Assembly: GCF_900110435.1 (NCBI RefSeq)
Contig: NZ_FODT01000002.1
Span: forward strand, 186,001-250,000
Source: Rhodopseudomonas pseudopalustris
GTDB lineage: Bacteria; Pseudomonadota; Alphaproteobacteria; Rhizobiales; Xanthobacteraceae
Direction of reading: 5' to 3'
DNA: 64,000 nt
Made by a program: the position numbers and the translations under genes. The notes beneath the pieces are model-generated. The model searched no databases. It saw only the letters and a list, made by a program, of their open reading frames with translations, and was not told where the DNA came from. Positions 1 through 64,000 of the stretch are shown piece after piece. Each line of letters opens with the position of its first letter. The stretch's first letter is position 1.

Positions 1-309
1 GTCCGCGACGGGCGGGTTCAACTCGGCGACCGCGTGCTCGATCTCGCGCCGCCCGAGACCGGGGGTGGTCCGTCGAAGCTGTTCGTTCGCCGCCACGACA
101 TCGCGGTGGGGCCGAGCGGCAGCGGCGTGTTCGAAGGCGCGGTCAGGTCGGTGCGCGCGTTCGGCCCGATGCAGCGCGCCGATATCCTGCTGCAGGGCGT
201 CGACGGCGACATGCTGGTCGAGATCGACGCGCCGCGCGACCATTCGCTCAAGGTCGGCGACCGGATCGGCCTGCAGCCGCAGCGCTACCGGATCTTCGCC
301 GATCACTGA
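1..309 (+). CDS. C-terminal fragment of an ABC transporter ATP-binding protein (TOBE domain, sulfate/CysA-like)
   Basis: The reading frame is open from the first base of the window and ends at TGA 307-309, so only the last 102 residues are visible. They form a TOBE-type beta domain: a segment with VRRHDIAVG, then EGAVRSVRAFGP, then KVGDRIGL and a final QRYRIF. This is the accessory domain that follows the nucleotide-binding domain in importer ATPases of the CysA/PotA class. The closing 'QRYRIF' and the overall spacing look most like CysA (sulfate/thiosulfate) proteins, but the ATPase core lies outside the window, so the substrate is not established. The gap to hupU is 131 bp, so co-transcription with the hydrogenase genes is not implied. 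Confidence 0.6.
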   Translation, partial: VRDGRVQLGDRVLDLAPPETGGGPSKLFVRRHDIAVGPSGSGVFEGAVRSVRAFGPMQRADILLQGVDGDMLVEIDAPRDHSLKVGDRIGLQPQRYRIFADH

Positions 310-440
310 CGGTTTTCGCCGCAGCGCAAACCACCTCCGCTCGGTCGTCTCATCCCAACGCGTTGCTTGCGGCGCCGGATGAAACTGGCTTTAGTCGGCC
401 GTCGCGCAGAGCGAGACGACCAAAGCGGGAGGCCGCGGGC

Positions 441-1442
441 ATGGAGCGGTTCAATGTGCTGTGGCTGCAGGGCGCGAGCTGCGGCGGCTGCACCATGGCG
501 GCGCTCGACAACGGCCACTCCGGCTGGTTCGCCGACCTCGCCCGTTTCGGTATCGACCTGATCTGGCACCCGTCGCTGAGCGAGGCGACCGGGGACGAGG
601 CAGTCGCGATCTTCGAGCGCGTGGCGGACGGCACGCAGCGGCTCGACGCGCTGGTGCTGGAAGGCGCGGTACTGCGCGGGCCGAACGGCACCGGCCGCTT
701 CAACATGCTCGGCGGCACCCATCGCGCGATGCTGCATTGGGTCCGCGCGCTCGCGCCCTGCGCGAACTACGTCGTCGCGGCCGGGAGTTGCGCTGCATTC
801 GGCGGCGTGCCGATGGCCGGCAGCAATCCCACCGACGCCAGCGGCCTGCAGTTTGCGGGCGTGGAAGCAGGCGGCGTGCTCGGCGCGGCGTTTCGATCCC
901 GCGCCGGCCTGCCGGTGATCAACATCGCCGGCTGCGCGCCGCATCCGGGCTGGATTGCCGAAACACTGGCGGCGCTGGCGCTCGGCGGTTTCGACAGCGA
1001 AGCGCTCGACAGCTTCGGCCGGCCGCGATTCTACGCCGATCACCTCGCGCATCACGGCTGCGCCCGCAACGAGTATTACGAGTTCAAGGCCAGCGCCGAG
1101 ACGCTGTCGCAGCAAGGCTGCCTGATGGAGCATCTCGGCTGCAAGGCGACCCAGGCGGTCGGCGACTGCAACCAGCGCGGCTGGAACGGCGGCGGCTCCT
1201 GCACCAGCGGCGGCGGCGCCTGCATCGCGTGTACGTCGCCCGGCTTCGAGGCATCGCAGAACTTCATGGAGACCGCCAAGCTCGGTGGCATTCCGGTCGG
1301 CCTGCCGCTCGACATGCCGAAGGCGTGGTTCGTGGCGCTGGCCGCGTTGTCGAAATCGGCGACGCCGAAACGGGTGCGCGCCAATGCGACCGCCGACCAT
1401 GTGATCGTGCCGCCGCGCACTGATCACGGACGCCGCAAATGA
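441..1442 (+). CDS. hupU: HupU, small subunit of the H2-sensing regulatory [NiFe] hydrogenase
   Basis: This 333-residue protein is the Fe-S small subunit of the cytoplasmic regulatory (sensor) hydrogenase. It starts directly with ERFNVLWLQGASCGGCTM, which carries the first cluster-binding CxxC. It has no twin-arginine leader and no C-terminal membrane anchor, which separates it from the energy-conserving HupS. Further Fe-S cysteines are visible in the NIAGCAPHPG, HHGCARN and CIACTSPGF segments. I chose the ATG at 441 because GGGAGG lies 9 bases upstream and family members begin at this point; the frame is open further upstream to 363. It overlaps hupV by four bases (ATGA), so the two subunits are translationally coupled. 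HupUV signals H2 through the HupT kinase, encoded at the far end of the locus. Confidence 0.93.
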   Translation: MERFNVLWLQGASCGGCTMAALDNGHSGWFADLARFGIDLIWHPSLSEATGDEAVAIFERVADGTQRLDALVLEGAVLRGPNGTGRFNMLGGTHRAMLHWVRALAPCANYVVAAGSCAAFGGVPMAGSNPTDASGLQFAGVEAGGVLGAAFRSRAGLPVINIAGCAPHPGWIAETLAALALGGFDSEALDSFGRPRFYADHLAHHGCARNEYYEFKASAETLSQQGCLMEHLGCKATQAVGDCNQRGWNGGGSCTSGGGACIACTSPGFEASQNFMETAKLGGIPVGLPLDMPKAWFVALAALSKSATPKRVRANATADHVIVPPRTDHGRRK

Positions 1443-2884
1443 CCCGGCGCGTCACCGTCGGCCCGTTCAATCGCGTCGAGGGTGATCTCGAAGTGCGGCT
1501 CGACATCGACGACGGCGTGGTGACCTCGGCGGAAGTCACAGCGCCTTTGTATCGCGGCTTCGAGCAGATCCTGCGCGGACGGCCGGCGCTCGATGCGCTG
1601 ACGCTGGCGCCGCGGATCTGCGGCATCTGCTCGGTGTCGCAATCGCTCGCCGCGGCGGCGGCGTTGCGTGCGGTCGACGGCCTCCGCGCCGCCGATAACG
1701 GCGTGCTGGCGGCAAACCTCGCCCATGCGGCCGAGAACGCCGCCGATCACCTCACGCATTTCTATCTGTTCTTCATGCCCGACTTCGCCCGCGACGCCTA
1801 TGCGGCGCGGCCATGGCATCCGGACATCGCGACGCGGTTCAAGGCGGTGCAAGGCAGCGCGGCGCAGCAGATGCTGCCGGCGCGGGCGCGGCTGCTGCAG
1901 ATCATGGGCCTGCTCGCCGGCAAATGGCCGCATTCGCTGGCGTTCCAGCCCGGCGGCACCACCCGCGCGATCGACCTCGGCGAGCGCGTGCAATTGCTGT
2001 CGATCATCGGCGATCTGCGCGACGTGCTCGAACGCATCGTGTTCGCCGACAGTCTCGACAATGTCCTGGCGCTCGACAGCGCGGCGGCGCTGGAGCGATG
2101 GCGCGAAGGGCGCGGCGGCGATTTCGCCCGGTTCCTCGCGCTCGCCGACGATCTTGCGCTCGATCGGCTCGGCCGCATTGCCTTGCCGCTGATGAGCTAC
2201 GGCGCGTATCACGGCGGCGACGCGCCGCTGTTCGCCGCCGGCGTGTTCGACCCCGCGACTGCGCAGGCGCATCCGCTCGATCCGGACGACATCTCCGAAG
2301 ACGTCGCGCGCGCCTCGATGCGCGACACCTCATTGCGTCCGTCGGAAGCCGAGACCGATCCGGATGCCGACAAGCAAGCGGGCTATAGCTGGTGCAAGGC
2401 GCCGCGGCTCGCCGGGCGGCCGGTCGAAGTCGGCGCGCTCGCGCGGCAGGCGGTCGACGGCGATCCGCTGATCCGCGATCTGCTCGCACGCCAGGGACCG
2501 AACGTGTCGGTGCGGGTGATCGCGCGGCTGATCGAGACCGCGCGGCTCGCCGCCGCGATGCATGATTGGGCGCGGCGGCTGGACCTGCGCGCGCCGTTCC
2601 TGGAGCGCGCCGAGCGGCGCGGCGAGGGCGCCGGCATCGGCCTGATCGAAGCCGCGCGCGGCAGTCTCGGCCACTGGATTGAATTGTCCGACGACAACAT
2701 CCGCCGCTACCAGATCATCGCGCCGACCACCTGGAATTTCTCCCCGCGCGATCGCGACGGCGTCGCCGGTCCGCTGGAACAGGCGCTCGCCGGGACCGCG
2801 GTCGGGGACGAGGGCGCGCGATCCGTCGCGATCCAGCACATCGTCCGCTCGTTCGATCCCTGCATGGTGTGCACCGCACACTGA
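1439..2884 (+). CDS. hupV: HupV, large subunit of the H2-sensing regulatory [NiFe] hydrogenase
   Basis: This 481-residue protein is the [NiFe]-centre subunit of the sensor hydrogenase. The N-terminal nickel motif is RICGICSVSQS and the C-terminal motif is DPCMVCTAH. The chain ends at that histidine, so there is no C-terminal peptide for a maturation protease to remove; this is typical of regulatory hydrogenases and unlike HupL. The frame is uninterrupted for 482 codons. That is notable because, as I recall, hupV of the reference strain R. palustris CGA009 carries a frameshift that disables H2 sensing. A short palindrome (2882-2898) overlaps the stop codon. Function is expected in the cytosol in complex with HupU and the HupT kinase. 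Confidence 0.93.
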   Translation: MTRRVTVGPFNRVEGDLEVRLDIDDGVVTSAEVTAPLYRGFEQILRGRPALDALTLAPRICGICSVSQSLAAAAALRAVDGLRAADNGVLAANLAHAAENAADHLTHFYLFFMPDFARDAYAARPWHPDIATRFKAVQGSAAQQMLPARARLLQIMGLLAGKWPHSLAFQPGGTTRAIDLGERVQLLSIIGDLRDVLERIVFADSLDNVLALDSAAALERWREGRGGDFARFLALADDLALDRLGRIALPLMSYGAYHGGDAPLFAAGVFDPATAQAHPLDPDDISEDVARASMRDTSLRPSEAETDPDADKQAGYSWCKAPRLAGRPVEVGALARQAVDGDPLIRDLLARQGPNVSVRVIARLIETARLAAAMHDWARRLDLRAPFLERAERRGEGAGIGLIEAARGSLGHWIELSDDNIRRYQIIAPTTWNFSPRDRDGVAGPLEQALAGTAVGDEGARSVAIQHIVRSFDPCMVCTAH

Positions 2885-2898
2885 TCGCGCCGCGATCA
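2882..2898. repeat. Short perfect palindrome at the hupV stop
   Basis: TGATCGC and GCGATCA are separated by GCC, overlapping the hupV stop. The stem is only 7 bp with no following T run, so a protein-binding site or weak hairpin is as likely as a terminator. It lies about 145 bp upstream of the sigma-54 core promoter of hupS. Confidence 0.35.
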
Positions 2899-2982
2899 CC
2901 GCCTGCGGTCACGCGCTTGTCAGCACTGCAACCGAGTTATCACCTGCATACGCGGTGACGCCGGCCAGCGTGCAGCGCAGCA

Positions 2983-2996
2983 TTGGTATCTTTACC
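2983..2996 (+). promoter_or_regulatory. Candidate activator site (TTGGTATC) of the hupS promoter
   Basis: TTGGTATCTTTACC starts 60 bases upstream of the -24 element of the hupS promoter. A closely similar element, TTGGTAACAT, starts 59 bases upstream of the -24 element of the hupG promoter. The equal spacing in two co-regulated promoters suggests a shared enhancer-binding site, plausibly for HupR/HoxA, but this is inferred from two examples only. Confidence 0.4.
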
Positions 2997-3001
2997 GGGG
3001 C

Positions 3002-3014
3002 TTTCAATGACTTG
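3002..3014 (+). promoter_or_regulatory. Possible IHF site upstream of hupS
   Basis: TTTCAATGACTTG matches the IHF consensus WATCAANNNNTTR with one mismatch, between the candidate activator site and the -24 element. IHF bending is common at sigma-54 promoters. The match is short and could be chance. Confidence 0.35.
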
Positions 3015-3042
3015 AGCTTCAAGACGGCGCGCACGCTGCGGC

Positions 3043-3057
3043 TGGCATGGTTCTTGC
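3043..3057 (+). promoter_or_regulatory. Sigma-54 (-24/-12) promoter of hupSLC
   Basis: TGGCAT-GGTTC-TTGC fits the RpoN consensus TGGCAC-N5-TTGC with one mismatch and exact spacing. It lies in the 236-bp hupV-hupS gap, 63 bases upstream of the hupS start. The HupR/HoxA protein of this locus carries the GAFTGA loop needed to activate such promoters. The expected transcript covers hupS, hupL and hupC and probably hupDEF. Confidence 0.8.
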
Positions 3058-3120
3058 GATCTCAGCCTGAACGCGAAGCTGAACTGACTTCGCGCGCGGC
3101 GAGGACACCGAGGAGCCACC

Positions 3121-4254
3121 ATGGGCGCAGAGACCGAAACCTTCTACGAGGTGATCAGGCGGCAGGGCATCACCCGGCGCAGCTTCGTCAAGTTCTGCAG
3201 CCTCACCGCGACCAGCCTCGGGCTCGGGCCGATCGGCGCCAGCCAGATCGCGCAGGCGCTGGAGACCAAGCCGCGCATCCCGGTGATCTGGATGCACGGG
3301 CTGGAATGCACCTGCTGCTCGGAAAGCTTCATCCGCTCGGCGCATCCGCTGGTCAAGGATGCCGTGCTGTCGATGATCTCGCTGGACTACGACGACACCA
3401 TCATGGCCGCCGCCGGTCATCAGGCCGAGGCGATCCTCGAGGAAACCCGCGCGAAGTACAAAGGCCAGTACATCCTCGCGGTGGAAGGCAATCCGCCGCT
3501 GAACGAGGACGGGATGTACTGCATCGACGGCGGTCGGCCGTTCGTCGAGAAGCTGAAGGAAATGGCCGACGATTCGATGGCGGTGATCGCCTGGGGCGCC
3601 TGCGCCTCGTGGGGATGCGTGCAGGCCGCCAAGCCGAACCCGACCCAGGCCGTTCCGATCGACAAGGTGATCAAGAACAAGCCGATCATCAAGGTGCCGG
3701 GCTGTCCGCCGATCGCCGAAGTGATGACCGGCGTCGTCACCTACGTCACCACTTTCGGCAAGCTGCCCGAGCTCGACCGCCAGGGTCGGCCGAAGATGTT
3801 CTACTCCCAGCGCATCCACGACAAATGCTATCGCCGCTCGCATTTCGACGCCGGCCAGTTCGTCGAGGAGTGGGACGACGATGCGGCGCGCAAGGGGTAT
3901 TGCCTGTACAAAATGGGCTGCAAGGGCCCGACCACCTACAATGCGTGCTCGACGGTGCGCTGGAACGGCGGCGTGTCGTTCCCGATCCAGTCCGGCCACG
4001 GCTGCATCGGCTGCTCGGAAGACGGCTTCTGGGATCAGGGACCGTTCTACGAGCGTCTTACCACCATCAATCAGTTCGGCATCGAAGCCAACGCCGACAA
4101 GATCGGCGCCACGGCGGCCGGCGTGGTCGGCGCCGCCATCGCCGCGCATGCGGCGGTGACCACCGTTCGCAACCTGTCGCGGCGCAAGGAGGTGCCGACC
4201 GGCGGCGACGGCAACGGCAAGTCCAGCGGCAGTTCGAACGGTACGTCGGCTTAA
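3121..4254 (+). CDS. hupS: HupS, membrane-bound uptake [NiFe] hydrogenase small subunit (O2-tolerant type)
   Basis: This 377-residue electron-transfer subunit passes electrons from H2 to the cytochrome b HupC. Residues 19-24 (RRSFVK) are the twin-arginine motif of a Tat leader that probably ends at about residue 46 (AQA/LET). If the mature chain starts at residue 47, its cysteines fall at positions 17, 19, 20, 115, 120 and 149. This is the six-cysteine proximal cluster set (LECTCC and CASWGC) known from O2-tolerant enzymes such as E. coli Hyd-1. Medial and distal clusters are supported by the [16 protein letters not shown] and [10 protein letters not shown] segments. A hydrophobic helix near residues 325-345 precedes a basic tail and anchors it in the membrane. 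A good ribosome site (GAGGAGCC) lies just upstream. Confidence 0.97.
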
Positions 4255-4272
4255 GTCGGGGAAAGCAGCATC

Positions 4273-6066
4273 ATGAGCAACGTCACGACACCCAACGGCT
4301 TCAAGCTCGACAATGGCGGCCGCCGCGTCGTCGTCGATCCGGTGACCCGGATCGAGGGGCATCTGCGCGTCGAGGTCAATGTCGACAGCGCCAACGTCAT
4401 CCGCAACGCGGTGTCCACCGGCACGATGTGGCGCGGCATCGAGATCATCCTGAAGGGTCGCGACCCGCGCGACGCCTGGGCCTTCACCCAGCGGATCTGC
4501 GGCGTCTGCACCGGCACCCACGCGCTGACCTCGGTGCGCGCGGTGGAGAACGCTCTCGACATCAAGATCCCGGAAAACGCCAACACCATCCGCAACATCA
4601 TGCAGCTCACGCTGTATGTGCACGACCATATCGTCCACTTCTATCACCTCCACGCGCTCGACTGGGTCGACGTGGTGTCGGCGCTTTCGGCCGATCCGAA
4701 GGCGACCTCGGCGCTGGCGCAGAGCATTTCGTCGTGGCCGCTGTCGAGCCCGGGTTACTTCAAGGATCTGCAGACGAGACTGAAGAAATTCGTCGAGAGC
4801 GGGCAGCTCGGCCCGTTCAAGAACGGCTATTGGGGCCACCCGGCCTATAAGCTGCCGCCGGAAGCCAATCTGATGGCGGTCGCGCATTATCTGGAAGCGC
4901 TGGATTTCCAGAAGGAGATGGTGAAGATCCACACCATCTACGGCGGCAAGAATCCGCATCCGAACTGGCTGGTCGGCGGCGTGCCCTGCGCGATCAATCT
5001 CGACGGCGTCGGCGCGGTCGGCGCGATCAACATGGAGCGGCTCAATCTGGTCTCCTCGATCATCGACCAGATGGTGACGTTCACCGAGCAGGTCTATCTG
5101 CCCGATCTCCAGGCGATCGCTTCGTTCTACAAGGACTGGACCTTCGGTGGCGGGCTGTCCTCGAAATCGGTGTTGAGCTACGGCGATATCCCCGAGCACG
5201 CCAACGACTATTCGGCGTCGTCACTGAAGCTGCCGCGCGGCGCGATCATCAACGGCAATCTCGCCGAGGTTCTCCCGGTCGATCTCACCGATCCGTCGCA
5301 GGTGCAGGAGTTCGTCGCGCATTCCTGGTACAAATATCCCGACGAGACCAAGGGCCTGCATCCGTGGGACGGCGTCACCGAACCGAACTTCAAGCTCGGT
5401 CCCAAATCCAAGGGCACCAAGACCCGGATCGAGGCGCTCGACGAGGACGCCAAATATTCCTGGATCAAATCGCCGCGCTGGAAGGGCAACGCAGTCGAGG
5501 TCGGGCCGCTGGCGCGCTACATCGTCGGCTACGCCCAGAACAAGCCGGAGTTCAAGGAGCCGACCGACAAGCTGCTGAAGGATCTCGGCCTGCCGCTGCC
5601 GGCGCTGTTCTCGACGCTCGGCCGCACCGCGGCCCGGGCGTTGGAGGCGCAGTGGGCGGCGCGTCAGCTGCGTTACTTCCAGGACAAGCTGATCGCATCG
5701 CTGAAGGCCGGCGACAGCGCCACCGCCAATGTCGACAAATGGAAGCCGGAGAGCTGGGCGAAGGACGTCAAGGGCGTCGGCTTCACCGAGGCGCCGCGCG
5801 GCGCGCTCGGCCACTGGGTCAAGATCAAGGACGGCAAGATCGACAATTACCAGGCGGTGGTGCCGACCACCTGGAACGGCAGCCCGCGTGATCCCAAGGG
5901 CGGCATCGGCGCGTTCGAGGCGTCGCTGCTCGACACCCCGATGGCCGATCCGAATCAACCGCTGGAGATTCTGCGGACGCTGCATTCGTTCGATCCCTGC
6001 CTCGCCTGCTCGACGCATGTGATGAGCGAGGACGGCCAGGAAATGACCAAGGTCACCGTGCGCTGA
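4273..6066 (+). CDS. hupL: HupL, uptake [NiFe] hydrogenase large subunit
   Basis: This 597-residue catalytic subunit holds the Ni-Fe(CN)2CO centre that oxidises H2. Nickel ligands are visible in [12 protein letters not shown] near the N-terminus and DPCLACSTH near the C-terminus. The latter is followed by 15 more residues ([15 protein letters not shown]), the peptide that HupD removes after nickel insertion. It starts 18 bases after hupS, has no signal of its own, and is expected to cross the membrane with HupS by Tat. The long ORFs in other frames and on the opposite strand here are GC-driven shadows. Confidence 0.97.
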
Positions 6067-6088
6067 GCGCCACCCGGAGGAGGAGACG

Positions 6089-6817
6089 ATGACCACGGAG
6101 ATCGCACGGGTTCAGGGCGCGCTCGACTCGGCCGGCGAACGCGCGAGGTCGCTGCAGACCGTCTATGTCTATCAGGCCCCGGTGCGGCTGTGGCACTGGG
6201 TCAACGCGCTGCTGATCGTGGTGCTGTGCGTCACCGGCTATTTCATCGGCACGCCGTTGCCGTCGGTGCCGGGCGAGGCCTCCGCTTCGTTTCAGATGGG
6301 CTATATCCGCTTCGCCCATTTCGCGGCCGGCCAGACGCTGATCGTGTTCTTCCTGCTGCGGGTGTACTGGGCGTTCGTCGGCAACAAATATTCCAAGCAG
6401 ATCTTCTGGCTGCCGATCACCAACAAGACCTGGTGGTGGGGCATGTTGTACGAGCTGAAATGGTATCTGTTCCTGGTGCGCGATCCCAAAAAATACATCG
6501 GCCACAACCCGCTGGCGCATGTCGCGATGTTCTCCTTCATGGTGTTCATGGTGCTGATGATTCTCAGCGGCATGGCGCTGTACTCCGAAGGGCACGGCAT
6601 CGACAGCTGGCAATACAAGCTGTTCGGCTTCATGTTCGCGATTTTCCCGAATGGCCAGACCCTGCATACGCTGCATCATCTCGGGATGTGGGCGATCGTG
6701 GTGTTCGTCGTCGTTCACATCTACGCCGCGGTGCGCGAGGACATCCTCAGCCGCCAGAGCATGATCTCGTCGATCGTGTCCGGCGAGCGCCTGTTCCGCG
6801 ACGATCTGCCGGATTAG
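6089..6817 (+). CDS. hupC: HupC, Ni/Fe-hydrogenase b-type cytochrome subunit
   Basis: This 242-residue diheme cytochrome b carries electrons from HupS to the quinone pool. Four hydrophobic segments are visible (about residues 36-57, 75-97, 145-167 and 195-213). Histidines in the APVRLWHWVNA motif and in the later helices (HHLGMWA, HIYAAVRED) are candidate haem ligands. Length and motif order match HupC/HyaC. A strong Shine-Dalgarno (CGGAGGAGGAG) precedes ATG 6089, and the gap to hupL is 22 bp. The next gene, hupD, is separated by a long palindrome. Confidence 0.95.
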   Translation: MTTEIARVQGALDSAGERARSLQTVYVYQAPVRLWHWVNALLIVVLCVTGYFIGTPLPSVPGEASASFQMGYIRFAHFAAGQTLIVFFLLRVYWAFVGNKYSKQIFWLPITNKTWWWGMLYELKWYLFLVRDPKKYIGHNPLAHVAMFSFMVFMVLMILSGMALYSEGHGIDSWQYKLFGFMFAIFPNGQTLHTLHHLGMWAIVVFVVVHIYAAVREDILSRQSMISSIVSGERLFRDDLPD

Positions 6818-6861
6818 AGCGAAGAGACTGGCCGTGACGGTCGCGCCGCCTCACCAGTTGC

Positions 6862-7027
6862 GAGCTCTTCACCCTCCCCTGGAGGGGGAGGGTCGCTCGC
6901 GCAGCGAGCGGGGTGGGGTGGCGAAGAGTTCATCCGCCGTGCCCGCGGCTCACCCCACCCCGGTGGGCACCGCGCTACGCGCGCTACCCGCCGACCCTCC
7001 CCCTCCAGGGGAGGGTGAAGAGAGCTC
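6862..7027. repeat. Large paired palindrome (REP-like) inside the hup operon
   Basis: The left arm starts at about 6862 (GAGCTCTTCACCCTCCCC...) and the right arm ends at about 7027. The arms are inverted copies of about 34 bp that differ by one 2-base insertion. Each arm is itself a hairpin around CCTGGAGG or CCTCCAGG. The 100-bp centre holds smaller stems. Elements of the same build occur at 26,885, 31,450 and 62,001. In mRNA this would be a very stable structure between hupC and hupD, possibly protecting hupSLC mRNA or reducing read-through. Confidence 0.8.
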
Positions 7028-7061
7028 TGCTGCAATTGTCTTCATTGAGGACGTCTACGCC

Positions 7062-7673
7062 ATGACCGTGCATCCGACGCCATCGCCATCCCCCCGCGTC
7101 CTCGTGCTCGGCATCGGCAACATCCTGTGGGCCGACGAAGGGTTTGGCGTGCGCGCGGTGGAGGCATTCCATCGCGGCTTCACCGCGCCGGACAACGTCA
7201 CGGTGCTCGATGGCGGCACCCAGGGCCTCTATCTCGTGAACCTGCTGCAGGAGCATGATCATCTGCTGGTGTTCGATGCGATCGACTACGGCTTGCCGCC
7301 CGGGACGCTGAAGCGCGTCGATGGCGACGAGGTGCCGAAATTCACCGGCGCCAAGAAGATGAGCCTGCATCAGACCGGCTTTCAGGAGGTGCTGAGCGCG
7401 GCGGACTTGCTCGACGCCGCGCCAAAACGGCTGGCGCTGATCGGCTGCCAGCCGGTGGATCTCGAGGATTGGGGCGGCGCGTTGACGGCGCCGGTGAACG
7501 CGCGGATCGCCGACGCGCTGACGCTGGCGTGCGACATTCTTGCCGAATGGGGCGTGACGCTTGCGCGGCGAGCGGTTCCGCTCGATCCTGCCGAGGGCCT
7601 GCTCGGCCACGACATCGATCAGCTAAACTATGAACGGCACGCCGATCCGCCGCGCGCCGCAGCCAATGAATGA
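7062..7673 (+). CDS. hupD: HupD, hydrogenase maturation endopeptidase
   Basis: This 203-residue nickel-dependent protease cleaves the C-terminal peptide of HupL after the metal centre is complete. The M52-family opening VLVLGIGNILWADEGFGVRAVE contains the conserved Glu and Asp that bind the nickel of the substrate; the third ligand is expected in the MSLHQTG histidine. I chose ATG 7062 because the protein homology begins there; the frame is open upstream through the palindrome, which should not be coding. Expression probably depends on read-through from the hupS promoter. Confidence 0.93.
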   Translation: MTVHPTPSPSPRVLVLGIGNILWADEGFGVRAVEAFHRGFTAPDNVTVLDGGTQGLYLVNLLQEHDHLLVFDAIDYGLPPGTLKRVDGDEVPKFTGAKKMSLHQTGFQEVLSAADLLDAAPKRLALIGCQPVDLEDWGGALTAPVNARIADALTLACDILAEWGVTLARRAVPLDPAEGLLGHDIDQLNYERHADPPRAAANE

Positions 7674-7685
7674 AGGAGTGACGTC

Positions 7686-8270
7686 ATGACCCGATTGATC
7701 CGCGCCGGCGCGCTCGCAAGCCTCGCGCTGTGCCTGCCCGGCCTCGCCGAGGCGCACACCGGCGTGCATCCGTTGGTGGCGGATGGCGCCGCCGCCGGCT
7801 TCGCGCATCCCTTGCTGGGCGCCGACCATCTGCTGGCGATGGTCGCGGTCGGCCTGTGGGCGGCGTCGCTCGGCGGTCGCGCGCGCTGGCTGGTGCCCGC
7901 GAGCTTCATCGCGCTGATGACAATCGGCGCGGTCTGTGGCGCGACCGGCGTCGCGCTCCCGGCGGTCGAGCCGATGATCGGCTTGTCGGTGATCGCGCTG
8001 GGCGCGCTGGTTGCAGCCTCGGTGCGGGTGCCGGCGATCGCCGCCGCCGCGGTGGTCGCGCTGTTCGGCCTGTTCCACGGCTTTGCCCACGGCGCCGAGA
8101 TGCCGGCGATGGCGTCGCCGCTCGCTTACGGCCTCGGTTTCATTACCGCGACCGCATTGCTGCATGGCGCAGGCCTCGCCTTCGGCGGTCTGCTGTCGCG
8201 CGCTCCGGCGCTCAAGCTGGCCGGCGGCGCGATCGCCGCGGCCGGCGTCGCATTGGCGCTGCCGCTCTAA
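7686..8270 (+). CDS. hupE: HupE/UreJ family nickel permease
   Basis: This 194-residue membrane protein has an N-terminal signal-like segment ending at about AEA/HTG, followed by six hydrophobic segments. The two family signatures are present: HPLLGADHLLAMVAVG near residue 42 and FHGFAHGAEMP near residue 130. Their histidine/aspartate clusters are implicated in nickel transport in HupE. It sits 12 bases after hupD with a GAAGGAG ribosome site and would supply nickel for hydrogenase assembly. Confidence 0.9.
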   Translation: MTRLIRAGALASLALCLPGLAEAHTGVHPLVADGAAAGFAHPLLGADHLLAMVAVGLWAASLGGRARWLVPASFIALMTIGAVCGATGVALPAVEPMIGLSVIALGALVAASVRVPAIAAAAVVALFGLFHGFAHGAEMPAMASPLAYGLGFITATALLHGAGLAFGGLLSRAPALKLAGGAIAAAGVALALPL

Positions 8271-8286
8271 CACCGAAGGACACCAG

Positions 8287-8589
8287 ATGTGCGTCGGCCT
8301 GCCGATGACCGTGATCAGCAGCGACGGCGCGACCGCTTTGTGCGAGCGCCGCGCCGAGCAGCGGCGGGTCTCGACCGCGCTGGTCGGCGAGGTCGCGGTC
8401 GGCGATCAGGTGCTGGTGTTCATCGACAGCGCGGTCCGCCGGCTCGATCCGGAGGAGGCGCGGCAGATCGACGATGCGCTGGACGGCCTCGTCGCCGCGA
8501 TGGAGGGGCGTCCGTTCGAACATCTGTTCGCCGATCTGATCGATCGCGAGCCGGAGCTGCCGGATCATCTGCGAACCGAGCGGCACTGA
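8287..8589 (+). CDS. hupF: HupF, HypC-family hydrogenase assembly chaperone
   Basis: This 100-residue protein begins MCVGLPM. The Cys at position 2 is the residue that HypC-family chaperones use to bind the HypD complex and the large subunit precursor. It is longer than HypC (78 residues at 15,464) because of a C-terminal extension typical of HupF, a chaperone specific for the uptake hydrogenase in aerobic or microaerobic conditions. It follows hupE by 16 bases and closes the hupSLCDEF group; a 228-bp gap with a sigma-54 promoter follows. Confidence 0.9.
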   Translation: MCVGLPMTVISSDGATALCERRAEQRRVSTALVGEVAVGDQVLVFIDSAVRRLDPEEARQIDDALDGLVAAMEGRPFEHLFADLIDREPELPDHLRTERH

Positions 8590-8661
8590 TAGTTGCGAGC
8601 GAGTCGCGATGGTCGCTCTCTGGCGGGTATCTGGAAGTCTACTATCCGGTCTCCGACAAAA

Positions 8662-8734
8662 ATGTTTCCATTCGATCCAAAGCTGCTGCCCGATTGGTAA
8701 CATGCCGACAGATACTCGGTAGGTTTGCTAACAT
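8662..8734 (+). promoter_or_regulatory. Three repeated candidate activator sites upstream of hupG
   Basis: TTGGTAACAT (8694-8703) and TTGCTAACAT (8725-8734) are direct repeats 31 bp apart. An inverted relative, ATGTTTCCAT, lies at 8662-8671, 32 bp further up. Three-helical-turn spacing upstream of a sigma-54 core fits binding of an enhancer protein, and the middle site has a counterpart upstream of hupS. Assignment to HupR/HoxA is inference. Confidence 0.45.
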
Positions 8735-8752
8735 TTCGGGCTGACAGCGGAT

Positions 8753-8767
8753 TGGCACGTGGCTTGC
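8753..8767 (+). promoter_or_regulatory. Sigma-54 (-24/-12) promoter of hupG-hupT operon
   Basis: TGGCAC-GTGGC-TTGC is a perfect match to the RpoN consensus with exact spacing, 51 bases upstream of the hupG start. It would drive the long run hupGHIJK-hypABFCDE-hupR-hupT, which makes the regulator part of its own target operon. Confidence 0.85.
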
Positions 8768-8817
8768 TCAAAACAAGTCACGACCGACAAAAACAAACAT
8801 AGGGACTGGGAGGAAAC

Positions 8818-9222
8818 ATGGGCTCTCCGCTCACGTGCGCCGCTGCGCGCCCCGATGCGCTGCCGATCATCGATGAGACCACCGTCGATGACTTCATCAC
8901 GGCCGCATCCGGCAAGATCAGCGTGTTGTTCTTTCGCGGCGACGCCGCGCGCTTCCCTGAAGCCGCCGATATCGCCGTCATCCTCCCCGAACTGATCGCC
9001 GCGTTTCCGGGCCGCCTGATCGCGGCTGAAATCGGCGCCGCCGCGGAGCGCGCGCTGATGCCGCGGTTCGGCGTTCTGGTCTGCCCGGCGCTGGCGCTGG
9101 CGCGGCCCGGCCGAAACCTCGGCGCAATCGCCAAGATCCAGGACTGGTCGTCTTACGTCGCCCGCATCCGCGCCATGCTGGCCGACGAAGTCCGCGCCGC
9201 ACAGCAGGAGCAGCCGGCATGA
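8818..9222 (+). CDS. hupG: HupG/HyaE-family hydrogenase assembly protein
   Basis: This 134-residue thioredoxin-fold protein has no CxxC motif, as is usual in the HyaE/HupG family. Segments ISVLFFRGD, GRLIAAEI and MPRFGVLVCPALALARPG follow the thioredoxin beta-alpha pattern. In related organisms it binds the Tat leader region of the small subunit precursor, and with HupH protects it during assembly in oxygen. The ATG at 8818 has a strong GGGAGGAAAC ribosome site. It overlaps hupH by four bases. Confidence 0.88.
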   Translation: MGSPLTCAAARPDALPIIDETTVDDFITAASGKISVLFFRGDAARFPEAADIAVILPELIAAFPGRLIAAEIGAAAERALMPRFGVLVCPALALARPGRNLGAIAKIQDWSSYVARIRAMLADEVRAAQQEQPA

Positions 9223-10085
9223 GAGTGGGCTACACCAGCGTCGCCGAGAGCGACGACGTCGAGATGCACGTGCTGCCGCTCGGCCACGACAACGCCTCCC
9301 GGCGCAGCCTCACCGGCGCGGGCACGATCGCGGCGCTCGCCACCCGCGGCGGCGCGGAACTGATGCAGCAATGTCCGCGACTCGCCGAGTTGCTGGCGCA
9401 GCTCCGGGCCGCGCTCGTGGCGCAGCGCGCCGACGCGCCGACCACGCTGATCCGGGTCGATCAGCTCGACGCCGACGAGCGCGGCCTGCTCGGCGACATT
9501 CTCGGCGAGGGCGAAGTCTCGGGCATCGTCGCGCTGCCGGATCGCCGTGTCGCGCAGATTCAGGAATCCGTGCTCGCCGGGCTGTGGCGGGTGCGGATCG
9601 AGGGCGAAGCCGGTCAGCTCGCGCTCGACTATCTGGAGATCGGCACCATCCCGGAAATCGTCGCGCGCGCCGCGCAGGACTTTCCCGCCGCCGAGATCGC
9701 GATCAGCGAGGCGCCGGCCGGCGCGATGAACGTGATGCCGGTGCTGGCCGAGATCCGCCAGCGGATGGCGGCGCATCGCGCAAGCGCGCCGTCGCATGTC
9801 ATCAACTTCACGCTGCTGCCGATGAGCGAGGCCGATATGGCGCATCTCGCATCGACGCTCGGCAACGGTCCGATCCAGCTCTACTCGCGCGGCTACGGCA
9901 GTTGCCGCGTGCTGGCGACCGGGGCGCGTCACGTCTGGTCGGTGCAGTTTCTCAACGCGATGGAGACGCCGATCCTCGACACCATCGAGATCGGCGACGT
10001 GCCGGCCGCGGTGCGGGCCGCCGACGAGGATTTTCAGGATTCAGCCGAACGGCTCGGCGAGATCATCGAGGCGTATTTCGCATGA
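9219..10085 (+). CDS. hupH: HupH/HyaF-family hydrogenase assembly protein
   Basis: This 288-residue protein is found only with membrane-bound uptake hydrogenases and is needed for maturation of the small subunit. It contains two similar halves: TLIRVDQLDADERGLLGDILGEGEVSGIV in the first, and MSEADMAHLASTLGNGPIQLYSRGYG in the second, the latter with the typical LYSRGYGSCRV sequence. The ATGA overlap with hupG and another four-base overlap with hupI show tight coupling. Confidence 0.9.
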   Translation: MRVGYTSVAESDDVEMHVLPLGHDNASRRSLTGAGTIAALATRGGAELMQQCPRLAELLAQLRAALVAQRADAPTTLIRVDQLDADERGLLGDILGEGEVSGIVALPDRRVAQIQESVLAGLWRVRIEGEAGQLALDYLEIGTIPEIVARAAQDFPAAEIAISEAPAGAMNVMPVLAEIRQRMAAHRASAPSHVINFTLLPMSEADMAHLASTLGNGPIQLYSRGYGSCRVLATGARHVWSVQFLNAMETPILDTIEIGDVPAAVRAADEDFQDSAERLGEIIEAYFA

Positions 10086-10294
10086 CCAGCTTCGAGAATT
10101 TCGGCCGCGTCGAAGCCGATCCGCGCGCCCGGATGGAATGCGGCGTGTGCTGGACCGTGTACGACCCGGCCGAAGGCGACACGCTCGGCCGCGCCGATCC
10201 GGGCACGCCGTTCGCCGCGCTCCCCGACGATTGGTGCTGCCCGACCTGCGACGCGCCGCCGAGCAAATTCCTCAAGGTGGACGATGACCGCTGA
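10082..10294 (+). CDS. hupI: HupI, hydrogenase-associated rubredoxin
   Basis: This 70-residue rubredoxin has two iron-binding knuckles, CGVCWTVYD and CCPTCDAP (CxxC type), which would hold one Fe(Cys)4. It resembles the rubredoxin coded in hup operons (HupI) rather than a stand-alone rubredoxin. It is thought to protect HupS assembly under oxygen. The start overlaps hupH by four bases and its end overlaps hupJ by eleven. Confidence 0.92.
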   Translation: MTSFENFGRVEADPRARMECGVCWTVYDPAEGDTLGRADPGTPFAALPDDWCCPTCDAPPSKFLKVDDDR

Positions 10295-10814
10295 GCCCGG
10301 CCCCGATCGCGATGCGAGCGCCCGCGCGGCAGGCGAAGCGCTCGCCGCGCGCTATCGCGAAGCCGAACCCGCGATGCGCGATCTGCCGGTCTACAACCCG
10401 GCGCTGAGCGTTGCCGCGATCGGATTCCGCGCGACCGACGACGACGCGATCGGCGTCGTGGTGACGCCATGGTTCATGAATCTGGTGCGGATTCCGGCCC
10501 CGGGCAGTGCGGCCGATGCGCAGCACGGCGCGGTGGTGTCGCGCGCGCTGCCGGCCGGGGTGCTGGACTTCACCATCGGCCTGCTCGACGGCTTCGGCCC
10601 GGTCGAAAGCTGCTCGCTGTTCTCGCCGATGTTCGGCTTCGCCGATCAGCAGGCGGCGGAGACGACCGCGCGCGCGGCGCTGGCCGCGGTGCTCGATCCG
10701 AATTTCACGGCAGACCCAAAGCCTGAGCCGGCAGCGCGCCAGCCGGGCGCGCCTGCCGTGGCGCTCGATCGCCGTCGCTTCCTGCGCGGCGCCCTGTCGG
10801 AGTCGCGGCCATGA
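10284..10814 (+). CDS. hupJ: HupJ, HybE-family hydrogenase assembly chaperone
   Basis: This 176-residue protein has the HybE/HupJ core. NPALSVAAIGF and VVVTPWFMNLVRIP are the characteristic segments, followed by LPAGVLDF and ESCSLFSPMFGF. HybE relatives act on the hydrogenase precursor before Tat export. An oddity is the C-terminus, where RRRFLRGAL (about residues 162-170) looks like a twin-arginine motif although it is at the wrong end of a cytoplasmic protein. Confidence 0.9.
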   Translation: MTAEPGPDRDASARAAGEALAARYREAEPAMRDLPVYNPALSVAAIGFRATDDDAIGVVVTPWFMNLVRIPAPGSAADAQHGAVVSRALPAGVLDFTIGLLDGFGPVESCSLFSPMFGFADQQAAETTARAALAAVLDPNFTADPKPEPAARQPGAPAVALDRRRFLRGALSESRP

Positions 10815-11923
10815 ATGCCATCCCGCGCGACGACCGCATCACCATCAGCGTCGCGCTGAGCGGCGGCCACGTGTCCCGGATCGAGATCACCGGGCGTCGT
10901 CCGATCGGAATGAGCCGCCTCGCGCAGGGCCGGTCCGGCGAGGCCGTCGTCGCGTTGGCGCCGCGGCTATTTGCTTTATGCGCAGCGGCGCAGGGTGTCG
11001 CGGCGGTCCATGCGCTGGCGGCCGCGCGCGGAGAAAACGTGTTCGCGGACACCGCCGCCGCGCAGGCCAGCGCCGTGCTGGCCGAACGGCTGGTGGAGTT
11101 GCTGCGCGGCACGATCACCACGCTCGCCGGCGACGCGCTGCCGGCATGGGCGCCGCTGCTCCGCGATGTAATCGCCGCGGCGCGGCGGTTCGATCAGGCC
11201 GGACTGCTGGAGGCCGACGCGATCGACGCGATCGAACGCGGGCTCGACGCGCTCGGCCTGCCGGCGGGATGCGTCGACGACGCCGACGCCTACCGGGATT
11301 GGCTCGCCAGCGCCGCGCCGGTCGCCGAGTTGCACAGGCCGCTGCTCGGCGAGGAGGCCGAGTTCGGCGCTTGCGCTGTCGATCCGCTCACTGATTCCAA
11401 CGACCAGGCGATCGGCGAACAGCTCCTGCGCGACGGCGCATCCTTCGCCTTGCGTCCGCATATCGCCGGCCGCGTGCCCGAAACCGGTTCGCTGGCCCGG
11501 CAAGCCATGCATCCGCTGATCCAGTCTCATGGCACCGGCCTCGCCGGCCGCCTGCTGGCGCGGCTGATCGAAATCCGCGCGACGCCGGATCGGCTCCGCG
11601 CCTTGCGCAACGGCCATTCCGACGTTGCGGACATCATGCAGGCGACGCGACTCGGTGACGGCCTCGGCCTCGCCGCCGTCGAATGCGCGCGCGGGCGGCT
11701 GCATCATCTCATCGCGCTGGATTCGAACGGCCTGATCCGCCAGTTCGACATTCTCGCGCCGACCGAATGGAATTTCCATCCGCGGGGCCCGCTCGCCCGC
11801 TCGCTCACCGGCCACGCCTTGCGCGCCACTGACGACGACCGCCGCCGGGTCGAACGGCTGGTCGCGGCGTTCGATCCCTGCGTCGGCTTCGACGTGCATC
11901 TGCGCGAGGCCGCCGATGCATGA
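10811..11923 (+). CDS. hupK: HupK, degenerate large-subunit-like hydrogenase maturation protein
   Basis: This 370-residue protein is related to hydrogenase large subunits but is not catalytic. The N-terminal nickel motif is decayed to LFALCAAAQG. The C-terminal one reads FDPCVGFDVH, where the second cysteine of DPCxxCxxH is replaced by phenylalanine. AIECARG-like (VECARGRLHHLI) and PTEWNFHPRGPL segments still follow the HupL plan. HupK is thought to act as a scaffold for cofactor assembly in organisms with HupL-type enzymes. Four-base overlap with hupJ, eight-base overlap with hypA. Confidence 0.88.
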   Translation: MNAIPRDDRITISVALSGGHVSRIEITGRRPIGMSRLAQGRSGEAVVALAPRLFALCAAAQGVAAVHALAAARGENVFADTAAAQASAVLAERLVELLRGTITTLAGDALPAWAPLLRDVIAAARRFDQAGLLEADAIDAIERGLDALGLPAGCVDDADAYRDWLASAAPVAELHRPLLGEEAEFGACAVDPLTDSNDQAIGEQLLRDGASFALRPHIAGRVPETGSLARQAMHPLIQSHGTGLAGRLLARLIEIRATPDRLRALRNGHSDVADIMQATRLGDGLGLAAVECARGRLHHLIALDSNGLIRQFDILAPTEWNFHPRGPLARSLTGHALRATDDDRRRVERLVAAFDPCVGFDVHLREAADA

Positions 11924-12257
11924 GATGGCGCTGTGCGAAAGCATGATCGAGATCATCGAACGCGAGGCGCGCGACCAGCACTTCGCCCGCGTCCGCGCGG
12001 TGTGGGTCGAGATCGGCGCGCTCAGCCATGTCGAGCCGGAGGCGATGCGGTTCTGCTTCTCCGCCGTCGCGCATGGCGGCATCGCAGCCGACGCGCGGTT
12101 CGAGATCGTCAGCGTCTCGGGCGCGGCCTGGTGCATGAGCTGCAGCAAGACCGTGCCGCTGGCGCAACGCAGCGCGCCGTGCCCGGATTGCGGCGGATAT
12201 CAATTGCAGGTCACCGCGGGCGACGAATTGCGGATCAAGGAACTGGAGGTCGATTGA
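11916..12257 (+). CDS. hypA: HypA, nickel-insertion metallochaperone
   Basis: This 113-residue protein starts [10 protein letters not shown], whose N-terminal Met-His is the nickel ligand. A zinc-binding domain is formed by CMSC and CPDC about 13 residues apart. It delivers nickel with HypB to HupL and HupV precursors. It overlaps hupK by eight bases and shares the TGATG stop/start with hypB. Confidence 0.95.
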
Positions 12258-13195
12258 TGTGTACGGTTTGCGGATGCGGCGACAGCAGCGTGGATCCCGG
12301 CCATGCCCACGGGCACGCGCACGACCATGATCACCCGCATGATCATGCGCATCCCCACGGACATGATCACGCTCACCCGCACGATCATGATCACGGCCAC
12401 GAGCCTCATCACCATGACCATCATCACAATCACGACCACGCGCATCCGGCGGCGGCGGCGGGCAGTCTCGATTTCGGCGGCGGCATCGCCGGCGTGCACG
12501 TGGCTGGCCTGACACAGGCGCGCGTGGTGCAGATCGAGCGCGATATCCTGTCCAAGAACGACAGCTACGCCGCCGCGAACCGCGCGCGCTTCGCGGCCAG
12601 CGGCGCCTTCGCGCTCAACTTCGTCTCCAGCCCGGGCTCGGGCAAGACCACGCTGCTGGTGAAGACCATCACCGACCTCAAGGATAGCTATCCGATCGCG
12701 GTGATCGAGGGCGATCAGCAGACCGCTAACGACGCGGAGCGGATCAGGGCGACCGGGGCGCCGGCCATCCAGATCAACACCGGCAAGGGCTGCCATCTCG
12801 ACGCCCACATGGTCGGCCACGCGCTCGATCAGTTGCCGGCTGTGAGCGGCGGCCTGTTGTTCATCGAGAATGTCGGCAATCTGGTCTGTCCGGCCGCGTT
12901 CGATCTCGGCGAGGCGCACAAGGTGGTGGTGCTGTCGGTCACCGAGGGCGAGGACAAGCCGCTGAAATATCCGCATATGTTCGCGGCCGCCGATCTGTTG
13001 CTGCTGAACAAGATCGATCTGTTGCCGCATCTCGATTTCGATCTCGCCGCGACCATCGAATACGCCCGCCGGGTCAATCCGAAGATCGAGGTGCTGACGG
13101 TGTCGGCGAAGAGCGGTGAGGGGCTGCCGGCGTTCTACGCCTGGATCGCCAAGCGCGCCGCGGCCGCCCGCGCCGCCGCCAAAGCCGCCGGGTAG
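12257..13195 (+). CDS. hypB: HypB, GTPase for nickel insertion, with long His-rich nickel store
   Basis: This 312-residue protein begins MCTVCGCG (N-terminal CxxCGC high-affinity nickel site). Residues of about 15-65 then form a histidine tract with about 26 His in alternation with D, P, G and A. The GTPase domain follows: P-loop SSPGSGKTT, the nickel/zinc site segment [10 protein letters not shown], and NKIDLLPH for guanine specificity. The His tract is expected to store nickel, as known for rhizobial HypB. ATG 12257 was chosen because the MCTVCGCG motif begins there. Confidence 0.96.
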
Positions 13196-13199
13196 CGGG

Positions 13200-15491
13200 A
13201 TGGAGCTTGCTCGCGCCAGCGCCGCAAACAACGTCGGTCGCGCCCGGGTGCGGGTGCGCGGCGCGGTCCAGGGCGTGGGCTTCCGGCCGTTCGTCTACGG
13301 GCTGGCGCAGCGCTATGCGCTCGGCGGCTTCGTCGCCAACGATGCCGAGGGCGTGCTGATCGAGGTCGAGGGCGGCTCGATTGCGGAATTTCTCGCCGCG
13401 CTGCGCTGCGAGGCGCCGCCGCTGGCGCGGGTCGATTCGATCGAGACCGAACAACTGCGCGCGCACGGCGAGCGTGGCTTCGACATCGCCGAGAGCCGCG
13501 CAGGCCGCGTCACGACGCGGATCGGCGCCGATGCCGCGACCTGCGAGGCGTGCCTCGACGATCTGTTCGATCCGGCGAGCCGCTTCCATCTCTATCCGTT
13601 CGTCAATTGCACGCATTGCGGCCCGCGCTACACGCTGACGCATCGCCTGCCGTATGATCGCGCCAACACCGCGATGGCCGGCTTTGCGCTGTGCGCGGAT
13701 TGCCGCCGCGACTATCGAGACCCGCGCGATCGCCGCTTCCACGCCGAGCCGATCGCCTGCCCGGCCTGCGGGCCGCGGCTCGACCATCCGATCGGCGAGA
13801 TATTCGAGCGATTGCGGGCCGGCGGCATCGTCGCGCTGAAGAGCCTCGGCGGTTATCATCTGCTGTGCGATGCGGCCAACGAAGCATCGGTCGCCGAGCT
13901 GCGCCGGCGCAAGCGCCGCGACGCCAAGCCGTTCGCGGTGATGGTCGCGTCCGAGGCCTCGCTCGATCGCGTCGTCGCCGCCGACGCAGCCGAGCGGGCG
14001 CTGCTGCGTTCGGTCGAGCGGCCGATCGTGCTGATGCAAGATCGCGGCGCGCTGGCGCCGTCGGTGGCGCCGGGCCTGCGCCATGTCGGCGTGATGCTGC
14101 CCTACACGCCGTTGCATCATCTGCTGTTCCACGCTGCAGTCGGCTCGCCGCAGGGCCGTGGCTGGCAGCGCGCGCCGGTGGACCTCGTGCTGGTCGCGAC
14201 CAGCGCGAATTGCGGCGGCGATCCGATCGTGATCGACGATGCGGAACGCAAGCTCGGTGGCATCGCCGACCTGATCGTCAGCCACGATCGGGACATCGTG
14301 GTGCGCGCCGACGACAGCGTGATGGCGATCAGCGACGGCGGGCCGGCGTTGATCCGCCGCGCCCGCGGCTTCGCGCCACGGCCGATCCGGCTGCCGCGCG
14401 AAATCCCGCCGGTGCTGGCCGTCGGCGGTTACTTGAAAAATACGATCACGTTGACGCGCGGCCGCGAGGCGTTCGTGTCGCAGCATGTCGGCGATCTCGC
14501 CACCGCCGACACCGTGCGTTTCTTCGAACAGACGATCGCGCATCTGACCCGGCTGGTCGGCGTCGCGCCGGTCGCGGTGGCGCATGATCTACACGCCGAC
14601 TTCGCCTCGACCCGCTTTGCCGAAAGCCTCGGCCTGCGGCTGATCGCCGTGCAGCATCATCACGCCCATGTCGGATCGATCGCGGCCGAGCACGGCGTCG
14701 ATGCGCCGCTGCTCGGCCTCGTGCTCGACGGTCACGGCCAGGGCAGCGACGGTGGCAATTGGGGCGGCGAGTTACTGCGCGTCGACGGCGCGCACGTCAC
14801 CCGGCTCGGCCATCTCGCGGCGCTGGCGCTGCCGGGCGGCGACGCCGCCGCGCGTGAGCCGTGGCGGATGGCGGCGGCGGCGCTGGCCGCGATCGGACAA
14901 AGCGAGACGATCACCGCGCGTTTTCCCGATCAGTCGCGCGCGCCGGCGCTGGCCGCGATGCTGGCCAATCATGGCTGCGCCGTCACCACCAGCGCCGGGC
15001 GGCTGTTCGACGCCGCCGCCGGATTGCTCGGCGTTTGTTCGGTTCAGGCCTACGAAGGCCAGGCCGCGATGCAGCTCGAGGCGCTGGTGCAAACGCCGCG
15101 TGTGCTGACCGATGGCTGGCGCATCGAACGGGATGCGCTCGATCTATCGCCGCTGCTGCGCTACCTCGCGACGCCCGGCCTCGCTCCTGTCGCCGGCGCC
15201 GAACTGTTCCATGGCACGCTGGCGGCGGCGCTGGCGGATTGGATCGCACAAGCGTCGGCGCGAACCGGCCTCACCACGATCGCGCTCGGCGGTGGTTGCT
15301 TCCTCAACCGCGTTCTCAGCGCCGATCTCGCAGCGCGGTTGCGCGCGTGCGGGCTGACGCCGCTGCCGGCGCGGCAATTGCCGCCGAATGACGGCGGCCT
15401 CAGCCTCGGCCAGGCCTGGATAGCCGGACAGGCGATCGTGAACGACACAGAGGAGGAGCGCCCATGTGCCTCGCCATTCCCGCTGAAGTGA
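13200..15491 (+). CDS. hypF: HypF, carbamoyltransferase for CN ligand synthesis
   Basis: This 763-residue protein makes the carbamoyl group for the cyanide ligands. Domain order: acylphosphatase-like (GAVQGVGFRPFVYG, about residues 20-33); two zinc fingers (CEACLDD...CTHCG and CADCRRD...CPACG); a YrdC-like domain (GGYHLLCDAANE onward); and a Kae1-like domain with VQHHHAHVGSIAAEHG and the late LGGGCFLN. Normal family length. The start at 13200 lies 4 bases after hypB. Its last 28 bases overlap hypC. Confidence 0.96.
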   Translation: MELARASAANNVGRARVRVRGAVQGVGFRPFVYGLAQRYALGGFVANDAEGVLIEVEGGSIAEFLAALRCEAPPLARVDSIETEQLRAHGERGFDIAESRAGRVTTRIGADAATCEACLDDLFDPASRFHLYPFVNCTHCGPRYTLTHRLPYDRANTAMAGFALCADCRRDYRDPRDRRFHAEPIACPACGPRLDHPIGEIFERLRAGGIVALKSLGGYHLLCDAANEASVAELRRRKRRDAKPFAVMVASEASLDRVVAADAAERALLRSVERPIVLMQDRGALAPSVAPGLRHVGVMLPYTPLHHLLFHAAVGSPQGRGWQRAPVDLVLVATSANCGGDPIVIDDAERKLGGIADLIVSHDRDIVVRADDSVMAISDGGPALIRRARGFAPRPIRLPREIPPVLAVGGYLKNTITLTRGREAFVSQHVGDLATADTVRFFEQTIAHLTRLVGVAPVAVAHDLHADFASTRFAESLGLRLIAVQHHHAHVGSIAAEHGVDAPLLGLVLDGHGQGSDGGNWGGELLRVDGAHVTRLGHLAALALPGGDAAAREPWRMAAAALAAIGQSETITARFPDQSRAPALAAMLANHGCAVTTSAGRLFDAAAGLLGVCSVQAYEGQAAMQLEALVQTPRVLTDGWRIERDALDLSPLLRYLATPGLAPVAGAELFHGTLAAALADWIAQASARTGLTTIALGGGCFLNRVLSADLAARLRACGLTPLPARQLPPNDGGLSLGQAWIAGQAIVNDTEEERPCASPFPLK

Positions 15492-15700
15492 TCGAGCTGT
15501 TGCCCGACCAGATGGCGCGGGTGTCGCTCGACGGCGTCATCAAGGTCGTCTCGGTCGCGCTGGTCGCGCCGATCACGGTCGGCGACTACGTCATCGTCCA
15601 TGTCGGTTTCGCGCTGACGCGGATCGATCCCGAGGAGGCGCAGCGCACGCTGGCGCTGCTTGCCGAGATGGGCCAGATCGCGACGGAGGTCGCGCCATGA
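15464..15700 (+). CDS. hypC: HypC, [NiFe] hydrogenase assembly chaperone
   Basis: This 78-residue protein starts MCLAIPAEV; Cys2 binds HypD and the immature large subunit while Fe(CN)2CO is transferred. GDYVIVHVGFAL and IDPEEAQRTL are standard HypC segments. A GAGGAG ribosome site lies inside the end of hypF, and the start overlaps hypF by 28 bases. It overlaps hypD by four bases. Confidence 0.95.
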   Translation: MCLAIPAEVIELLPDQMARVSLDGVIKVVSVALVAPITVGDYVIVHVGFALTRIDPEEAQRTLALLAEMGQIATEVAP

Positions 15701-16839
15701 AATACATGGATGAGTATCGCGACGGCAAGATTGCCCGCAGTATTGCCGCGGCGATCGCGGCGGCGGCCGATCCGGCGCGGCTGTATCACTTCATGGAGTT
15801 CTGCGGCGGCCATACCCATGCGATCTCGCGCTACGGGCTGGAGGATCTGCTCCCCGGCAACGTCCGCATGGTGCACGGGCCGGGCTGTCCGGTCTGCGTG
15901 CTGCCGATCGGCCGCATCGACATGGCGATCCGCCTTGCGCAGCGGCCCGAGGTGACGCTGTGTACTTATGGCGATCTGATGCGGGTGCCTGGCTCGCACG
16001 GCGCGTCGCTGCTGCGCGCCAAGGCCGCCGGCGCCGACATCCGCATGGTGTATTCGACGCTCGATGCGATCGCGATCGCGGAAGCCGAGCCGGAGCGCCA
16101 GGTGGTGTTCTTCGCGATCGGCTTCGAGACCACCACGCCGCCGACCGCGCTGGCAATCAAACTCGCGGTTTTGAAGCGGCTGACCAATTTCACCGTGTTC
16201 TGCAACCACGTGCTGACGCCGCCGGCGATCCGCGGCATCCTCGAACATCCCGATCTCGACGGAGTGGAAGTGCCGAAGCTCGACGGCTTCATCGGCCCGG
16301 CCCATGTCAGCGCCGTGATCGGCTCCGACGCCTTCGCCGAATTCGCGCGCGACTTTGCAAAGCCGGTGGTGGTCGCGGGTTTCGAGCCGCTCGACGTGAT
16401 GCAGGCGATCCTGATGCTGATCCGGCAGGTCAATGACGGACGCCACGCGGTCGAGAACCAGTACATCCGCGCGGTGTCGCCGCAGGGCAACCGGATCGCG
16501 CAGGCGGAGGTCGCCGAGGTGTTCGAACTGCGCGAGAGTTTCGAATGGCGCGGCTTCGGCGCGGTGCCGGCGAGCGGGCTGCGGCTGCGCGAGGCCTATG
16601 CGGGGTTCGACGCCGAGCGTCGCTTCGCAATGCCGGAAATCTCCGCCGCCGACAATCCGGCGTGCGAATGCGGCGCCATCCTGCGCGGCATCAATCGGCC
16701 GACCGATTGCAAGCTGTTCGGCACGCTGTGCACGCCGGAGACGCCGATGGGCTCGTGCATGGTGTCATCGGAAGGCGCCTGCGCGGCGCACTGGACCTAT
16801 GGCCGTTTCCGCGACCATGCGCGGAGGGCGGTGGCATGA
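15697..16839 (+). CDS. hypD: HypD, Fe-S scaffold for Fe(CN)2CO assembly
   Basis: This 380-residue protein carries the active-site segments FCGGHTHAI and HGPGCPVCVLP, and FFAIGFETTTPP. The C-terminal cysteine cluster (CECGAILRG, CKLFGTLCTPETPMGSCMVS) binds a [4Fe-4S] cluster. With HypC it forms the platform where CN groups from HypE and CO are attached to iron. Length is normal; overlap of four bases with hypC and hypE. Confidence 0.96.
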   Translation: MKYMDEYRDGKIARSIAAAIAAAADPARLYHFMEFCGGHTHAISRYGLEDLLPGNVRMVHGPGCPVCVLPIGRIDMAIRLAQRPEVTLCTYGDLMRVPGSHGASLLRAKAAGADIRMVYSTLDAIAIAEAEPERQVVFFAIGFETTTPPTALAIKLAVLKRLTNFTVFCNHVLTPPAIRGILEHPDLDGVEVPKLDGFIGPAHVSAVIGSDAFAEFARDFAKPVVVAGFEPLDVMQAILMLIRQVNDGRHAVENQYIRAVSPQGNRIAQAEVAEVFELRESFEWRGFGAVPASGLRLREAYAGFDAERRFAMPEISAADNPACECGAILRGINRPTDCKLFGTLCTPETPMGSCMVSSEGACAAHWTYGRFRDHARRAVA

Positions 16840-17882
16840 GCGACCGCACCCGCAGGCGCAAGCTCGATGTCAAGAACGGCCGGGTCGACCTGTCGCACGG
16901 CGCCGGCGGCCGCGCGATGGCGCATCTGATCGGCGAAATCTTCCATGAGGCGTTCGACAACGATCTGCTGCGCCGCGGCAACGATCAGGCGGCGTTCGAT
17001 GTCGTCGGCGGACGGATGGTGATGACCACCGACGGCTATGTGGTGTCGCCGCTGTTCTTTCCCGGCGGCGACATCGGCTCGCTGGCGGTGCACGGCACCA
17101 TCAACGACGTCGCGATGGCCGGCGCCAGGCCGCTGTATCTGTCCGCCGGCTTCATCATCGAGGAGGGGTTCCCGCTCGCCGATCTGAAGCGCATCGCCGA
17201 CAGCATGGGCGCGGCGTCGCGCGAGGCCGGCGTGCCGATCGTCACCGGCGACACCAAGGTGGTCGAACGCGGCAAGGCCGACGGCGTGTTCATCACCACC
17301 ACGGGCGTCGGCGTCGCGCCGGCAGAGCTGGTGCTGTCGTCCGAACTGGCGCGGCCCGGCGACAAAGTCCTTCTCTCCGGCTTCATCGGCGACCACGGCG
17401 TCGCGGTGATGTCGCAGCGGCAGAACCTCGCCTTCGAGACGTCGATCGTGTCGGATTCCGCCGCATTGCATGAACTGGTCGCCGCGATGGTCGCCGCCGC
17501 GCCGCAGGCGCTGCGGGTGATGCGCGATCCGACCCGCGGCGGGCTCGCGGCGACGTTGAACGAATTGGCGCAGCAATCGGCGGTCGGCTTCCGGCTCGAC
17601 GAGGACGCGGTGCCGATCCGGCCCGAGGTCGCGGCGGCCTGCGAGCTGCTCGGGCTCGATCCGCTTTACGTCGCCAATGAAGGCAAGCTGATCGCCATCG
17701 TCGCATCCGAGGCGGCGGACACCGTCCTCGCGGCGATGCGCGCGCATCCGCTCGGGCGTGATGCCGCGATCATCGGCGAGGTGATCGCCGACGATCATCA
17801 CTTCGTGCAGATGACCACGTCATTCGGCGGCGGGCGGATCGTCGACTGGCTGTCGGGCGAGCAATTGCCGCGAATTTGTTGA
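16836..17882 (+). CDS. hypE: HypE, carbamoyl dehydratase
   Basis: This 348-residue ATP-dependent enzyme turns the C-terminal thiocarbamate into thiocyanate. The PurM-like opening LSHGAGGRAMAHLI and the GNDQAAFDV ATP-binding segment are clear. The protein ends QLPRIC, with the essential terminal cysteine intact. The ATG at 16836 overlaps hypD by four bases; the frame is open further upstream but that part lies inside hypD. Confidence 0.96.
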   Translation: MSDRTRRRKLDVKNGRVDLSHGAGGRAMAHLIGEIFHEAFDNDLLRRGNDQAAFDVVGGRMVMTTDGYVVSPLFFPGGDIGSLAVHGTINDVAMAGARPLYLSAGFIIEEGFPLADLKRIADSMGAASREAGVPIVTGDTKVVERGKADGVFITTTGVGVAPAELVLSSELARPGDKVLLSGFIGDHGVAVMSQRQNLAFETSIVSDSAALHELVAAMVAAAPQALRVMRDPTRGGLAATLNELAQQSAVGFRLDEDAVPIRPEVAAACELLGLDPLYVANEGKLIAIVASEAADTVLAAMRAHPLGRDAAIIGEVIADDHHFVQMTTSFGGGRIVDWLSGEQLPRIC

Positions 17883-17922
17883 ATGGATTCTTGCCGGATC
17901 GTTGCGTGATGGAACAACAGCG

Positions 17923-19360
<1,438 letters not shown>

Positions 19361-19371
<11 letters not shown>

Positions 19372-20716
19372 TCGCGGAGACCGCGGCGAGAGCCTGATCG
19401 ACCGCGTCGGCTCGCCGCTGCCGTCGCCGTTCGAGGGCGACCAGGAGGCCGCGTGGATCGAAGTGATCCGCAAGATGGACGAGGTCTATGCCGACCTGCT
19501 GCGCTACGAGACCGACCTCGAAGAGAAGAACACCGCGCTGGAGGAGGCGCAGGCCTTCATCTCCAGCGTCATCGAGTCGGTCTCCGACATCCTGATCGTC
19601 TGCGATCGCAATGGAATCATCCTGCAGGTCAATCCGGCTGCCATGCGGCTGCTCGGTGCGTCCGCCGATGCTCTGGTCGAGCATCCGCTCGGCGAACTGG
19701 TCGATCCCGCCGATCGGGCGCGGATCGAGGATCTGCTACGCGCGCATTCGCCCTCGGATCTGATCGCGCTGGAAGTACGCTTCGTCACCGCGCGCGGCCT
19801 GTCGGATCTCTACGCCATCAATGGCGCGACGCGGGCTGATCAGGCCGCGCGCCGCGTCGGCACCGTGCTGACCGGCCGGCCGATCGGCGAGCTGCGCCGC
19901 GCCTATGAGGCGCTGCACACCGCGCATAGCGAGTTGCAGCGGGCGCAGCGCCAGCTTGTCGAGCAGGAGAAGATGGCGAGTCTCGGCCGTCTCGTCGCCG
20001 GCGTCGCCCACGAACTCAACAATCCGATCAGCTTCATCTACGGCAACATCCACACGCTGCAGCGCTATCGCGAGCGGATGGCCGCCTATCTGCAGGCGAT
20101 TCATTGCGGCGCCGATCCGGCCGAGGTCGAGGCGCTGCGGCGTGAGCTGAAGATCGACGCACTGCTCGCCGACTACGCGTCGCTGATCGAGGGCACGCTG
20201 GAGGGCGCGATGCGCGTCTCCGACGTGGTCAAGAATCTGCGCCGGCTGAGCTTCCCGAAAAGCGGCGAGATCCAGCGCGTCGACGTCGATCGCGTGGTGC
20301 GCACCGCGGCGCGCTGGGCAGCGCGCGCCAAGCCGGGCCATGTCGAACTCACGTTCGACATGGCGGCGGATGTCGCGATCATCGGCAATGAGGGCCAGTT
20401 CCACCAGATCGTCGTGAACCTGGTCGACAACGCGATCGATGCGGTGCGCGGCCAGTCCGAGCCGCGGATCGAAATCTCTGCGCGGCGGCAGGGCAGCGAC
20501 GTGGTGATCGCGGTCGCCGACAACGGCCCGGGTCTGGCGGACGGGTTGATCGACAAGATCTTCGAGCCGTTCTTCACCACCAAGCCGGTCGGCGAGGGCA
20601 CCGGTCTCGGCCTATGGATCAGCTACGGCATCGCCCGCGAGCACGGCGGCACGCTCGCCGCAAGTAACCGTCCCGGCGGCGGTGCGCTGTTCACGCTGAC
20701 ATTGGCCGCGCCGTGA
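19361..20716 (+). CDS. hupT: HupT/HoxJ, H2-signalling sensor histidine kinase
   Basis: This 451-residue soluble kinase has no transmembrane helix. A PAS domain (about residues 65-175: [23 protein letters not shown]) follows a coiled N-terminal stretch. The dimerisation segment has the phosphoacceptor His217 in [12 protein letters not shown]. The ATPase domain follows, with [11 protein letters not shown] (N box), [10 protein letters not shown] (G1), FEPFFTTK (F) and GTGLGLWIS (G2). It should phosphorylate HupR when HupUV sees no H2. It overlaps hupR by 11 bases and ends the operon. Confidence 0.93.
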
Positions 20717-20741
20717 GGGGGCTGATGTTACTGCTGTGGTG

Positions 20742-20758
20742 GCCGCGCAGAGCGCGGC
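20742..20758. terminator. GC hairpin after hupT (weak terminator candidate)
   Basis: GCCGCGC and GCGCGGC flank AGA, 25 bases after the hupT stop. There is no T run, so Rho-independent activity is doubtful. No other strong hairpin is seen before the convergent hydrolase gene. Confidence 0.3.
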
Positions 20759-20860
20759 GCGACGGTCACCTCAAGATGACGTTTCGCGTGTGGTGAGTCG
20801 CGTTGTGGAGAGCTGAGCGGGAGAGGCGTGTACGATCAGGCACTGCGCACATTCCGCCGC

Positions 20861-21718
20861 TCACCCTAGCAGAAATTCCCGGATCAGTCGCAACACTTCG
20901 TCCGGTCTGTCGTGCTGCAGCCAGTGGCCGGCGTCGGCGACGGTCTCGACGCGCGCCTGCTGGAAGTGATCGGCGATGCCGGCGCTGGCCGCATCGCCGA
21001 GGAAGCTCTCGCCGGCGAACAGCAGCAGCGTCGGGCAGGCGATCCGCGCCCACAGCGTGACGTGATCGTCCGGCCACAGCCGGTGCGGCGCCATCACCCG
21101 CTGATACGGATCGAACTTCCAGGAGTAACTGCCGTCCTCGTTCTGCTTCACGCCATAGGTGGCGAGATGCAGCGCGAGCTCCGGCGTCAGCCGCTTGTTA
21201 TGCGCCTGCATCTGCGCCGCCGCCTCCTCGATGTCGCGATAGCGGCGCGGCTCGCGTTGCTCCAGCGCGTCGAGCTGGCCGATCCATTTGCGCGTGCGTT
21301 CGTGCGCCGGCGGCTTCGGCGCATTCGGCAGCACCGTGACGCCGTCGAGCACGACCAGCCTGGCGACCTTCTCCGGGAACGTGCCGGCATAGATCAGCCC
21401 GACCATGCCGCCCATCGAATGGCCGATCACGGTGATCGGCCCGCGGCCCTCGAACGCCGGCAGACGGGTCAGGTCGTAAATATATTCCGGCAGGCTGTAG
21501 CTGCCGCCGAGCGTCCAGTCGGAATCGCCGTGGCCGCGCAGATCGGGCGCGACGACGTGGAAGTCCGGCCGCAGCGATCGCGCGAGATGGTCCCAGCTCC
21601 GGCCATGATCGGCGCCGCCATGGATCAGCAGCAATGGCGGCGCGGTGTCATTGCCCCAGTCGGCGTAATGAAGCCGCAGCCCGTGCGATCGATAAAAGCG
21701 ACTTTCCGGATTTTGCAT
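20861..21718 (-). CDS. Alpha/beta hydrolase fold protein
   Basis: This protein of about 285 residues has an alpha/beta hydrolase fold. LLLIHGGADHGRSW is the oxyanion segment, VIGHSMGGMVGL the nucleophile elbow with the catalytic Ser, and AGHWLQHDRP near the end the catalytic His. It resembles broad-specificity esterases or epoxide-hydrolase-like enzymes; the substrate cannot be read from the sequence. The frame is open to 21784, giving a longer start (MAHQHAPM). I prefer 21718 because homology begins there, but neither has a good ribosome site. It converges on hupT and diverges from the ArsR gene. Confidence 0.8.
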   Translation of the reverse strand: MQNPESRFYRSHGLRLHYADWGNDTAPPLLLIHGGADHGRSWDHLARSLRPDFHVVAPDLRGHGDSDWTLGGSYSLPEYIYDLTRLPAFEGRGPITVIGHSMGGMVGLIYAGTFPEKVARLVVLDGVTVLPNAPKPPAHERTRKWIGQLDALEQREPRRYRDIEEAAAQMQAHNKRLTPELALHLATYGVKQNEDGSYSWKFDPYQRVMAPHRLWPDDHVTLWARIACPTLLLFAGESFLGDAASAGIADHFQQARVETVADAGHWLQHDRPDEVLRLIREFLLG

Positions 21719-21940
21719 GTATGCTCGCGCGTGCGGGGCCGATCGGCCGATTCCGAAGAACATTGGCGCATGTTGATGCGCCATGGTGCCGCAACAACAG
21801 GCTTGCTCAGTTGATATTGTGTTGCAACAACGGATTTGATCGTTCGATTATCCTGCTCCCGCCCATTTTCCAAGGGGTCTCCCGGGCTCGACTTCCCTGA
21901 AGGTTTTCTGGTCGCCCCCTATCGTACAAGAGGCAATCTG

Positions 21941-22363
21941 ATGTCCGTGCCCAAGCGAGCCCGGAAACCATCGACTGATGGGCTGGCGCGCGTCGATACC
22001 AGCGACTTGCGCAAGCACGCGCTGGTCGCCAGCGAATTCCTCAAGACGCTGTCGAACGTGTCGCGGCTGGTGATGTTGTGTCAGCTCGCCGAGGGCGAGA
22101 AGTCGGTCTCCGAACTGGCGGTGCTGCTCGACGAACGGCAGCCGACGGTGTCGCAGCAACTCGCGCGGCTGCGCAGCGAACGGCTGGTGCAGCCTCGCCG
22201 CGACGGCCAGCAGGTGTTCTATTCGCTCGCCAGCGAGGAAGTCCGCAGTATCATTCTCGCACTGCACGCGATCTTCTGCGCCAAGCCGCGCGGAAAAGCC
22301 AAGGTGACGGCGCTGCGGCCGGCGACATCGAGGGTGGCAAAGAAGACGGCGGCGCGGCGGTAG
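21941..22363 (+). CDS. ArsR-family repressor of SqrR/BigR type
   Basis: This 140-residue winged-helix regulator has the ArsR core (LKTLSNVSRLVMLCQLAEGEKSVSEL, then ERQPTVSQQLARLRSE). There are exactly two cysteines, Cys47 in VMLCQL and Cys113 in AIFCAK, 66 residues apart. SqrR and BigR, which sense persulfides by forming a polysulfide bridge between two cysteines, show the same positions and spacing. The neighbours fit: a rhodanese and an SQR-like flavoprotein lie convergent just downstream. ATG 21941 lies after an AAGAGG ribosome site. It is not a metal-type ArsR, since the CVC motif is absent. Confidence 0.85.
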   Translation: MSVPKRARKPSTDGLARVDTSDLRKHALVASEFLKTLSNVSRLVMLCQLAEGEKSVSELAVLLDERQPTVSQQLARLRSERLVQPRRDGQQVFYSLASEEVRSIILALHAIFCAKPRGKAKVTALRPATSRVAKKTAARR

Positions 22364-22376
22364 CTCGCGGCAACGA

Positions 22377-22745
22377 TCAGTCCGCTTTGCCGCCGAACAA
22401 CCGCTTCAACAGGCTCGGCGGCTGCGGCCCCTTCACGGTGTCGAAGCCGGCTTTGCGCCACGCCAGAATGCCGCCGCCGAGCACATAGGGCTCGCAGACA
22501 CCGTTCGCCTTGGCGGCGATCTGGCCGGCATACATCCGCGTCCGGCCACCGGAATGGCAGAAGAAGATCGCCTTGCGGCCGCGCGCGTTGCTCAGGTCGC
22601 CCTGCTTGAAGCTGGAGAGCGGCATCGCGATCGCGCCGTCGATCTGCTCGCGCGCGATTTCACCTTGCTCCCGGATATCGACCAGCACCGCGCCGTCGCC
22701 CAGCATCCGCTGCGCCTCGATTGGCGATATCGTCTTCACACCCAT
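22377..22745 (-). CDS. Single-domain rhodanese (sulfurtransferase)
   Basis: This 122-residue protein is a single rhodanese domain. VLVDIREQGEI and the active-site loop FFCHSGGRTRM with the catalytic Cys are clear, followed by VLGGGILAWRKAGF. It would carry a persulfide and pass sulfane sulfur on. The gene stops 13 bases from the end of the convergent ArsR gene and is followed upstream, on its own strand, by the SQR-like gene 25 bp away, probably as one operon. Confidence 0.92.
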   Translation of the reverse strand: MGVKTISPIEAQRMLGDGAVLVDIREQGEIAREQIDGAIAMPLSSFKQGDLSNARGRKAIFFCHSGGRTRMYAGQIAAKANGVCEPYVLGGGILAWRKAGFDTVKGPQPPSLLKRLFGGKAD

Positions 22746-22770
22746 GTCGTCGGCTCCCCGGTAGGCTGCA

Positions 22771-23898
22771 TCATCGGAACGTCGTCAGATAGTGCCGTTC
22801 GAACAGCCGCTTCAACCAGTGAAACAGCTTCATCTTCGGCCCGACGAAATTGAACTTTTCATTTCGGAACACCAGCATCCCGGAATCCAGCGTGTCGACG
22901 ATGCACACCAGCTCCGGCTTGAACCGCGTGGACGGTTCGGCGCCGGTCTCGACCGCAGCAATGTTCGCCGCCACCGCCAGTGCCTGCAGATCGGCCTGAT
23001 GCGCCTGCTTCGGCATCCAGTCCGGCCCCGGAAACGATCCGGCATCGCCGGCGACCCAGACATTGGGCAGGCCTTCGACCCGGCAGCATTCGTCGGCCTT
23101 GATCATCCCGCCCGGCGACAGCGGCAGTTCGGTGTTCGCGAGCCATGCCGGGCCGGTCAGGCCCGGCATGAACAGGATCAGATCCGCGTCGATCTCGCCG
23201 CCTTCCAGCACCACCTTGCGCTCCTCGATGCGCAGGATCTTGCGGCCGAGCTGCGTGACGATGCCGCGATCCTTCATCTCCTGCAGCAGGCCGTCGACCG
23301 CGCGTTGGCCGAGCCGCGCGCCGGGCCGCGGCGACGGGCTGAAGAACACGATCTGGAAGCCCGGCCGTTTGCCGCGCTGGCGCAGCAGCGTATCGATGAT
23401 GAACAGGAATTCGAACATCGGCCCGCCGCGCATCGCGCCGGGCTCCTCCGGATTGGTGGAAAACCCGACCGCGATGGTGCCGCCCTTCATCGCGTCGAGC
23501 CGTCGGCCGATCTCCTCGCCGACCGCGATCCCCTCGCACGGGATCAGCGCGTGTTCGATGCCCGGCAGCTTGCGGATGAAGCGGGCACCGCAGGCGATAA
23601 TCAGATGATCGTTCGAAACGTCGCCATGATCGGTCTCGACGACGCGGCCGCCGTGTTTCAGTCCGGTCACCGAGGCCTCGACGAAGTCGATCCGGTGCTT
23701 GGCGAAGAAGTGCGCCAGCTGCACTTTCAGCCGCGCGCCGCTGCGGATGCCGGCCGGAATCCAGATCGTGCTCGGCAGGAAATGCAGCTCGCGCCGCGGC
23801 GAGATCATGGTGATGGTCGCATCGACCTTGCGCTTGCGCAGCGCGCGGGCGGCGGTGAGCGCGGCGAAGCCCGATCCGATGATGGTGATGTTGGTCAT
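22771..23898 (-). CDS. FAD-dependent pyridine nucleotide/sulfide:quinone oxidoreductase-like protein
   Basis: This 375-residue flavoprotein starts MTNITIIGSGFAALTAARAL (FAD-binding fold). It has a second dinucleotide segment (about residues 138-150) and WVAGDAGSFPGPDWMPKQAHQA near the end, which is the FAD-contact region of the SQR/NDH-2 superfamily. Of the cysteines used by SQR to hold sulfur, one late Cys (332, in ELVCIVD) is present. The middle one seems absent, since the expected region reads GAMRGGPM. It may thus be a type of SQR with altered chemistry or another quinone reductase. Its link with a rhodanese and a SqrR-type repressor supports a sulfide role. Confidence 0.8.
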   Translation of the reverse strand: MTNITIIGSGFAALTAARALRKRKVDATITMISPRRELHFLPSTIWIPAGIRSGARLKVQLAHFFAKHRIDFVEASVTGLKHGGRVVETDHGDVSNDHLIIACGARFIRKLPGIEHALIPCEGIAVGEEIGRRLDAMKGGTIAVGFSTNPEEPGAMRGGPMFEFLFIIDTLLRQRGKRPGFQIVFFSPSPRPGARLGQRAVDGLLQEMKDRGIVTQLGRKILRIEERKVVLEGGEIDADLILFMPGLTGPAWLANTELPLSPGGMIKADECCRVEGLPNVWVAGDAGSFPGPDWMPKQAHQADLQALAVAANIAAVETGAEPSTRFKPELVCIVDTLDSGMLVFRNEKFNFVGPKMKLFHWLKRLFERHYLTTFR

Positions 23899-24108
23899 CG
23901 CTGGCGTTCCTGTCGGCGTCGGCGGTTTCCGCCTCTGCGCCCCCCGCTCGCACGGCGGCGCACGAGCGTCTGTGACGATGTCACCGCGGCGGCGTCCGAT
24001 CGCTGTCATCGACGGATCGGGGATTGCGCCGAACCTCTGGCGCGGCCAAGCTCGTGGCGCGCGCAGGGCGGCATAGTGCTGCGCTTGCGCAGGGAAAGTC
24101 GGGACGTG

Positions 24109-24723
24109 ATGGCATCGAACGAATTCAACCGCTGGGAAGGCCGGTTCGCGGTCGAGGACTATGTGTTCGGCACCGCGCCGAACGCGTTTCTGGCGTCGTG
24201 CCGCGATCTGCTGCCGAAACAGGGGCGGGCGCTGTCGATCGCCGATGGCGAGGGACGCAACGGCGTGTTTCTGGCCGAATGCGGCTTGTCGGTGCTGTCG
24301 GTGGATTTTTCGCCGGCCGCGCAGGACAAGGCGCAGCGGCTCGCCGCCGCACGCGGCGTCACGATCGAGACGCAGACCGCCGATCTTCTGACGTGGGACT
24401 GGCCGGGCGACTTCGATATGATCGCCGGGATATTCTTCCAGTTCGTCGAAGCCGAGCAGCGCCCGCGGATCTTCCAGGCGATCCGCGACGCCTTGAAGCC
24501 GGGCGGGCTGCTGCTGATCGAGGGTTACCGGCCGAAGCAACTGTTCTACAAGACCGGCGGCCCGAGCCGTGCCGACAATCTCTACACCCATGAAACGCTC
24601 GAAGCCGCGTTCGGCGATTTCGACAATCTCAGCATCCGCGAGCACGACAGCGAGATCGCCGAAGGCAGCGGCCATGTCGGGATGTCGGCGCTGATCGATT
24701 TGATCGGCTGGAAGCCGCGATAG
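24109..24723 (+). CDS. Class I SAM-dependent methyltransferase (TehB-like)
   Basis: This 204-residue protein has a SAM-binding domain with ALSIADGEGRNGVFLAE as motif I and VDFSPAAQDKAQ after beta-2. DMIAGIFFQFVEAEQ and the GGLLLIEGY post-I segment follow. Its N-terminal WEGRFAVEDYVFGTAPNAFL is typical of the group annotated as tellurite-resistance or thiol methyltransferases. The true substrate is unknown. It is divergent from the SQR-like gene across 210 bp in which I see no clear operator. Confidence 0.82.
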   Translation: MASNEFNRWEGRFAVEDYVFGTAPNAFLASCRDLLPKQGRALSIADGEGRNGVFLAECGLSVLSVDFSPAAQDKAQRLAAARGVTIETQTADLLTWDWPGDFDMIAGIFFQFVEAEQRPRIFQAIRDALKPGGLLLIEGYRPKQLFYKTGGPSRADNLYTHETLEAAFGDFDNLSIREHDSEIAEGSGHVGMSALIDLIGWKPR

Positions 24724-24745
24724 AGGTTGATCGCGGAATGGCGAA

Positions 24746-25138
24746 CTACTCCATCGCGCAGCGATCGGTGATGGGCGCCTCGGTTGGGCGCAGGCCGATC
24801 CAGGCATCGACGAGCGTCTGATCGAAGCCGGATTCGCGGCGATCGCCGGCCTGCATCAGCGGTCGGCGGATCAGGAGCGGATCTTCGATCATCATCGCCA
24901 GGGCCGAATTCTCCGTGAGGGCGGCAAGATCGATCGCGCCGGCTTTCACCTTCGGCGACGACGCGTTGAACCATTCGGGAATCGGCTTGCTGCCGAAGAA
25001 CGGCCGCAGCGTCTCAGGCGTCCAGGTCTCGCTCAGCAGATTGCGGACTTCGAGTTCGTGGCCGGATGCGATCAGCAGCGCCTTCTGCCGTGCATTGCCG
25101 ACGCAGCCGGGCTTCTCGTAGAAAACCACCTTCGCCAT
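24746..25138 (-). CDS. Nitrogenase-associated ArsC/Spx-family protein
   Basis: This 130-residue protein starts MAKVVFYEKPGCVGNARQKALL, a glutaredoxin/ArsC-like fold. It continues SETWTPETLRPFFG, PIPEWFNASSPKVK and MIEDPLLIRRPLM, matching the family annotated as 'nitrogenase-associated protein', usually coded in nif/fdx clusters. The biochemical role is not known. It lies 16 bp from the DUF2478 gene on the same strand and close to modD, so it appears part of a molybdenum/nitrogenase accessory cluster. I chose the start at 25138 because the fold begins there. Confidence 0.85.
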   Translation of the reverse strand: MAKVVFYEKPGCVGNARQKALLIASGHELEVRNLLSETWTPETLRPFFGSKPIPEWFNASSPKVKAGAIDLAALTENSALAMMIEDPLLIRRPLMQAGDRRESGFDQTLVDAWIGLRPTEAPITDRCAME

Positions 25139-25154
25139 CACCGCTCCTTCGCCG

Positions 25155-25751
25155 TCAGCCGATTGTCGCCGGCCGGTGTTCGCGCTCATTCGCGCGCGGG
25201 TCGCTCTCGTGGGCCGCGGCGTCGCGCCACCATGCCTCGACCGCGTCGCGCGTGCAGGGCAGCTCCGTGGCCTGATCGCCGATGAAGTCGCGCCATGCCT
25301 CGGCGCATTTCTCGGGGACCGCGGTGAGCAGCGGACGGCCGGCGACGATCGTGTCGGCGAACTCGCTGCGCAGCCCTCTGCCGGTTGCTTCCTGCTTGGA
25401 GAATTTGTTGATGACGACGAGCGCGACGCCGCCGGCGATGGCGCGGGTCACCGCTTGCGCCGACTCCGCCAGCCCGGCGGCGTCGAGCTTGCACGACCCC
25501 GCGCTGCCACCGAGCGTCTGCGAAATGCCGATCGCCTGCCCGGTCATCAGGTCGATCAACTGCATGTCGATCCTGCGCCCGGAGGCGTCCTTGATGTTTC
25601 GCTGCACGATGCCGCCGAGCCGGTCGCCGGCGCGCAGCCGCGCGACGGCGAAATCCGCGAGCAGGCTGTCGACGTCGTCATCGGCGCGATACAGGATCGC
25701 GGCGATGCGGGGGGCGTCTGCCTCGGCATTGGTTTGTGTCATGGCCTGCAT
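25155..25751 (-). CDS. DUF2478 protein, molybdenum-cluster associated
   Basis: This protein of about 198 residues matches the DUF2478 family: PRIAAILYRADDDVDSLLADFA at the start, RNIKDASGRRIDMQLIDLMTG, and GVALVVINKFSKQEATGRGLRSEF in the middle. The INKFSKQE segment resembles part of a nucleotide-binding protein of the MobB/NTPase kind, but no P-loop is evident at the N-terminus. Genes of this family are often next to molybdate-transport and nitrogenase genes; here modD is divergent. ATG 25742 is an alternative start. Confidence 0.8.
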   Translation of the reverse strand: MQAMTQTNAEADAPRIAAILYRADDDVDSLLADFAVARLRAGDRLGGIVQRNIKDASGRRIDMQLIDLMTGQAIGISQTLGGSAGSCKLDAAGLAESAQAVTRAIAGGVALVVINKFSKQEATGRGLRSEFADTIVAGRPLLTAVPEKCAEAWRDFIGDQATELPCTRDAVEAWWRDAAAHESDPRANEREHRPATIG

Positions 25752-25896
25752 CCTTCGATCGGCGGTTCGGCGCCTGATAGCAGCTCAGCAATCCTCGTGC
25801 CGACCCTGCCGCCGGCCGCGCGATGAGCGAGGACATTGATTCGTCGCGTTTTATTCCGCTGGCGGCGTCAAGGTACCGCAGTTGTAAACCCGACAG

Positions 25897-25920
25897 CGTT
25901 GTATAGTCGTGGACATAACG
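25897..25920. promoter_or_regulatory. Possible Mo-box (ModE/MopA-type operator)
   Basis: CGTTGTAT and ACATAACG form an imperfect inverted repeat (6 of 8 positions) with an 8-bp centre, located between divergent DUF2478 and modD genes. The Mo-box of ModE-type regulators has the form CGnTATAT...ATATnnCG. The resemblance and context are suggestive only. Confidence 0.35.
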
Positions 25921-26001
25921 ATGGCTTCCAGGGATGTTCCCGGTTCGGGACCTTCCGCCAAATGCCAAGCCTGAAGAATGCCAATCCTGAAGGACGTCCG
26001 G

Positions 26002-26853
26002 ATGCCTGCTGCGACCACCACCGAACTGGAGCGTCTGCTCGATGATGACGTCCCGCATGGCGATCTGACCACCGAGGCGCTCGGCATCGGCGGGCAGGCC
26101 GGCGTGATGGAGTTCACGGCGCGCGACCCGATGGTTCTGGCGCTGGTCGACGACGCGGCGGCGATCCTCGGACTATGCGGATGCGAGGTCGAACGGATGG
26201 CGATGTCGGGAAGCCGGCTCGCGCCGGGTGCGCCGATCCTCACAGCGCGGGGCGGGGCGGCGGGCCTGCTGCGCGGCTGGAAGGTGGCGCAGACGCTGAT
26301 CGAGATCTGGTCCGGGGTTGCGACCGCGACGCGCGAGATCGTCGACGCCGCGCGCGCGGTGTCGCCGCACATCGCGGTGGCGTGCACCCGCAAGAACACG
26401 CCCGGTACCAAGCGCTTCGCGGTCGCCGCAGTGAAGTCCGGCGGCGCGGTGATGCATCGGCTCGGCCTGTCGGAAACCATTCTGGTGTTCGCCGAGCATC
26501 GCGGCTTTCTCGACGAGCCGCTGGCGACGACGGTCGAGCGGTTGCGCCGCGCCGCGCCGGAGAAGAAGCTGGTGACCGAAGTATCGTCGATCGAGGCGGC
26601 GCTGGCGGCCGCCGAAGCCGGCTTCGACGTCGTGCAGCTCGAAAAATTCGCGCCCGCCGATGTCGCGACGCTGGCGCAGCGGCTCGCAACGGGTCCGCAC
26701 CGCCCGGTGATCGCGGCCGCCGGCGGCGTCAATGCGAGCAATGCCGCGGCTTATGCGCAGGCCGGCGCGCAGGTGCTGGTGACGTCGTCGCCCTACATGG
26801 CGAAGCCGCGCGATGTGCAGGTGAAGATCAGGCGGGAACAACAAACTAACTAA
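26002..26853 (+). CDS. modD: ModD, quinolinate phosphoribosyltransferase-like molybdenum-locus protein
   Basis: This 283-residue protein resembles nicotinate-nucleotide pyrophosphorylase (NadC): DDDVPHGDLTTEAL at the start, then ATATREIVDAARA, ACTRKNTPGTKRFAVAAVKSGG, and EVSSIEAALAAAEAGFDVVQLEKF. The sequence pattern is that of ModD, the NadC paralogue found in mod loci, rather than true NadC. Its reaction is unproven. AAGGA lies upstream of ATG 26002, which I prefer over ATG 25978. Confidence 0.88.
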   Translation: MPAATTTELERLLDDDVPHGDLTTEALGIGGQAGVMEFTARDPMVLALVDDAAAILGLCGCEVERMAMSGSRLAPGAPILTARGGAAGLLRGWKVAQTLIEIWSGVATATREIVDAARAVSPHIAVACTRKNTPGTKRFAVAAVKSGGAVMHRLGLSETILVFAEHRGFLDEPLATTVERLRRAAPEKKLVTEVSSIEAALAAAEAGFDVVQLEKFAPADVATLAQRLATGPHRPVIAAAGGVNASNAAAYAQAGAQVLVTSSPYMAKPRDVQVKIRREQQTN

Positions 26854-26884
26854 TTGAGGGACAAGCTGCGCCGGGCACGGCCTG

Positions 26885-27020
26885 CTCCCTCTCCCGCTTG
26901 CGGGAGAGGGTTGGGGCGAGGGCGAGCCGAGCACTGACGCTCCGATTCGCGGAGAGCCTTTCCCCCACCCGCCGCGCTCCGCGCGTCGACCTCCCCCGCA
27001 AGCGGGAGAGGTTGCGCAGC
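26885..27020. repeat. REP-like paired palindrome between modD and acyl-CoA ligase gene
   Basis: Two hairpins around CCCGCTTGCGGG (26,893) and CCCGCAAGCGGG (26,996) lie about 100 bp apart in inverted orientation, with short conserved outer sequence (CCTCTCCCGCTTGCGGG in both). It is the same architecture as at 6,862 and 62,001 and lies at a convergent gene junction, where it could act as a transcription end. Confidence 0.7.
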
Positions 27021-27063
27021 GGCCGGCGGCGACTTCATTGCGCAACAAGCCTGCTGATAAGAT

Positions 27064-28710
27064 TCACGCTGGATGGTAGCTCGCCGCCCGCTCCGCAATC
27101 GTCTCGCGCAGCACGGTCTTCTGAATCTTGCCGTTGGCGTTGCGCGGCAGGGGTTCCGAGCGGATGATGATGCTTTCCGGCACTTTGTAGTCCGACATCC
27201 GCGCCGCGCAATACGCGGCGATGTCGCGATCGGTCAGCGTGGTCTTCTGGCTGGTCACCACTATGGCGTTGACGCGTTCGCCGAGCACCGGATCGGGCGT
27301 GCCGATGATCGCGGTCTCCAGCACGCCCTCGATGCCGCAGATCACGTTCTCGACCTCGGCCGAGAAGATCTTGAAACCGCCGCGGTTGATCATGTCCTTC
27401 TTGCGGTCGAACACGCGGACGAAGCCCTCGGCATCGATCGACCCGATATCGCCGCTGCGCCAGAACCCATTCACGAATTCCTTGGCGTTGGCGTCCGGCC
27501 GCTGCCAATAGCGCGGCACCACCATCGGGCCTGCGATCAGCAACTCACCGGGCTCGCCGGGCGCGGCCTCGTTGTCGTCGGCGTCGATCACGCGCACCTG
27601 CGCGTAGGGGACCACCTGCCCGACGCTGTCCATGTGATCGCGCCAACAGGCCTGCGGCATGATCGTGGTCGGCGAAGTCGTCTCGGTCGCCCCATAGGCA
27701 TTGCGCAATTGCAGATTCGGCAGCCGCTTCGCCAGCATCTCGATGGTCGGCACCGGCATCGGCGCGCCGCCGAAGCAGCCGATCCGCCACGCCGAGAGAT
27801 CGTAGCGCTCGAACTCCGGATGCATCGCCGCCAACGTGTAGATCGCCGGCACCAGGATCGAATAGGTGATCCGCTCGCGGCTCGCGAGCGCTAGAAAATC
27901 CGCGGTCTTGTAGGCCTGCCGCATCAGCACGACGCAGCCGCCGGCCGCGAGCGTCGCATACGACACGCCGACGAGACCGGTGACGTGCGACAGCGGCACC
28001 GCGACAAGGCCGCGGTCGTGCTCGGTGAGTTCATGCGCGCGCGCGAAGGCGTAAGCCGAGTGCAGGATGCTGAGATGCGTCAGCTCGGCGCCTTTGGGTT
28101 TTCCGGTGGTGCCGGAGGTGTAGAGGATCACCGCGGTGTCGTCCTCGTGCATCGCGGCGATCGGCGCGTCCGCGGGCGAGGCCGCGAGCAGATCGTCGAA
28201 CGGCCGCGCGCCATCCGCATCGCGTGGGGCGTCGCCATGCGCGGCGAAGCGATGCAGCAGCGTCGGCGCCTCTGCCGGCGCCGGAATCTGATCGGCGAGG
28301 TCGGCTTCGAACACCAGCACCTTGGCGCCGCTGTTGTTCAGCAGGAATTCCAGCTCGGCGCGGCGCTGCCGCGTTCCGATCGGCACCAGCAGCGCGCCGA
28401 TCCGGTTGCAGGCGAGCGTACAGGCGAGAAATTCCCAGCAATTGCCGAGAAACAGCGCGACGCGATCGCCGCGCGCGACGCCGAGCCCGGTCAGCGACGC
28501 CGCGATCCGGCGCATCTGCGCGTCGAGCTCGCGATAGCTGAGCGTGCGATCGTCGACGATCGCGGGGCGTTCGCCGAACCGCGCGACGAGATCGTCGAAC
28601 ATCGCCGCCAGCGTCGGCGGGCGATCGGCAAAGCACAGCATCGTCCGGTCGCCATAATGGGTTTCGCGGCGCAGCGGTCCACCGATTCCGGAATTGGCCC
28701 AGAACTTCAT
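27064..28710 (-). CDS. AMP-forming acyl-CoA synthetase/ligase
   Basis: This 548-residue member of the ANL superfamily activates a carboxylic acid to an acyl-AMP and then acyl-CoA. Motifs in order: VILYTSGTTGKPKGAELTH (P-loop, A3), RNAYGATETTSP (A5), FWRSGDIGSIDAEGFVRVFDRKKDMINRGG (A7-A8), and NGKIQKTVLRE with the catalytic Lys (A10). It looks like a medium/long-chain or aromatic acyl-CoA ligase; the substrate is not clear. The frame is open to 28914, but homology starts at MKFWANSG (28710). There are no metabolic partners next to it. Confidence 0.85.
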   Translation of the reverse strand: MKFWANSGIGGPLRRETHYGDRTMLCFADRPPTLAAMFDDLVARFGERPAIVDDRTLSYRELDAQMRRIAASLTGLGVARGDRVALFLGNCWEFLACTLACNRIGALLVPIGTRQRRAELEFLLNNSGAKVLVFEADLADQIPAPAEAPTLLHRFAAHGDAPRDADGARPFDDLLAASPADAPIAAMHEDDTAVILYTSGTTGKPKGAELTHLSILHSAYAFARAHELTEHDRGLVAVPLSHVTGLVGVSYATLAAGGCVVLMRQAYKTADFLALASRERITYSILVPAIYTLAAMHPEFERYDLSAWRIGCFGGAPMPVPTIEMLAKRLPNLQLRNAYGATETTSPTTIMPQACWRDHMDSVGQVVPYAQVRVIDADDNEAAPGEPGELLIAGPMVVPRYWQRPDANAKEFVNGFWRSGDIGSIDAEGFVRVFDRKKDMINRGGFKIFSAEVENVICGIEGVLETAIIGTPDPVLGERVNAIVVTSQKTTLTDRDIAAYCAARMSDYKVPESIIIRSEPLPRNANGKIQKTVLRETIAERAASYHPA

Positions 28711-28952
28711 GCGCGTTTCCTCGTTGTCCTGATGGCGCCGCGGTGCGTCCGCGATCTGCCTGGCGCAGGCTCTCTGCTTGCGCCTCGGACAGATTATCCC
28801 GGCGGGCGCGCATACCGCCAGTCCGAACCTGCGGATGACAACCCAGGAGCTGCGGCGTCCATCATGGCCGCTGTGACATCGCAGCGTCAGCTTGGCGTCG
28901 TATGACAGCGCCATGTCCCGCGTTGCGGAACAACCTGATCGAGGATGCAGCT

Positions 28953-29159
28953 ATGATTTTGACCGAGGTTCAGTGCGAATGCGGCGCGGTCTATCGGTGC
29001 GCCGAATCCGAGACGCTCGACGGCGAGCCGGGCCGGCTGCAATGCACCAATTGCGGCCGGATCGTCGAGCAATGGGCGAGCGCTCACAAGCGGGTGTATC
29101 GCTGCGTGATCGCGCCGGACCGCGGCTATCCGGAGGTTTCGCCGCCGCCGGCGCCGTGA
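28953..29159 (+). CDS. Small zinc-ribbon protein
   Basis: This 68-residue hypothetical protein has CECGAVYRC and CTNCGR, two knuckles that could bind one zinc (CxCx5C...CxxC). Similar short proteins are common in Bradyrhizobium and Rhodopseudomonas with no known role. The gene lies divergent to the acyl-CoA ligase and upstream of a Nudix gene. Confidence 0.7.
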   Translation: MILTEVQCECGAVYRCAESETLDGEPGRLQCTNCGRIVEQWASAHKRVYRCVIAPDRGYPEVSPPPAP

Positions 29160-29207
29160 TGCTGCGGTCGCTGCGGTGTCTCGCGCTCTCCTGACGCACG
29201 GCCTATA

Positions 29208-29885
29208 ATGCCGGTGCGCGGTTTCATTCAGCGATCCAGAGGTGTGATCTTGCGGGCACCCGTGCTGGCAGCAGGCGGTATCGTTTTGCGACGCGGCGGC
29301 GATCCTTTGTTCGCCGTCGTCCGTATGCGCAAGCGCAACGACTGGGTGCTGCCGAAGGGCAAGCTCGACGACGGCGAGACGCCGCGCGACGCCGCCGAGC
29401 GCGAGGTGCTCGAAGAAACCGGGCATCTGGTCGAGGTCCACGAATTCATCGGCACGCTCGCCTATGACTCCGGCGGCCGTTCCAAGGTCGTGCACTTCTG
29501 GCGGATGGAGGCCGCGCCGGAGCAGACTCATCCGTTGATGAAAGACATCCGCGCGGTCGACTGGCTGCCGCTGGATCAGGCAATCGAGCGGCTGACGCGC
29601 GCCAATGAGCGGGCCTTTCTCGCCAATGTCGGCCCGCTGGTGCTCGAAGCCGCGGCCGGCAAGGCGCAGACGCTTTCCCCGCGACCGAACGAGGCGACGC
29701 CACCGGTCATCGTGCCGTCGCCGCCGGCGGCGCGCCGAACGGCGCCGATCGACGATGGTCCGATCACCGAACTCGCCGACGCGCCGTCGCTGGCGTTGGA
29801 GCAGCCCGGTGAGCTCGAGCCCGACGCGCAGCTCACGATGTTGCAGCGCATCCGGAAGTGGTGGCGCGGCGGCTCGCGCGCCTGA
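29208..29885 (+). CDS. Nudix hydrolase with C-terminal extension
   Basis: This 225-residue protein has an N-terminal Nudix domain. The Nudix box runs GKLDDGETPRDAAEREVLEETG (about residues 46-67), a full match to Gx5Ex7REUxEExG. A poorly conserved, Pro/Ala-rich segment and a basic tail (RIRKWWRGGSRA) occupy residues 150-225. The fold suggests hydrolysis of a nucleoside diphosphate-X, perhaps (di)adenosine polyphosphates as in the MutT/DIPP group. The start could also lie slightly downstream. Confidence 0.85.
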   Translation: MPVRGFIQRSRGVILRAPVLAAGGIVLRRGGDPLFAVVRMRKRNDWVLPKGKLDDGETPRDAAEREVLEETGHLVEVHEFIGTLAYDSGGRSKVVHFWRMEAAPEQTHPLMKDIRAVDWLPLDQAIERLTRANERAFLANVGPLVLEAAAGKAQTLSPRPNEATPPVIVPSPPAARRTAPIDDGPITELADAPSLALEQPGELEPDAQLTMLQRIRKWWRGGSRA

Positions 29886-29928
29886 GCGCGTCATTGTCCG
29901 CGCGAGTATCAGGCGCGAGGTTTTCGGC

Positions 29929-29972
29929 GCGTTTTCTTCACGCGAACCGGTTTCCACTTCGCTCGAAAACGC
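29929..29972. repeat. Dispersed hairpin repeat (GCGTTTTC family)
   Basis: GCGTTTTC (29929-29936) pairs with GAAAACGC (29965-29972) around CGCGAACCGGTTTCCACTTCG. This sequence type is, to my knowledge, frequent in intergenic DNA of Bradyrhizobiaceae. It lies between the Nudix gene and the convergent small membrane protein gene and may terminate both. Confidence 0.65.
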
Positions 29973-29973
29973 T

Positions 29974-30252
29974 CTAATCGTCTTCCCCGAATGTCAGCGC
30001 GATCCCCGTGATCGTCGCGACGATGCCGAAGGCGAGTGCAGAGGTGACGGCGAAATCGAACGCGCGAAAGCCCGACGGGTCGAGGGTCGCCAGCGCACGA
30101 CGGATGCCGAAGACCTCGGACCGCGTCGCGATGAAGGCGAAGCCGAGGCCGACGGCGACCCCGATGGTTGCGTGGCTGGCCAGCGCAATCATGCGCGTGA
30201 TCGCTTTCGGCGACAGTTTTCGGGGCCGGGTCGATGGCTTCTTCGCGCGCAT
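29974..30252 (-). CDS. Small two-helix membrane protein
   Basis: This 92-residue protein starts MRAKKPSTRPRKLSPKAI (very basic). Two hydrophobic segments follow (about residues 25-46, SHATIGVAVGLGFAFIA, and 68-88, VTSALAFGIVATITGIALTF), and it ends in FGEDD. ATG 30252 has a GGAGGCG ribosome site; the frame extends upstream to 30501 without support. No function can be assigned. Confidence 0.65.
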   Translation of the reverse strand: MRAKKPSTRPRKLSPKAITRMIALASHATIGVAVGLGFAFIATRSEVFGIRRALATLDPSGFRAFDFAVTSALAFGIVATITGIALTFGEDD

Positions 30253-30461
30253 GATAATCGCCTCCTTCGACGAGGCGCCAACGCGTCGCTCCGCGCGCAG
30301 TTCCTGCGGGGGGGCGTCCGGCGCGGATCGACATGCGTGACCATTGTGCGGCTGCGAGATACGGCGGGCCTTGCGCTCGGACGCGAAAGCTCCGTCCTCA
30401 CGCGCGGTGTTGGGGATGACTCCATGATCCCGAAACGTCGAGGCCAGCTTTCGGAAAAGTT

Positions 30462-31445
30462 CTAGTCGCGCGCGGGGGTGCGCCAGACCGTGTCGCCCCA
30501 ACTCAGCCGGCGGAACTGCGCATAGGCCGGCTTGTCGCGGCGGGGCGCTGCGGCGTGGACCAGGCCCTGCGGCGTGCAGAGTTTCGCGGTGATCGCGGCC
30601 TTGGTCAGCTCCGGCTGCGCCAGCACCCGCGACGGCCGCGGCGGCAACGGCTCACGGGTCAGCGCCAGATAGATGAACTTCTCGTCCTCGTAGGGCACCT
30701 CGGCGCCCTTGAGTTGCTGATGCAGCCGCGAGCGCGGCAGCCGCTGCACGAAATGGCACCAGTCCGGCGCCTGCAGCGGACAGGCGTGCTCGTGCGGGCA
30801 CGGCGCGATCACCTGCGCGCCCTGCGCGATCAGCCGGCTCCGAAGCGCGAGGACGCGGGCGTAGCCGGCCGGCGTGCCGGGCTCGACGATCAGCAGCGTG
30901 TCGGTGGTCTTGCGCCACAGTGCGTCAGCGAAACGGTCGCGCTCGGCTTCGCCCAGCTCGTTGATGACGTAGCTCGCGATCACCAGCGCCGCCTCCGGCG
31001 CATCGCTCAGCAACTTGCGCGCATCACCGAGCTGGTAGTTCATCGCCGCGATGCGGCTGCCCTGCGCCAGCGTCAGCGCCAGATCGCGCAGCGCGCGGTT
31101 GGCGTCGAGCAGGGTGAAGGCTTGCAGCGTGTCGAAGGCCTGCGCCGCCGCCCAGCTTGCGGTGCCGGGTCCGGCGCCGACGTCGAGCAGCGCCGTAGGC
31201 GCGAAGTCCGGGCGGAATTCCAGCAGCGCATTCAGGCTTGCCGCGACCGCCGCATAGGTCGCCGGCATCCGCGCGCCCGCATAGGCCAGCGCATCGGTCT
31301 CCGTCCTGATCGGCGACGAGTTTCCGCCGTCCCGATAGGTCTGCGATATCGCGCCCGCCCGCGCCGCCGCATCGCCGCGCGACAGCCCGTGCGAATGCTG
31401 CTCCAGCGCGGCCTTCAACGCAGCGGGGAGGGACGGGGGGATCAT
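30462..31445 (-). CDS. Rsm22-family small ribosomal subunit methyltransferase-like protein
   Basis: This 327-residue protein has a SAM-like fold (LLDVGAGPGTASWAA near residue 90) and then the family cysteine region CPHEHACPLQAPDWCHF (about residues 220-236), which may bind an Fe-S cluster or zinc. It matches the Rsm22 family, which acts on the small ribosomal subunit of mitochondria and is widespread in alphaproteobacteria. It lies downstream of smc on the same strand, separated by a palindrome. Confidence 0.88.
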   Translation of the reverse strand: MIPPSLPAALKAALEQHSHGLSRGDAAARAGAISQTYRDGGNSSPIRTETDALAYAGARMPATYAAVAASLNALLEFRPDFAPTALLDVGAGPGTASWAAAQAFDTLQAFTLLDANRALRDLALTLAQGSRIAAMNYQLGDARKLLSDAPEAALVIASYVINELGEAERDRFADALWRKTTDTLLIVEPGTPAGYARVLALRSRLIAQGAQVIAPCPHEHACPLQAPDWCHFVQRLPRSRLHQQLKGAEVPYEDEKFIYLALTREPLPPRPSRVLAQPELTKAAITAKLCTPQGLVHAAAPRRDKPAYAQFRRLSWGDTVWRTPARD

Positions 31446-31448
31446 GGC

Positions 31449-31545
31449 TTACCCTCCCCCTCAAGGGGAGGGTGAAGAGGGCCAGGTGCAAGAGACCAAG
31501 ATATTCCATCGACGATCGCCTCACCCCTGAGAGGGGAGGGTGAGA
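31449..31545. repeat. REP-like palindrome pair between smc and rsm22
   Basis: TACCCTCCCCCTCAAGGGGA (from 31450) forms one hairpin and TCACCCCTGAGAGGGGAGGG (from 31520) another. Both belong to the same CCCTCCCC/GGGGAGGG family as the element in the hup operon. It could act as a terminator for smc. Confidence 0.65.
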
Positions 31546-34500
31546 TCATGCCACGTTCTGGTCCAAAATCCCGACGGCGCCTTCGAGGTCGACGGAGACG
31601 AGCTGCGACACGCCGCGCTCGGCCATGGTGACGCCGAACAGCCGGTTCATCCGCGCCATCGTGATCGGATTATGCGTGATGATGATGAAACGCGTCTCGG
31701 TGGTCGCGGTCATCTCGTTCAAGAGGTCGCAGAACCGTTCGACGTTGTGGTCGTCGAGCGGCGCGTCGACTTCGTCCAGCACGCAGATCGGCGACGGGTT
31801 GGTGAGGAACACCGCGAAGATCAGCGCCATCGCGGTCAGCGCCTGCTCGCCGCCCGACAGCAGCGACAGCGATTGCGGCTTCTTGCCCGGCGGCTTGGCG
31901 ATGATTTCGAGGCCGGCCTCGAGCGGGTCGTCGCTTTCGATCAGCTTCAGCTCGGCCTCGCCGCCGCCGAACAGAGTGGTGAACAGCCGCTTGAAGTGGC
32001 CGTTGACGACCTCGAACGACGCCAGAAGCCGCTCGCGCGCTTCCTTGTTCAGGCTCTGGATGCCGGTGCGCAGTTTCTTGATCGCCTCGACCAGATCGTC
32101 GCGCTCGGCGGCGAGCGAGCCGTGCTGGGTCTCGACCTCGTTCAGTTCTTCTTCGGCGCGCAGATTGACCGCGCCGAGCCGCTCGCGGTCGCGACGCAGC
32201 TTTTCGAGATTGTCCTCGATCTCGGCCAGCGCCGGCAGCTCGACGCCTTCCTGGACCTCGGCGAGCGAGGCGGCGGCCTGCGGCTCGACCTCGAGCATGT
32301 CGCGGATCTCGCGCTCGACGTCCTCGAGCCTTCGGCGGGCCGCTTCCATCCGCTCCTCGGCGCGGGCGCAGGCCTCGCGCGCGCTGGACAGATGTTCGAG
32401 CGTCGCCTTGGCCGAGCGATCGGTGTCGGCCATCGCCTGTTCGGCGGTGGCGAGCGCGTCGGCGGCGGCGCGGCGGTCGGTCTCGGCGTATTCGATTTCG
32501 GTGATCACCGCGCTGCGCTTCTCGGCGAACACCGCGGGCGCATTGTCGAGCTCGGCGCGCTCGGCGGTCAGCTCGGCGAGGCGCTCTTCGACGGTCGCGA
32601 TCTGCGACGCCGCGCTCTGCTTGCGCTTGTTCCATTCGTGGCGCTCGGCGACGATCGCCTGCAGCCGCTTGTCGGCGAGTTCGGCCTCGCGCGCCAGCGC
32701 CTGCGCTTCGGCGCGAACCTGGGCGGCGTTGCGGCGATGGTTCTCGATATCGTTGCGGACGGCGGCGAGCCGCTGCTCGGAATCGTCGTTCGGCGCCAGC
32801 TCGGCCAGCGCGTTCTCCGCGGTCTCGTAGGCCATTTCCGCCTCGAGGCGGTCGGCGGCAAGGCGAGACTGCGCCTCGGTCAGCGCCGAGCGGCGCGCGG
32901 CGTGGCGGTTGATCTCGCGTTCGGCGGCGGCATGGCGCTCGCGCGCGGCATCGACCTCGCGGCGGGCGCCGCGCAAGCTCTCGCGCGCGGCGGTTTCGGC
33001 CGCGGCGGCGTTGCGCAGCTCGGCCTCGGCCATCTCCAGCGCTTCGCGCTTGGCGGCGGCGTCGATCCGCGCCTGTTCGAGGTCGTTCTCGATGTCGACC
33101 AGGCGGGCGCGTTCGGCGAGGCGGCGCGCCGCGCCGGTCGGCGCGTGCGCCGAGGCGACGAAGCCGTCCCAGCGCCAGACGTCGCCGTCGAGCGACACCA
33201 GCCGCTGGCCGGTCTTGAGCTGCCCGACCAGTTCGGCGCCGCGCTCCTTGGCGACCACGCCGATCTGCGCGAGGCGGCGCTTGAGCTCCGGCGGCGCATT
33301 GACGTGCTGGCTCAGCGCTTCGACGCCCTCGGGCAGGGCCGGATCGTCGGCCTGCACGCCGACATCGGTCCAGCGCATCGGCGCGCTCGGATCGACCGGC
33401 GCGTCGAGATCGTCGCCCAGCACCGCGCCGATCGCTTTCTCGTAGCCCTTGGCGACGGTGATGCCGTCGATGATCGGCGGCCACAGATTCTTGGTCTCGC
33501 CGTTGAGGATCTTGGAGATCGTCTTGGCTTCGGTTTCGAGCCGCTGCACCCGCTTGTCGGCCTCGGTCAGCGGCGCGCGCGAGCCGTCCAGCTTCTGTCG
33601 GGCGCTGATATGCGCGGCCTCGGCGTTCTGCACCGAGGATTCGAGTTCGGCCAGCGTCTCCTGCGCCATCGCCACCGCTTCGGCCAGCTCGTCGACATCG
33701 CCGGCGCCGCTGGTTTCCCGGGTGAGCTTGTCGACTTCGGCTTCGACGTTGCGGATGTCGTTGTCGAGCCGCGCCAGCCGGTCGCGATGGCTGCGCACCG
33801 CCTGTTCGAACTGATTGCGCCGCGCGGTGAGCTGCGCGAGCTGGGTGGTGAGTTCGGCGAACAGCCGCTCGGCCTCGCCGAGCGCTTCCTCGGCCAGGCC
33901 GACGCGCTCGTCGACGCCGCTGCGCTTCTCGACCCGCTCCATGATCTCTTCGCGCAGCTCGATATCTTCGGTTTCGAGCCGCTCCAAAGCGGCGTCGGCG
34001 TCGATCGACTGGCGCTGCTCGCGCTCGACGTCGGCCGAGAACTGCGTCAGCCGGCGCTCCAGCTCGGCGACGCGCTCCTTGGCGCGGGCTTCCTCGCGGT
34101 CGAGCAATTCGCGGGCGTTGATCAGCCGCTGCAGACCGGCGGCGGCGCGGGCCTCGGCCTCGCGCAGGCCGGGCAATTCGGAGGCGCGGTCGGCCTGGAT
34201 GCGGGCGGCCTCGGCCTGCTCGCGGGTGCGTTCGGCGAGTTCGCGCACGCCGAGATCGTGCACCTGCGCGGCGGCGCCGACTTCGGACTGCGCGTCGCGC
34301 CAGCGCAGATGATACAGCATCGCCTCGGTCTTGCGGACCTTGGCGGCGACGTCCCGGAAGCGGATCGCCTGTCGGGCCTGCTTCTTCAGCCCGTCGACCT
34401 GGGTCGACAATTGGCCGATCACGTCCTCGACGCGGGTGAGATTGGTTTCGGCCGCCTTCAGCCGCAGCTCGGCCTCGTGGCGGCGGGCGTGCAGGCCGGC

Positions 34501-35010
34501 GACGCCGGCGGCGTCTTCCAGCACGCGGCGGCGCTGCTCGGGCTTGGCCTGAATGATTTCGCCGATCTTGCCCTGGTGGACCAGCGCCGGCGAGCGCGCG
34601 CCGGTGGCGGCGTCGGCGAACAGCAGCTGCACGTCGCGGGCGCGCACTTCGCGACCGTTGATGCGATATTGCGAGCCGGCCTCGCGCTCGATCCGGCGGG
34701 AGATTTCGAGAATCTCGGAATCGTTCATCGCCGCCGGCGCGGTGCGATCGGAATTGTCGATCGACATCACCACTTCGGCGTGGTTGCGCGACGGCCGGTT
34801 GCCCGAGCCCGCAAAGATCACCGCGTCCATGTCGGCGGCGCGCAGCGATTTGTGCGAGGTCTCGCCCATCGCCCAGCGCAGCGCCTCGACCAGATTGGAC
34901 TTGCCGCAGCCATTCGGCCCGACCACGCCGGTCAGACCCGGCTCGATCATGAAATCGGTGGGCTCGACAAACGACTTGAAGCCGTGAAGGCGGAGACGCG
35001 TGAGTTTCAT
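31546..35010 (-). CDS. smc: SMC, chromosome segregation ATPase
   Basis: This 1,154-residue protein is bacterial condensin. The N-terminal head has KLTRLRLHGFKSF and P-loop GPNGCGKSN; a hinge follows in the middle (about residues 510-620: APVDPSAPMRWTDVG), between two long coiled coils rich in Ala, Glu and Arg. The C-terminal head has the ABC signature LLSGGEQALTAMALIF and Walker B CVLDEVDAPLDDHN. The start at 35010 gives the normal N-terminus. The 1,195-codon ORF on the + strand here is a shadow. Confidence 0.97.
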   Translation of the reverse strand: MKLTRLRLHGFKSFVEPTDFMIEPGLTGVVGPNGCGKSNLVEALRWAMGETSHKSLRAADMDAVIFAGSGNRPSRNHAEVVMSIDNSDRTAPAAMNDSEILEISRRIEREAGSQYRINGREVRARDVQLLFADAATGARSPALVHQGKIGEIIQAKPEQRRRVLEDAAGVAGLHARRHEAELRLKAAETNLTRVEDVIGQLSTQVDGLKKQARQAIRFRDVAAKVRKTEAMLYHLRWRDAQSEVGAAAQVHDLGVRELAERTREQAEAARIQADRASELPGLREAEARAAAGLQRLINARELLDREEARAKERVAELERRLTQFSADVEREQRQSIDADAALERLETEDIELREEIMERVEKRSGVDERVGLAEEALGEAERLFAELTTQLAQLTARRNQFEQAVRSHRDRLARLDNDIRNVEAEVDKLTRETSGAGDVDELAEAVAMAQETLAELESSVQNAEAAHISARQKLDGSRAPLTEADKRVQRLETEAKTISKILNGETKNLWPPIIDGITVAKGYEKAIGAVLGDDLDAPVDPSAPMRWTDVGVQADDPALPEGVEALSQHVNAPPELKRRLAQIGVVAKERGAELVGQLKTGQRLVSLDGDVWRWDGFVASAHAPTGAARRLAERARLVDIENDLEQARIDAAAKREALEMAEAELRNAAAAETAARESLRGARREVDAARERHAAAEREINRHAARRSALTEAQSRLAADRLEAEMAYETAENALAELAPNDDSEQRLAAVRNDIENHRRNAAQVRAEAQALAREAELADKRLQAIVAERHEWNKRKQSAASQIATVEERLAELTAERAELDNAPAVFAEKRSAVITEIEYAETDRRAAADALATAEQAMADTDRSAKATLEHLSSAREACARAEERMEAARRRLEDVEREIRDMLEVEPQAAASLAEVQEGVELPALAEIEDNLEKLRRDRERLGAVNLRAEEELNEVETQHGSLAAERDDLVEAIKKLRTGIQSLNKEARERLLASFEVVNGHFKRLFTTLFGGGEAELKLIESDDPLEAGLEIIAKPPGKKPQSLSLLSGGEQALTAMALIFAVFLTNPSPICVLDEVDAPLDDHNVERFCDLLNEMTATTETRFIIITHNPITMARMNRLFGVTMAERGVSQLVSVDLEGAVGILDQNVA

Positions 35011-35314
35011 CTGGTCCGATGCTCGTTTGGCCGCAATTCGGACGGCGCTGGCGAATCTCTCAAGCCGGACAATACCATACAGGGTATCGCGGCGGTGCGA
35101 TTCGCTCGCAGCCGGCGGCGTCATTAGCCGGCGACAATGGCCGCCCCGACCGGGCACGGCAACCGCGGAACCGGGCTTTTCCACGGGGGGATTTGCGGGA
35201 AAGGCGCGAGAAAGCTGGGGATTTCGGGTTGGAGCGCAGTCCGAGCGGGAACGGCGGCCTTCTGGCGGAACCCCGGACTCATTCCACTCATCGCGACCTG
35301 GTCAACGTGCGCCT
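35011..35314. other. Intergenic region between smc and the toxin-antitoxin remnant
   Basis: These 304 bp lie upstream of smc and of the toxin-like gene, which are divergent. I see no convincing gene. It should hold the smc promoter; the only clear structure is the long palindrome that follows at 35315. Confidence 0.5.
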
Positions 35315-35347
35315 CGAGGAATGTATCATGGGATGATACATTCCTCG
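35315..35347. promoter_or_regulatory. Perfect 33-bp palindrome at the toxin-antitoxin start (likely autoregulatory operator)
   Basis: CGAGGAATGTATCAT and its exact inverse ATGATACATTCCTCG are separated only by GGG, and the last base lies one base before the toxin-like ATG. The inner TGTATCAT/ATGATACA core has the shape of operators bound by HigA-type antitoxins. As RNA it would fold into a 15-bp hairpin covering the GAGG ribosome-like sequence. Confidence 0.7.
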
Positions 35348-35348
35348 C

Positions 35349-35516
35349 ATGATCAGGAACTTCGAGGACGTCCTGATGCGAGCCGCCTTCGAGGGTGAGG
35401 CCCGCAAGGGCGATCGGCAAGGGCAGCAGTCCATCCGCGTGAATGATCAGTTTCGAATTTGCTTCGTTTGGACCACGGACGGCGCAAGCGAGGTCGGGTT
35501 CACCGACTATCACTGA
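35349..35516 (+). pseudogene. HigB/RelE-like toxin with internal in-frame deletion
   Basis: This 55-codon frame reads MIRNFED at the start and GDRQGQQSIRVNDQFRICFVW...GFTDYH at the end. HigB-type toxins are about 92 residues, start MIRSF..., and end GxHSIRINDQWRICFxW...VDYH. Thus both ends of the family are present while about 37 central residues are missing, without loss of frame. It is probably inactive. No ribosome site precedes the ATG, since a palindrome occupies that place. It was too short for automatic ORF calling. Confidence 0.65.
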
Positions 35517-35552
35517 TAACCGGCCGATTGTGGCCGCCAGAGAGGAGCAGCC

Positions 35553-35858
35553 GTGGCGAGCACAAATCTTCCGCCCATGCATCCCGGGGAAGTTCTCCGC
35601 GAGGGGTTTCTGGTGCCGCTCGACATGTCGTCCGGCGCGCTGGCGAAGGTCTGCGGCGTGCCGCGCACGCGGATCGAGCGGCTGGCGAATGAGCAGACCA
35701 GCGTGACCGCCGACACCGCGCTGCGACTGGCGAAAGCGTTCGGCACGACGGCGGAGTTCTGGCTCAATCTGCAGAACGCGTTCGATATGCGAACGGCGAA
35801 AACGCGGATCGCGGGCGATCTCGCGAAGATCAAGCCGGTGATCGAGAGCGCGGCGTGA
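35553..35858 (+). CDS. higA: HigA-family antitoxin (XRE helix-turn-helix)
   Basis: This 101-residue protein starts at GTG 35553 with an AGAGGAG ribosome site. PPMHPGEVLREGFLVPL is the HigA signature; the helix-turn-helix is ALAKVCGVPRTRIERLANEQTSVTADTALRLAKAFGTTAEFWLNLQ. It would bind the palindrome upstream and neutralise the toxin. Its partner is deleted internally, so it may survive as an orphan repressor. Confidence 0.85.
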   Translation: MASTNLPPMHPGEVLREGFLVPLDMSSGALAKVCGVPRTRIERLANEQTSVTADTALRLAKAFGTTAEFWLNLQNAFDMRTAKTRIAGDLAKIKPVIESAA

Positions 35859-35886
35859 CTACGGACGAGTAGCATCGCCTCTCGTT

Positions 35887-36033
35887 CGTCATTCCGGGGC
35901 GCTCACGCAGTGAGCGAACCCGGAATCCATATCCCCTGGACTCGCGGTGAAGCGCAGCGTCCGCACCATCGTGCTCCATCGCCGAGCGCGGTTATGGATT
36001 CCGGGCTCGCGCTGAGCGCGCCCCGGAATGACG
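35887..36033. repeat. Dispersed inverted repeat (CGTCATTCCGGGGCGC family)
   Basis: CGTCATTCCGGGGCGC at 35887 and its inverse ending GCGCCCCGGAATGACG at 36033 bracket about 115 bp with an inner pair (CCCGGAATCCAT / ATGGATTCCGGG). A second copy of the same family is at 56,477-56,622. It is a noncoding, REP/MITE-like family. Confidence 0.8.
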
Positions 36034-36082
36034 GAGGCGAGAGGTTTTTCGGGGCGATTATCAGCCACAATGCGCGGTCACG

Positions 36083-36208
36083 TCAGACCAGGTCGATCCG
36101 CGCATGATGCCCGGCGGCTGCGGCGAGGCGTTTGTCGCGCGTGAGTAGCTGGGCGTCGAGCGCTTCGGCCAGCGCCACATAGGCGGCGGCGAGATGATGG
36201 GCCCCGCA
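36083..36208 (-). pseudogene. C-terminal fragment of a VapC-type PIN toxin
   Basis: The last 41 codons of this frame, from CGAHHLAAAYVALAEALDAQLLTRDKRLAAAAGHH to ARIDLV, are the end of a PIN-domain ribonuclease (the LLTRDKRL segment carries the fourth acidic residue). The N-terminal two-thirds is missing; the SMR transporter gene ends 6 bp upstream, so the break lies at that junction. It is a relic. Confidence 0.7.
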
Positions 36209-36213
36209 GGGCG

Positions 36214-36558
36214 TCAATGCGTGGCGCTGGTCGAGAACGCGTTGACGATCACGACGCCGGTCAGGATGAAGCCGATGCCGATGATCGCGGCGAGATCGAG
36301 CGTCTGCCGGAACGCGATATAGCCGACCGTCGAAATCAGCACGATGCCGAGCCCGCTCCAGATCGCGTAGGCGATTCCGACCGGCATCGTCTTCAGCGCA
36401 TGTGACAGCAAATAGAACGACAGCACGTAGCAGACGGTGGTGCCGACGCTCGGCCATGGCTTGGTGAATTGCTGCGACTGCGCCAGCAGCGCGGTGCCGA
36501 TCGTCTCCAGCAAGATGGCGCAGCCGAGCGCGGCGTAGCTCACAGCGATCGGCGACAT
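36214..36558 (-). CDS. Small multidrug resistance (SMR/EmrE-like) transporter
   Basis: This 114-residue protein has four transmembrane helices. ALGCAILLETIGTALLAQSQQFTKPWP carries the essential membrane Glu of SMR proteins, and AYAIWSGLGIVLISTVGY is the second family motif. It would export quaternary cations by proton exchange, or guanidinium if of the Gdx subtype. The start at 36558 is chosen because the first helix begins there. It lies in an island between smc and dsbA. Confidence 0.9.
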   Translation of the reverse strand: MSPIAVSYAALGCAILLETIGTALLAQSQQFTKPWPSVGTTVCYVLSFYLLSHALKTMPVGIAYAIWSGLGIVLISTVGYIAFRQTLDLAAIIGIGFILTGVVIVNAFSTSATH

Positions 36559-36631
36559 GTCGGGTTCAGACTTTGACAGCATCCCGCTCCGCGGCGTTCG
36601 GTGCGGTCCGCGGAGACGGGAGAGGGCGTGA

Positions 36632-37300
36632 TCAGCTCTTCAGCAGCGGGTCGATGCGCTTGGCGAATTCCTCCAGCGAGGTTTCGCCCTTCAGCATTTC
36701 GCCGTTGATGAAGAAGCTCGGGGTCGAGTTCACCTTCAGCACTTCGTTGGCGTATTTCTGGTCGGCGGCGATCTTGTCGAGGAGCGCCTGGTCCTTGAGG
36801 CAGGCTTCGACTTCCGCGCCGCTGAGGCCGGCCTGCTTGCCGATCCGCTTGAGCTGCTCGGTAGTGTCCTTCAGAACCCAGTCGGCCTGGCTCTTGAACA
36901 GCAGGTCGGTGACCGCGAGGTACTTCTGCGCGTCGTCCTTGGCGATGCAGCGCGTCAGCATCGAGCCGGCCGCGGCCTTGATGTCGAGCGGGAATTCGCG
37001 GAACACGTAGCGGACCTTGCCGGTGTCGATATAGGCCGCCTTCAGCTTCGGAAACACCTGCTCGTTGAAGGTCGCGCAATGCGAGCAGGTCAACGAGGCG
37101 TATTCGGTGATGGTGACGGCGGCGTCCTTGGGGCCGATCGCCATGTCCGGCAGCGACATCGGCTTGGCGACATCGGCGGCGGTCACGGCCTTGCCGCCCT
37201 GGGCCAAGGCGTCGTCGATCAGGCGGAACGGCGACACTCCGGCGAAGGCGGCGAGGCCGGTCAGCGACAGGGCGGCAGTAAAGGTGCGGCGCGTGATCAT
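36632..37300 (-). CDS. DsbA-family periplasmic thiol oxidoreductase
   Basis: This 222-residue exported protein starts MITRRTFTAALSLTGLAAFAG, a signal with a Tat-like twin arginine. The thioredoxin domain has the active site TCSHCATFNE (CSHC) and the cis-proline segment NSTPSFFING. It belongs to the DsbA/BdbD group (DSBA-like thioredoxin) that introduces disulfides in the periplasm. It lies between DUF721 and smc, a common order in related genomes. Confidence 0.9.
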   Translation of the reverse strand: MITRRTFTAALSLTGLAAFAGVSPFRLIDDALAQGGKAVTAADVAKPMSLPDMAIGPKDAAVTITEYASLTCSHCATFNEQVFPKLKAAYIDTGKVRYVFREFPLDIKAAAGSMLTRCIAKDDAQKYLAVTDLLFKSQADWVLKDTTEQLKRIGKQAGLSGAEVEACLKDQALLDKIAADQKYANEVLKVNSTPSFFINGEMLKGETSLEEFAKRIDPLLKS

Positions 37301-37438
37301 CAGCGAGGTGCTCCAACGCGGCGGTCGCGCCGCTCAGGCGAGGGTCAGCGGCGCGTCCGCCGCATAATGTCGTCGTTCGCTAGCTTGAAACCGCAATTGT
37401 GGCAATGCCGGGCCGAAACAGCGCCGCCGGCTTCAGCC

Positions 37439-37936
37439 TCAATTCCGCTTGATCGTGGCACCGAGCCGGGCCAGCGCGTTGCGCAGGCTGTCGTCCTCGA
37501 CGGCATCGAGGCTGGCGGCGAGTTTGGCCACGGCAGCTTCATCCGGCGGCTTCGGCGCGGGCTTGCGCGGCCGGCGCGACAGCGGCGCCTGGCGCAGCGC
37601 CAGCCGGCCGACCGCATTCCAGCCGAAGAACCGGTTCACCCGCTGCAGGATCTGGTCGGAGGAATGCTGGATCTCCAGCGCCATCGGCCCTTCGACCCGC
37701 AGCACCAGCGTCGCCGGCTCCTGCGGCTGGCCCTCGACCGGACGCGGCCATTGCATCTTCAACGGCTCGCAATGCGCGGCGATCTGCGCGCCGGCGATCT
37801 CCGGCCAGCGGGTGACGAGTTCCCGCGCGGCAAAGCCCTGCTTGGCGAACGCCTCGTTGAGCGTCGCGCCGAGCAGGCCCGCCAGCGGTTTGGCGCTGAT
37901 CGGGCCGGGCTTGTAGATGGGACCGGGCTTGCTCAT
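37439..37936 (-). CDS. DUF721 (DciA-like) protein
   Basis: This protein of about 165 residues has the DUF721 core (GATLNEAFAKQGFAARELVTRWPEIAGAQIAAHCEPLKMQWP, then LVLRVEGPMALEIQHSSDQILQRVNRFFGW). Proteins of this family include DciA, a bacterial helicase loader; the role of the alphaproteobacterial form is inferred. A longer start at 37966 is possible; that ATG would share bases with the ATG of mutY at 37965 on the other strand. Confidence 0.82.
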   Translation of the reverse strand: MSKPGPIYKPGPISAKPLAGLLGATLNEAFAKQGFAARELVTRWPEIAGAQIAAHCEPLKMQWPRPVEGQPQEPATLVLRVEGPMALEIQHSSDQILQRVNRFFGWNAVGRLALRQAPLSRRPRKPAPKPPDEAAVAKLAASLDAVEDDSLRNALARLGATIKRN

Positions 37937-37955
37937 GGGAGGATGCTTTGCGACG

Positions 37956-39086
37956 ATGAGAGCCATGAGTCTAGCAGGCGCGGCGCCGCGGCGGAAACAA
38001 TCCCCGGTCATCACAGCAAGCGAACCCACCGGCCCCGATCGCGGGGAGCGGCCGGCGGCGCTGCTCGCCTGGTATGATCGCCACCGCCGCATTCTGCCCT
38101 GGCGGCCGCCCGCCGGCGTCCCGGCCGACCCATATGCGGTGTGGCTGTCGGAAATCATGCTGCAGCAAACCACCGTCCGCGCGGTCGGGCCGTATTTCGA
38201 GAAGTTCATGGCGCGCTGGCCGAGCGTGAAGGCGCTGGGCGCGGCCTCGCTCGACGACGTGCTGCGGATGTGGGCCGGGCTCGGCTATTACTCGCGCGCC
38301 CGCAATCTGCACGCTTGCGCGGTCGCGGTGACACGCAACCATGGCGGCGCGTTTCCGGACACCGAACAAGGCCTGCGCGCGCTGCCGGGCGTTGGTCCCT
38401 ATACGGCGGCGGCGATCGCGGCGATCGCTTTCGGCCGCCAGACCATGCCGGTCGACGGCAATATCGAGCGCGTGGTGTCACGGCTCCATGCGGTCGAGGA
38501 GGAATTGCCGAAGGCGAAGCCGCGCATTCAAGAACTCGCGGCGACGCTGCTCGGACCAGAGCGTGCCGGCGACAGCGCGCAGGCGCTGATGGATCTCGGC
38601 GCCACCATCTGTACGCCGAAGAAGCCGGCCTGCGCGCTATGCCCTTTCAACGACGGCTGCGTCGCGCGGCTGCGCGGCGACGCCGAGACGTTTCCGCGAA
38701 AAGCGCCGAAGAAGACCGGTGCGCTGCGCCGCGGCGCCGCCTTCGTGGTGACGCGCGGCGATCAGCTGCTGCTCCGCAGCCGCGCGGCGAAAGGCCTGCT
38801 CGGCGGCATGACCGAAGTGCCGAATTCCGACTGGCTCGCCGATCAGGACGATGCTGTCGCGCGCGCGCAGGCGCCGGCTCTGAAAGGCGTCACGCGCTGG
38901 CAGCGCAAGGCGGGCGTCGTCACCCACGTGTTCACGCACTTCCCGCTGGAGTTGGTAGTCTACACCACGCAGGCGCCGGCCGGAACGCGCGCGCCGGCGG
39001 GGATGCGTTGGGCAGAGGTCGCGACGCTCGCCGACGAAGCCCTGCCCAATCTGATGCGCAAGGTGATCGCCCATGCGCTGGACTAA
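37956..39086 (+). CDS. mutY: MutY, A/G-specific adenine DNA glycosylase
   Basis: This protein of about 376 residues removes adenine mispaired with 8-oxoG. It has the helix-hairpin-helix segment ALPGVGPYTAAAIAAIAFG with the catalytic Asp in PVDGNIERV, and the [4Fe-4S] loop CTPKKPACALCPFNDGC (C-x6-C-x2-C-x5-C). A C-terminal NUDIX-like domain recognises 8-oxoG (from about residue 250). ATG 37965 is an alternative start. It diverges from DUF721 with practically no gap. Confidence 0.95.
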   Translation: MRAMSLAGAAPRRKQSPVITASEPTGPDRGERPAALLAWYDRHRRILPWRPPAGVPADPYAVWLSEIMLQQTTVRAVGPYFEKFMARWPSVKALGAASLDDVLRMWAGLGYYSRARNLHACAVAVTRNHGGAFPDTEQGLRALPGVGPYTAAAIAAIAFGRQTMPVDGNIERVVSRLHAVEEELPKAKPRIQELAATLLGPERAGDSAQALMDLGATICTPKKPACALCPFNDGCVARLRGDAETFPRKAPKKTGALRRGAAFVVTRGDQLLLRSRAAKGLLGGMTEVPNSDWLADQDDAVARAQAPALKGVTRWQRKAGVVTHVFTHFPLELVVYTTQAPAGTRAPAGMRWAEVATLADEALPNLMRKVIAHALD

Positions 39087-39150
39087 TCCCCGGTTTTTGA
39101 TTCCGTAGTATCACGGGGGACCAGCTTTGAGCGGTTCCGGCGGAGATCAT

Positions 39151-39165
39151 TTAAGTCAAACTTAA
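39151..39165. promoter_or_regulatory. Full CtrA-type box upstream of the PAS/MCP pair
   Basis: TTAA-GTCAAAC-TTAA matches the CtrA consensus TTAA-N7-TTAA perfectly, 48 bp upstream of the PAS gene start. A second TTAAGTCAA half-like copy follows at about 39190. CtrA controls motility and chemotaxis in many alphaproteobacteria. Confidence 0.65.
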
Positions 39166-39213
39166 TTGGGCCGATCCTAACGACATTGTTAAGTCAACCG
39201 TCTGGGACAAGCG

Positions 39214-39750
39214 ATGGCCTCAAAAATTCTTCCTACCGGCAAGGAAGTCATCTTTCCCGCGAGGGAACTGATCGTCTCGAAAACCGACCTCAAGGGGCGC
39301 ATCACCTACGCCAACCGGACGTTCTGCCGGATCGCCGGCTACACCGAAGCCGAGCTGCTCGGCCAGCCGCACAGCATCATCCGCCACCCCGATATGCCGC
39401 GCGCGGTGTTCCGTCTGATCTGGGAGACGATCGCCGCCGGCCAGGAAATCTTCGGCTACGTGACGAACATGGCGCGATCCGGCGACCACTACTGGGTGTT
39501 CGCGCATGTTACGCCGTCGTTCGACAATAGCGGCAAGATCATCGGCTATCATTCCAACCGCCGCGCGCCGGATCGCGGCGTGATCGAAACTGCGATCGTC
39601 CCGCTTTATGCCGAGGTGCTACGGATCGAGCAGAGCCACGCCAACGGCAAGGATGCGGTCGAGGCCGGATACCAGGCGCTGGTGGATTTCGTCGCTTCCA
39701 AGAAGGTCAGCTATGACGAACTTATGTTCGCTCTCCAAAGCGCAGCTTAA
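39214..39750 (+). CDS. Aer-like stand-alone PAS domain protein
   Basis: This 178-residue protein is one PAS domain followed by a helical tail. [44 protein letters not shown] and [17 protein letters not shown] match the FAD-binding PAS of aerotaxis receptor Aer. No membrane segment is present. Its 3' end overlaps the following chemoreceptor gene by 38 bases, and the two may work together as a split Aer. Confidence 0.85.
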
Positions 39751-41035
39751 TCTCGCCGTCATCATCGTCGCCTCCACGATCGCGCTGGCGCTCGCGGTGA
39801 TGGAGTATCGCGTCGCGGCGCTGACGATCCAGTCAGTCGCGATCGTGGCGACGGCTCTCGCGCTGTATCGCATGGTCCAGACGACGCGGCTGATCCAGTC
39901 GGCGCGTGACGTCTGCCAGCGCATTGCCGCCGGCGACTTCGAGGCGCGAATCCTCGAGATTCCCGACAATGGCCGCACCGGCGATCTGTTGCGGGCGATC
40001 AACGACGCGATCGACGGCTGCGACGCTTTCGTGCGCGAGGCCACCGCGGCGATGAATGCCGTGCAGCAGCGCCGCTATTTCCGCCGGATCCTGCCGGGCG
40101 GCCTGCATGGCGCGTTGCTGCGCGGCACCACCACCATCAATGGCGCGACCGAAAGCATCGAGGCGCGGATCCGCAGTTTCGAGCAGCATGCGGCGCGGCT
40201 CGAGGGCGCGGTGAGCAACGTGGTCGGCTCCCTCGACAAGGATTCGAGCGGGATGCGCGACACCGCGGGCAATCTGGCCAACGGCGCATCGACCACCCGC
40301 CAGAGCCTCACCGCGGTCGCGGCGGCTTCCGAACAGGCCAGCGGCAACATGCGATCGGTCGCGAGCGCCACGGCCGGATTGTCGTCCAGCGCCCGCGCCG
40401 TCGGCGTCGACATCGGACGGTCGTCCGAAATCGTCAGCCGTGCTGTGGCGAGGGTGTCGGAAGCATCTTCCAACGTCGCCGAACTGCGCGAGGTCGCCGA
40501 TCGCATCAGTCAGGTCGTCAGGTCGATCGAGGTGATCGCTCGCCAGACCAATCTGCTGGCGCTCAACGCCACAATCGAGGCGGCGCGCGCCGGCGAGGCA
40601 GGCCGCGGCTTCGCCGTGGTCGCCCACGAGGTCAAGTCGCTCGCCGAACAGACGGCGCAGTTCACCGGTGAGATCGAAGCGCAGGTCGACCACGTTCACG
40701 GCGCTGCGGACGCGGTGAGCAAGTCTATCGGCGAAATTGGCGCTGTGATGACGGAAGTCGTCGGCATCACTGGAACCGTCGCCGAAGCCGTCGAGGCGCA
40801 GTCGGTGGCGACCGCACAGATCGCGCAGAATATCGAACAGGCTTTCACCGTGGTCAGTGAGATCACGAGCAGCATCCAGACGGTCACCGCCACCGCGCGC
40901 GAGACCGAGACCTACGCCGCTGCGACGATGACGACGTCCGGTCATCTGGCGTCGCAATCGGAAGTGCTTGCGCACCAGATCCGCGACTATCTCGACCAGG
41001 TGCGCAAGGATCTTGTGGAACAGAACGCGGCCTGA
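39713..41035 (+). CDS. Methyl-accepting chemotaxis protein without periplasmic domain
   Basis: This 440-residue receptor has two close hydrophobic helices (about residues 10-30 and 37-52) with hardly any periplasmic loop. A HAMP-like stretch and a long coiled signalling domain follow, including the hairpin tip [40 protein letters not shown]. Without a ligand domain it likely takes input from the PAS protein encoded just before, with which it overlaps by 38 bases. I chose ATG 39713, from which the first helix begins. Confidence 0.88.
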
Positions 41036-41126
41036 CAGCAACGCGCCGGGTGACGTCGCAACCAAAAAGATCGGGAGCGCGCGGTCGAATGCCGAGCGAC
41101 GGCGTCGGTGTTTTAGCGAGCAGCCA

Positions 41127-42279
<1,153 letters not shown>

Positions 42280-42620
42280 ATGTGACGCCGTCGGAGACGC
42301 GGGACTAAACAACCGACTGGCGATACATTGCCCCGTCAAAGTAAAAATCGACTTAATTGAAATCGGCTTCGTTGACTTTGGAACGACTACATCCTGCGAT
42401 TGTTTTCCCGGTCGCCTGCCGACCCCAATCGAGGGATCGATTTTGCATGTCGTTTCAAAGGCCCGACGGCGTTGGCGCGGCTGCAAATGGCGATAGGACG
42501 GACGTTTGACGTCCGCACTAGGCAATATTTGCCGGGCAGGTTAATTCTGTTTGTCGCGGACTTGTTGATTCCGGCCGCATGGTGCGGACGGCCCGCCGTC
42601 GTGAACCCGAGGAAAAGCTG
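42280..42620. other. Divergent promoter region between ccrM and ypfJ-like gene
   Basis: Apart from the CtrA-like box I see no gene or strong repeat in these 341 bp. It should contain promoters in both directions. An AGGAAAA ribosome site lies next to the metallopeptidase start. Confidence 0.45.
42342..42356 (-). promoter_or_regulatory. CtrA-like box upstream of ccrM
   Basis: On the - strand this reads TTAA-GTCGATT-TTTA, one mismatch from TTAA-N7-TTAA, about 82 bp upstream of the ccrM start. CtrA activates ccrM in Caulobacter. Confidence 0.45.
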
Positions 42621-43538
42621 ATGCGTGACGATGATTTCCGTCGCAGCGACAACATTGACGACCGGCGTGAAGGCGGCGGGGGCGGCGGCGGCGGCTTCGG
42701 ATTTCCGATGGGCGGCGGCGGCCTCGGCATCGGCACCATCGTCGTCCTCGGCCTGGTCGGATGGGCGTTCGGGATCGACCCGCGCCTGCTGATCAGCGGC
42801 GCCGAAGTCCTGACCGGCGGTGCGCCGACTCAACAGAGCGAGCGGGCGTCCCCCGGCAAGCAGGGCGCACCGACCGACGAAATGGGCAGCATGATTTCCG
42901 GCGTGCTCGGCGAGATCGACGATCGCTGGACCGAGATCTTCAAGGCCAACGGCCAGACCTATGTCGGGCCGAGGATCGTGCTGTTCCGCAATTCCACCAA
43001 TGGCGGCCGCTGCGGCATGGCGCAATCGGCGATGGGGCCGTTCTATTGCCCGCCGGACAAGCAGATCTACATCGACACCAATTTCTTCAAGCAGGTCGAG
43101 ACGCGCTTCAAAGGCTGTTCCGGCAGCGCCTGCCGATTTACCGCAGCCTACATCATCGCCCATGAGGCGGGGCATCACGTGCAGAACCTGCTGGGCATCC
43201 TGCCGCGTGTGACGCGGCTGCAGGAGCAGGCGGGCTCCAAGAGCGAGTCCAATGCGTTGCAGGTCCGCGTCGAATTGCAGGCCGACTGCCTGTCCGGCGT
43301 CTGGGTCAATCGCGAGCAGAAGAAGCGGCCGAACTTCCTCGAGGAAGGCGACATCGACGCGGCGCTGACCACGGCGAGCGCGATCGGCGACGACACGCTG
43401 CAGCGCAAGGCGGGCCGGGAGGTCGTGCCGGATTCCTTCACCCACGGTTCGGCCGAACAGCGCAAGCGCTGGTTCATGACCGGCTATCAGCAGGGCACCG
43501 TGCAGGCGTGCAACACGTTCGCAGCCGAGAAGCTGTAA
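42621..43538 (+). CDS. YpfJ-family neutral zinc metallopeptidase
   Basis: This 305-residue protein has a Gly-rich N-terminal stretch (GGGGGGGGFGFPMGGGG), one hydrophobic helix (about residues 35-50) and a metallopeptidase domain. The zinc motif is IIAHEAGHHVQ (HExxH), with QADCLSGVW downstream as a further ligand region. It belongs to the YpfJ/zinc-metallopeptidase family, predicted membrane-anchored; function unknown. ATG 42621 has a GAGGAAA ribosome site. Confidence 0.88.
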   Translation: MRDDDFRRSDNIDDRREGGGGGGGGFGFPMGGGGLGIGTIVVLGLVGWAFGIDPRLLISGAEVLTGGAPTQQSERASPGKQGAPTDEMGSMISGVLGEIDDRWTEIFKANGQTYVGPRIVLFRNSTNGGRCGMAQSAMGPFYCPPDKQIYIDTNFFKQVETRFKGCSGSACRFTAAYIIAHEAGHHVQNLLGILPRVTRLQEQAGSKSESNALQVRVELQADCLSGVWVNREQKKRPNFLEEGDIDAALTTASAIGDDTLQRKAGREVVPDSFTHGSAEQRKRWFMTGYQQGTVQACNTFAAEKL

Positions 43539-43631
43539 GGCTCTCTTGCAGCGCCGTCATCCTGGGCGCTGGCCTGCAGGGCGGGCCTCGCAGGATGACG
43601 ATCATTGCGCCAATTGCGCAGCAGGGACTTC

Positions 43632-44183
43632 ATGATGGCTTCCGTCGAACAACCGAAAACGTTCATCCCGCTCAACATCGCGGTGCTGACGGTCTCCGAT
43701 ACCCGCGCGCTCGGCGATGACAAATCCGGCGCCACTCTGGTCGACCGGCTGACCACGGCCGGACACCGTCTCGCGTCGCGCGAGATCGTGCCCGATGACA
43801 TCGAGGCGATTCGTGCGGTGGTGCGGCGCTGGATTGCAGATCCCGGCATCGACGCGATCATCACGACCGGCGGCACCGGCTTCACCGGCCGCGACGTCAC
43901 GCCCGAGGCGATCGAGCCGCTGTTCGAGAAGCGGATGGACGGCTTCTCGATCGTCTTTCAAATGATGAGCTACGGCAAGATCGGCACTTCGACGATCCAG
44001 AGCCGCGCCACCGCCGGCGTCGCAGGCGCGACCTACATCTTCTGCCTGCCCGGTTCGCCCGGCGCCTGCCGCGACGGCTGGGACGGCATTCTCGCCGCCC
44101 AGCTCGATTACCGCACCCGGCCGTGCAATTTCGTCGAGATCATGCCCCGGCTCGACGAGCATCTGCGCCGCGACAAGGCTTAA
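43632..44183 (+). CDS. moaB: MoaB, molybdenum cofactor biosynthesis protein
   Basis: This 183-residue protein of the MogA/MoaB family has NIAVLTVSDTRALGDDKSG, IITTGGTGFTGRDVTPEAI and CLPGSPGACRDGWDGIL. It binds molybdopterin and probably adenylylates it before molybdenum insertion. Two adjacent ATGs (43632, 43635) are equally possible. It lies alone, not in a moa operon. Confidence 0.9.
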   Translation: MMASVEQPKTFIPLNIAVLTVSDTRALGDDKSGATLVDRLTTAGHRLASREIVPDDIEAIRAVVRRWIADPGIDAIITTGGTGFTGRDVTPEAIEPLFEKRMDGFSIVFQMMSYGKIGTSTIQSRATAGVAGATYIFCLPGSPGACRDGWDGILAAQLDYRTRPCNFVEIMPRLDEHLRRDKA

Positions 44184-44295
44184 GCCTTGCGCATGGGCGA
44201 TCAGCCGCGCCGCGCCTTGACAGCCACGCCCCCTCGCGAAACCATCGCCCGATAAGGACAGCCGCGATCGTCACGCAGCGGCGAAGGAGGGGGCT

Positions 44296-45114
44296 TTGGG
44301 AGACATCGTTTCGCTGGAGCAATTGGCCGCGCAGGTGCGCGACGGCATGACGGTCGCGCTGTCGTCCGATCACGCCGGGGTCGCGATGGCCGCCACCGCC
44401 GCGATCCTCGCCAACCGCCCGAACAACCTGCATCTGGTATGCGTCCCGATCAGCGGTATCCAAGCCGACATGCTGATCGGCGAGGGGCTGGTCGGCACGC
44501 TCGAGACCAGCGCGGTGACGCTCGGCGAGGCCGGCGGCGCGCCGCGCTTCGCCGACGGCATCCGGAACCGCGCCTTCACGATGAAGGACGCGACCTGTCC
44601 GGCGATCCTTGCGGGCCTCGTCGCCGGGCAGAAGGGCGTGCCCTTCATGCCGATCCGCGGCATCATCGGCAGCGACCTGCTGAAATCGCGGCCGGACTGG
44701 AAGATCATCGACAATCCGTTCGCCGAGGACGACCCGATCGTCGTGGTGTCCGCGATCCGGCCCGACGTCGCGCTGTTTCACGCGCCCGAGGCCGACCGGT
44801 TCGGCAATGTGCGGATCGGCCGGCAGGCCGAGCTCGCCGCGATGGCCTATGCCGCCAAGACCACGCTGGTGACGGTCGAGCGCATCGTCGAGACCTCGTT
44901 GCTCGCCGATGAGCGCAGCGCCGCAGGCGTGCTCCCGGCGCTCTATGTCGGGGCGATCGCCGAGGCAAAAAACGGCGCATGGCCGCTCGGACTGGCCGGC
45001 GAATATGTCACCGACTCCGCCGAAGTCGCCCGCTACGCCAGGATGGCCCGCTCGGCCGAGGGCTTCGCGGCCTATATGAAAGGCTTCGCCCAGCGCTTCG
45101 AGGCGGTGGCATGA
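44296..45114 (+). CDS. CoA-transferase subunit A
   Basis: This 272-residue protein belongs to family I CoA transferases (GctA/IpdA-like): VRDGMTVALSSDHAGVAMAATAAILANRP at the start and the MKDATCPAILAGLVAGQKGVPFMPIRGIIGSDLL segment in the middle. It appears to use TTG 44296 after GAAGGAGG. It overlaps the partner subunit by four bases. The acyl group transferred is unknown; no pathway genes are nearby. Confidence 0.82.
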   Translation: MGDIVSLEQLAAQVRDGMTVALSSDHAGVAMAATAAILANRPNNLHLVCVPISGIQADMLIGEGLVGTLETSAVTLGEAGGAPRFADGIRNRAFTMKDATCPAILAGLVAGQKGVPFMPIRGIIGSDLLKSRPDWKIIDNPFAEDDPIVVVSAIRPDVALFHAPEADRFGNVRIGRQAELAAMAYAAKTTLVTVERIVETSLLADERSAAGVLPALYVGAIAEAKNGAWPLGLAGEYVTDSAEVARYARMARSAEGFAAYMKGFAQRFEAVA

Positions 45115-45863
45115 GCGCGAGGCCTGCGACATCGCGTGAAATCCTGATTGCGACCATCGCCGACCTGCTCGACGGCGTTCGCACCGTCGCGGTCGGCGCG
45201 TCGTCGCCGATCCCGGCCGCCGGCGCGATGCTGCTGCGCGCCCGCAACGAGCAGCGCGGCCGCGAGCGCGTGCGGGTGATCGTGCTCGGCTCGCGCGAGC
45301 ACAATTTCTTCACCAACGGTTCGTTCGAACTGTTCGACGCCACCGCGCAGGGGCGGATCGATGCGTTCTTTCTGGGCGGCGGCCAGATCGACGGCGAAGC
45401 CAACATCAATCTGGTCGGCACGGGTGACTATCCCACCAGCACCGTACGTTGGCCGGGCTCGTTCGGCTCGGCCTTCATGTACTATCTGATCCCGCGCGTG
45501 ATCCTGTTCCGCGAGGAGCATTCGCCGCGCGTGTTGGTCGACAAGGTCGATTTCGTCAGCGCGCCGGGATCGAGCGAAGCGATTCATCGCACCGGCGGTC
45601 CCCACGCGCTGCTCACGGGCCTCGCGCTGTTCGACTTCGACAAGGAGACGAAGCGGTTCCGGCTGCGCAGCGTGCATCGTGGCGGCTCGGCGGAAGACGT
45701 TCGCGCCAACACCGGCTTCGACTACGACGCGCCGGAAATCGTGCCGATCACCCCGGAGCCGGATGCGGAGACGCTGGCGCTGCTGCGCGGCCGCGTCACC
45801 GCCGAACTCGCCGAATGCTATCCGCAATTCGCTGAGACGCTGGTGGCCGATCGCGCCGCGTGA
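45111..45863 (+). CDS. CoA-transferase subunit B
   Basis: This 250-residue partner subunit has VRTVAVGASSPIPAAGAMLLRA at the start and DAFFLGGGQIDGEANINLVGTGDYP, a glutaconate/IpdB-like segment. It lacks the classic ENG active-site motif of acetate CoA transferase, and reads GQIDGEANIN, so the catalytic Glu may be that of GEAN. Overlap ATGA with subunit A shows an obligate pair. Confidence 0.82.
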   Translation: MSARPATSREILIATIADLLDGVRTVAVGASSPIPAAGAMLLRARNEQRGRERVRVIVLGSREHNFFTNGSFELFDATAQGRIDAFFLGGGQIDGEANINLVGTGDYPTSTVRWPGSFGSAFMYYLIPRVILFREEHSPRVLVDKVDFVSAPGSSEAIHRTGGPHALLTGLALFDFDKETKRFRLRSVHRGGSAEDVRANTGFDYDAPEIVPITPEPDAETLALLRGRVTAELAECYPQFAETLVADRAA

Positions 45864-45921
45864 CGTCGGATTGCATGGCGCGATCGCGCAAGAGCGGTCA
45901 GCGAAGTCCGACGGGGCGCCG

Positions 45922-46485
45922 TCAGACCAGCACGATCCGGCTGCGCAGCAGGGTCCGTGAGGAGCGGCCGAGCTGGCGCAGGAGTCGGCCTTCGGAGCGC
46001 TCGGGATCGTGACCGCCGAGGCGGTCGTAATGCTCGCGTGCGATCAGCAGGCCCTGATCCGCCTGCGGTCCCGCGATCTGTCGCAGCAAGGCGCTGAACG
46101 TTTCGCGCCAGCTCGGCTCCGCATAGGGCGAGCGCGCATAGCGGAAGATGCCGGCGCGCGGCCGGCCGCTGAGCGACACGCCCTGGATGAACTGCGCGGT
46201 TTCCTCGATCCACCCCGAATCCAGCACTGCCCCGGCATGGAGAAACATCAGCCATGGCGACCGCGATTGCTGCGCGCCGGCGGCGAGGGCTGCGGCGCGG
46301 CTGCCCTGCACCGCGAGAAAGCTGCAGCCGGCGACGTCGGCGACCCGTTCGATCACGCCGTCATCCTTGCGGTCCACCAACAGAACCTCGCGGACCACGC
46401 CCGCAGCCGCGCCGGGGACCAGCGCCGCCAAAGTGGCGACCGCGGTTCGCTCAACACCTTCAGTGGGAATGATGACGCTCAGCAT
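45922..46485 (-). CDS. Glycosyltransferase family 2-like protein
   Basis: This 187-residue protein starts MLSVIIPTEGVERTAVATLAAL, a GT-A fold. It carries LLVDRKDDGVIERVADVAGCSFLAV and SPWLMFLHAGAVLDSGWIEE in place of the usual DxD. It resembles short GT2 proteins of unknown acceptor. It may be cut back at the C-terminus relative to full GT2 enzymes, since it ends soon after LLIAREHYDRLGG. Confidence 0.75.
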   Translation of the reverse strand: MLSVIIPTEGVERTAVATLAALVPGAAAGVVREVLLVDRKDDGVIERVADVAGCSFLAVQGSRAAALAAGAQQSRSPWLMFLHAGAVLDSGWIEETAQFIQGVSLSGRPRAGIFRYARSPYAEPSWRETFSALLRQIAGPQADQGLLIAREHYDRLGGHDPERSEGRLLRQLGRSSRTLLRSRIVLV

Positions 46486-46659
46486 GTCCGCCGGATGACC
46501 TGTTGCGACAGTGCGGCGCACGCTTAGCACTTCGACGCGCCGAAATCAGCCCGGAATTGTGGCGTGCCCAAAAAGCGAGCGCGCAACAGCCGGGCTGCAA
46601 CATTGTGAGTTGCTGGATTATGTTCTTGCTTTGTTCCTGTGACTCGCTATCTTCGAGGC

Positions 46660-47820
46660 ATGAGCAGAGCATCCAATGCCCTCAAGCGCCCGCCGGTCAA
46701 GGCGCCCTCCGAGCCGGTGGGCGCAATCTCCCCTTTTCCCGCGATCGAGGTTGCGATCGACAAGCAGCGACGACGTGGTCGCGGCGCGCAATCGAACGAC
46801 AGCGGCCGCTTCGAGGCCGAAGCGCGGGTCGCGTTCGACGACGGCTGGCAGAGCCTCGACGAATTGCCGCCGTTCAAGACCACCGTCGCGCTGGACACCG
46901 CGCGCAAAGTGATCACCCGCAACGAGTCGCCGGATATCGGCTTCGACCGTTCGATCAATCCGTATCGCGGCTGCGAGCATGGCTGCGTGTATTGCTTCGC
47001 GCGGCCGACCCACGCTTTTCTCGGGCTGTCGCCGGGGCTGGATTTCGAGTCGCGGCTGTTCGCCAAGCCGGATGCGCCGGCGCTACTGGAGAAGGAGCTC
47101 GCCGCCGCCGATTACGAGCCGCGGATGATCGCGATCGGCACCAACACCGATCCGTATCAGCCGATCGAGCGCGAGCGGAAGATCATGCGCGGCATCCTCG
47201 AAGTGCTGGAGAAGACCGGGCATCCGGTCGGCATCGTCACCAAATCGGCGTTGGTGACGCGCGATATCGATATCCTGGCGCGGATGGCGAAGCGTCAGCT
47301 CGCCAAGGTCGCGCTGTCGGTGACGTCGCTCGATCCCAAGCTCGCGCGCTCCATGGAGCCCCGCGCGTCCTCGCCGGCGAACCGGCTCGAGGCGCTGAAG
47401 CGTTTGTCCGACGCGGGCATCCCGACCACGGTGATGGTGGCGCCGGTGATCCCGGCGCTGAACGACATCGAGATCGAGCGCATTCTGGACGCCGCCGCCC
47501 ATGCCGGCGTCAAGGAAGCGAGCTATGTGATGCTGCGGCTGCCGCTCGAAGTCCGCGATTTGTTCCGCGAATGGCTGATGGCGAACTATCCGGACCGTTA
47601 TCGCCATGTCTTCACCATGATCCGCGACATGCGCGGCGGCCGCGACTATGACTCGCAATGGGGCACGCGGATGAAGGGCACCGGCCCGATCGCCTGGATG
47701 ATCGGCCGCCGGTTCGAGACCGCCTGCGCCCGGCTCGGACTGAACAAGCGTCGCTCGAAACTCACCACGGACCATTTCGCGAAACCTGAGCGGGCCGGGC
47801 AGCAGTTGAGTTTGTTCTGA
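46660..47820 (+). CDS. PA0069-family radical SAM protein
   Basis: This 386-residue protein has the radical SAM cluster motif RGCEHGCVYCFARPTH (CxxxCxxC) near residue 105. It is followed by AIGTNTDPYQPIERERKIMRGILEVL and IVTKSALVTRDIDIL, as in the SPL-like PA0069 family. The enzyme's substrate is unknown. GTG 46639 is an alternative start. Confidence 0.88.
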   Translation: MSRASNALKRPPVKAPSEPVGAISPFPAIEVAIDKQRRRGRGAQSNDSGRFEAEARVAFDDGWQSLDELPPFKTTVALDTARKVITRNESPDIGFDRSINPYRGCEHGCVYCFARPTHAFLGLSPGLDFESRLFAKPDAPALLEKELAAADYEPRMIAIGTNTDPYQPIERERKIMRGILEVLEKTGHPVGIVTKSALVTRDIDILARMAKRQLAKVALSVTSLDPKLARSMEPRASSPANRLEALKRLSDAGIPTTVMVAPVIPALNDIEIERILDAAAHAGVKEASYVMLRLPLEVRDLFREWLMANYPDRYRHVFTMIRDMRGGRDYDSQWGTRMKGTGPIAWMIGRRFETACARLGLNKRRSKLTTDHFAKPERAGQQLSLF

Positions 47821-47834
47821 AGCGGAGGAAGCAC

Positions 47835-48278
47835 TTGATCGAATCTCTGAGGCCACGGCTGACCGTCATCACGCTCGGCGTCGACGACGTGAAAACCAGT
47901 GCTGCATTCTACGAACGGCTCGGCTTCGTGCGGGCCCCGGGCGGCGGCGACCAGGTTGCATTCTTCGACACCGGCGCCAGTGCGCTGGCGCTCTATTCCT
48001 GGAAGCTGCTGGCTGAGGATGCGACGCAGGCGGATCAGCCGCGGCCCGCTGCATTCAGGGGTGCCACCTTGGCCTGGAACTGCCGGACTCCGGAAGAGGT
48101 CGACGCCGTGCTCGCTTTTGCGGTTGAGACGGGCGCGCAGCTGTTGCGAGCGGCTGGCGCGACCCATTATGGCGGCTATCGCGGCTATTTCACCGATCCG
48201 GACCAGCACGTCTGGGAAGTCGTCACCGCACCCGGCGTCGACGTGAGAGACGATGGCCGGGTCGATCTGTCGTCGTAG
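47835..48278 (+). CDS. VOC-family (glyoxalase-like) protein
   Basis: This 147-residue protein has two VOC half-domains (LTVITLGVDDVKTSAAFYERLGFV, and TLAWNCRTPEEVDAVLAFAVETGAQ). It ends in YFTDPDQHVWEV, a metal-ligand region of the fold. It seems to start at TTG 47835 after CGGAGGAAG. The reaction is not predictable; it lies 14 bp after the radical SAM gene. Confidence 0.8.
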   Translation: MIESLRPRLTVITLGVDDVKTSAAFYERLGFVRAPGGGDQVAFFDTGASALALYSWKLLAEDATQADQPRPAAFRGATLAWNCRTPEEVDAVLAFAVETGAQLLRAAGATHYGGYRGYFTDPDQHVWEVVTAPGVDVRDDGRVDLSS

Positions 48279-48349
48279 CGCCGTTGGATTGCGGGGCTGA
48301 TTGACGGTTCCGGGTTGCGCGGGAGGCGTCGAGCCCGCAGCATCCCGGC

Positions 48350-49246
48350 ATGATTCGGGAACCCCAGAAGTCCGCCAAGGCCGCGTCGAAGTCGTCGGCC
48401 CTGCGGGCGCGACCATCGGTCGCCAAGGCGACGTCTACCAAGGCAACTTCTAGCAAGGCTTCGTCTTCCAAGGCTGCGTCTTCCAAAGCCGGGGCCGATG
48501 CTGGTGCTGCAAAACCGCGTACCAAAGGCCTCGGCAAGGGCGTCATTGCGGTGGCGCAGCCGAGCTTTCGGCGTGAACGGGCGCTGATCAAGCGCGGCGT
48601 CTGGCCGGTCGCCGGCTGCGACGAGGCCGGACGCGGACCGCTCGCCGGCCCCGTCGTCGCGGCGGCGGTGGTGCTCGACCCGAAGCGCGTGCCCAAGGGG
48701 CTCGACGACTCCAAGCGGCTCACCGCGGACAGGCGCGAGGAGCTGTTCGAGGAAATCTGCGCCACCGCGCAGGTCGCGGTCGCTTACGCCTCGCCGGAGC
48801 GGATCAACCGCGACAACATCCTGCGTGCCTCGCTGTGGGCGCTGACCCGCGCCGTGCACGCGCTGCCGGATCTGCCGCAGCACGTTTTCGTCGATGGCCG
48901 CGACCGGCTGGCGACGCGGTGCGAAAGCGAGGCGGTGGTCGGCGGCGACGGCCTGATCGCGTCGATCGCGGCGGCCTCGATCATCGCCAAAGTGTCGCGC
49001 GACCGCCTGATGTGCCATCTCGCGCAGGAATGCCCCGGCTACGGCTTCGAATCCCACAAGGGCTATGGCGTGCCCGAGCATCTCGCAGCCTTGGCGCGGC
49101 TCGGCCCGACAGTGCATCACCGCCGGTTCTTCGCCCCGGTCGCCGCCGCATGGCGAAAAATCGAGGGCGTGCCGGCCGAGCAGACCGGTGTCACCGGCGA
49201 CCTGTTCGAAACCCCAGTCGACGCAGGGATCGCCGCCACGCTGTGA
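48350..49246 (+). CDS. rnhB: Ribonuclease HII with Ala/Ser/Lys-rich N-terminal extension
   Basis: This 298-residue enzyme cuts RNA in RNA/DNA hybrids. The catalytic domain starts at about residue 85 with [20 protein letters not shown]; the other acidic residues are expected in DGRDRLA and [11 protein letters not shown]. RNase HII is usually about 200-220 residues. The first 80 residues here are low complexity (repeated Lys-Ala-x-Ser-Ser) and resemble a histone-H1-like tail that could bind nucleic acid. Confidence 0.92.
48425..48484 (+). repeat. Four 15-bp tandem repeats in rnhB
   Basis: AAGGCGACGTCTACC, AAGGCAACTTCTAGC, AAGGCTTCGTCTTCC and AAGGCTGCGTCTTCC follow each other without gap. They code for a five-residue unit (K-A-x-S-S/T). 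The number of copies may vary between strains. Confidence 0.85.
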
Positions 49247-49317
49247 GCGCGGCCAAGCTGGTTGCCTGTGGCGGCGGCGGGCTCTATCACGGGCCAACCG
49301 AACTCCGCTGGCCCCTC

Positions 49318-50829
49318 ATGCGCTTTACCTCCCTGATCATCGAGCTGATCCGCGCCCGGCCGCGGCTGATGTTCTGGCTGGTGGTGTCGGCGCAGGCGCT
49401 GCTCTGGGTGCTGGTGCCGCTGCTGGTCTATTCCAGTCCGCCCGAAGGCGTCGCCACGGTCCTCGCCTATGGCCGCGAGTATCAGGTCGGCAGCGACCTC
49501 GGGCCGCCGCTGGCGTTCTGGCTCGCCGATATCGCGTTTCGCGCCGCGGGCGGCCATATGGTGGGCGTCTATCTGCTGGCGCAGGTCTGTTTCATCATCA
49601 CCTTCTACGGGCTGTTTCAGCTCGCGCGCAGCATGGTCGGCCCGCAGCACGCGGTGATCGCCGTGCTGCTGACGTCGACGGTGACCGCCTTTGCGGAGCA
49701 GGGCGCCGAATTCGGTCCGCTGGTCCTGGCGCGGCCGCTCTGGGCGCTGGTGTTGTGGCACAGCTGGGAAATCATCGGCCGCGGCCGGCGCAGCGCCTGG
49801 TTCGCGCTGTCGATCGAGGTCGGGCTGTTGCTGCTGACCACGGTGGCCGCGCCGGCCCTGCTGCTGCTGCCGATCGGCTTCGCGCTGTCGACCGCGCGCA
49901 GCCGGCGCGCTTTGATGTCGCTGGATCCGCTGTTCAGCCTGCTGGTGGTCGCAGTGCTGGTGCTGCCCTATGGGATCTGGCTGCTACGCGCCGACATTTT
50001 CGCGCTGCCGCCGCTGCCCGCGTTGGGCGATCTCGGCGATCGTGCGCTGCTCGGCGCCGAACTGTTCGGCGGGCTGCTGGTCGCAATCGGCGGGATGGCG
50101 CTGCTGGTGCTGCTCAATACCAGCCGTTTTGACCCGAGGCCGGACGACGCGCCGGTCGTGTACCGCGCACCGGTCGATCCGTTGGCCCGGCAGTTCGTGT
50201 ACTTCTTCGCACTCGCGCCGGCGCTGCTCGGCGCCATCGTCGCCGGCCTGTTCGGGCTGAAGCACGTCATTGGCGGGGCGGGGATCGCTCTGCTGATGGT
50301 CGGACTCGCGGTGGTGATCGCGACCGGCGACCTCATCCATCTGCGCCGGCAGCGCGTGCTGCGCGCGGCGTGGGCCGCGCTGGTGGCGGCGCCGGCGCTG
50401 GCGGTGATTGTGGCGTCCGTGGTTCAGCCCTGGGTCAGCCAGACCGAACTCGCCACATCGCTGCCCGCCAAGGACATCGCCCGCTATTTCGGCGACAGTT
50501 TCGAGCGCCGCACCGGCCGGCCGCTATCGGCGGTGGCGGGCGATCCAGAGCTTGCCGGTCTGATCGCGATGGGCGCGTCGCGGCCACATCTGTTTCTCGA
50601 CGCGACGCCGTCGCGCACGCCCTGGGTGACGCCGGCGACGTTCAACGAGCGCGGCGGCGTGGTGGTTTGGCGCGCCGCCGATACCGCCGGCAGGCCGCCG
50701 CCGGAACTCGCCATGCGGTTTCCCGATATCGTGCCGGAGCTACCGCGCGCGTTCGAACGGATGATCGCCGGGCGTCAGCCCTTGCTGCGGATCGGTTGGG
50801 CGATCGTGCGGCCGAAAGCGGCGCCTTAA
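49318..50829 (+). CDS. Multi-spanning glycosyltransferase-like membrane protein (ArnT/GT39-like)
   Basis: This 503-residue protein has an N-terminal helix (FWLVVSAQALLWVLVPLLVY) and about ten more hydrophobic segments. An Asp-containing loop follows the first helix (YQVGSDLGPPLAFWL), similar to the ArnT/PMT-type glycosyltransferases that use polyprenyl-phosphate sugars. The C-terminal 120 residues are soluble and probably periplasmic. The acceptor is not known. The start at 49318 is just upstream of the first helix. Confidence 0.75.
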   Translation: MRFTSLIIELIRARPRLMFWLVVSAQALLWVLVPLLVYSSPPEGVATVLAYGREYQVGSDLGPPLAFWLADIAFRAAGGHMVGVYLLAQVCFIITFYGLFQLARSMVGPQHAVIAVLLTSTVTAFAEQGAEFGPLVLARPLWALVLWHSWEIIGRGRRSAWFALSIEVGLLLLTTVAAPALLLLPIGFALSTARSRRALMSLDPLFSLLVVAVLVLPYGIWLLRADIFALPPLPALGDLGDRALLGAELFGGLLVAIGGMALLVLLNTSRFDPRPDDAPVVYRAPVDPLARQFVYFFALAPALLGAIVAGLFGLKHVIGGAGIALLMVGLAVVIATGDLIHLRRQRVLRAAWAALVAAPALAVIVASVVQPWVSQTELATSLPAKDIARYFGDSFERRTGRPLSAVAGDPELAGLIAMGASRPHLFLDATPSRTPWVTPATFNERGGVVVWRAADTAGRPPPELAMRFPDIVPELPRAFERMIAGRQPLLRIGWAIVRPKAAP

Positions 50830-50842
50830 GATCCATCGCCCG

Positions 50843-51691
50843 TCAGTTCACCGGCGATTCCAGCGCCGCGAATGCGGTGGCGATCGCGCGCAGATCTTGC
50901 CACGCCAGTCGTTTGTAGGTCGGCTGTCGCAGCAGATAGGCCGGGTGCAGCGTCGGCAGCGCGCGGATCGTGCGCGCGCCGTTGTGGTAATCGAACCAGC
51001 GCCCGCGCGTGCGCATGATGCCGTCGCGGGTCGATAGCAGCGCCTGGGTCGAGGGATTGCCGAGCGTCACCAGAATCGCAGGATCGACCAACTCGATCTG
51101 CCGCCTGATGAACGGCAGGCAGATCTGGGTCTCCTGGGGCGTCGGCGTGCGGTTGCCCGGCGGTCGCCATGGAATCACATTGGCGATGTAGACCTTGCTG
51201 CGGTCGAGGCCGATCGCCGCGAGCATCAGGTCGAGCAACTTGCCGGAGCGGCCGACGAACGGCAGCCCTTCGATGTCCTCCTCGCGGCCCGGCGCTTCGC
51301 CGACCAGCATGATACTGGCCTTCGGATTACCGTCGGCGAACACCAACCTTGTGGCAGTCGATCGCAGCGCGCAGCCGTCGAACTGCTCCATCAGCGCGCG
51401 CAAAGCCTCAAGTGAAGGTGCGGTCGCGGCCGCCTCGCGGGCCGAAACAATCGCAGCTTCCGGTAACGGCGGAATGGCGCCGGCCGGTTGGGTCCTCGGT
51501 CGTGGCGCGAGCGATCGAATTTTTTCCGAGTCCGGCCGGGGCGCAGCCTCGCTGGCTTCGGCTTGAACCGGTACAACGATCGCGTCGTCGAGTAGCCGGT
51601 TGATCGGCTCATCGTTCAGTGCGCAGTCGACGCCGGCTTCGAGATAGAACGCCAGCAACTGCTGCAAGCTCGGCGCGGGTTCAGGTGTCAT
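50843..51691 (-). CDS. Uracil-DNA glycosylase, family 4/5-like
   Basis: This 282-residue enzyme has an N-terminal 100-residue Ala/Pro-rich region and then the glycosylase domain: IMLVGEAPGREEDIEGLPFVGRSGKLLD (motif A, GEAPG-E), YIANVIPWRPPGNRTPTP, and TLHPAYLLRQP (motif B with His). Three or four Cys (GCALRS, ICLPF) would bind the Fe-S cluster of this family. It is convergent with the membrane protein and divergent from ETF-QO. Confidence 0.9.
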   Translation of the reverse strand: MTPEPAPSLQQLLAFYLEAGVDCALNDEPINRLLDDAIVVPVQAEASEAAPRPDSEKIRSLAPRPRTQPAGAIPPLPEAAIVSAREAAATAPSLEALRALMEQFDGCALRSTATRLVFADGNPKASIMLVGEAPGREEDIEGLPFVGRSGKLLDLMLAAIGLDRSKVYIANVIPWRPPGNRTPTPQETQICLPFIRRQIELVDPAILVTLGNPSTQALLSTRDGIMRTRGRWFDYHNGARTIRALPTLHPAYLLRQPTYKRLAWQDLRAIATAFAALESPVN

Positions 51692-51887
51692 GACGGGCGA
51701 TCGATCGAGGACGGAGTGAAGAAAGCGGGATGAGTTCGCATTTCGCACAGCGAACTGTGCCCGAGAAAAACGCGGCGTGAAAGCCGGAACGATCGGGCGG
51801 CAGGTACATTTGGGTGGTTGTCCTTCCGATAAAAATAAGAAAGAACACCTGTAGGAAACGTTCAAGAGTGCCTCTGCGAGAAAATAC

Positions 51888-53546
51888 ATGAGCGACGAAA
51901 CGCTGCCGCCCCGCGAATCGATGGAATTCGACGTTGTGATCGTGGGGGCGGGACCTTCGGGACTGGCTTCCGCAATCCGCCTGAAACAGCTCAATCCGGA
52001 GCTGTCGGTGGTCGTCGTCGAGAAGGGCTCCGAGGTCGGCGCGCACATCCTCTCGGGTGCGGTCATCGACGTGACGCCGCTCGACAAGCTGATGCCGGGC
52101 TGGCGCGAGGACGAGGCCTGTCCGCTCAAGACGCATGTCGAGGACGATCATTTCTACGTCATGACGTCGGAGAAGGCCTACAAGGTCCCGAGCATCATGG
52201 TCCCGCCGATGCTCAACAACCACCAGAACTTCATCGGCTCGCTCGGCGATCTGTGCCGGTGGCTCGGGCCCAAGGCCGAGGAACTCGGCGTCGAGATCTA
52301 TCCCGGCTTCGCCGCGACCGAAGTGCTGTACGGCGACAACGGTGAAGTGCGCGGCGTCGCGACCGGCGACATGGGCATCGGCCGCGACGGCCAGCCCAAG
52401 GATTCATTCACGCGCGGCATGGAACTGCTCGGCAAGTACACGCTGTTCGCGGAAGGCGCACGCGGCAGCCTGGCGAAGCAGCTGATCGCGAAATACAAGC
52501 TCGACAAGGACAGCGATCCGCCCAAATTCGGCATCGGGCTCAAGGAAGTCTGGGAGATCGATCCGTCGAAGCACCGCAAGGGCCGGATCGCGCATTCGTT
52601 CGGCTGGCCGCTCAGCAACAACATCGGCGGCGGCTCGTTCCTGTATCACTACGGCGCGAATCTGGTTGCGGTCGGCTTCGTCGTGCATCTCAACTACGAC
52701 GATCCGTATCTGTCGCCGTTCGAGCAGTTCCAGAAGTTCAAGACGCACCGTTCGGTCGCGCCGATCTTCGAGGGCGGCAAGCGGATCTCCTACGGCGCCC
52801 GTGCCATCACCGAGGGCGGCTATCAGTCGGTGCCGCGTCTGACCTTCCCCGGCGGCGCGCTGGTCGGCTGCGCCGCGGGCTTCGTCAACGTGCCGCGCAT
52901 CAAGGGCGTTCACAACGCGCTCGGCTCCGGCATGCTGGCTGCGGAACATGTCGCGGCGGCGCTCGCCGAAGGGCGCAGCAATGACGAGGTGAAGAGTTAC
53001 GAGGAGTCGTGGCGCGATTCCGCGATCGGCCGCGATCTGTTCAGGATCCGCAACGTCAAGCCGCTGTGGTCGAAATTCGGCACCGCGGTCGGCGTGGTGC
53101 TGGCCGGCTTCGAGATGTGGTGTTCGACGCTCGGCTTCTCGGTGTTCGGCACGCTGTCGCACGGCAAGCCCGACCGCTCGACGCTCGATCCTGCCCAGTC
53201 GCACGAGCCGCATCCGGGACCGAAGCCGGACGGCAAGCTGACCTTCGATCGGCTGTCCTCGGTGTTCCTGTCGAACACCAATCACGAGGAAGACCAGCCG
53301 GTGCATCTGAAGGTTGCCGACATGGCCCTGCAGAAGAAGTCGGAGCACGACGTCTTCGCCGGACCGTCCGGGCGCTATTGCCCGGCGGCGGTGTATGAAT
53401 GGGTCGAGGACCCGTCGGGGCCGCGCTTCGTGATCAATGCGCAGAACTGCGTCCACTGCAAAACCTGCGACATCAAGGATCCGAACGGCAACATCACCTG
53501 GGTGCCGCCGGAAGGTGGCGGCGGGCCGAATTATCAGGGCATGTGA
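51888..53546 (+). CDS. Electron transfer flavoprotein-ubiquinone oxidoreductase (ETF-QO)
   Basis: This 552-residue enzyme passes electrons from ETF to ubiquinone. FAD binding is at FDVVIVGAGPSGLASAIRL. The middle has PRLTFPGGALVGCAAGFVN and KGVHNALGSGMLAAE, and the C-terminal ferredoxin-like cluster is INAQNCVHCKTCDIKDP. Normal family length. It stands alone, without ETF genes next to it, and was annotated by high motif identity. Confidence 0.95.
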   Translation: MSDETLPPRESMEFDVVIVGAGPSGLASAIRLKQLNPELSVVVVEKGSEVGAHILSGAVIDVTPLDKLMPGWREDEACPLKTHVEDDHFYVMTSEKAYKVPSIMVPPMLNNHQNFIGSLGDLCRWLGPKAEELGVEIYPGFAATEVLYGDNGEVRGVATGDMGIGRDGQPKDSFTRGMELLGKYTLFAEGARGSLAKQLIAKYKLDKDSDPPKFGIGLKEVWEIDPSKHRKGRIAHSFGWPLSNNIGGGSFLYHYGANLVAVGFVVHLNYDDPYLSPFEQFQKFKTHRSVAPIFEGGKRISYGARAITEGGYQSVPRLTFPGGALVGCAAGFVNVPRIKGVHNALGSGMLAAEHVAAALAEGRSNDEVKSYEESWRDSAIGRDLFRIRNVKPLWSKFGTAVGVVLAGFEMWCSTLGFSVFGTLSHGKPDRSTLDPAQSHEPHPGPKPDGKLTFDRLSSVFLSNTNHEEDQPVHLKVADMALQKKSEHDVFAGPSGRYCPAAVYEWVEDPSGPRFVINAQNCVHCKTCDIKDPNGNITWVPPEGGGGPNYQGM

Positions 53547-53782
53547 CCACGATGTCGTGAGCGGTTGCGGCCGGAGAGAAATGCCCCGGCCACGATGCTG
53601 CCATGTTGCGGCAGTCTCAATCGGATCGAGGGCCGCGCCGCGACACTTTGCGGTGCTGCGGCTTCGATGCGTGCCTGGTCCAATCCTTGCGGTTGGGCGC
53701 TAAAACCGTCATTGTCATCGGCCAGACGCTGCCGGCTCGGCGGCCGGGACATCCGAGCCCTTTCCTGGAGCTAGGCAATTTG

Positions 53783-55561
53783 ATGCTTCTTCACCGACTC
53801 CGTCGCTCGATGTTTGTCGCCGTCACCGTCGCGGCACTGCCGATCGCGGGTCAGGCGCTGGCGCAGACCCCGGACCATCCCGCTGACAATTCGGCGCAGT
53901 TTCCGTCCGGCCAGGATTTGCGGTCGATGACGACGGCCGGCAGCTATCTGGCCGCCCGTCACGCCAGCGTCGAGCGCGACGCCGCCGCGGCGGCGGCGTT
54001 CTATCGTTCGGCGCTGCGCACCGATCCGAAGAACAACGAGCTGCTCGACCGCGCCTTCATCTCTTCGCTGGCCGAAGGCAATATCGACGAGGCCGTCAAG
54101 CTCGCCGATCGCATCCTCAAGATCGACAAGACCAACCGCGTCGCTCGTCTCGTGCTCGGCGCTCGGGACCTCAAGACAAAGAAATACGCGTCCGCGATTC
54201 AGAACGTGAATCTGTCGGTCCGCGGCCCGATCACCGACCTGATCGCGACCCTGCTCGCGAGCTGGGCGATGGAGGGAGCCGGCGACGTCAAGGGCGCGGT
54301 GGCCAATATCGACAAGCTCGCCGGTCCGGAATGGTATCCGATCTTCAAGGATCTCCATTCCGGTATGATCCTCGAACTCGCGAACCGTCAGAAGGACGCT
54401 GGCGTTCGCTTCGAACGCGCCTACAAGCTCGACGATTCCGCGCTTCGGGTGATGGACGCCTATGCGCGCTGGCTGTCGCGCAACAAGGACGACAAGTCCG
54501 CGGTGGCCGTCTATGAGAGCTTCGACAAGAAGCTGTCCCGTCATCCGCTGGTTGTCGAAGGCCTGAACGACACCAAGGCCGGCAAGAAGCTGCCGCCGCT
54601 GGTCGACAGTCCGCAGGCCGGCGCGGCCGAGGCGCTGTACGGCATCGGCGCGTCGCTGACCCGCCGCGGCGGCGAAGACCTCGCCCTGGTCTATCTGCAG
54701 CTCGCGCTGTATCTGCAGCCCGATCACGCGCTGGCGCTGCTGGCGCTCGGCGACCTCTACGAGTCGGTCAAGAAGCCGCAGATGGCGGTGAAGGTCTACG
54801 AGCGCGTGCCGGCGAATTCGCCGCTGAAGCGCAACGCTCAAATCCAGCTCGCCACCGATCTCGATGCGACCGACCGCAGCGAGGAGGCGATCAAGATCCT
54901 GAAGACCGTGATTGCCGAAGACGGCAAGGATCTGGAAGCGATCATGGCGCTCGGCAATATCGAGCGCGGCCGCAAGAAGTTCGCCGACTGCGCCGTGACC
55001 TATTCGCAGGGCATCGACGCGCTGTCCGGGGCCGAGAAGAACAGCTGGGTTTATTACTACTTCCGCGGCATCTGCGAGGAGCGCTCCAAGCAGTGGGCCA
55101 AGGCCGAGATCGACATGAAGAAGGCGCTGCAGCTCCAGCCGGAGCAGCCGCACGTTCTCAATTATCTCGGCTATTCCTGGATCGACCAGGGCATCAATCT
55201 CGACGAAGCGATGAAGATGATCAAGCGCGCCGTCGATCAGCGTCCCGACGACGGCTACATCGTCGATTCGCTCGGCTGGGCATATTTCCGCATCGGCAAT
55301 TTCGAGGATGCGGTGAAGACGCTGGAACGCGCGATTGATCTGAAGCCGGAAGATCCGACCATCAACGATCATCTCGGCGACGCTTACTGGCGCGTCGGTC
55401 GCACGCTGGAGGCGCGTTTCCAGTGGGCGCACGCCCGCGACCTCAAGCCCGATCCGGAAGAACTACCGAAGATCGAGGCCAAGCTCGCCAACGGCCTGCC
55501 GGACGACACCTCGTCGGCGGCCTCGGCGGACAAGAAAAAAGAAGACGGCAAGGGCGGCTGA
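53783..55561 (+). CDS. Exported tetratricopeptide-repeat protein
   Basis: This 592-residue protein starts with a signal peptide (RRSMFVAVTVAALPIAGQALAQ/TPDH). It consists of about ten TPR-like helix pairs; examples are LALVYLQLALYLQPDHALALLALGDLYES and WAKAEIDMKKALQLQPEQPHVLNYLGYSWIDQ. It ends in a Lys/Asp-rich tail. It probably acts as a periplasmic scaffold; the partner is unknown. The 236-bp gap upstream holds a few GC-rich hairpins but no clear gene. It is 1 bp from ispE. Confidence 0.88.
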   Translation: MLLHRLRRSMFVAVTVAALPIAGQALAQTPDHPADNSAQFPSGQDLRSMTTAGSYLAARHASVERDAAAAAAFYRSALRTDPKNNELLDRAFISSLAEGNIDEAVKLADRILKIDKTNRVARLVLGARDLKTKKYASAIQNVNLSVRGPITDLIATLLASWAMEGAGDVKGAVANIDKLAGPEWYPIFKDLHSGMILELANRQKDAGVRFERAYKLDDSALRVMDAYARWLSRNKDDKSAVAVYESFDKKLSRHPLVVEGLNDTKAGKKLPPLVDSPQAGAAEALYGIGASLTRRGGEDLALVYLQLALYLQPDHALALLALGDLYESVKKPQMAVKVYERVPANSPLKRNAQIQLATDLDATDRSEEAIKILKTVIAEDGKDLEAIMALGNIERGRKKFADCAVTYSQGIDALSGAEKNSWVYYYFRGICEERSKQWAKAEIDMKKALQLQPEQPHVLNYLGYSWIDQGINLDEAMKMIKRAVDQRPDDGYIVDSLGWAYFRIGNFEDAVKTLERAIDLKPEDPTINDHLGDAYWRVGRTLEARFQWAHARDLKPDPEELPKIEAKLANGLPDDTSSAASADKKKEDGKGG

Positions 55562-55562
55562 C

Positions 55563-56465
55563 GTGAGTGACGGATTGCCGATGACTGCGCTGAGCGAGCA
55601 GGCGCGCGCCAAGGTCAACCTGACCCTGCGGGTGGTGGGCCGGCGCGTCGACGGTTATCACGATCTCGAAAGCGTGGTGGCGTTCGCCGATTGCGCCGAT
55701 CGCCTGACGCTGCAACCCGGCGCCGAGCTCAGTCTGGTCACGTCCGGGCCGGGCGCGCAGGATTGCGGCGACACCTCCGACAATCTGGTGCTGAAGGCGA
55801 CCCGCCTGCTCGCCGAACGCGTGCCGAACCTGCGCACCGGCGGCTTTGTCCTCGACAAGCATCTGCCGGTCGCCGCCGGAATCGGCGGTGGCTCGGCCGA
55901 CGCGGCGGCGGCGTTACGGCTGCTCGCCCGCGCCAACGAGTTGTCCGCCGACGATCCGCGCGTGGTCGAGGCGGCGCGGCTCACCGGCGCTGACGTGCCG
56001 GTCTGCCTGCCGTCCAAGCCCTGCGTCATGACCGGCGTCGGTGAAAATCTGTCCCCGCTGCAATTGCCGCGGTTGCCTGCGGTGATGGTCAATCCGCGCG
56101 TGCCGGTGGCGACCAAGGAGGTGTTCGCCGCGCTTGGCCTGCGCGCCGGCCAGCTCAACGTCGGCGTCGTCGATTTGCTGAAATCGACCGGCTGGCCGAC
56201 CGACGGCTCCTCCGCCGCCGACTGGATTGCGGCGGTCAAGCGCGGCACCAACGATCTCGAAGCGCCGGCGCTGAAGGTCGAGTCGATCGTCGGCGAGGTG
56301 CTGCGGGCGCTGGCCGCGCTGCCGGGCGTGCGGTTGTCGCGGATGTCCGGCTCCGGCGCGACCTGCTTCGCGCTGTTCGCCAATGACGACGACGCGCAGG
56401 CCGGCGCGCAACTGCTGAAGGCCGCGCAGCCCGGCTGGTGGGTTCACGCCGGCGCGCTGAGCTGA
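55563..56465 (+). CDS. ispE: IspE, 4-diphosphocytidyl-2-C-methyl-D-erythritol kinase
   Basis: This 300-residue GHMP kinase takes part in the MEP isoprenoid pathway. RAKVNLTLRVVGRRVDGYHDLESVV is the first motif, LPVAAGIGGGSADAAAALRLL the ATP loop, and SRMSGSGATCFALF the third motif. GTG 55563 or ATG 55581 may be the start. The gene lies 350 bp from a polyprenyl-diphosphate synthase, which uses the products of the pathway. Confidence 0.95.
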   Translation: MSDGLPMTALSEQARAKVNLTLRVVGRRVDGYHDLESVVAFADCADRLTLQPGAELSLVTSGPGAQDCGDTSDNLVLKATRLLAERVPNLRTGGFVLDKHLPVAAGIGGGSADAAAALRLLARANELSADDPRVVEAARLTGADVPVCLPSKPCVMTGVGENLSPLQLPRLPAVMVNPRVPVATKEVFAALGLRAGQLNVGVVDLLKSTGWPTDGSSAADWIAAVKRGTNDLEAPALKVESIVGEVLRALAALPGVRLSRMSGSGATCFALFANDDDAQAGAQLLKAAQPGWWVHAGALS

Positions 56466-56476
56466 TCAAAAGCTCT

Positions 56477-56622
56477 CGTCATTCCGGGGCGCGCGCAGCG
56501 CGAACCCGGAATCCATAGCCCCTGGCCTCGCTGGTGAGCGAGATGGGCGAGCGGCCTCGGCCCAACTCCAACCTGTGGTTATGGATTCCGGGTTCGCCGC
56601 TACGCGGCGCCTCGGAATGACC
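56477..56622. repeat. Dispersed inverted repeat, second copy (CGTCATTCCGGGGCGC family)
   Basis: CGTCATTCCGGGGCGC opens the element and GGCGCCTCGGAATGACC closes it, with the inner pair CCCGGAATCCAT / ATGGATTCCGGG. Arms match the copy at 35,887 closely while the central part differs. Confidence 0.8.
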
Positions 56623-56645
56623 GAGAGGGGGACCCCGATCACAGT

Positions 56646-56780
56646 CGTCATCGCCCGGCTTGTCCGGGCGACCCAGTATGCCAGAGCGCCAGCGATGGTG
56701 GAGGGCGGCGCGAGCGCACCGCTTCGCTTCACCATTGGCGCTCTGGGATACTGGTTCCCCCGCATGGGCGGGGGATGACG
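56646..56780. repeat. Second, different inverted repeat (CATCGCCCGGCTTGTCCGGGCG type)
   Basis: Hairpin CGCCCGGCTTGTCCGGGCG near 56652 and hairpin CCCCGCATGGGCGGGG near 56758 flank a further pair (CCAGAGCGCCA at 56680 and TGGCGCTCTGG at 56736). The gap between ispE and the polyprenyl synthase (56,466-56,824) thus consists almost wholly of two repeat elements. Confidence 0.75.
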
Positions 56781-56824
56781 GCCTGCTGTGTGGCGATGCG
56801 GCGGCCAGCGGAGAGGCGCCGCGC

Positions 56825-57850
56825 TCAGTGCGACCTTGCCAGGCAGAACGCGACCACCTGCTCGAGCGCGGTCTTCATCGGCGAGGACGGGAACAGCGCC
56901 AAAGCGTCGACCGCCATCGCGCCGTAATGATGCGCGCGCTGGATGGTGTCCTCGAGCGCGCGATGCTTGGCCATCAGCGCGATCGCCTGATCGAGATCGG
57001 TTTCAGTGATTTCGCCGCGCTCCAGCGCCTTGATCCAGAACGCGCGCTCGGCGTCGTTGCCGCGGCGGAACGCCAACACCACCGGCAGCGTGATCTTGCC
57101 CTCGCGGAAATCGTCGCCGACGTTCTTGCCGAGCTTGGCGGCCTTGCCGCCGTAATCCAGCACGTCGTCGACCAATTGGAAGGCGATGCCGATGTTCATC
57201 CCGAACGAGCGGCACGCCGACTGCTCGGCCTTCGGCCGGTCGGCGATCGTCGGACCGACTTCGCAGGCCGCCGCGAACAGCTCGGCGGTCTTGCCGCGAA
57301 TCACCGCGAGATATTCGTCCTCGGTGGTGGCGGTGTTCTTGGCGGCGGCGAGTTGCATCACTTCGCCTTCGGCGATCGTCGCCGACGCCGCCGACAGAAT
57401 GTCGAGCGCGCGCAAGCTGCCGACCTCGACCATCATCCGGAACGCCTGACCGAGCAGGAAGTCGCCGACCAGCACGCTGGCCTCGTTGCCCCACAGCATC
57501 CGCGCCGATTTCTTGCCGCGGCGCATCTCGCTCTCGTCGACGACGTCGTCGTGCAGCAGCGTTGCGGTGTGCATGAATTCCACCGCGGCGGCGAGCTTGA
57601 TGTGGCCGTCGCCGGCATAGCCGGTGAGGTTGGCCATCGCCAGCGTCAGGATCGGCCGCAGCCGTTTGCCGCCCGAGGAGATCAGATGATTCGCGACCTC
57701 GGGGATCATCGTGACGTCTGAGCCGGTGCGCGACAGGATGGTGGCGTTGACCCGCTCCATATCCGCAGCGACGAGACCGACCAATTGGTCGATCGTCGCC
57801 GGCGGGGGGCCTTCGAAAGGTACGACTACGGCCACGCTCAGTCTCCACAT
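56825..57850 (-). CDS. ispB: Polyprenyl (octaprenyl-like) diphosphate synthase
   Basis: This 341-residue trans-prenyltransferase makes the ubiquinone side chain. Both Asp-rich motifs are present: LLHDDVVDES (first) and QLVDDVLDYGG (second), together with GGKRLRPIL at the start. IspB-type length. Chain length cannot be fixed from sequence; decaprenyl is usual for alphaproteobacteria, so the symbol denotes the family only. Confidence 0.9.
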   Translation of the reverse strand: MWRLSVAVVVPFEGPPPATIDQLVGLVAADMERVNATILSRTGSDVTMIPEVANHLISSGGKRLRPILTLAMANLTGYAGDGHIKLAAAVEFMHTATLLHDDVVDESEMRRGKKSARMLWGNEASVLVGDFLLGQAFRMMVEVGSLRALDILSAASATIAEGEVMQLAAAKNTATTEDEYLAVIRGKTAELFAAACEVGPTIADRPKAEQSACRSFGMNIGIAFQLVDDVLDYGGKAAKLGKNVGDDFREGKITLPVVLAFRRGNDAERAFWIKALERGEITETDLDQAIALMAKHRALEDTIQRAHHYGAMAVDALALFPSSPMKTALEQVVAFCLARSH

Positions 57851-58058
57851 TCGGGGAGATTTTCGGGCAAATGGAATCCGCTCGAAAACTCCTGATTTCG
57901 TTGTTCGAGGCGAATTGGGTGCCGACGCGGCGCCGGCCGGCGATTTCGCTCTTCGACGTGATCCCCACTATATCATGGGACCGGCCCGCTCACGAGCCGA
58001 GCATTCGCCCGTGAAGGTCGCTGGGAGCTATAATGCACGGATCAGGGGAGGCGCAAGG

Positions 58059-58286
58059 TTGCGGGAACTGGTGAGGACCAATGACGTGGTGCTGATCTCG
58101 GCGATCGGGGCGCTGATGGACGGCGCCCATATCCACTATCTGGTCATGGACCAGAATATGAGCATCCTGGAGGGCTCGGTCGGGGTCATTCCGCGGCGTG
58201 TTCTGGTCCATCCCGACGATTTGAGCTCGGCGCGTCAGGTTTTGACGGATGCGGGCCTCGCCCATGAACTTCGCACCGATGAGTGA
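58059..58286 (+). CDS. DUF2007 protein
   Basis: This 75-residue protein starts, as I judge, at TTG 58059 (LRELVRTNDVVLISAIGALM). It continues HIHYLVMDQNMSILEGSVGVIPRRVLVHPDDLSSARQVL, the DUF2007 ('putative signal transducing protein') pattern. The longer upstream frame is not supported. It overlaps the methyltransferase by about 20 bases, so they form an operon. Confidence 0.82.
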   Translation: MRELVRTNDVVLISAIGALMDGAHIHYLVMDQNMSILEGSVGVIPRRVLVHPDDLSSARQVLTDAGLAHELRTDE

Positions 58287-59058
58287 TCAGACCGCGCGAG
58301 CGCCGTATCCGACCACCGAGGACGGCTTTCTCGGCGGGCGGCTGCGGCTTCGGCAGCCGGTTTCCGGCCACCGCGCCGGCCACGACGCCGTTCTGCTGGC
58401 GGCGGCGACCGTAGCCCGGCCAGGCGACCGGGTGGTCGAGTTCGGCGCCGGGGTCGGCACGGCCGGCCTCGCGGTCGCGGCGCGGATCGCGGATCTCGAT
58501 CTCGCGTTGGTCGAACTCGATCCAGGCCTCGCCGATCTGGCGCGGGGAAACGCCGCGGCCAACGGCATTCGCGCCACGGCCATCGCGCTGGACGTTGCCG
58601 CCGGCGCGGAGGCCTTCGCGGCCGCCGGTCTTGCGCCCGACAGCGTCGATGTCGTGCTGATGAACCCGCCGTTCAACGATCCGTCGCGACATCGGGGTTC
58701 GCCGGACGAAGCCCGGCAGATCGCCCATGTCGCGACCCAGTCGACGTTGCAGTCGTGGGTTCACGCGGCGCGACGCGTTCTGAAATCGGGGGGCGAATTG
58801 AATCTGATCTGGCGCGCCGATGGATTGGCGGAGGTGCTGGCGGCGCTCGGCCGCGGCTTTGGCGGCGTCGCCTTGATACCCGTTCATGGCAACCCGAACG
58901 AGCCTGCGATTCGGGTGCTGGTACGTGCGGTGAAGGGCAGCCGGGCGCCGCTCCGGATTCACGCGGCGCTGATTTTGAACGAGGCCTCCGGCGCGCCGAC
59001 CGCTGTGGCGCGTGCCGTTCTGGCTGGTGAGCAGACCCTTCCGCTGGTGCTCACATAA
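58264..59058 (+). CDS. TrmN6-like tRNA1(Val) (adenine-37-N6)-methyltransferase family protein
   Basis: This 264-residue methyltransferase has VVEFGAGVGTAGLAVAAR (SAM motif I) and the catalytic NPPF in VVLMNPPFNDPSRHRGSPDEARQIAH. That is the arrangement of YfiC/TrmN6 enzymes acting on tRNA or on other N6-adenine/glutamine sites. ATG 58279 is an alternative start. It follows the DUF2007 gene. Confidence 0.85.
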   Translation: MNFAPMSDQTARAPYPTTEDGFLGGRLRLRQPVSGHRAGHDAVLLAAATVARPGDRVVEFGAGVGTAGLAVAARIADLDLALVELDPGLADLARGNAAANGIRATAIALDVAAGAEAFAAAGLAPDSVDVVLMNPPFNDPSRHRGSPDEARQIAHVATQSTLQSWVHAARRVLKSGGELNLIWRADGLAEVLAALGRGFGGVALIPVHGNPNEPAIRVLVRAVKGSRAPLRIHAALILNEASGAPTAVARAVLAGEQTLPLVLT

Positions 59059-59091
59059 TCGCGAGCACTGTGCAAAAATTGCGCAGACTGA

Positions 59092-59190
59092 TTAGTGCGG
59101 AAGCGTCTTGGTCCGCTGATCCGCCCTCGCGGTGAAGTGAACAGAGGCCAAAATCGCCCCGATCAGCAGCATCAACAGATAGATTTTCAT
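59092..59190 (-). CDS. Very small single-helix membrane protein (32 aa)
   Basis: ATG 59190 has GGAGAGAGCC upstream. The 32 residues are MKIYLLMLLIGAILASVHFT followed by ARADQRTKTLPH: one hydrophobic helix and a charged tail. It is not recognisable by name; support comes from the ribosome site, hydrophobic pattern and position in an otherwise empty gap. Confidence 0.55.
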   Translation of the reverse strand: MKIYLLMLLIGAILASVHFTARADQRTKTLPH

Positions 59191-59309
59191 GGCTCTCTCC
59201 GCTGCGTCATTGCAGCCACGTGCCTATATGCAACTGGGCTTTGCAAAACGCGTTCCAGATCACACACTGAGTTGGGCTATCGAAAAATGATCAACATTTG
59301 GGTAACCGT

Positions 59310-60209
59310 ATGAATGACGCGGCGACAGGTCGCAGCTCCTCGGGCGTGCTCGCGGGGTTCGGCAAACTGATTCCGGCACGGTTTCGCTCCGATATTCCGG
59401 TGGTTCCGGTGGTGCGTTTGTCGGGTGTGATCGGCGCCGTCACGCCGCTTCGCCCGGGCATGACTCTCGCGGGAGTGGCCAGGCTGCTGGAGCGCGCATT
59501 CGCGACGCGTAACGCCAAGGCGGTGGCGCTGGCGATCAATTCGCCCGGCGGTTCGCCGGTTCAGTCGCGGCTGATCTATCTGCGCATCCGCGCGCTCGCG
59601 GCGGAAAAGAAACTGCCGGTGATCGCCTTCGTCGAAGACGTCGCCGCGTCCGGCGGCTACATGATCGCCTGCGCCGCCGACGAGATCTATTGCGATCCGT
59701 CGTCGATCGTCGGCTCGATCGGCGTGGTCGGCGGCGGCTTCGGCTTTCAGGAACTGATCAAGAAGATCGGCGTCGAGCGCAGACTGTACACGGCCGGGGA
59801 CCACAAGGCGCAGCTCGATCCGTTTCTGCCCGAGGACCCGGCTGACGTCGCCCGGGTGAAGGCCTTGCAGCGTGAGATCCACGCGCTGTTCATCTCGCTG
59901 GTGAAGGACAGCCGCGGCGCGCGGCTGAAGGGCGCCGAGGATTTGCTGTTCTCCGGCGAGTACTGGGCCGGCGCGACCTCGGTGTCGCTCGGCCTCAGCG
60001 ACGCGATCGGCGATCTGCGCGCGGTGCTCCGCGCGCGCTTCGGCGACAAGGTGCGCACGCCGGTGGTGGCGCCGCCGTCCGGCCTGCTGGCGAGCTTCAT
60101 GCGTCGATCGTCCGGCGCGGAGGCATCGCTCGATGGGCTCGCGGCGCTCCCCGAATCGCTGATCTCGGCGCTGGAAACGCGCGCGATCTGGGCGAAATAC
60201 GGCTTCTAA
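59310..60209 (+). CDS. S49-family (SppA/SohB-like) serine peptidase
   Basis: This 299-residue protein has VPVVRLSGVIG at the start, then INSPGGSP, FVEDVAASGGYMIACAADEIYCDPSSIVGSIGVVGGG (with the catalytic Ser in GSIGV) and the Lys in TAGDHKAQLDPF. Short single-domain S49 peptidase; predicted to degrade signal peptides or other membrane remnants. No strong N-terminal helix is evident, so it may be soluble or peripheral. Confidence 0.9.
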   Translation: MNDAATGRSSSGVLAGFGKLIPARFRSDIPVVPVVRLSGVIGAVTPLRPGMTLAGVARLLERAFATRNAKAVALAINSPGGSPVQSRLIYLRIRALAAEKKLPVIAFVEDVAASGGYMIACAADEIYCDPSSIVGSIGVVGGGFGFQELIKKIGVERRLYTAGDHKAQLDPFLPEDPADVARVKALQREIHALFISLVKDSRGARLKGAEDLLFSGEYWAGATSVSLGLSDAIGDLRAVLRARFGDKVRTPVVAPPSGLLASFMRRSSGAEASLDGLAALPESLISALETRAIWAKYGF

Positions 60210-60260
60210 CGCATGCCCCCGAAAAGCGGAGACTGGTTTTCGGAACTTGTCATGCTCAAA

Positions 60261-60316
60261 CATGACTCCAGGGCAGGATGACGACCCTAAGAGGCGTGAT
60301 CCTGCTCTGGAACATG
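60261..60316. repeat. Imperfect inverted repeat downstream of the S49 gene
   Basis: CATGACTCCAGGGCAGGATG (60261) pairs with CATCCTGC-like sequence ending at 60316 (GTGATCCTGCTCTGGAACATG): about 18 of 22 bases pair. Likely a dispersed alphaproteobacterial intergenic hairpin. Confidence 0.6.
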
Positions 60317-60415
60317 TGGGCGCGCTGTTTCGCCCCGCCGGATGCGATTGCGTGGCGGGGTCGATTCAGAAAGAGTGTTGTGGGGCGTGACGTCACTTAA
60401 GATAAGGACCGACCA

Positions 60416-60604
60416 ATGCCGCCGCTGCTCGTACTCGCCGGAAGCCTCGTCGGAATAGCCTTCGTGCGCTGGGCGTTCCGGAGCGCCGGGCGAATCAATC
60501 AGGAACTGGATGAGGCCCGGTCGGCGATCTTCGCCGAGCCGCAGCCGGTCGAGCTTCCGACGCTGCGCCAGGACCCGGTGACCGGCGCCTACCGGCCGGG
60601 CTGA
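60416..60604 (+). CDS. Small hypothetical membrane-anchored protein (62 aa)
   Basis: This 62-residue protein starts MPPLLVLAGSLVGIAFVRWAF, one hydrophobic helix, and continues with an acidic and Pro-rich tail ending PVTGAYRPG. AAGATAAGGA lies upstream of the start. Similar short proteins exist in Rhodopseudomonas relatives; no function known. Confidence 0.65.
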   Translation: MPPLLVLAGSLVGIAFVRWAFRSAGRINQELDEARSAIFAEPQPVELPTLRQDPVTGAYRPG

Positions 60605-60726
60605 TCACCCGCGGCGTTCTCGTCTGAAACCCTGGCGCCGGCCCTGGGGCGGGGGCATCGCCCGCAAGGCCGGCACGCAACCTTGGAGGTTGCAACTGGT
60701 CGGGCGCGCTCCCGCACCCGGTCACT

Positions 60727-60813
60727 TTAGCGACGGCCGCCGATCTCGCCGCCGAGCAGCGGCGCAACCGTGAGCACGATCATCAGCGCGCCGATCATCT
60801 GAATTGTCGTCAT
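60727..60813 (-). CDS. Possible very small membrane protein (28 aa)
   Basis: ATG 60813 has GGGAGCCGGAA upstream. The frame reads MTTIQMIGALMIVLTVAPLL followed by GGEIGGRR and a TAA stop. It has the hydrophobic pattern of a short membrane peptide, but at this length it could be chance. Confidence 0.4.
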   Translation of the reverse strand: MTTIQMIGALMIVLTVAPLLGGEIGGRR

Positions 60814-61053
60814 TTCCGGCTCCCGTCGATCTTTGCGCACCGCCCCCCAGCCGCACGCAGATCCCACGGTCCGATCGTTACCCAGCAATTGCTAATGATT
60901 TTCGGCGTCGCGTCCGGGCGCAACCGGGATGGTTAACAGCGGGTAAATGGCCGTCCGCGGGGTGGTTTGACGCCCGTATCGCCTTGATTCGGCGGGGCTG
61001 CACCGATACGGTCCGCCCTCTTTCCGAAAACCCTTGCGAATCCAAAGCCGATC

Positions 61054-61986
61054 ATGGACCCGACGCCTCCGCACATGCGCCCGGAACGCTCGTTCCAGGG
61101 CCTGATCCTGACGCTGCAGCGTTTCTGGGCCGATTACGGCTGCGTGATCCTGCAGCCCTACGACATGGAGGTCGGCGCCGGCACGTTCCATCCGGCGACC
61201 ACGCTGCGGGCGCTCGGCCCGAAACGCTGGAACGCCGCCTATGTGCAGCCGTCGCGGCGTCCGAAGGACGGCCGCTATGGCGAGAACCCGAACCGGCTGC
61301 AGCATTATTACCAGTTCCAGGTGATCCTGAAGCCGTCGCCGCCGGACCTGCAGGATCTCTATCTCAAATCGCTGGCCGCGATCGGCGTCGATACCGCGCT
61401 GCACGACGTGCGCTTCGTCGAGGACGATTGGGAGAGCCCGACGCTCGGCGCCTGGGGACTCGGCTGGGAGTGCTGGTGCGACGGCATGGAAGTCAGCCAG
61501 TTCACCTATTTCCAGCAGGTCGCGGGCGTCGAATGCGCCCCGGTCGCCGGCGAACTGACTTACGGCCTCGAGCGGCTGGCGATGTATGTGCAGGGCATCG
61601 ACCGGGTCTACGACCTCAACTTCAACGGCCGCGACGGCGCCGACAAAGTCACCTATGGCGACGTCTTCCTGCAGGCCGAGAAGGAATATTCGAAGCACAA
61701 TTTCGAAGTCGCCGACACCGAGATGCTGTTCGAACAGTTCAAGATGGCCGAAGCCGCCTGCAAGAAATATCTCGACGCCGGCTGGGTAAGCGACAAGCGC
61801 GAAGCGCACGCGATGGCGCTGCCGGCCTACGACCAGTGCATCAAGGCCAGCCACGTCTTCAACCTGCTCGACGCCCGCGGCGTGATCTCGGTGACCGAAC
61901 GCCAAAGCTACATCCTGCGCGTCCGCGAACTGGCCAAAGCCTGCGGCGAAGCCTGGTTGCACACGGAAGCGGGCGGGGCGGACTAA
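61054..61986 (+). CDS. glyQ: Glycyl-tRNA synthetase alpha subunit
   Basis: This 310-residue class II subunit has [42 protein letters not shown] at the start and then [37 protein letters not shown] (motif 2). [14 protein letters not shown] is motif 3. It activates glycine in the alpha2beta2 enzyme. Its partner glyS begins 522 bp later; the two are usually adjacent, and an inserted DUF559 element separates them here. Confidence 0.97.
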
Positions 61987-62000
61987 TAGGAAGCGCTCCT

Positions 62001-62041
62001 GCTCCCCTCCCCCTTGCGGGGAGGGGTCGGGGGTGGGGGTC
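62001..62041. repeat. Left 41-bp inverted repeat of the DUF559 element
   Basis: The 41 bases (GCTCCCCTCCCCCTTGCGGG..., ending GGGGGTC) are an exact inverse of 62412-62452. The repeat contains a hairpin CCCCTCCCCCTTGCGGGGAGGGG. It starts 15 bp after the glyQ stop. Confidence 0.9.
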
Positions 62042-62046
62042 CACGG

Positions 62047-62508
62047 ATGCAGACTTCGATGTTTGGATCGCCAGCGATGACCACTGATCGCCAGCGTTAC
62101 TTCGCGCACACGATGCGCCAGAACCCGACGGACGCGGAGCGCTTGCTGTGGCAGCGCCTGCGGCACGACGTCGTGCTGTCCAACTCACACTTCCGCCGGC
62201 AGGCCGCGATCGGGCCCTACATCGTCGATTTTGCCAGCCGCGGCGCCAGGCTGGTGATCGAACTTGATGGCGGTCAGCATGATGAGCAGCACGTCGCCGA
62301 CGAAGCGCGCAGTCGCTTCATCGAAGCCGAGGGCTATCGCGTCCTTCGCTTCTGGAACAACGATGTGCTCGGCAACCTCGATGGTGTCCTCGCCGAGATT
62401 CAGTCCGCGTTGACCCCCACCCCCGACCCCTCCCCGCAAGGGGGAGGGGAGCCAAAACCGCGCGCTCCCCGCAAGCCGCGCCGTTCTCGCACCAGGATTT
62501 CAAACTAA
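62047..62508 (+). CDS. DUF559 endonuclease-domain protein inserted between glyQ and glyS
   Basis: This 153-residue protein belongs to the DUF559 family, distantly related to Vsr and PD-(D/E)xK nucleases. RHDVVLSNSHFRRQAAIGPYIVDFASRGARLVIELDGGQH carries the catalytic Asp (VDF) and Glu-x-Asp (ELDGGQH). EGYRVLRFWNNDVLGN is the other family mark. The last 35 residues (from TPTPDPSPQGGGE) are read through the right inverted repeat and are low complexity. ATG 62047 or 62077 may be the start. Its stop TAA is followed at once by the glyS ATG. Function unknown. Confidence 0.85.
   Translation: MQTSMFGSPAMTTDRQRYFAHTMRQNPTDAERLLWQRLRHDVVLSNSHFRRQAAIGPYIVDFASRGARLVIELDGGQHDEQHVADEARSRFIEAEGYRVLRFWNNDVLGNLDGVLAEIQSALTPTPDPSPQGGGEPKPRAPRKPRRSRTRISN
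62412..62452. repeat. Right 41-bp inverted repeat of the DUF559 element
   Basis: Perfect inverse of 62001-62041, lying inside the 3' end of the DUF559 reading frame. The two repeats span 452 bp in total. Confidence 0.9.
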
Positions 62509-64000
62509 ATGCCTGACCTCCTTCTCGAACTGTTCTCCGAAGAAATCCCGGCGCGGATGCAGGCCAAGGCTGCTGACGATCTGCGCCGCATGGTGACCGA
62601 AAAGCTGGTCGCCGAGGGCCTCGTCTATGAGGGCGCCAAGGCGTTCGCGACGCCGCGGCGGCTGGCGTTGACGGTGCATGGCATTCCGGCGCGGCAGCCG
62701 GATCTGAAGGACGAGCGCAAGGGGCCGAAGGTCGGCGCGCCGGACGCCGCCGTGCAGGGCTTTCTGAAAGCCACCGGGCTCGCCTCGCTCGACGAGGCCA
62801 AGATCCAGCGCGATCCGAAGAAGGGGGATTTCTACATCGCGCTGATCGAGAAGCCGGGCAAGCCTGCGATCGATGTGCTCGCCGACATCCTGCCGGTGAT
62901 CGTGCGCACCTTCCCGTGGCCGAAATCGATGCGCTGGGGCGAGCGTTCCGCCAAGCCCGGCGCGCTGCAATGGGTGCGGCCGCTGCATTCGATCGTCGCG
63001 ACCTTCGGCATCGACACCGAGGAACCCGAGGTGGTGGCGTTCGACGTCAGCGGCATCAAGGCCGGGCAGGTGACGCGCGGCCATCGCTTCATGGCCCCGG
63101 ACGAGATCAGTGTGCGCCGCTTCGAGGACTACGAGGCGAAGCTCTATGCCGCCAAGGTCGTGCTCGATCCGCAGCGCCGCAAGGACATCATTCTGGCGGA
63201 TGCGAAAACCCTGGCGCAGGCGCAGAACTACGAACTGGTCGAGGATCAGGGACTGCTCGACGAAGTCTCCGGGCTGGTCGAATGGCCGGTTGCGCTGATG
63301 GGCTCGTTCGACGCGGACTTCCTGTCGATCCCCGGCGAAGTGATCCGCGCCACCATCCGCGCCAACCAGAAGTGCTTCGTGGTCGCCGATCCCGCGACGG
63401 CTAAGCTGGCCAACAAATTCATCCTCACATCGAATATCGAAGCCAGCGACGGCGGCGCCGCGATCACCGCCGGCAACGAGCGTGTGATCCGCGCGCGATT
63501 GAGCGACGCGAAGTTCTTCTACGACACCGATCTGAAGACCAAGCTGGAAGACCGGCTGCCGAAATTCGATCAGATCGTGTTCCACGAAAAGCTCGGCACG
63601 CAGGCAGTGCGCATTAAACGTATCAAGAGCTTCGCTGCAAAGATCGCGCCGCTGGTCGGCGCCGATGTTGAGAAGGCGAAACGCGCTGGTGAGTTGTGCA
63701 AGGCCGATTTGCTGACTGAAATGGTCGGCGAATTCCCCGAACTGCAAGGCCTGATGGGCAAGTACTATGCGCTGGCGCAGGGTGAAGACCTGAGCGTCGC
63801 CGCCGCCTGCGAAGAGCACTACAAGCCGCAGGGCCCGACCGACCGCGTCCCCACCGATTCTGTCTCGATAGCGGTGGCCTTGGCGGACAAGTTGGACACG
63901 CTGGTCGGGTTCTGGGCGATCGACGAGAAGCCGACGGGCAGCAAGGACCCGTTTGCGTTGCGACGCGCGGCGCTGGGGGTGATCAGGCTAGTGCTAGAGA
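62509..64000 (+). CDS. glyS: Glycyl-tRNA synthetase beta subunit (5' part)
   Basis: The first 497 codons are visible; the frame runs off the window. [25 protein letters not shown] and [13 protein letters not shown] at the start are the GlyS signature; [12 protein letters not shown] and [15 protein letters not shown] follow. It forms the alpha2beta2 enzyme with GlyQ and binds tRNA. The ATG at 62509 directly touches the DUF559 stop codon, so translation is probably coupled. Confidence 0.96.

What the first reader, a model, noticed from the sequence alone, without database searches (positions are those of the whole stretch)
62001..62508. DUF559 nuclease gene bracketed by perfect 41-bp inverted repeats, inserted between glyQ and glyS
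glyQ and glyS are normally adjacent. Here a 452-bp unit with exact 41-bp inverted ends carries a PD-(D/E)xK-like nuclease (DUF559), and its end serves as the upstream partner of glyS. The repeats belong to the same class as gene-free paired palindromes elsewhere in the window. The arrangement parallels REP elements with their RAYT transposase, and suggests that DUF559 proteins mobilise or maintain these palindromes.
Basis: partly seen in the sequence, partly recalled or inferred. Interest (0 to 1): 0.75.

Follow-up and report, generated by a model that had tools for sequence, protein, structure and literature searches.

The report
Nuclease genes bracketed by triplex palindromes
Small genes for a DNA-cutting enzyme of unknown function (DUF559) are found, in very different bacteria, framed by inverted copies of a widespread DNA repeat whose means of spreading has been a puzzle, which makes this enzyme a strong candidate for the repeat's partner.

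Summary
The 452-bp unit is real: exact 41-bp inverted ends around a DUF559 gene between glyQ and glyS. The repeat is a variant of the BoxC/PIT "intrastrand triplex" motif, near which a 2015 survey found no mobility gene. Inverted palindromes of this kind bracket DUF559 genes in 107 of 142 loci (3 of 274 shifted windows), in 59 of 72 loci of a second collection (0 of 141), and clearly in 3 of 6 chosen cyanobacterial, Deinococcus and Neisseria loci. Genomes with strong DUF559 hits carry the palindrome far more often (at least 5 copies in 78 of 110, against 16 of 288; within-family odds ratio 27). The palindrome variant tracks the protein, not the host genome. In the window's genus, gene-free doublets with the same ends are dispersed, though many copies share some flanking sequence. 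Two units in one genome share little beyond the bracketed stretch. The fold resembles homing endonuclease I-Bth0305I and, less, Vsr. I infer a REPIN/RAYT-like partnership built on an unrelated nuclease. Activity, cleavage site and copying mechanism are not shown; no target duplication or clean empty site was seen.

The parts
62001..62045 (+). Left inverted repeat: hairpin arms a 62004-62012 and a' 62018-62026, then third strand b' 62029-62039 (GGGGGTGGGGG) pointing into the gene
   Evidence: arm boundaries read by eye
62408..62452 (-). Right inverted repeat: b 62414-62424, hairpin 62427-62449; translated as part of the DUF559 C-terminus
62047..62508 (+). DUF559 Vsr-like nuclease gene (153 aa); invariant residues of the 41-row alignment include D61, E72, D74, H78, D85
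   Evidence: PF04480 E 1.6e-36; alignment; AF2 mean pLDDT 82.7; Foldseek to 3hrl and 3r3p
61054..61986 (+). glyQ, left neighbour
62509..64000 (+). glyS (runs off the window), start codon abutting the DUF559 stop
6869..7018 (.). Gene-free type-B doublet with ends like those of the DUF559-B units of sister species; member of a dispersed family
26887..27011 (.). Gene-free pair of the variant that brackets another DUF559 gene of this genome (L002)
31449..31475 (.). Solo type-B palindrome; the orthologous junction in two sister genomes holds the full doublet

Best explanation
DUF559 is the dedicated nuclease partner of a superfamily of triplex-forming palindromes (BoxC/PIT/TM and variants). The gene sits between two inverted copies of its cognate palindrome, forming an autonomous-like unit of about 450 bp. 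Gene-free doublets (about 125-155 bp) and solo palindromes are non-autonomous or collapsed derivatives. Most likely the nuclease recognises its cognate palindrome, perhaps as a hairpin or triplex on a single strand at forks, and nicks or cuts it or a target; repair from another copy then spreads the unit or the doublet, as a homing endonuclease or RAYT would. Shown: bracketing, cognate matching, genome-level co-occurrence, dispersed fixed-length doublets, some unit-limited copies, doublet and solo alleles at one site. Inferred: cleavage, its substrate, and that it drives copying.
For: Bracketing 107/142 against 3/274 shifted windows, 59/72 against 0/141 in a second collection (L271 left out), hairpins on both sides in 179/222 loci, against a hairpin in 19/424 single control windows. 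Strong DUF559 and motif co-occur, OR 41, within-family OR 27, p 8e-15, while Y1_Tnp transposases do not associate (OR 0.67). Repeat type is clustered on the DUF559 tree (19 changes against 28.9 shuffled, 0 of 500) and follows the protein rather than the genome (medians 0.55 against 0.27). Some unit copies share little beyond the bracketed stretch. Seventeen aligned doublets of fixed length in one genome; inward spacings are 118-145 bp (44) or 425-450 bp (7, all the DUF559 unit of one orthologous slot). Fold like homing endonuclease I-Bth0305I, Vsr weaker. Clear brackets also in two Deinococcus and one Pseudanabaena locus.
Against: No activity shown. No target-site duplication and no clean empty site. 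Of the 17 doublets, 12 share left-flank sequence with another copy and 6 share right-flank sequence (0 of 136 shuffled pairs each), so many copies lie in or beside a second repeat and are not independent clean insertions. 35 of 142 DUF559 loci lack a bracket at the threshold, among them the window genome's 447-aa DUF559 frame, L004. Sixteen of 288 genomes without strong DUF559 have 5 or more motifs, and 32 of 110 with it have fewer. E. coli ycjD has the motif on one side only, the nearer copy decayed. 15% of cross-locus pairings and 64 of 142 same-locus direct pairings also pass the score, because the repeats are one superfamily with self-like arms. With near-perfect third strands the inward bias is weaker: 45 against 23 upstream, 62 against 21 downstream. 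Type-A palindromes occur in G009 and G014, which lack DUF559 in the slot.
Confidence: 0.65

Rival explanations
1. Maintenance or structure processing: DUF559 resolves or trims triplex/hairpin structures at its cognate repeats, so repeats persist only where the enzyme is present; spread is by replication slippage and recombination.
For: Same co-occurrence and cognate data. Vsr-like fold. In Caulobacter a DUF559 protein, VsrA, causes SOS induction when a cytosine methylase is missing (PMC12907096, passages).
Against: Does not by itself explain fixed-length doublets at many sites or unit-limited copies.
Confidence: 0.17
2. Passenger: the gene and the doublets are both moved by another, unidentified enzyme or by recombination between palindromes; cognate matching is only linkage.
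For: Linkage alone would give cognate matching; no transposition hallmarks seen; many doublets share flanks and may ride in a larger repeat.
Against: Motif-rich genomes carry DUF559 across families; glyQ loci as control are not bracketed (1 of 27). The seven long inward pairs all hold DUF559, but they are one orthologous slot, so this counts little.
Confidence: 0.12
3. Plain very-short-patch repair enzyme paired with cytosine methylases; the palindromes are unrelated terminators or insertion hot spots.
For: VsrA work in Caulobacter (PMC12907096, passages); weak fold match to Vsr 1vsr/1cw0.
Against: Palindrome variant tracks the protein; both flanks are affected in inverted orientation; Vsr chains are rows 14 and 18 of the Foldseek list.
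Confidence: 0.06

Closest known systems
REP/REPIN elements with RAYT (TnpA-REP)
   Same: Nuclease gene between inverted palindromes, gene-free doublets, cognate palindrome variants
   Different: Enzyme is a PD-(D/E)xK/Vsr-like DUF559 protein, not a Y1/HUH tyrosine transposase; palindromes are C/T-G/A triplex motifs. RAYT features are recalled, apart from abstracts in search listings
BoxC / PIT / TM-ECO intrastrand triplex repeats (PMC4666352)
   Same: a-a'-b' order; many repeats here resemble the published E. coli consensus by eye; inverted pairs occur too
   Different: The paper reports no mobility gene nearby; here a nuclease gene is bracketed by them, and variants (CCCCTCCCC, second-hairpin type, cyanobacterial and Deinococcus forms) are added
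Homing endonuclease I-Bth0305I
   Same: Catalytic-domain fold (3r3p, Foldseek E 1.4e-4; profile E 0.0013). The family name EDxHD comes from an abstract in a listing; its link to this enzyme is recalled
   Different: No intron or intein seen; the gene is framed by palindromes with many gene-free relatives
Vsr endonuclease and Caulobacter VsrA
   Same: Superfamily; VsrA contains DUF559 (passage)
   Different: The words palindrom and inverted repeat do not occur in the VsrA paper's main text; Caulobacter flanks not examined here

Membership tests
DUF559 (PF04480) | Pfam profile match over cut-off | tested here: met
   124.9 bits against cut-off 20.6, E 1.6e-36
REP/RAYT | Y1 (HUH) transposase domain in the bracketed gene | tested here: not met
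   Only DUF559 and a sub-cut-off nuclease profile reach E 0.001
REP/RAYT | Gene bracketed by inverted palindromes | tested here: met
   107/142 and 59/72 loci; no RAYT positive control was obtained
REP/RAYT | Palindrome variant cognate to the protein | tested here: met
REP/RAYT | Non-autonomous doublets (REPIN-like) | tested here: met
   flanks partly shared
REP/RAYT | Enzyme acts on the palindrome | not testable with these tools
   needs biochemistry
BoxC/PIT/TM repeats | Three-block a-a'-b' order | tested here: met
   Window repeat by eye; third strand inward in 135, outward in 37, tied in 26 loci upstream
BoxC/PIT/TM repeats | Published E. coli consensus CCCTCNCCC N3-6 GGGNGAGGG N3 GGGNGAGGG (PMC4666352 section 12) | tested here: not met
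   The window's own copy is the CCCCTCCCC variant; other copies in the same genome fit a close pattern, 34 sites
Homing endonuclease (I-Bth0305I type) | Fold and catalytic residues | tested here: inconclusive
   Fold similar; catalytic equivalence not checked residue by residue
Homing endonuclease (I-Bth0305I type) | Cuts the empty allele and is copied in | not testable with these tools
   no clean empty site found
Insertion sequence / MITE | Target-site duplication | tested here: not met
   None seen by eye in 17 doublets or the unit pairs printed

The most novel reading that the evidence does not exclude
The BoxC/triplex palindromes known from more than 260 bacterial genomes are mobile elements of a new kind, spread by stand-alone DUF559 nucleases that cut a folded hairpin/triplex DNA and home by repair: a convergent counterpart of REPIN-RAYT with a Vsr/homing-type nuclease in place of a tyrosine transposase, present in Pseudomonadota, Cyanobacteriota and Deinococcota.
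Probability: 0.48. Interest if true: 0.93.

Novelty: categorically new. Interest (0 to 1): 0.86.

Why it matters
BoxC/PIT repeats have been described since the 1990s, form triplexes in vitro and were linked to genome instability, yet the 2015 survey reported no gene nearby that could move them (PMC4666352: abstract, passages, sections 12 and 15, section 20 part 1). A linked, cognate nuclease family gives that question a testable enzyme, gives a proposed function to a large DUF family, and offers an independent comparison to REPIN-RAYT for how tiny elements persist in bacterial genomes.

Tried and rejected
Clean empty site: tried at the window doublet and at the solo palindrome. Other repeats occupy the slot in several sister genomes, so exact insertion points could not be read; the useful result was doublet and solo alleles at one site. 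E. coli ycjD: a place covering at least 80% of the region is in 3362 of 5426 genomes, but the three strains without it that I opened carry an efflux operon there (PMC12817139, passages, calls it eef), so no clean excision. G-quadruplex reading of the tail: considered, not pursued. Ordinary horizontal cargo: tblastn relatives of the window protein are in 44 of 72,556 plasmid and 3 of 50,697 phage records, some of the plasmid records being chromosome-sized, so not favoured. Y1_Tnp loci were meant as a RAYT positive control, but the loci came from the strongest (IS200-like, my reading) hits and 0 of 21 was bracketed, so no positive control was obtained.

A recount showed that 12 of 17 share left-flank and 6 of 17 right-flank sequence with another copy.

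Literature for the link: the listings (14 papers with DUF559) showed no title or abstract that ties DUF559 to palindromes; open-access library only. Papers opened, passages or sections only: PMC12907096, PMC4666352, PMC1189080, PMC12817139; in PMC12306157 a term search found none of five terms.

Full report
OBSERVATION. The window carries 41 exact inverted bases (45 at 98%) spanning 452 bp, around a DUF559 gene between glyQ and glyS. The gene starts directly after the left repeat, is translated through the right repeat, and its stop touches the glyS start. G005 contig C37 and the Rhodopseudomonas pentothenatexigens record of L273 have the same length and overlapping places, so I take the genus to be Rhodopseudomonas.

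OWN GENOME. The genome has four DUF559 hits. The three with short frames (143-200 aa) are each bracketed by inverted palindromes, of three different sequences; the fourth, in a 447-aa frame, is not.

THE SLOT. Of 15 other genomes of the genus, 12 showed a DUF559 gene after glyQ: seven of type A (85-90% identical to the window protein; in two of these the contig ends before glyS) and five of type B (48-50%), each type with its own palindrome. Two hold other sequence without a DUF559 match, and one contig ends too early to tell. By eye four type-A slots carry a solo type-B palindrome upstream, and two type-B slots carry a solo type-A palindrome, so units seem to have replaced each other or nested.

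BRACKETING. I took the delivered loci of the family and phylum searches and then 40 further listed rows of each in list order, skipping own-family rows in the phylum list. A local alignment of the 400 bp before the DUF559 domain with the reverse complement of the 400 bp after it scored at least 34 in 107 of 142 loci (143 fetched, one too short), against 3 of 274 shifted windows from the same loci; 60 of 69 in the own-family set, 44 of 69 in the phylum set, 3 of 4 in the own genome. Cross-locus pairing passed in 316 of 2130 and same-locus direct (non-inverted) pairing in 64 of 142, because the repeats form one superfamily with self-like arms. A second set of 80 named loci, chosen by protein motif alone, gave 60 of 73 testable; one, L271, is an artefact of a run of N, leaving 59 of 72, against 0 of 141 shifted windows. 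glyQ loci: 1 of 27; Y1_Tnp loci: 0 of 21. A search for a pyrimidine-arm hairpin within 300 bp found it upstream in 198, downstream in 200 and on both sides in 179 of 222 loci, against 19 of 424 control windows. Two pairs in the pooled 222 are the same stretch fetched twice (L088/L267, L120/L262). Outside these sets I looked at six loci picked from the 30 plasmid-collection rows shown (44 records in all): two Deinococcus and one Pseudanabaena locus are clearly bracketed (97, 114, 126); Synechocystis, PCC 7002 and Neisseria score 20, 29 and 32, below the threshold, though palindromes lie near.

ANATOMY. The repeats share a pyrimidine arm a, its complement a' and a third purine block b'. The block points into the gene in 135 loci against 37 upstream (26 ties), and in 135 against 41 downstream (24 ties); counting only near-perfect third strands it is 45 against 23 and 62 against 21. 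The a'-b' spacing is 1-3 nt (type 1) or mostly 18-30 nt (type 2, often with a second hairpin by eye). This is the order of the BoxC/PIT/TM-ECO motif, whose authors report triplex formation in vitro, list 23 copies in E. coli MG1655, and write that they never found activities providing genetic mobility around them (PMC4666352; abstract, passages, sections 12 and 15, section 20 part 1). TM-ECO number 9 of that list lies 168 bp beyond the 3' end of ycjD, the E. coli DUF559 gene; a decayed copy overlaps the gene's end, and I see none on the other side.

GENOME LEVEL. In 398 genomes of the phylum, 145 have a DUF559 hit, 110 of them with E below 1e-10. The pattern CCCTCNCCC-N(2-14)-GGGNGAGGG occurs at least 5 times in 78 of these 110 and in 16 of the other 288 (Fisher OR 41, p 3e-40); across 15 families with both kinds of genome the Mantel-Haenszel OR is 27, p 8e-15. 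Twelve genomes with 10 or more motifs lack a strong DUF559 hit, two of them with a weak one. Y1_Tnp presence shows no such link (43 of 94 against 169 of 304).

COGNATE PAIRS. Of 222 loci, 105 had an unambiguous repeat type and entered a tree (109 unassigned, 7 mixed, one dropped for a stop). The type changes 19 times against 28.9 in shuffles, 0 of 500 as low; many forks are weak, and near-copies alone can cluster a label. In the own-genome and own-family set (72 of 74 loci) protein and repeat similarity correlate (Mantel r 0.49, 0 of 2000). Different DUF559 genes (under 65% identical) of one genome carry repeats no more alike (median 0.27, 33 pairs) than those of different genomes (0.26, 2433 pairs), while similar DUF559 proteins in different genomes carry similar repeats (0.55, 88 pairs; p 1e-13).

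MOBILITY. Two DUF559 units in genome G104 are 93.6% identical over 455 bp, from the left palindrome to about 24 nt past the right one, with dissimilar flanks; a few other pairs (L159/L179 in one genome; L168/L189 and L097/L301 between genomes) are similarly limited, while most other listed pairs share longer flanks, as orthologues would. In complete genome G012, 17 type-B doublets align as an element of fixed length, about 155 bp, whose left end closely matches the DUF559-B unit of the same genome by eye. Their flanks are not all independent: 12 of 17 share left-flank sequence with at least one other copy (23 of 136 pairs) and 6 of 17 right-flank sequence (6 of 136), none in shuffles, so many sit in or beside a second repeat. 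That could mean insertion into other palindromes or a larger composite element. In the genomes whose sites were listed in full (nine for type A, seven for type B, of 16), inward pairs closer than 1 kb are 118-145 bp apart (44) or 425-450 bp (7); there are also four outward and three same-strand type-A pairs. All seven long ones are the DUF559 unit at glyQ-glyS, that is, one orthologous slot in seven genomes. G009 and G014, without DUF559 in the slot, have no type-B palindrome but do have type A. At the site of window 31449, among 13 genomes read, two hold the full doublet at the same junction and two hold one a little further on, the window genome and one other hold a solo palindrome, and seven hold other sequence. 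I saw no target duplication.

ENZYME. An AlphaFold model (mean pLDDT 82.7) matches the DUF559-like structure 3hrl, then the catalytic domain of homing endonuclease I-Bth0305I (3r3p, E 1.4e-4), with Vsr lower. A profile search agrees (3hrl 6e-36; 3r3p 0.0013). Invariant residues include D61, E72, D74, H78 and D85. In Caulobacter a DUF559 protein, VsrA, is reported to trigger the SOS response when a cytosine methylase is missing (PMC12907096, passages), which suggests that at least one family member acts on DNA in the cell. YcjD was counted in the PD-(D/E)XK superfamily by 2005 (PMC1189080, passages).

READING. The data show a nuclease family physically and evolutionarily tied to a family of palindromes that are dispersed in genomes. 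I infer that the enzyme acts on its cognate palindrome and promotes copying, in the manner of a homing endonuclease or a RAYT; a role in resolving the structures is the main rival. It is not a RAYT, since the defining domain is absent. I rate it categorically new because neither the enzyme family nor the DNA element is shared with an element-enzyme pair that I know of or found in the searches named; the logic resembles REPIN-RAYT, and by logic alone it would be a new variant of that kind.

Noticed in passing
L336-L338, L340-L342 (orthologues of window 6300-7600): A different palindromic repeat (CGTCATTGCGAG...CTCGCAATGAC type) occupies the same intergenic slot in several sister genomes.
   Followed up: no
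L351-L367 flanks: Many type-B doublets of G012 are preceded by a shared stretch (about GATCGCATCTGAAAGTTCGCGG), often after a CTCCCCGCGCGCGGGG-like hairpin: a second repeat, perhaps a target or an outer layer.
   Followed up: partly
window 62408-62508: The right repeat is translated, giving a PTPDPSPQGGGE stretch followed by a basic tail in the DUF559 protein.
   Followed up: no
L216, L327-L329: E. coli is polymorphic between fabI and sapF: ycjD in most genomes, an efflux operon in three ycjD-less strains opened.
   Followed up: partly
L394, L389: A bracketed DUF559 gene lies inside the paa operon of Deinococcus psychrotolerans; in Synechocystis one lies beside a BREX pglX gene.
   Followed up: no
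G008 and G013 contigs: Many draft contigs start or end in a doublet copy, so the family is likely undercounted in draft genomes.
   Followed up: no
G264, G422, G284, G180: Motif-rich genomes (68-162 copies) without a strong DUF559 hit: relic populations, missed genes or another partner.
   Followed up: no
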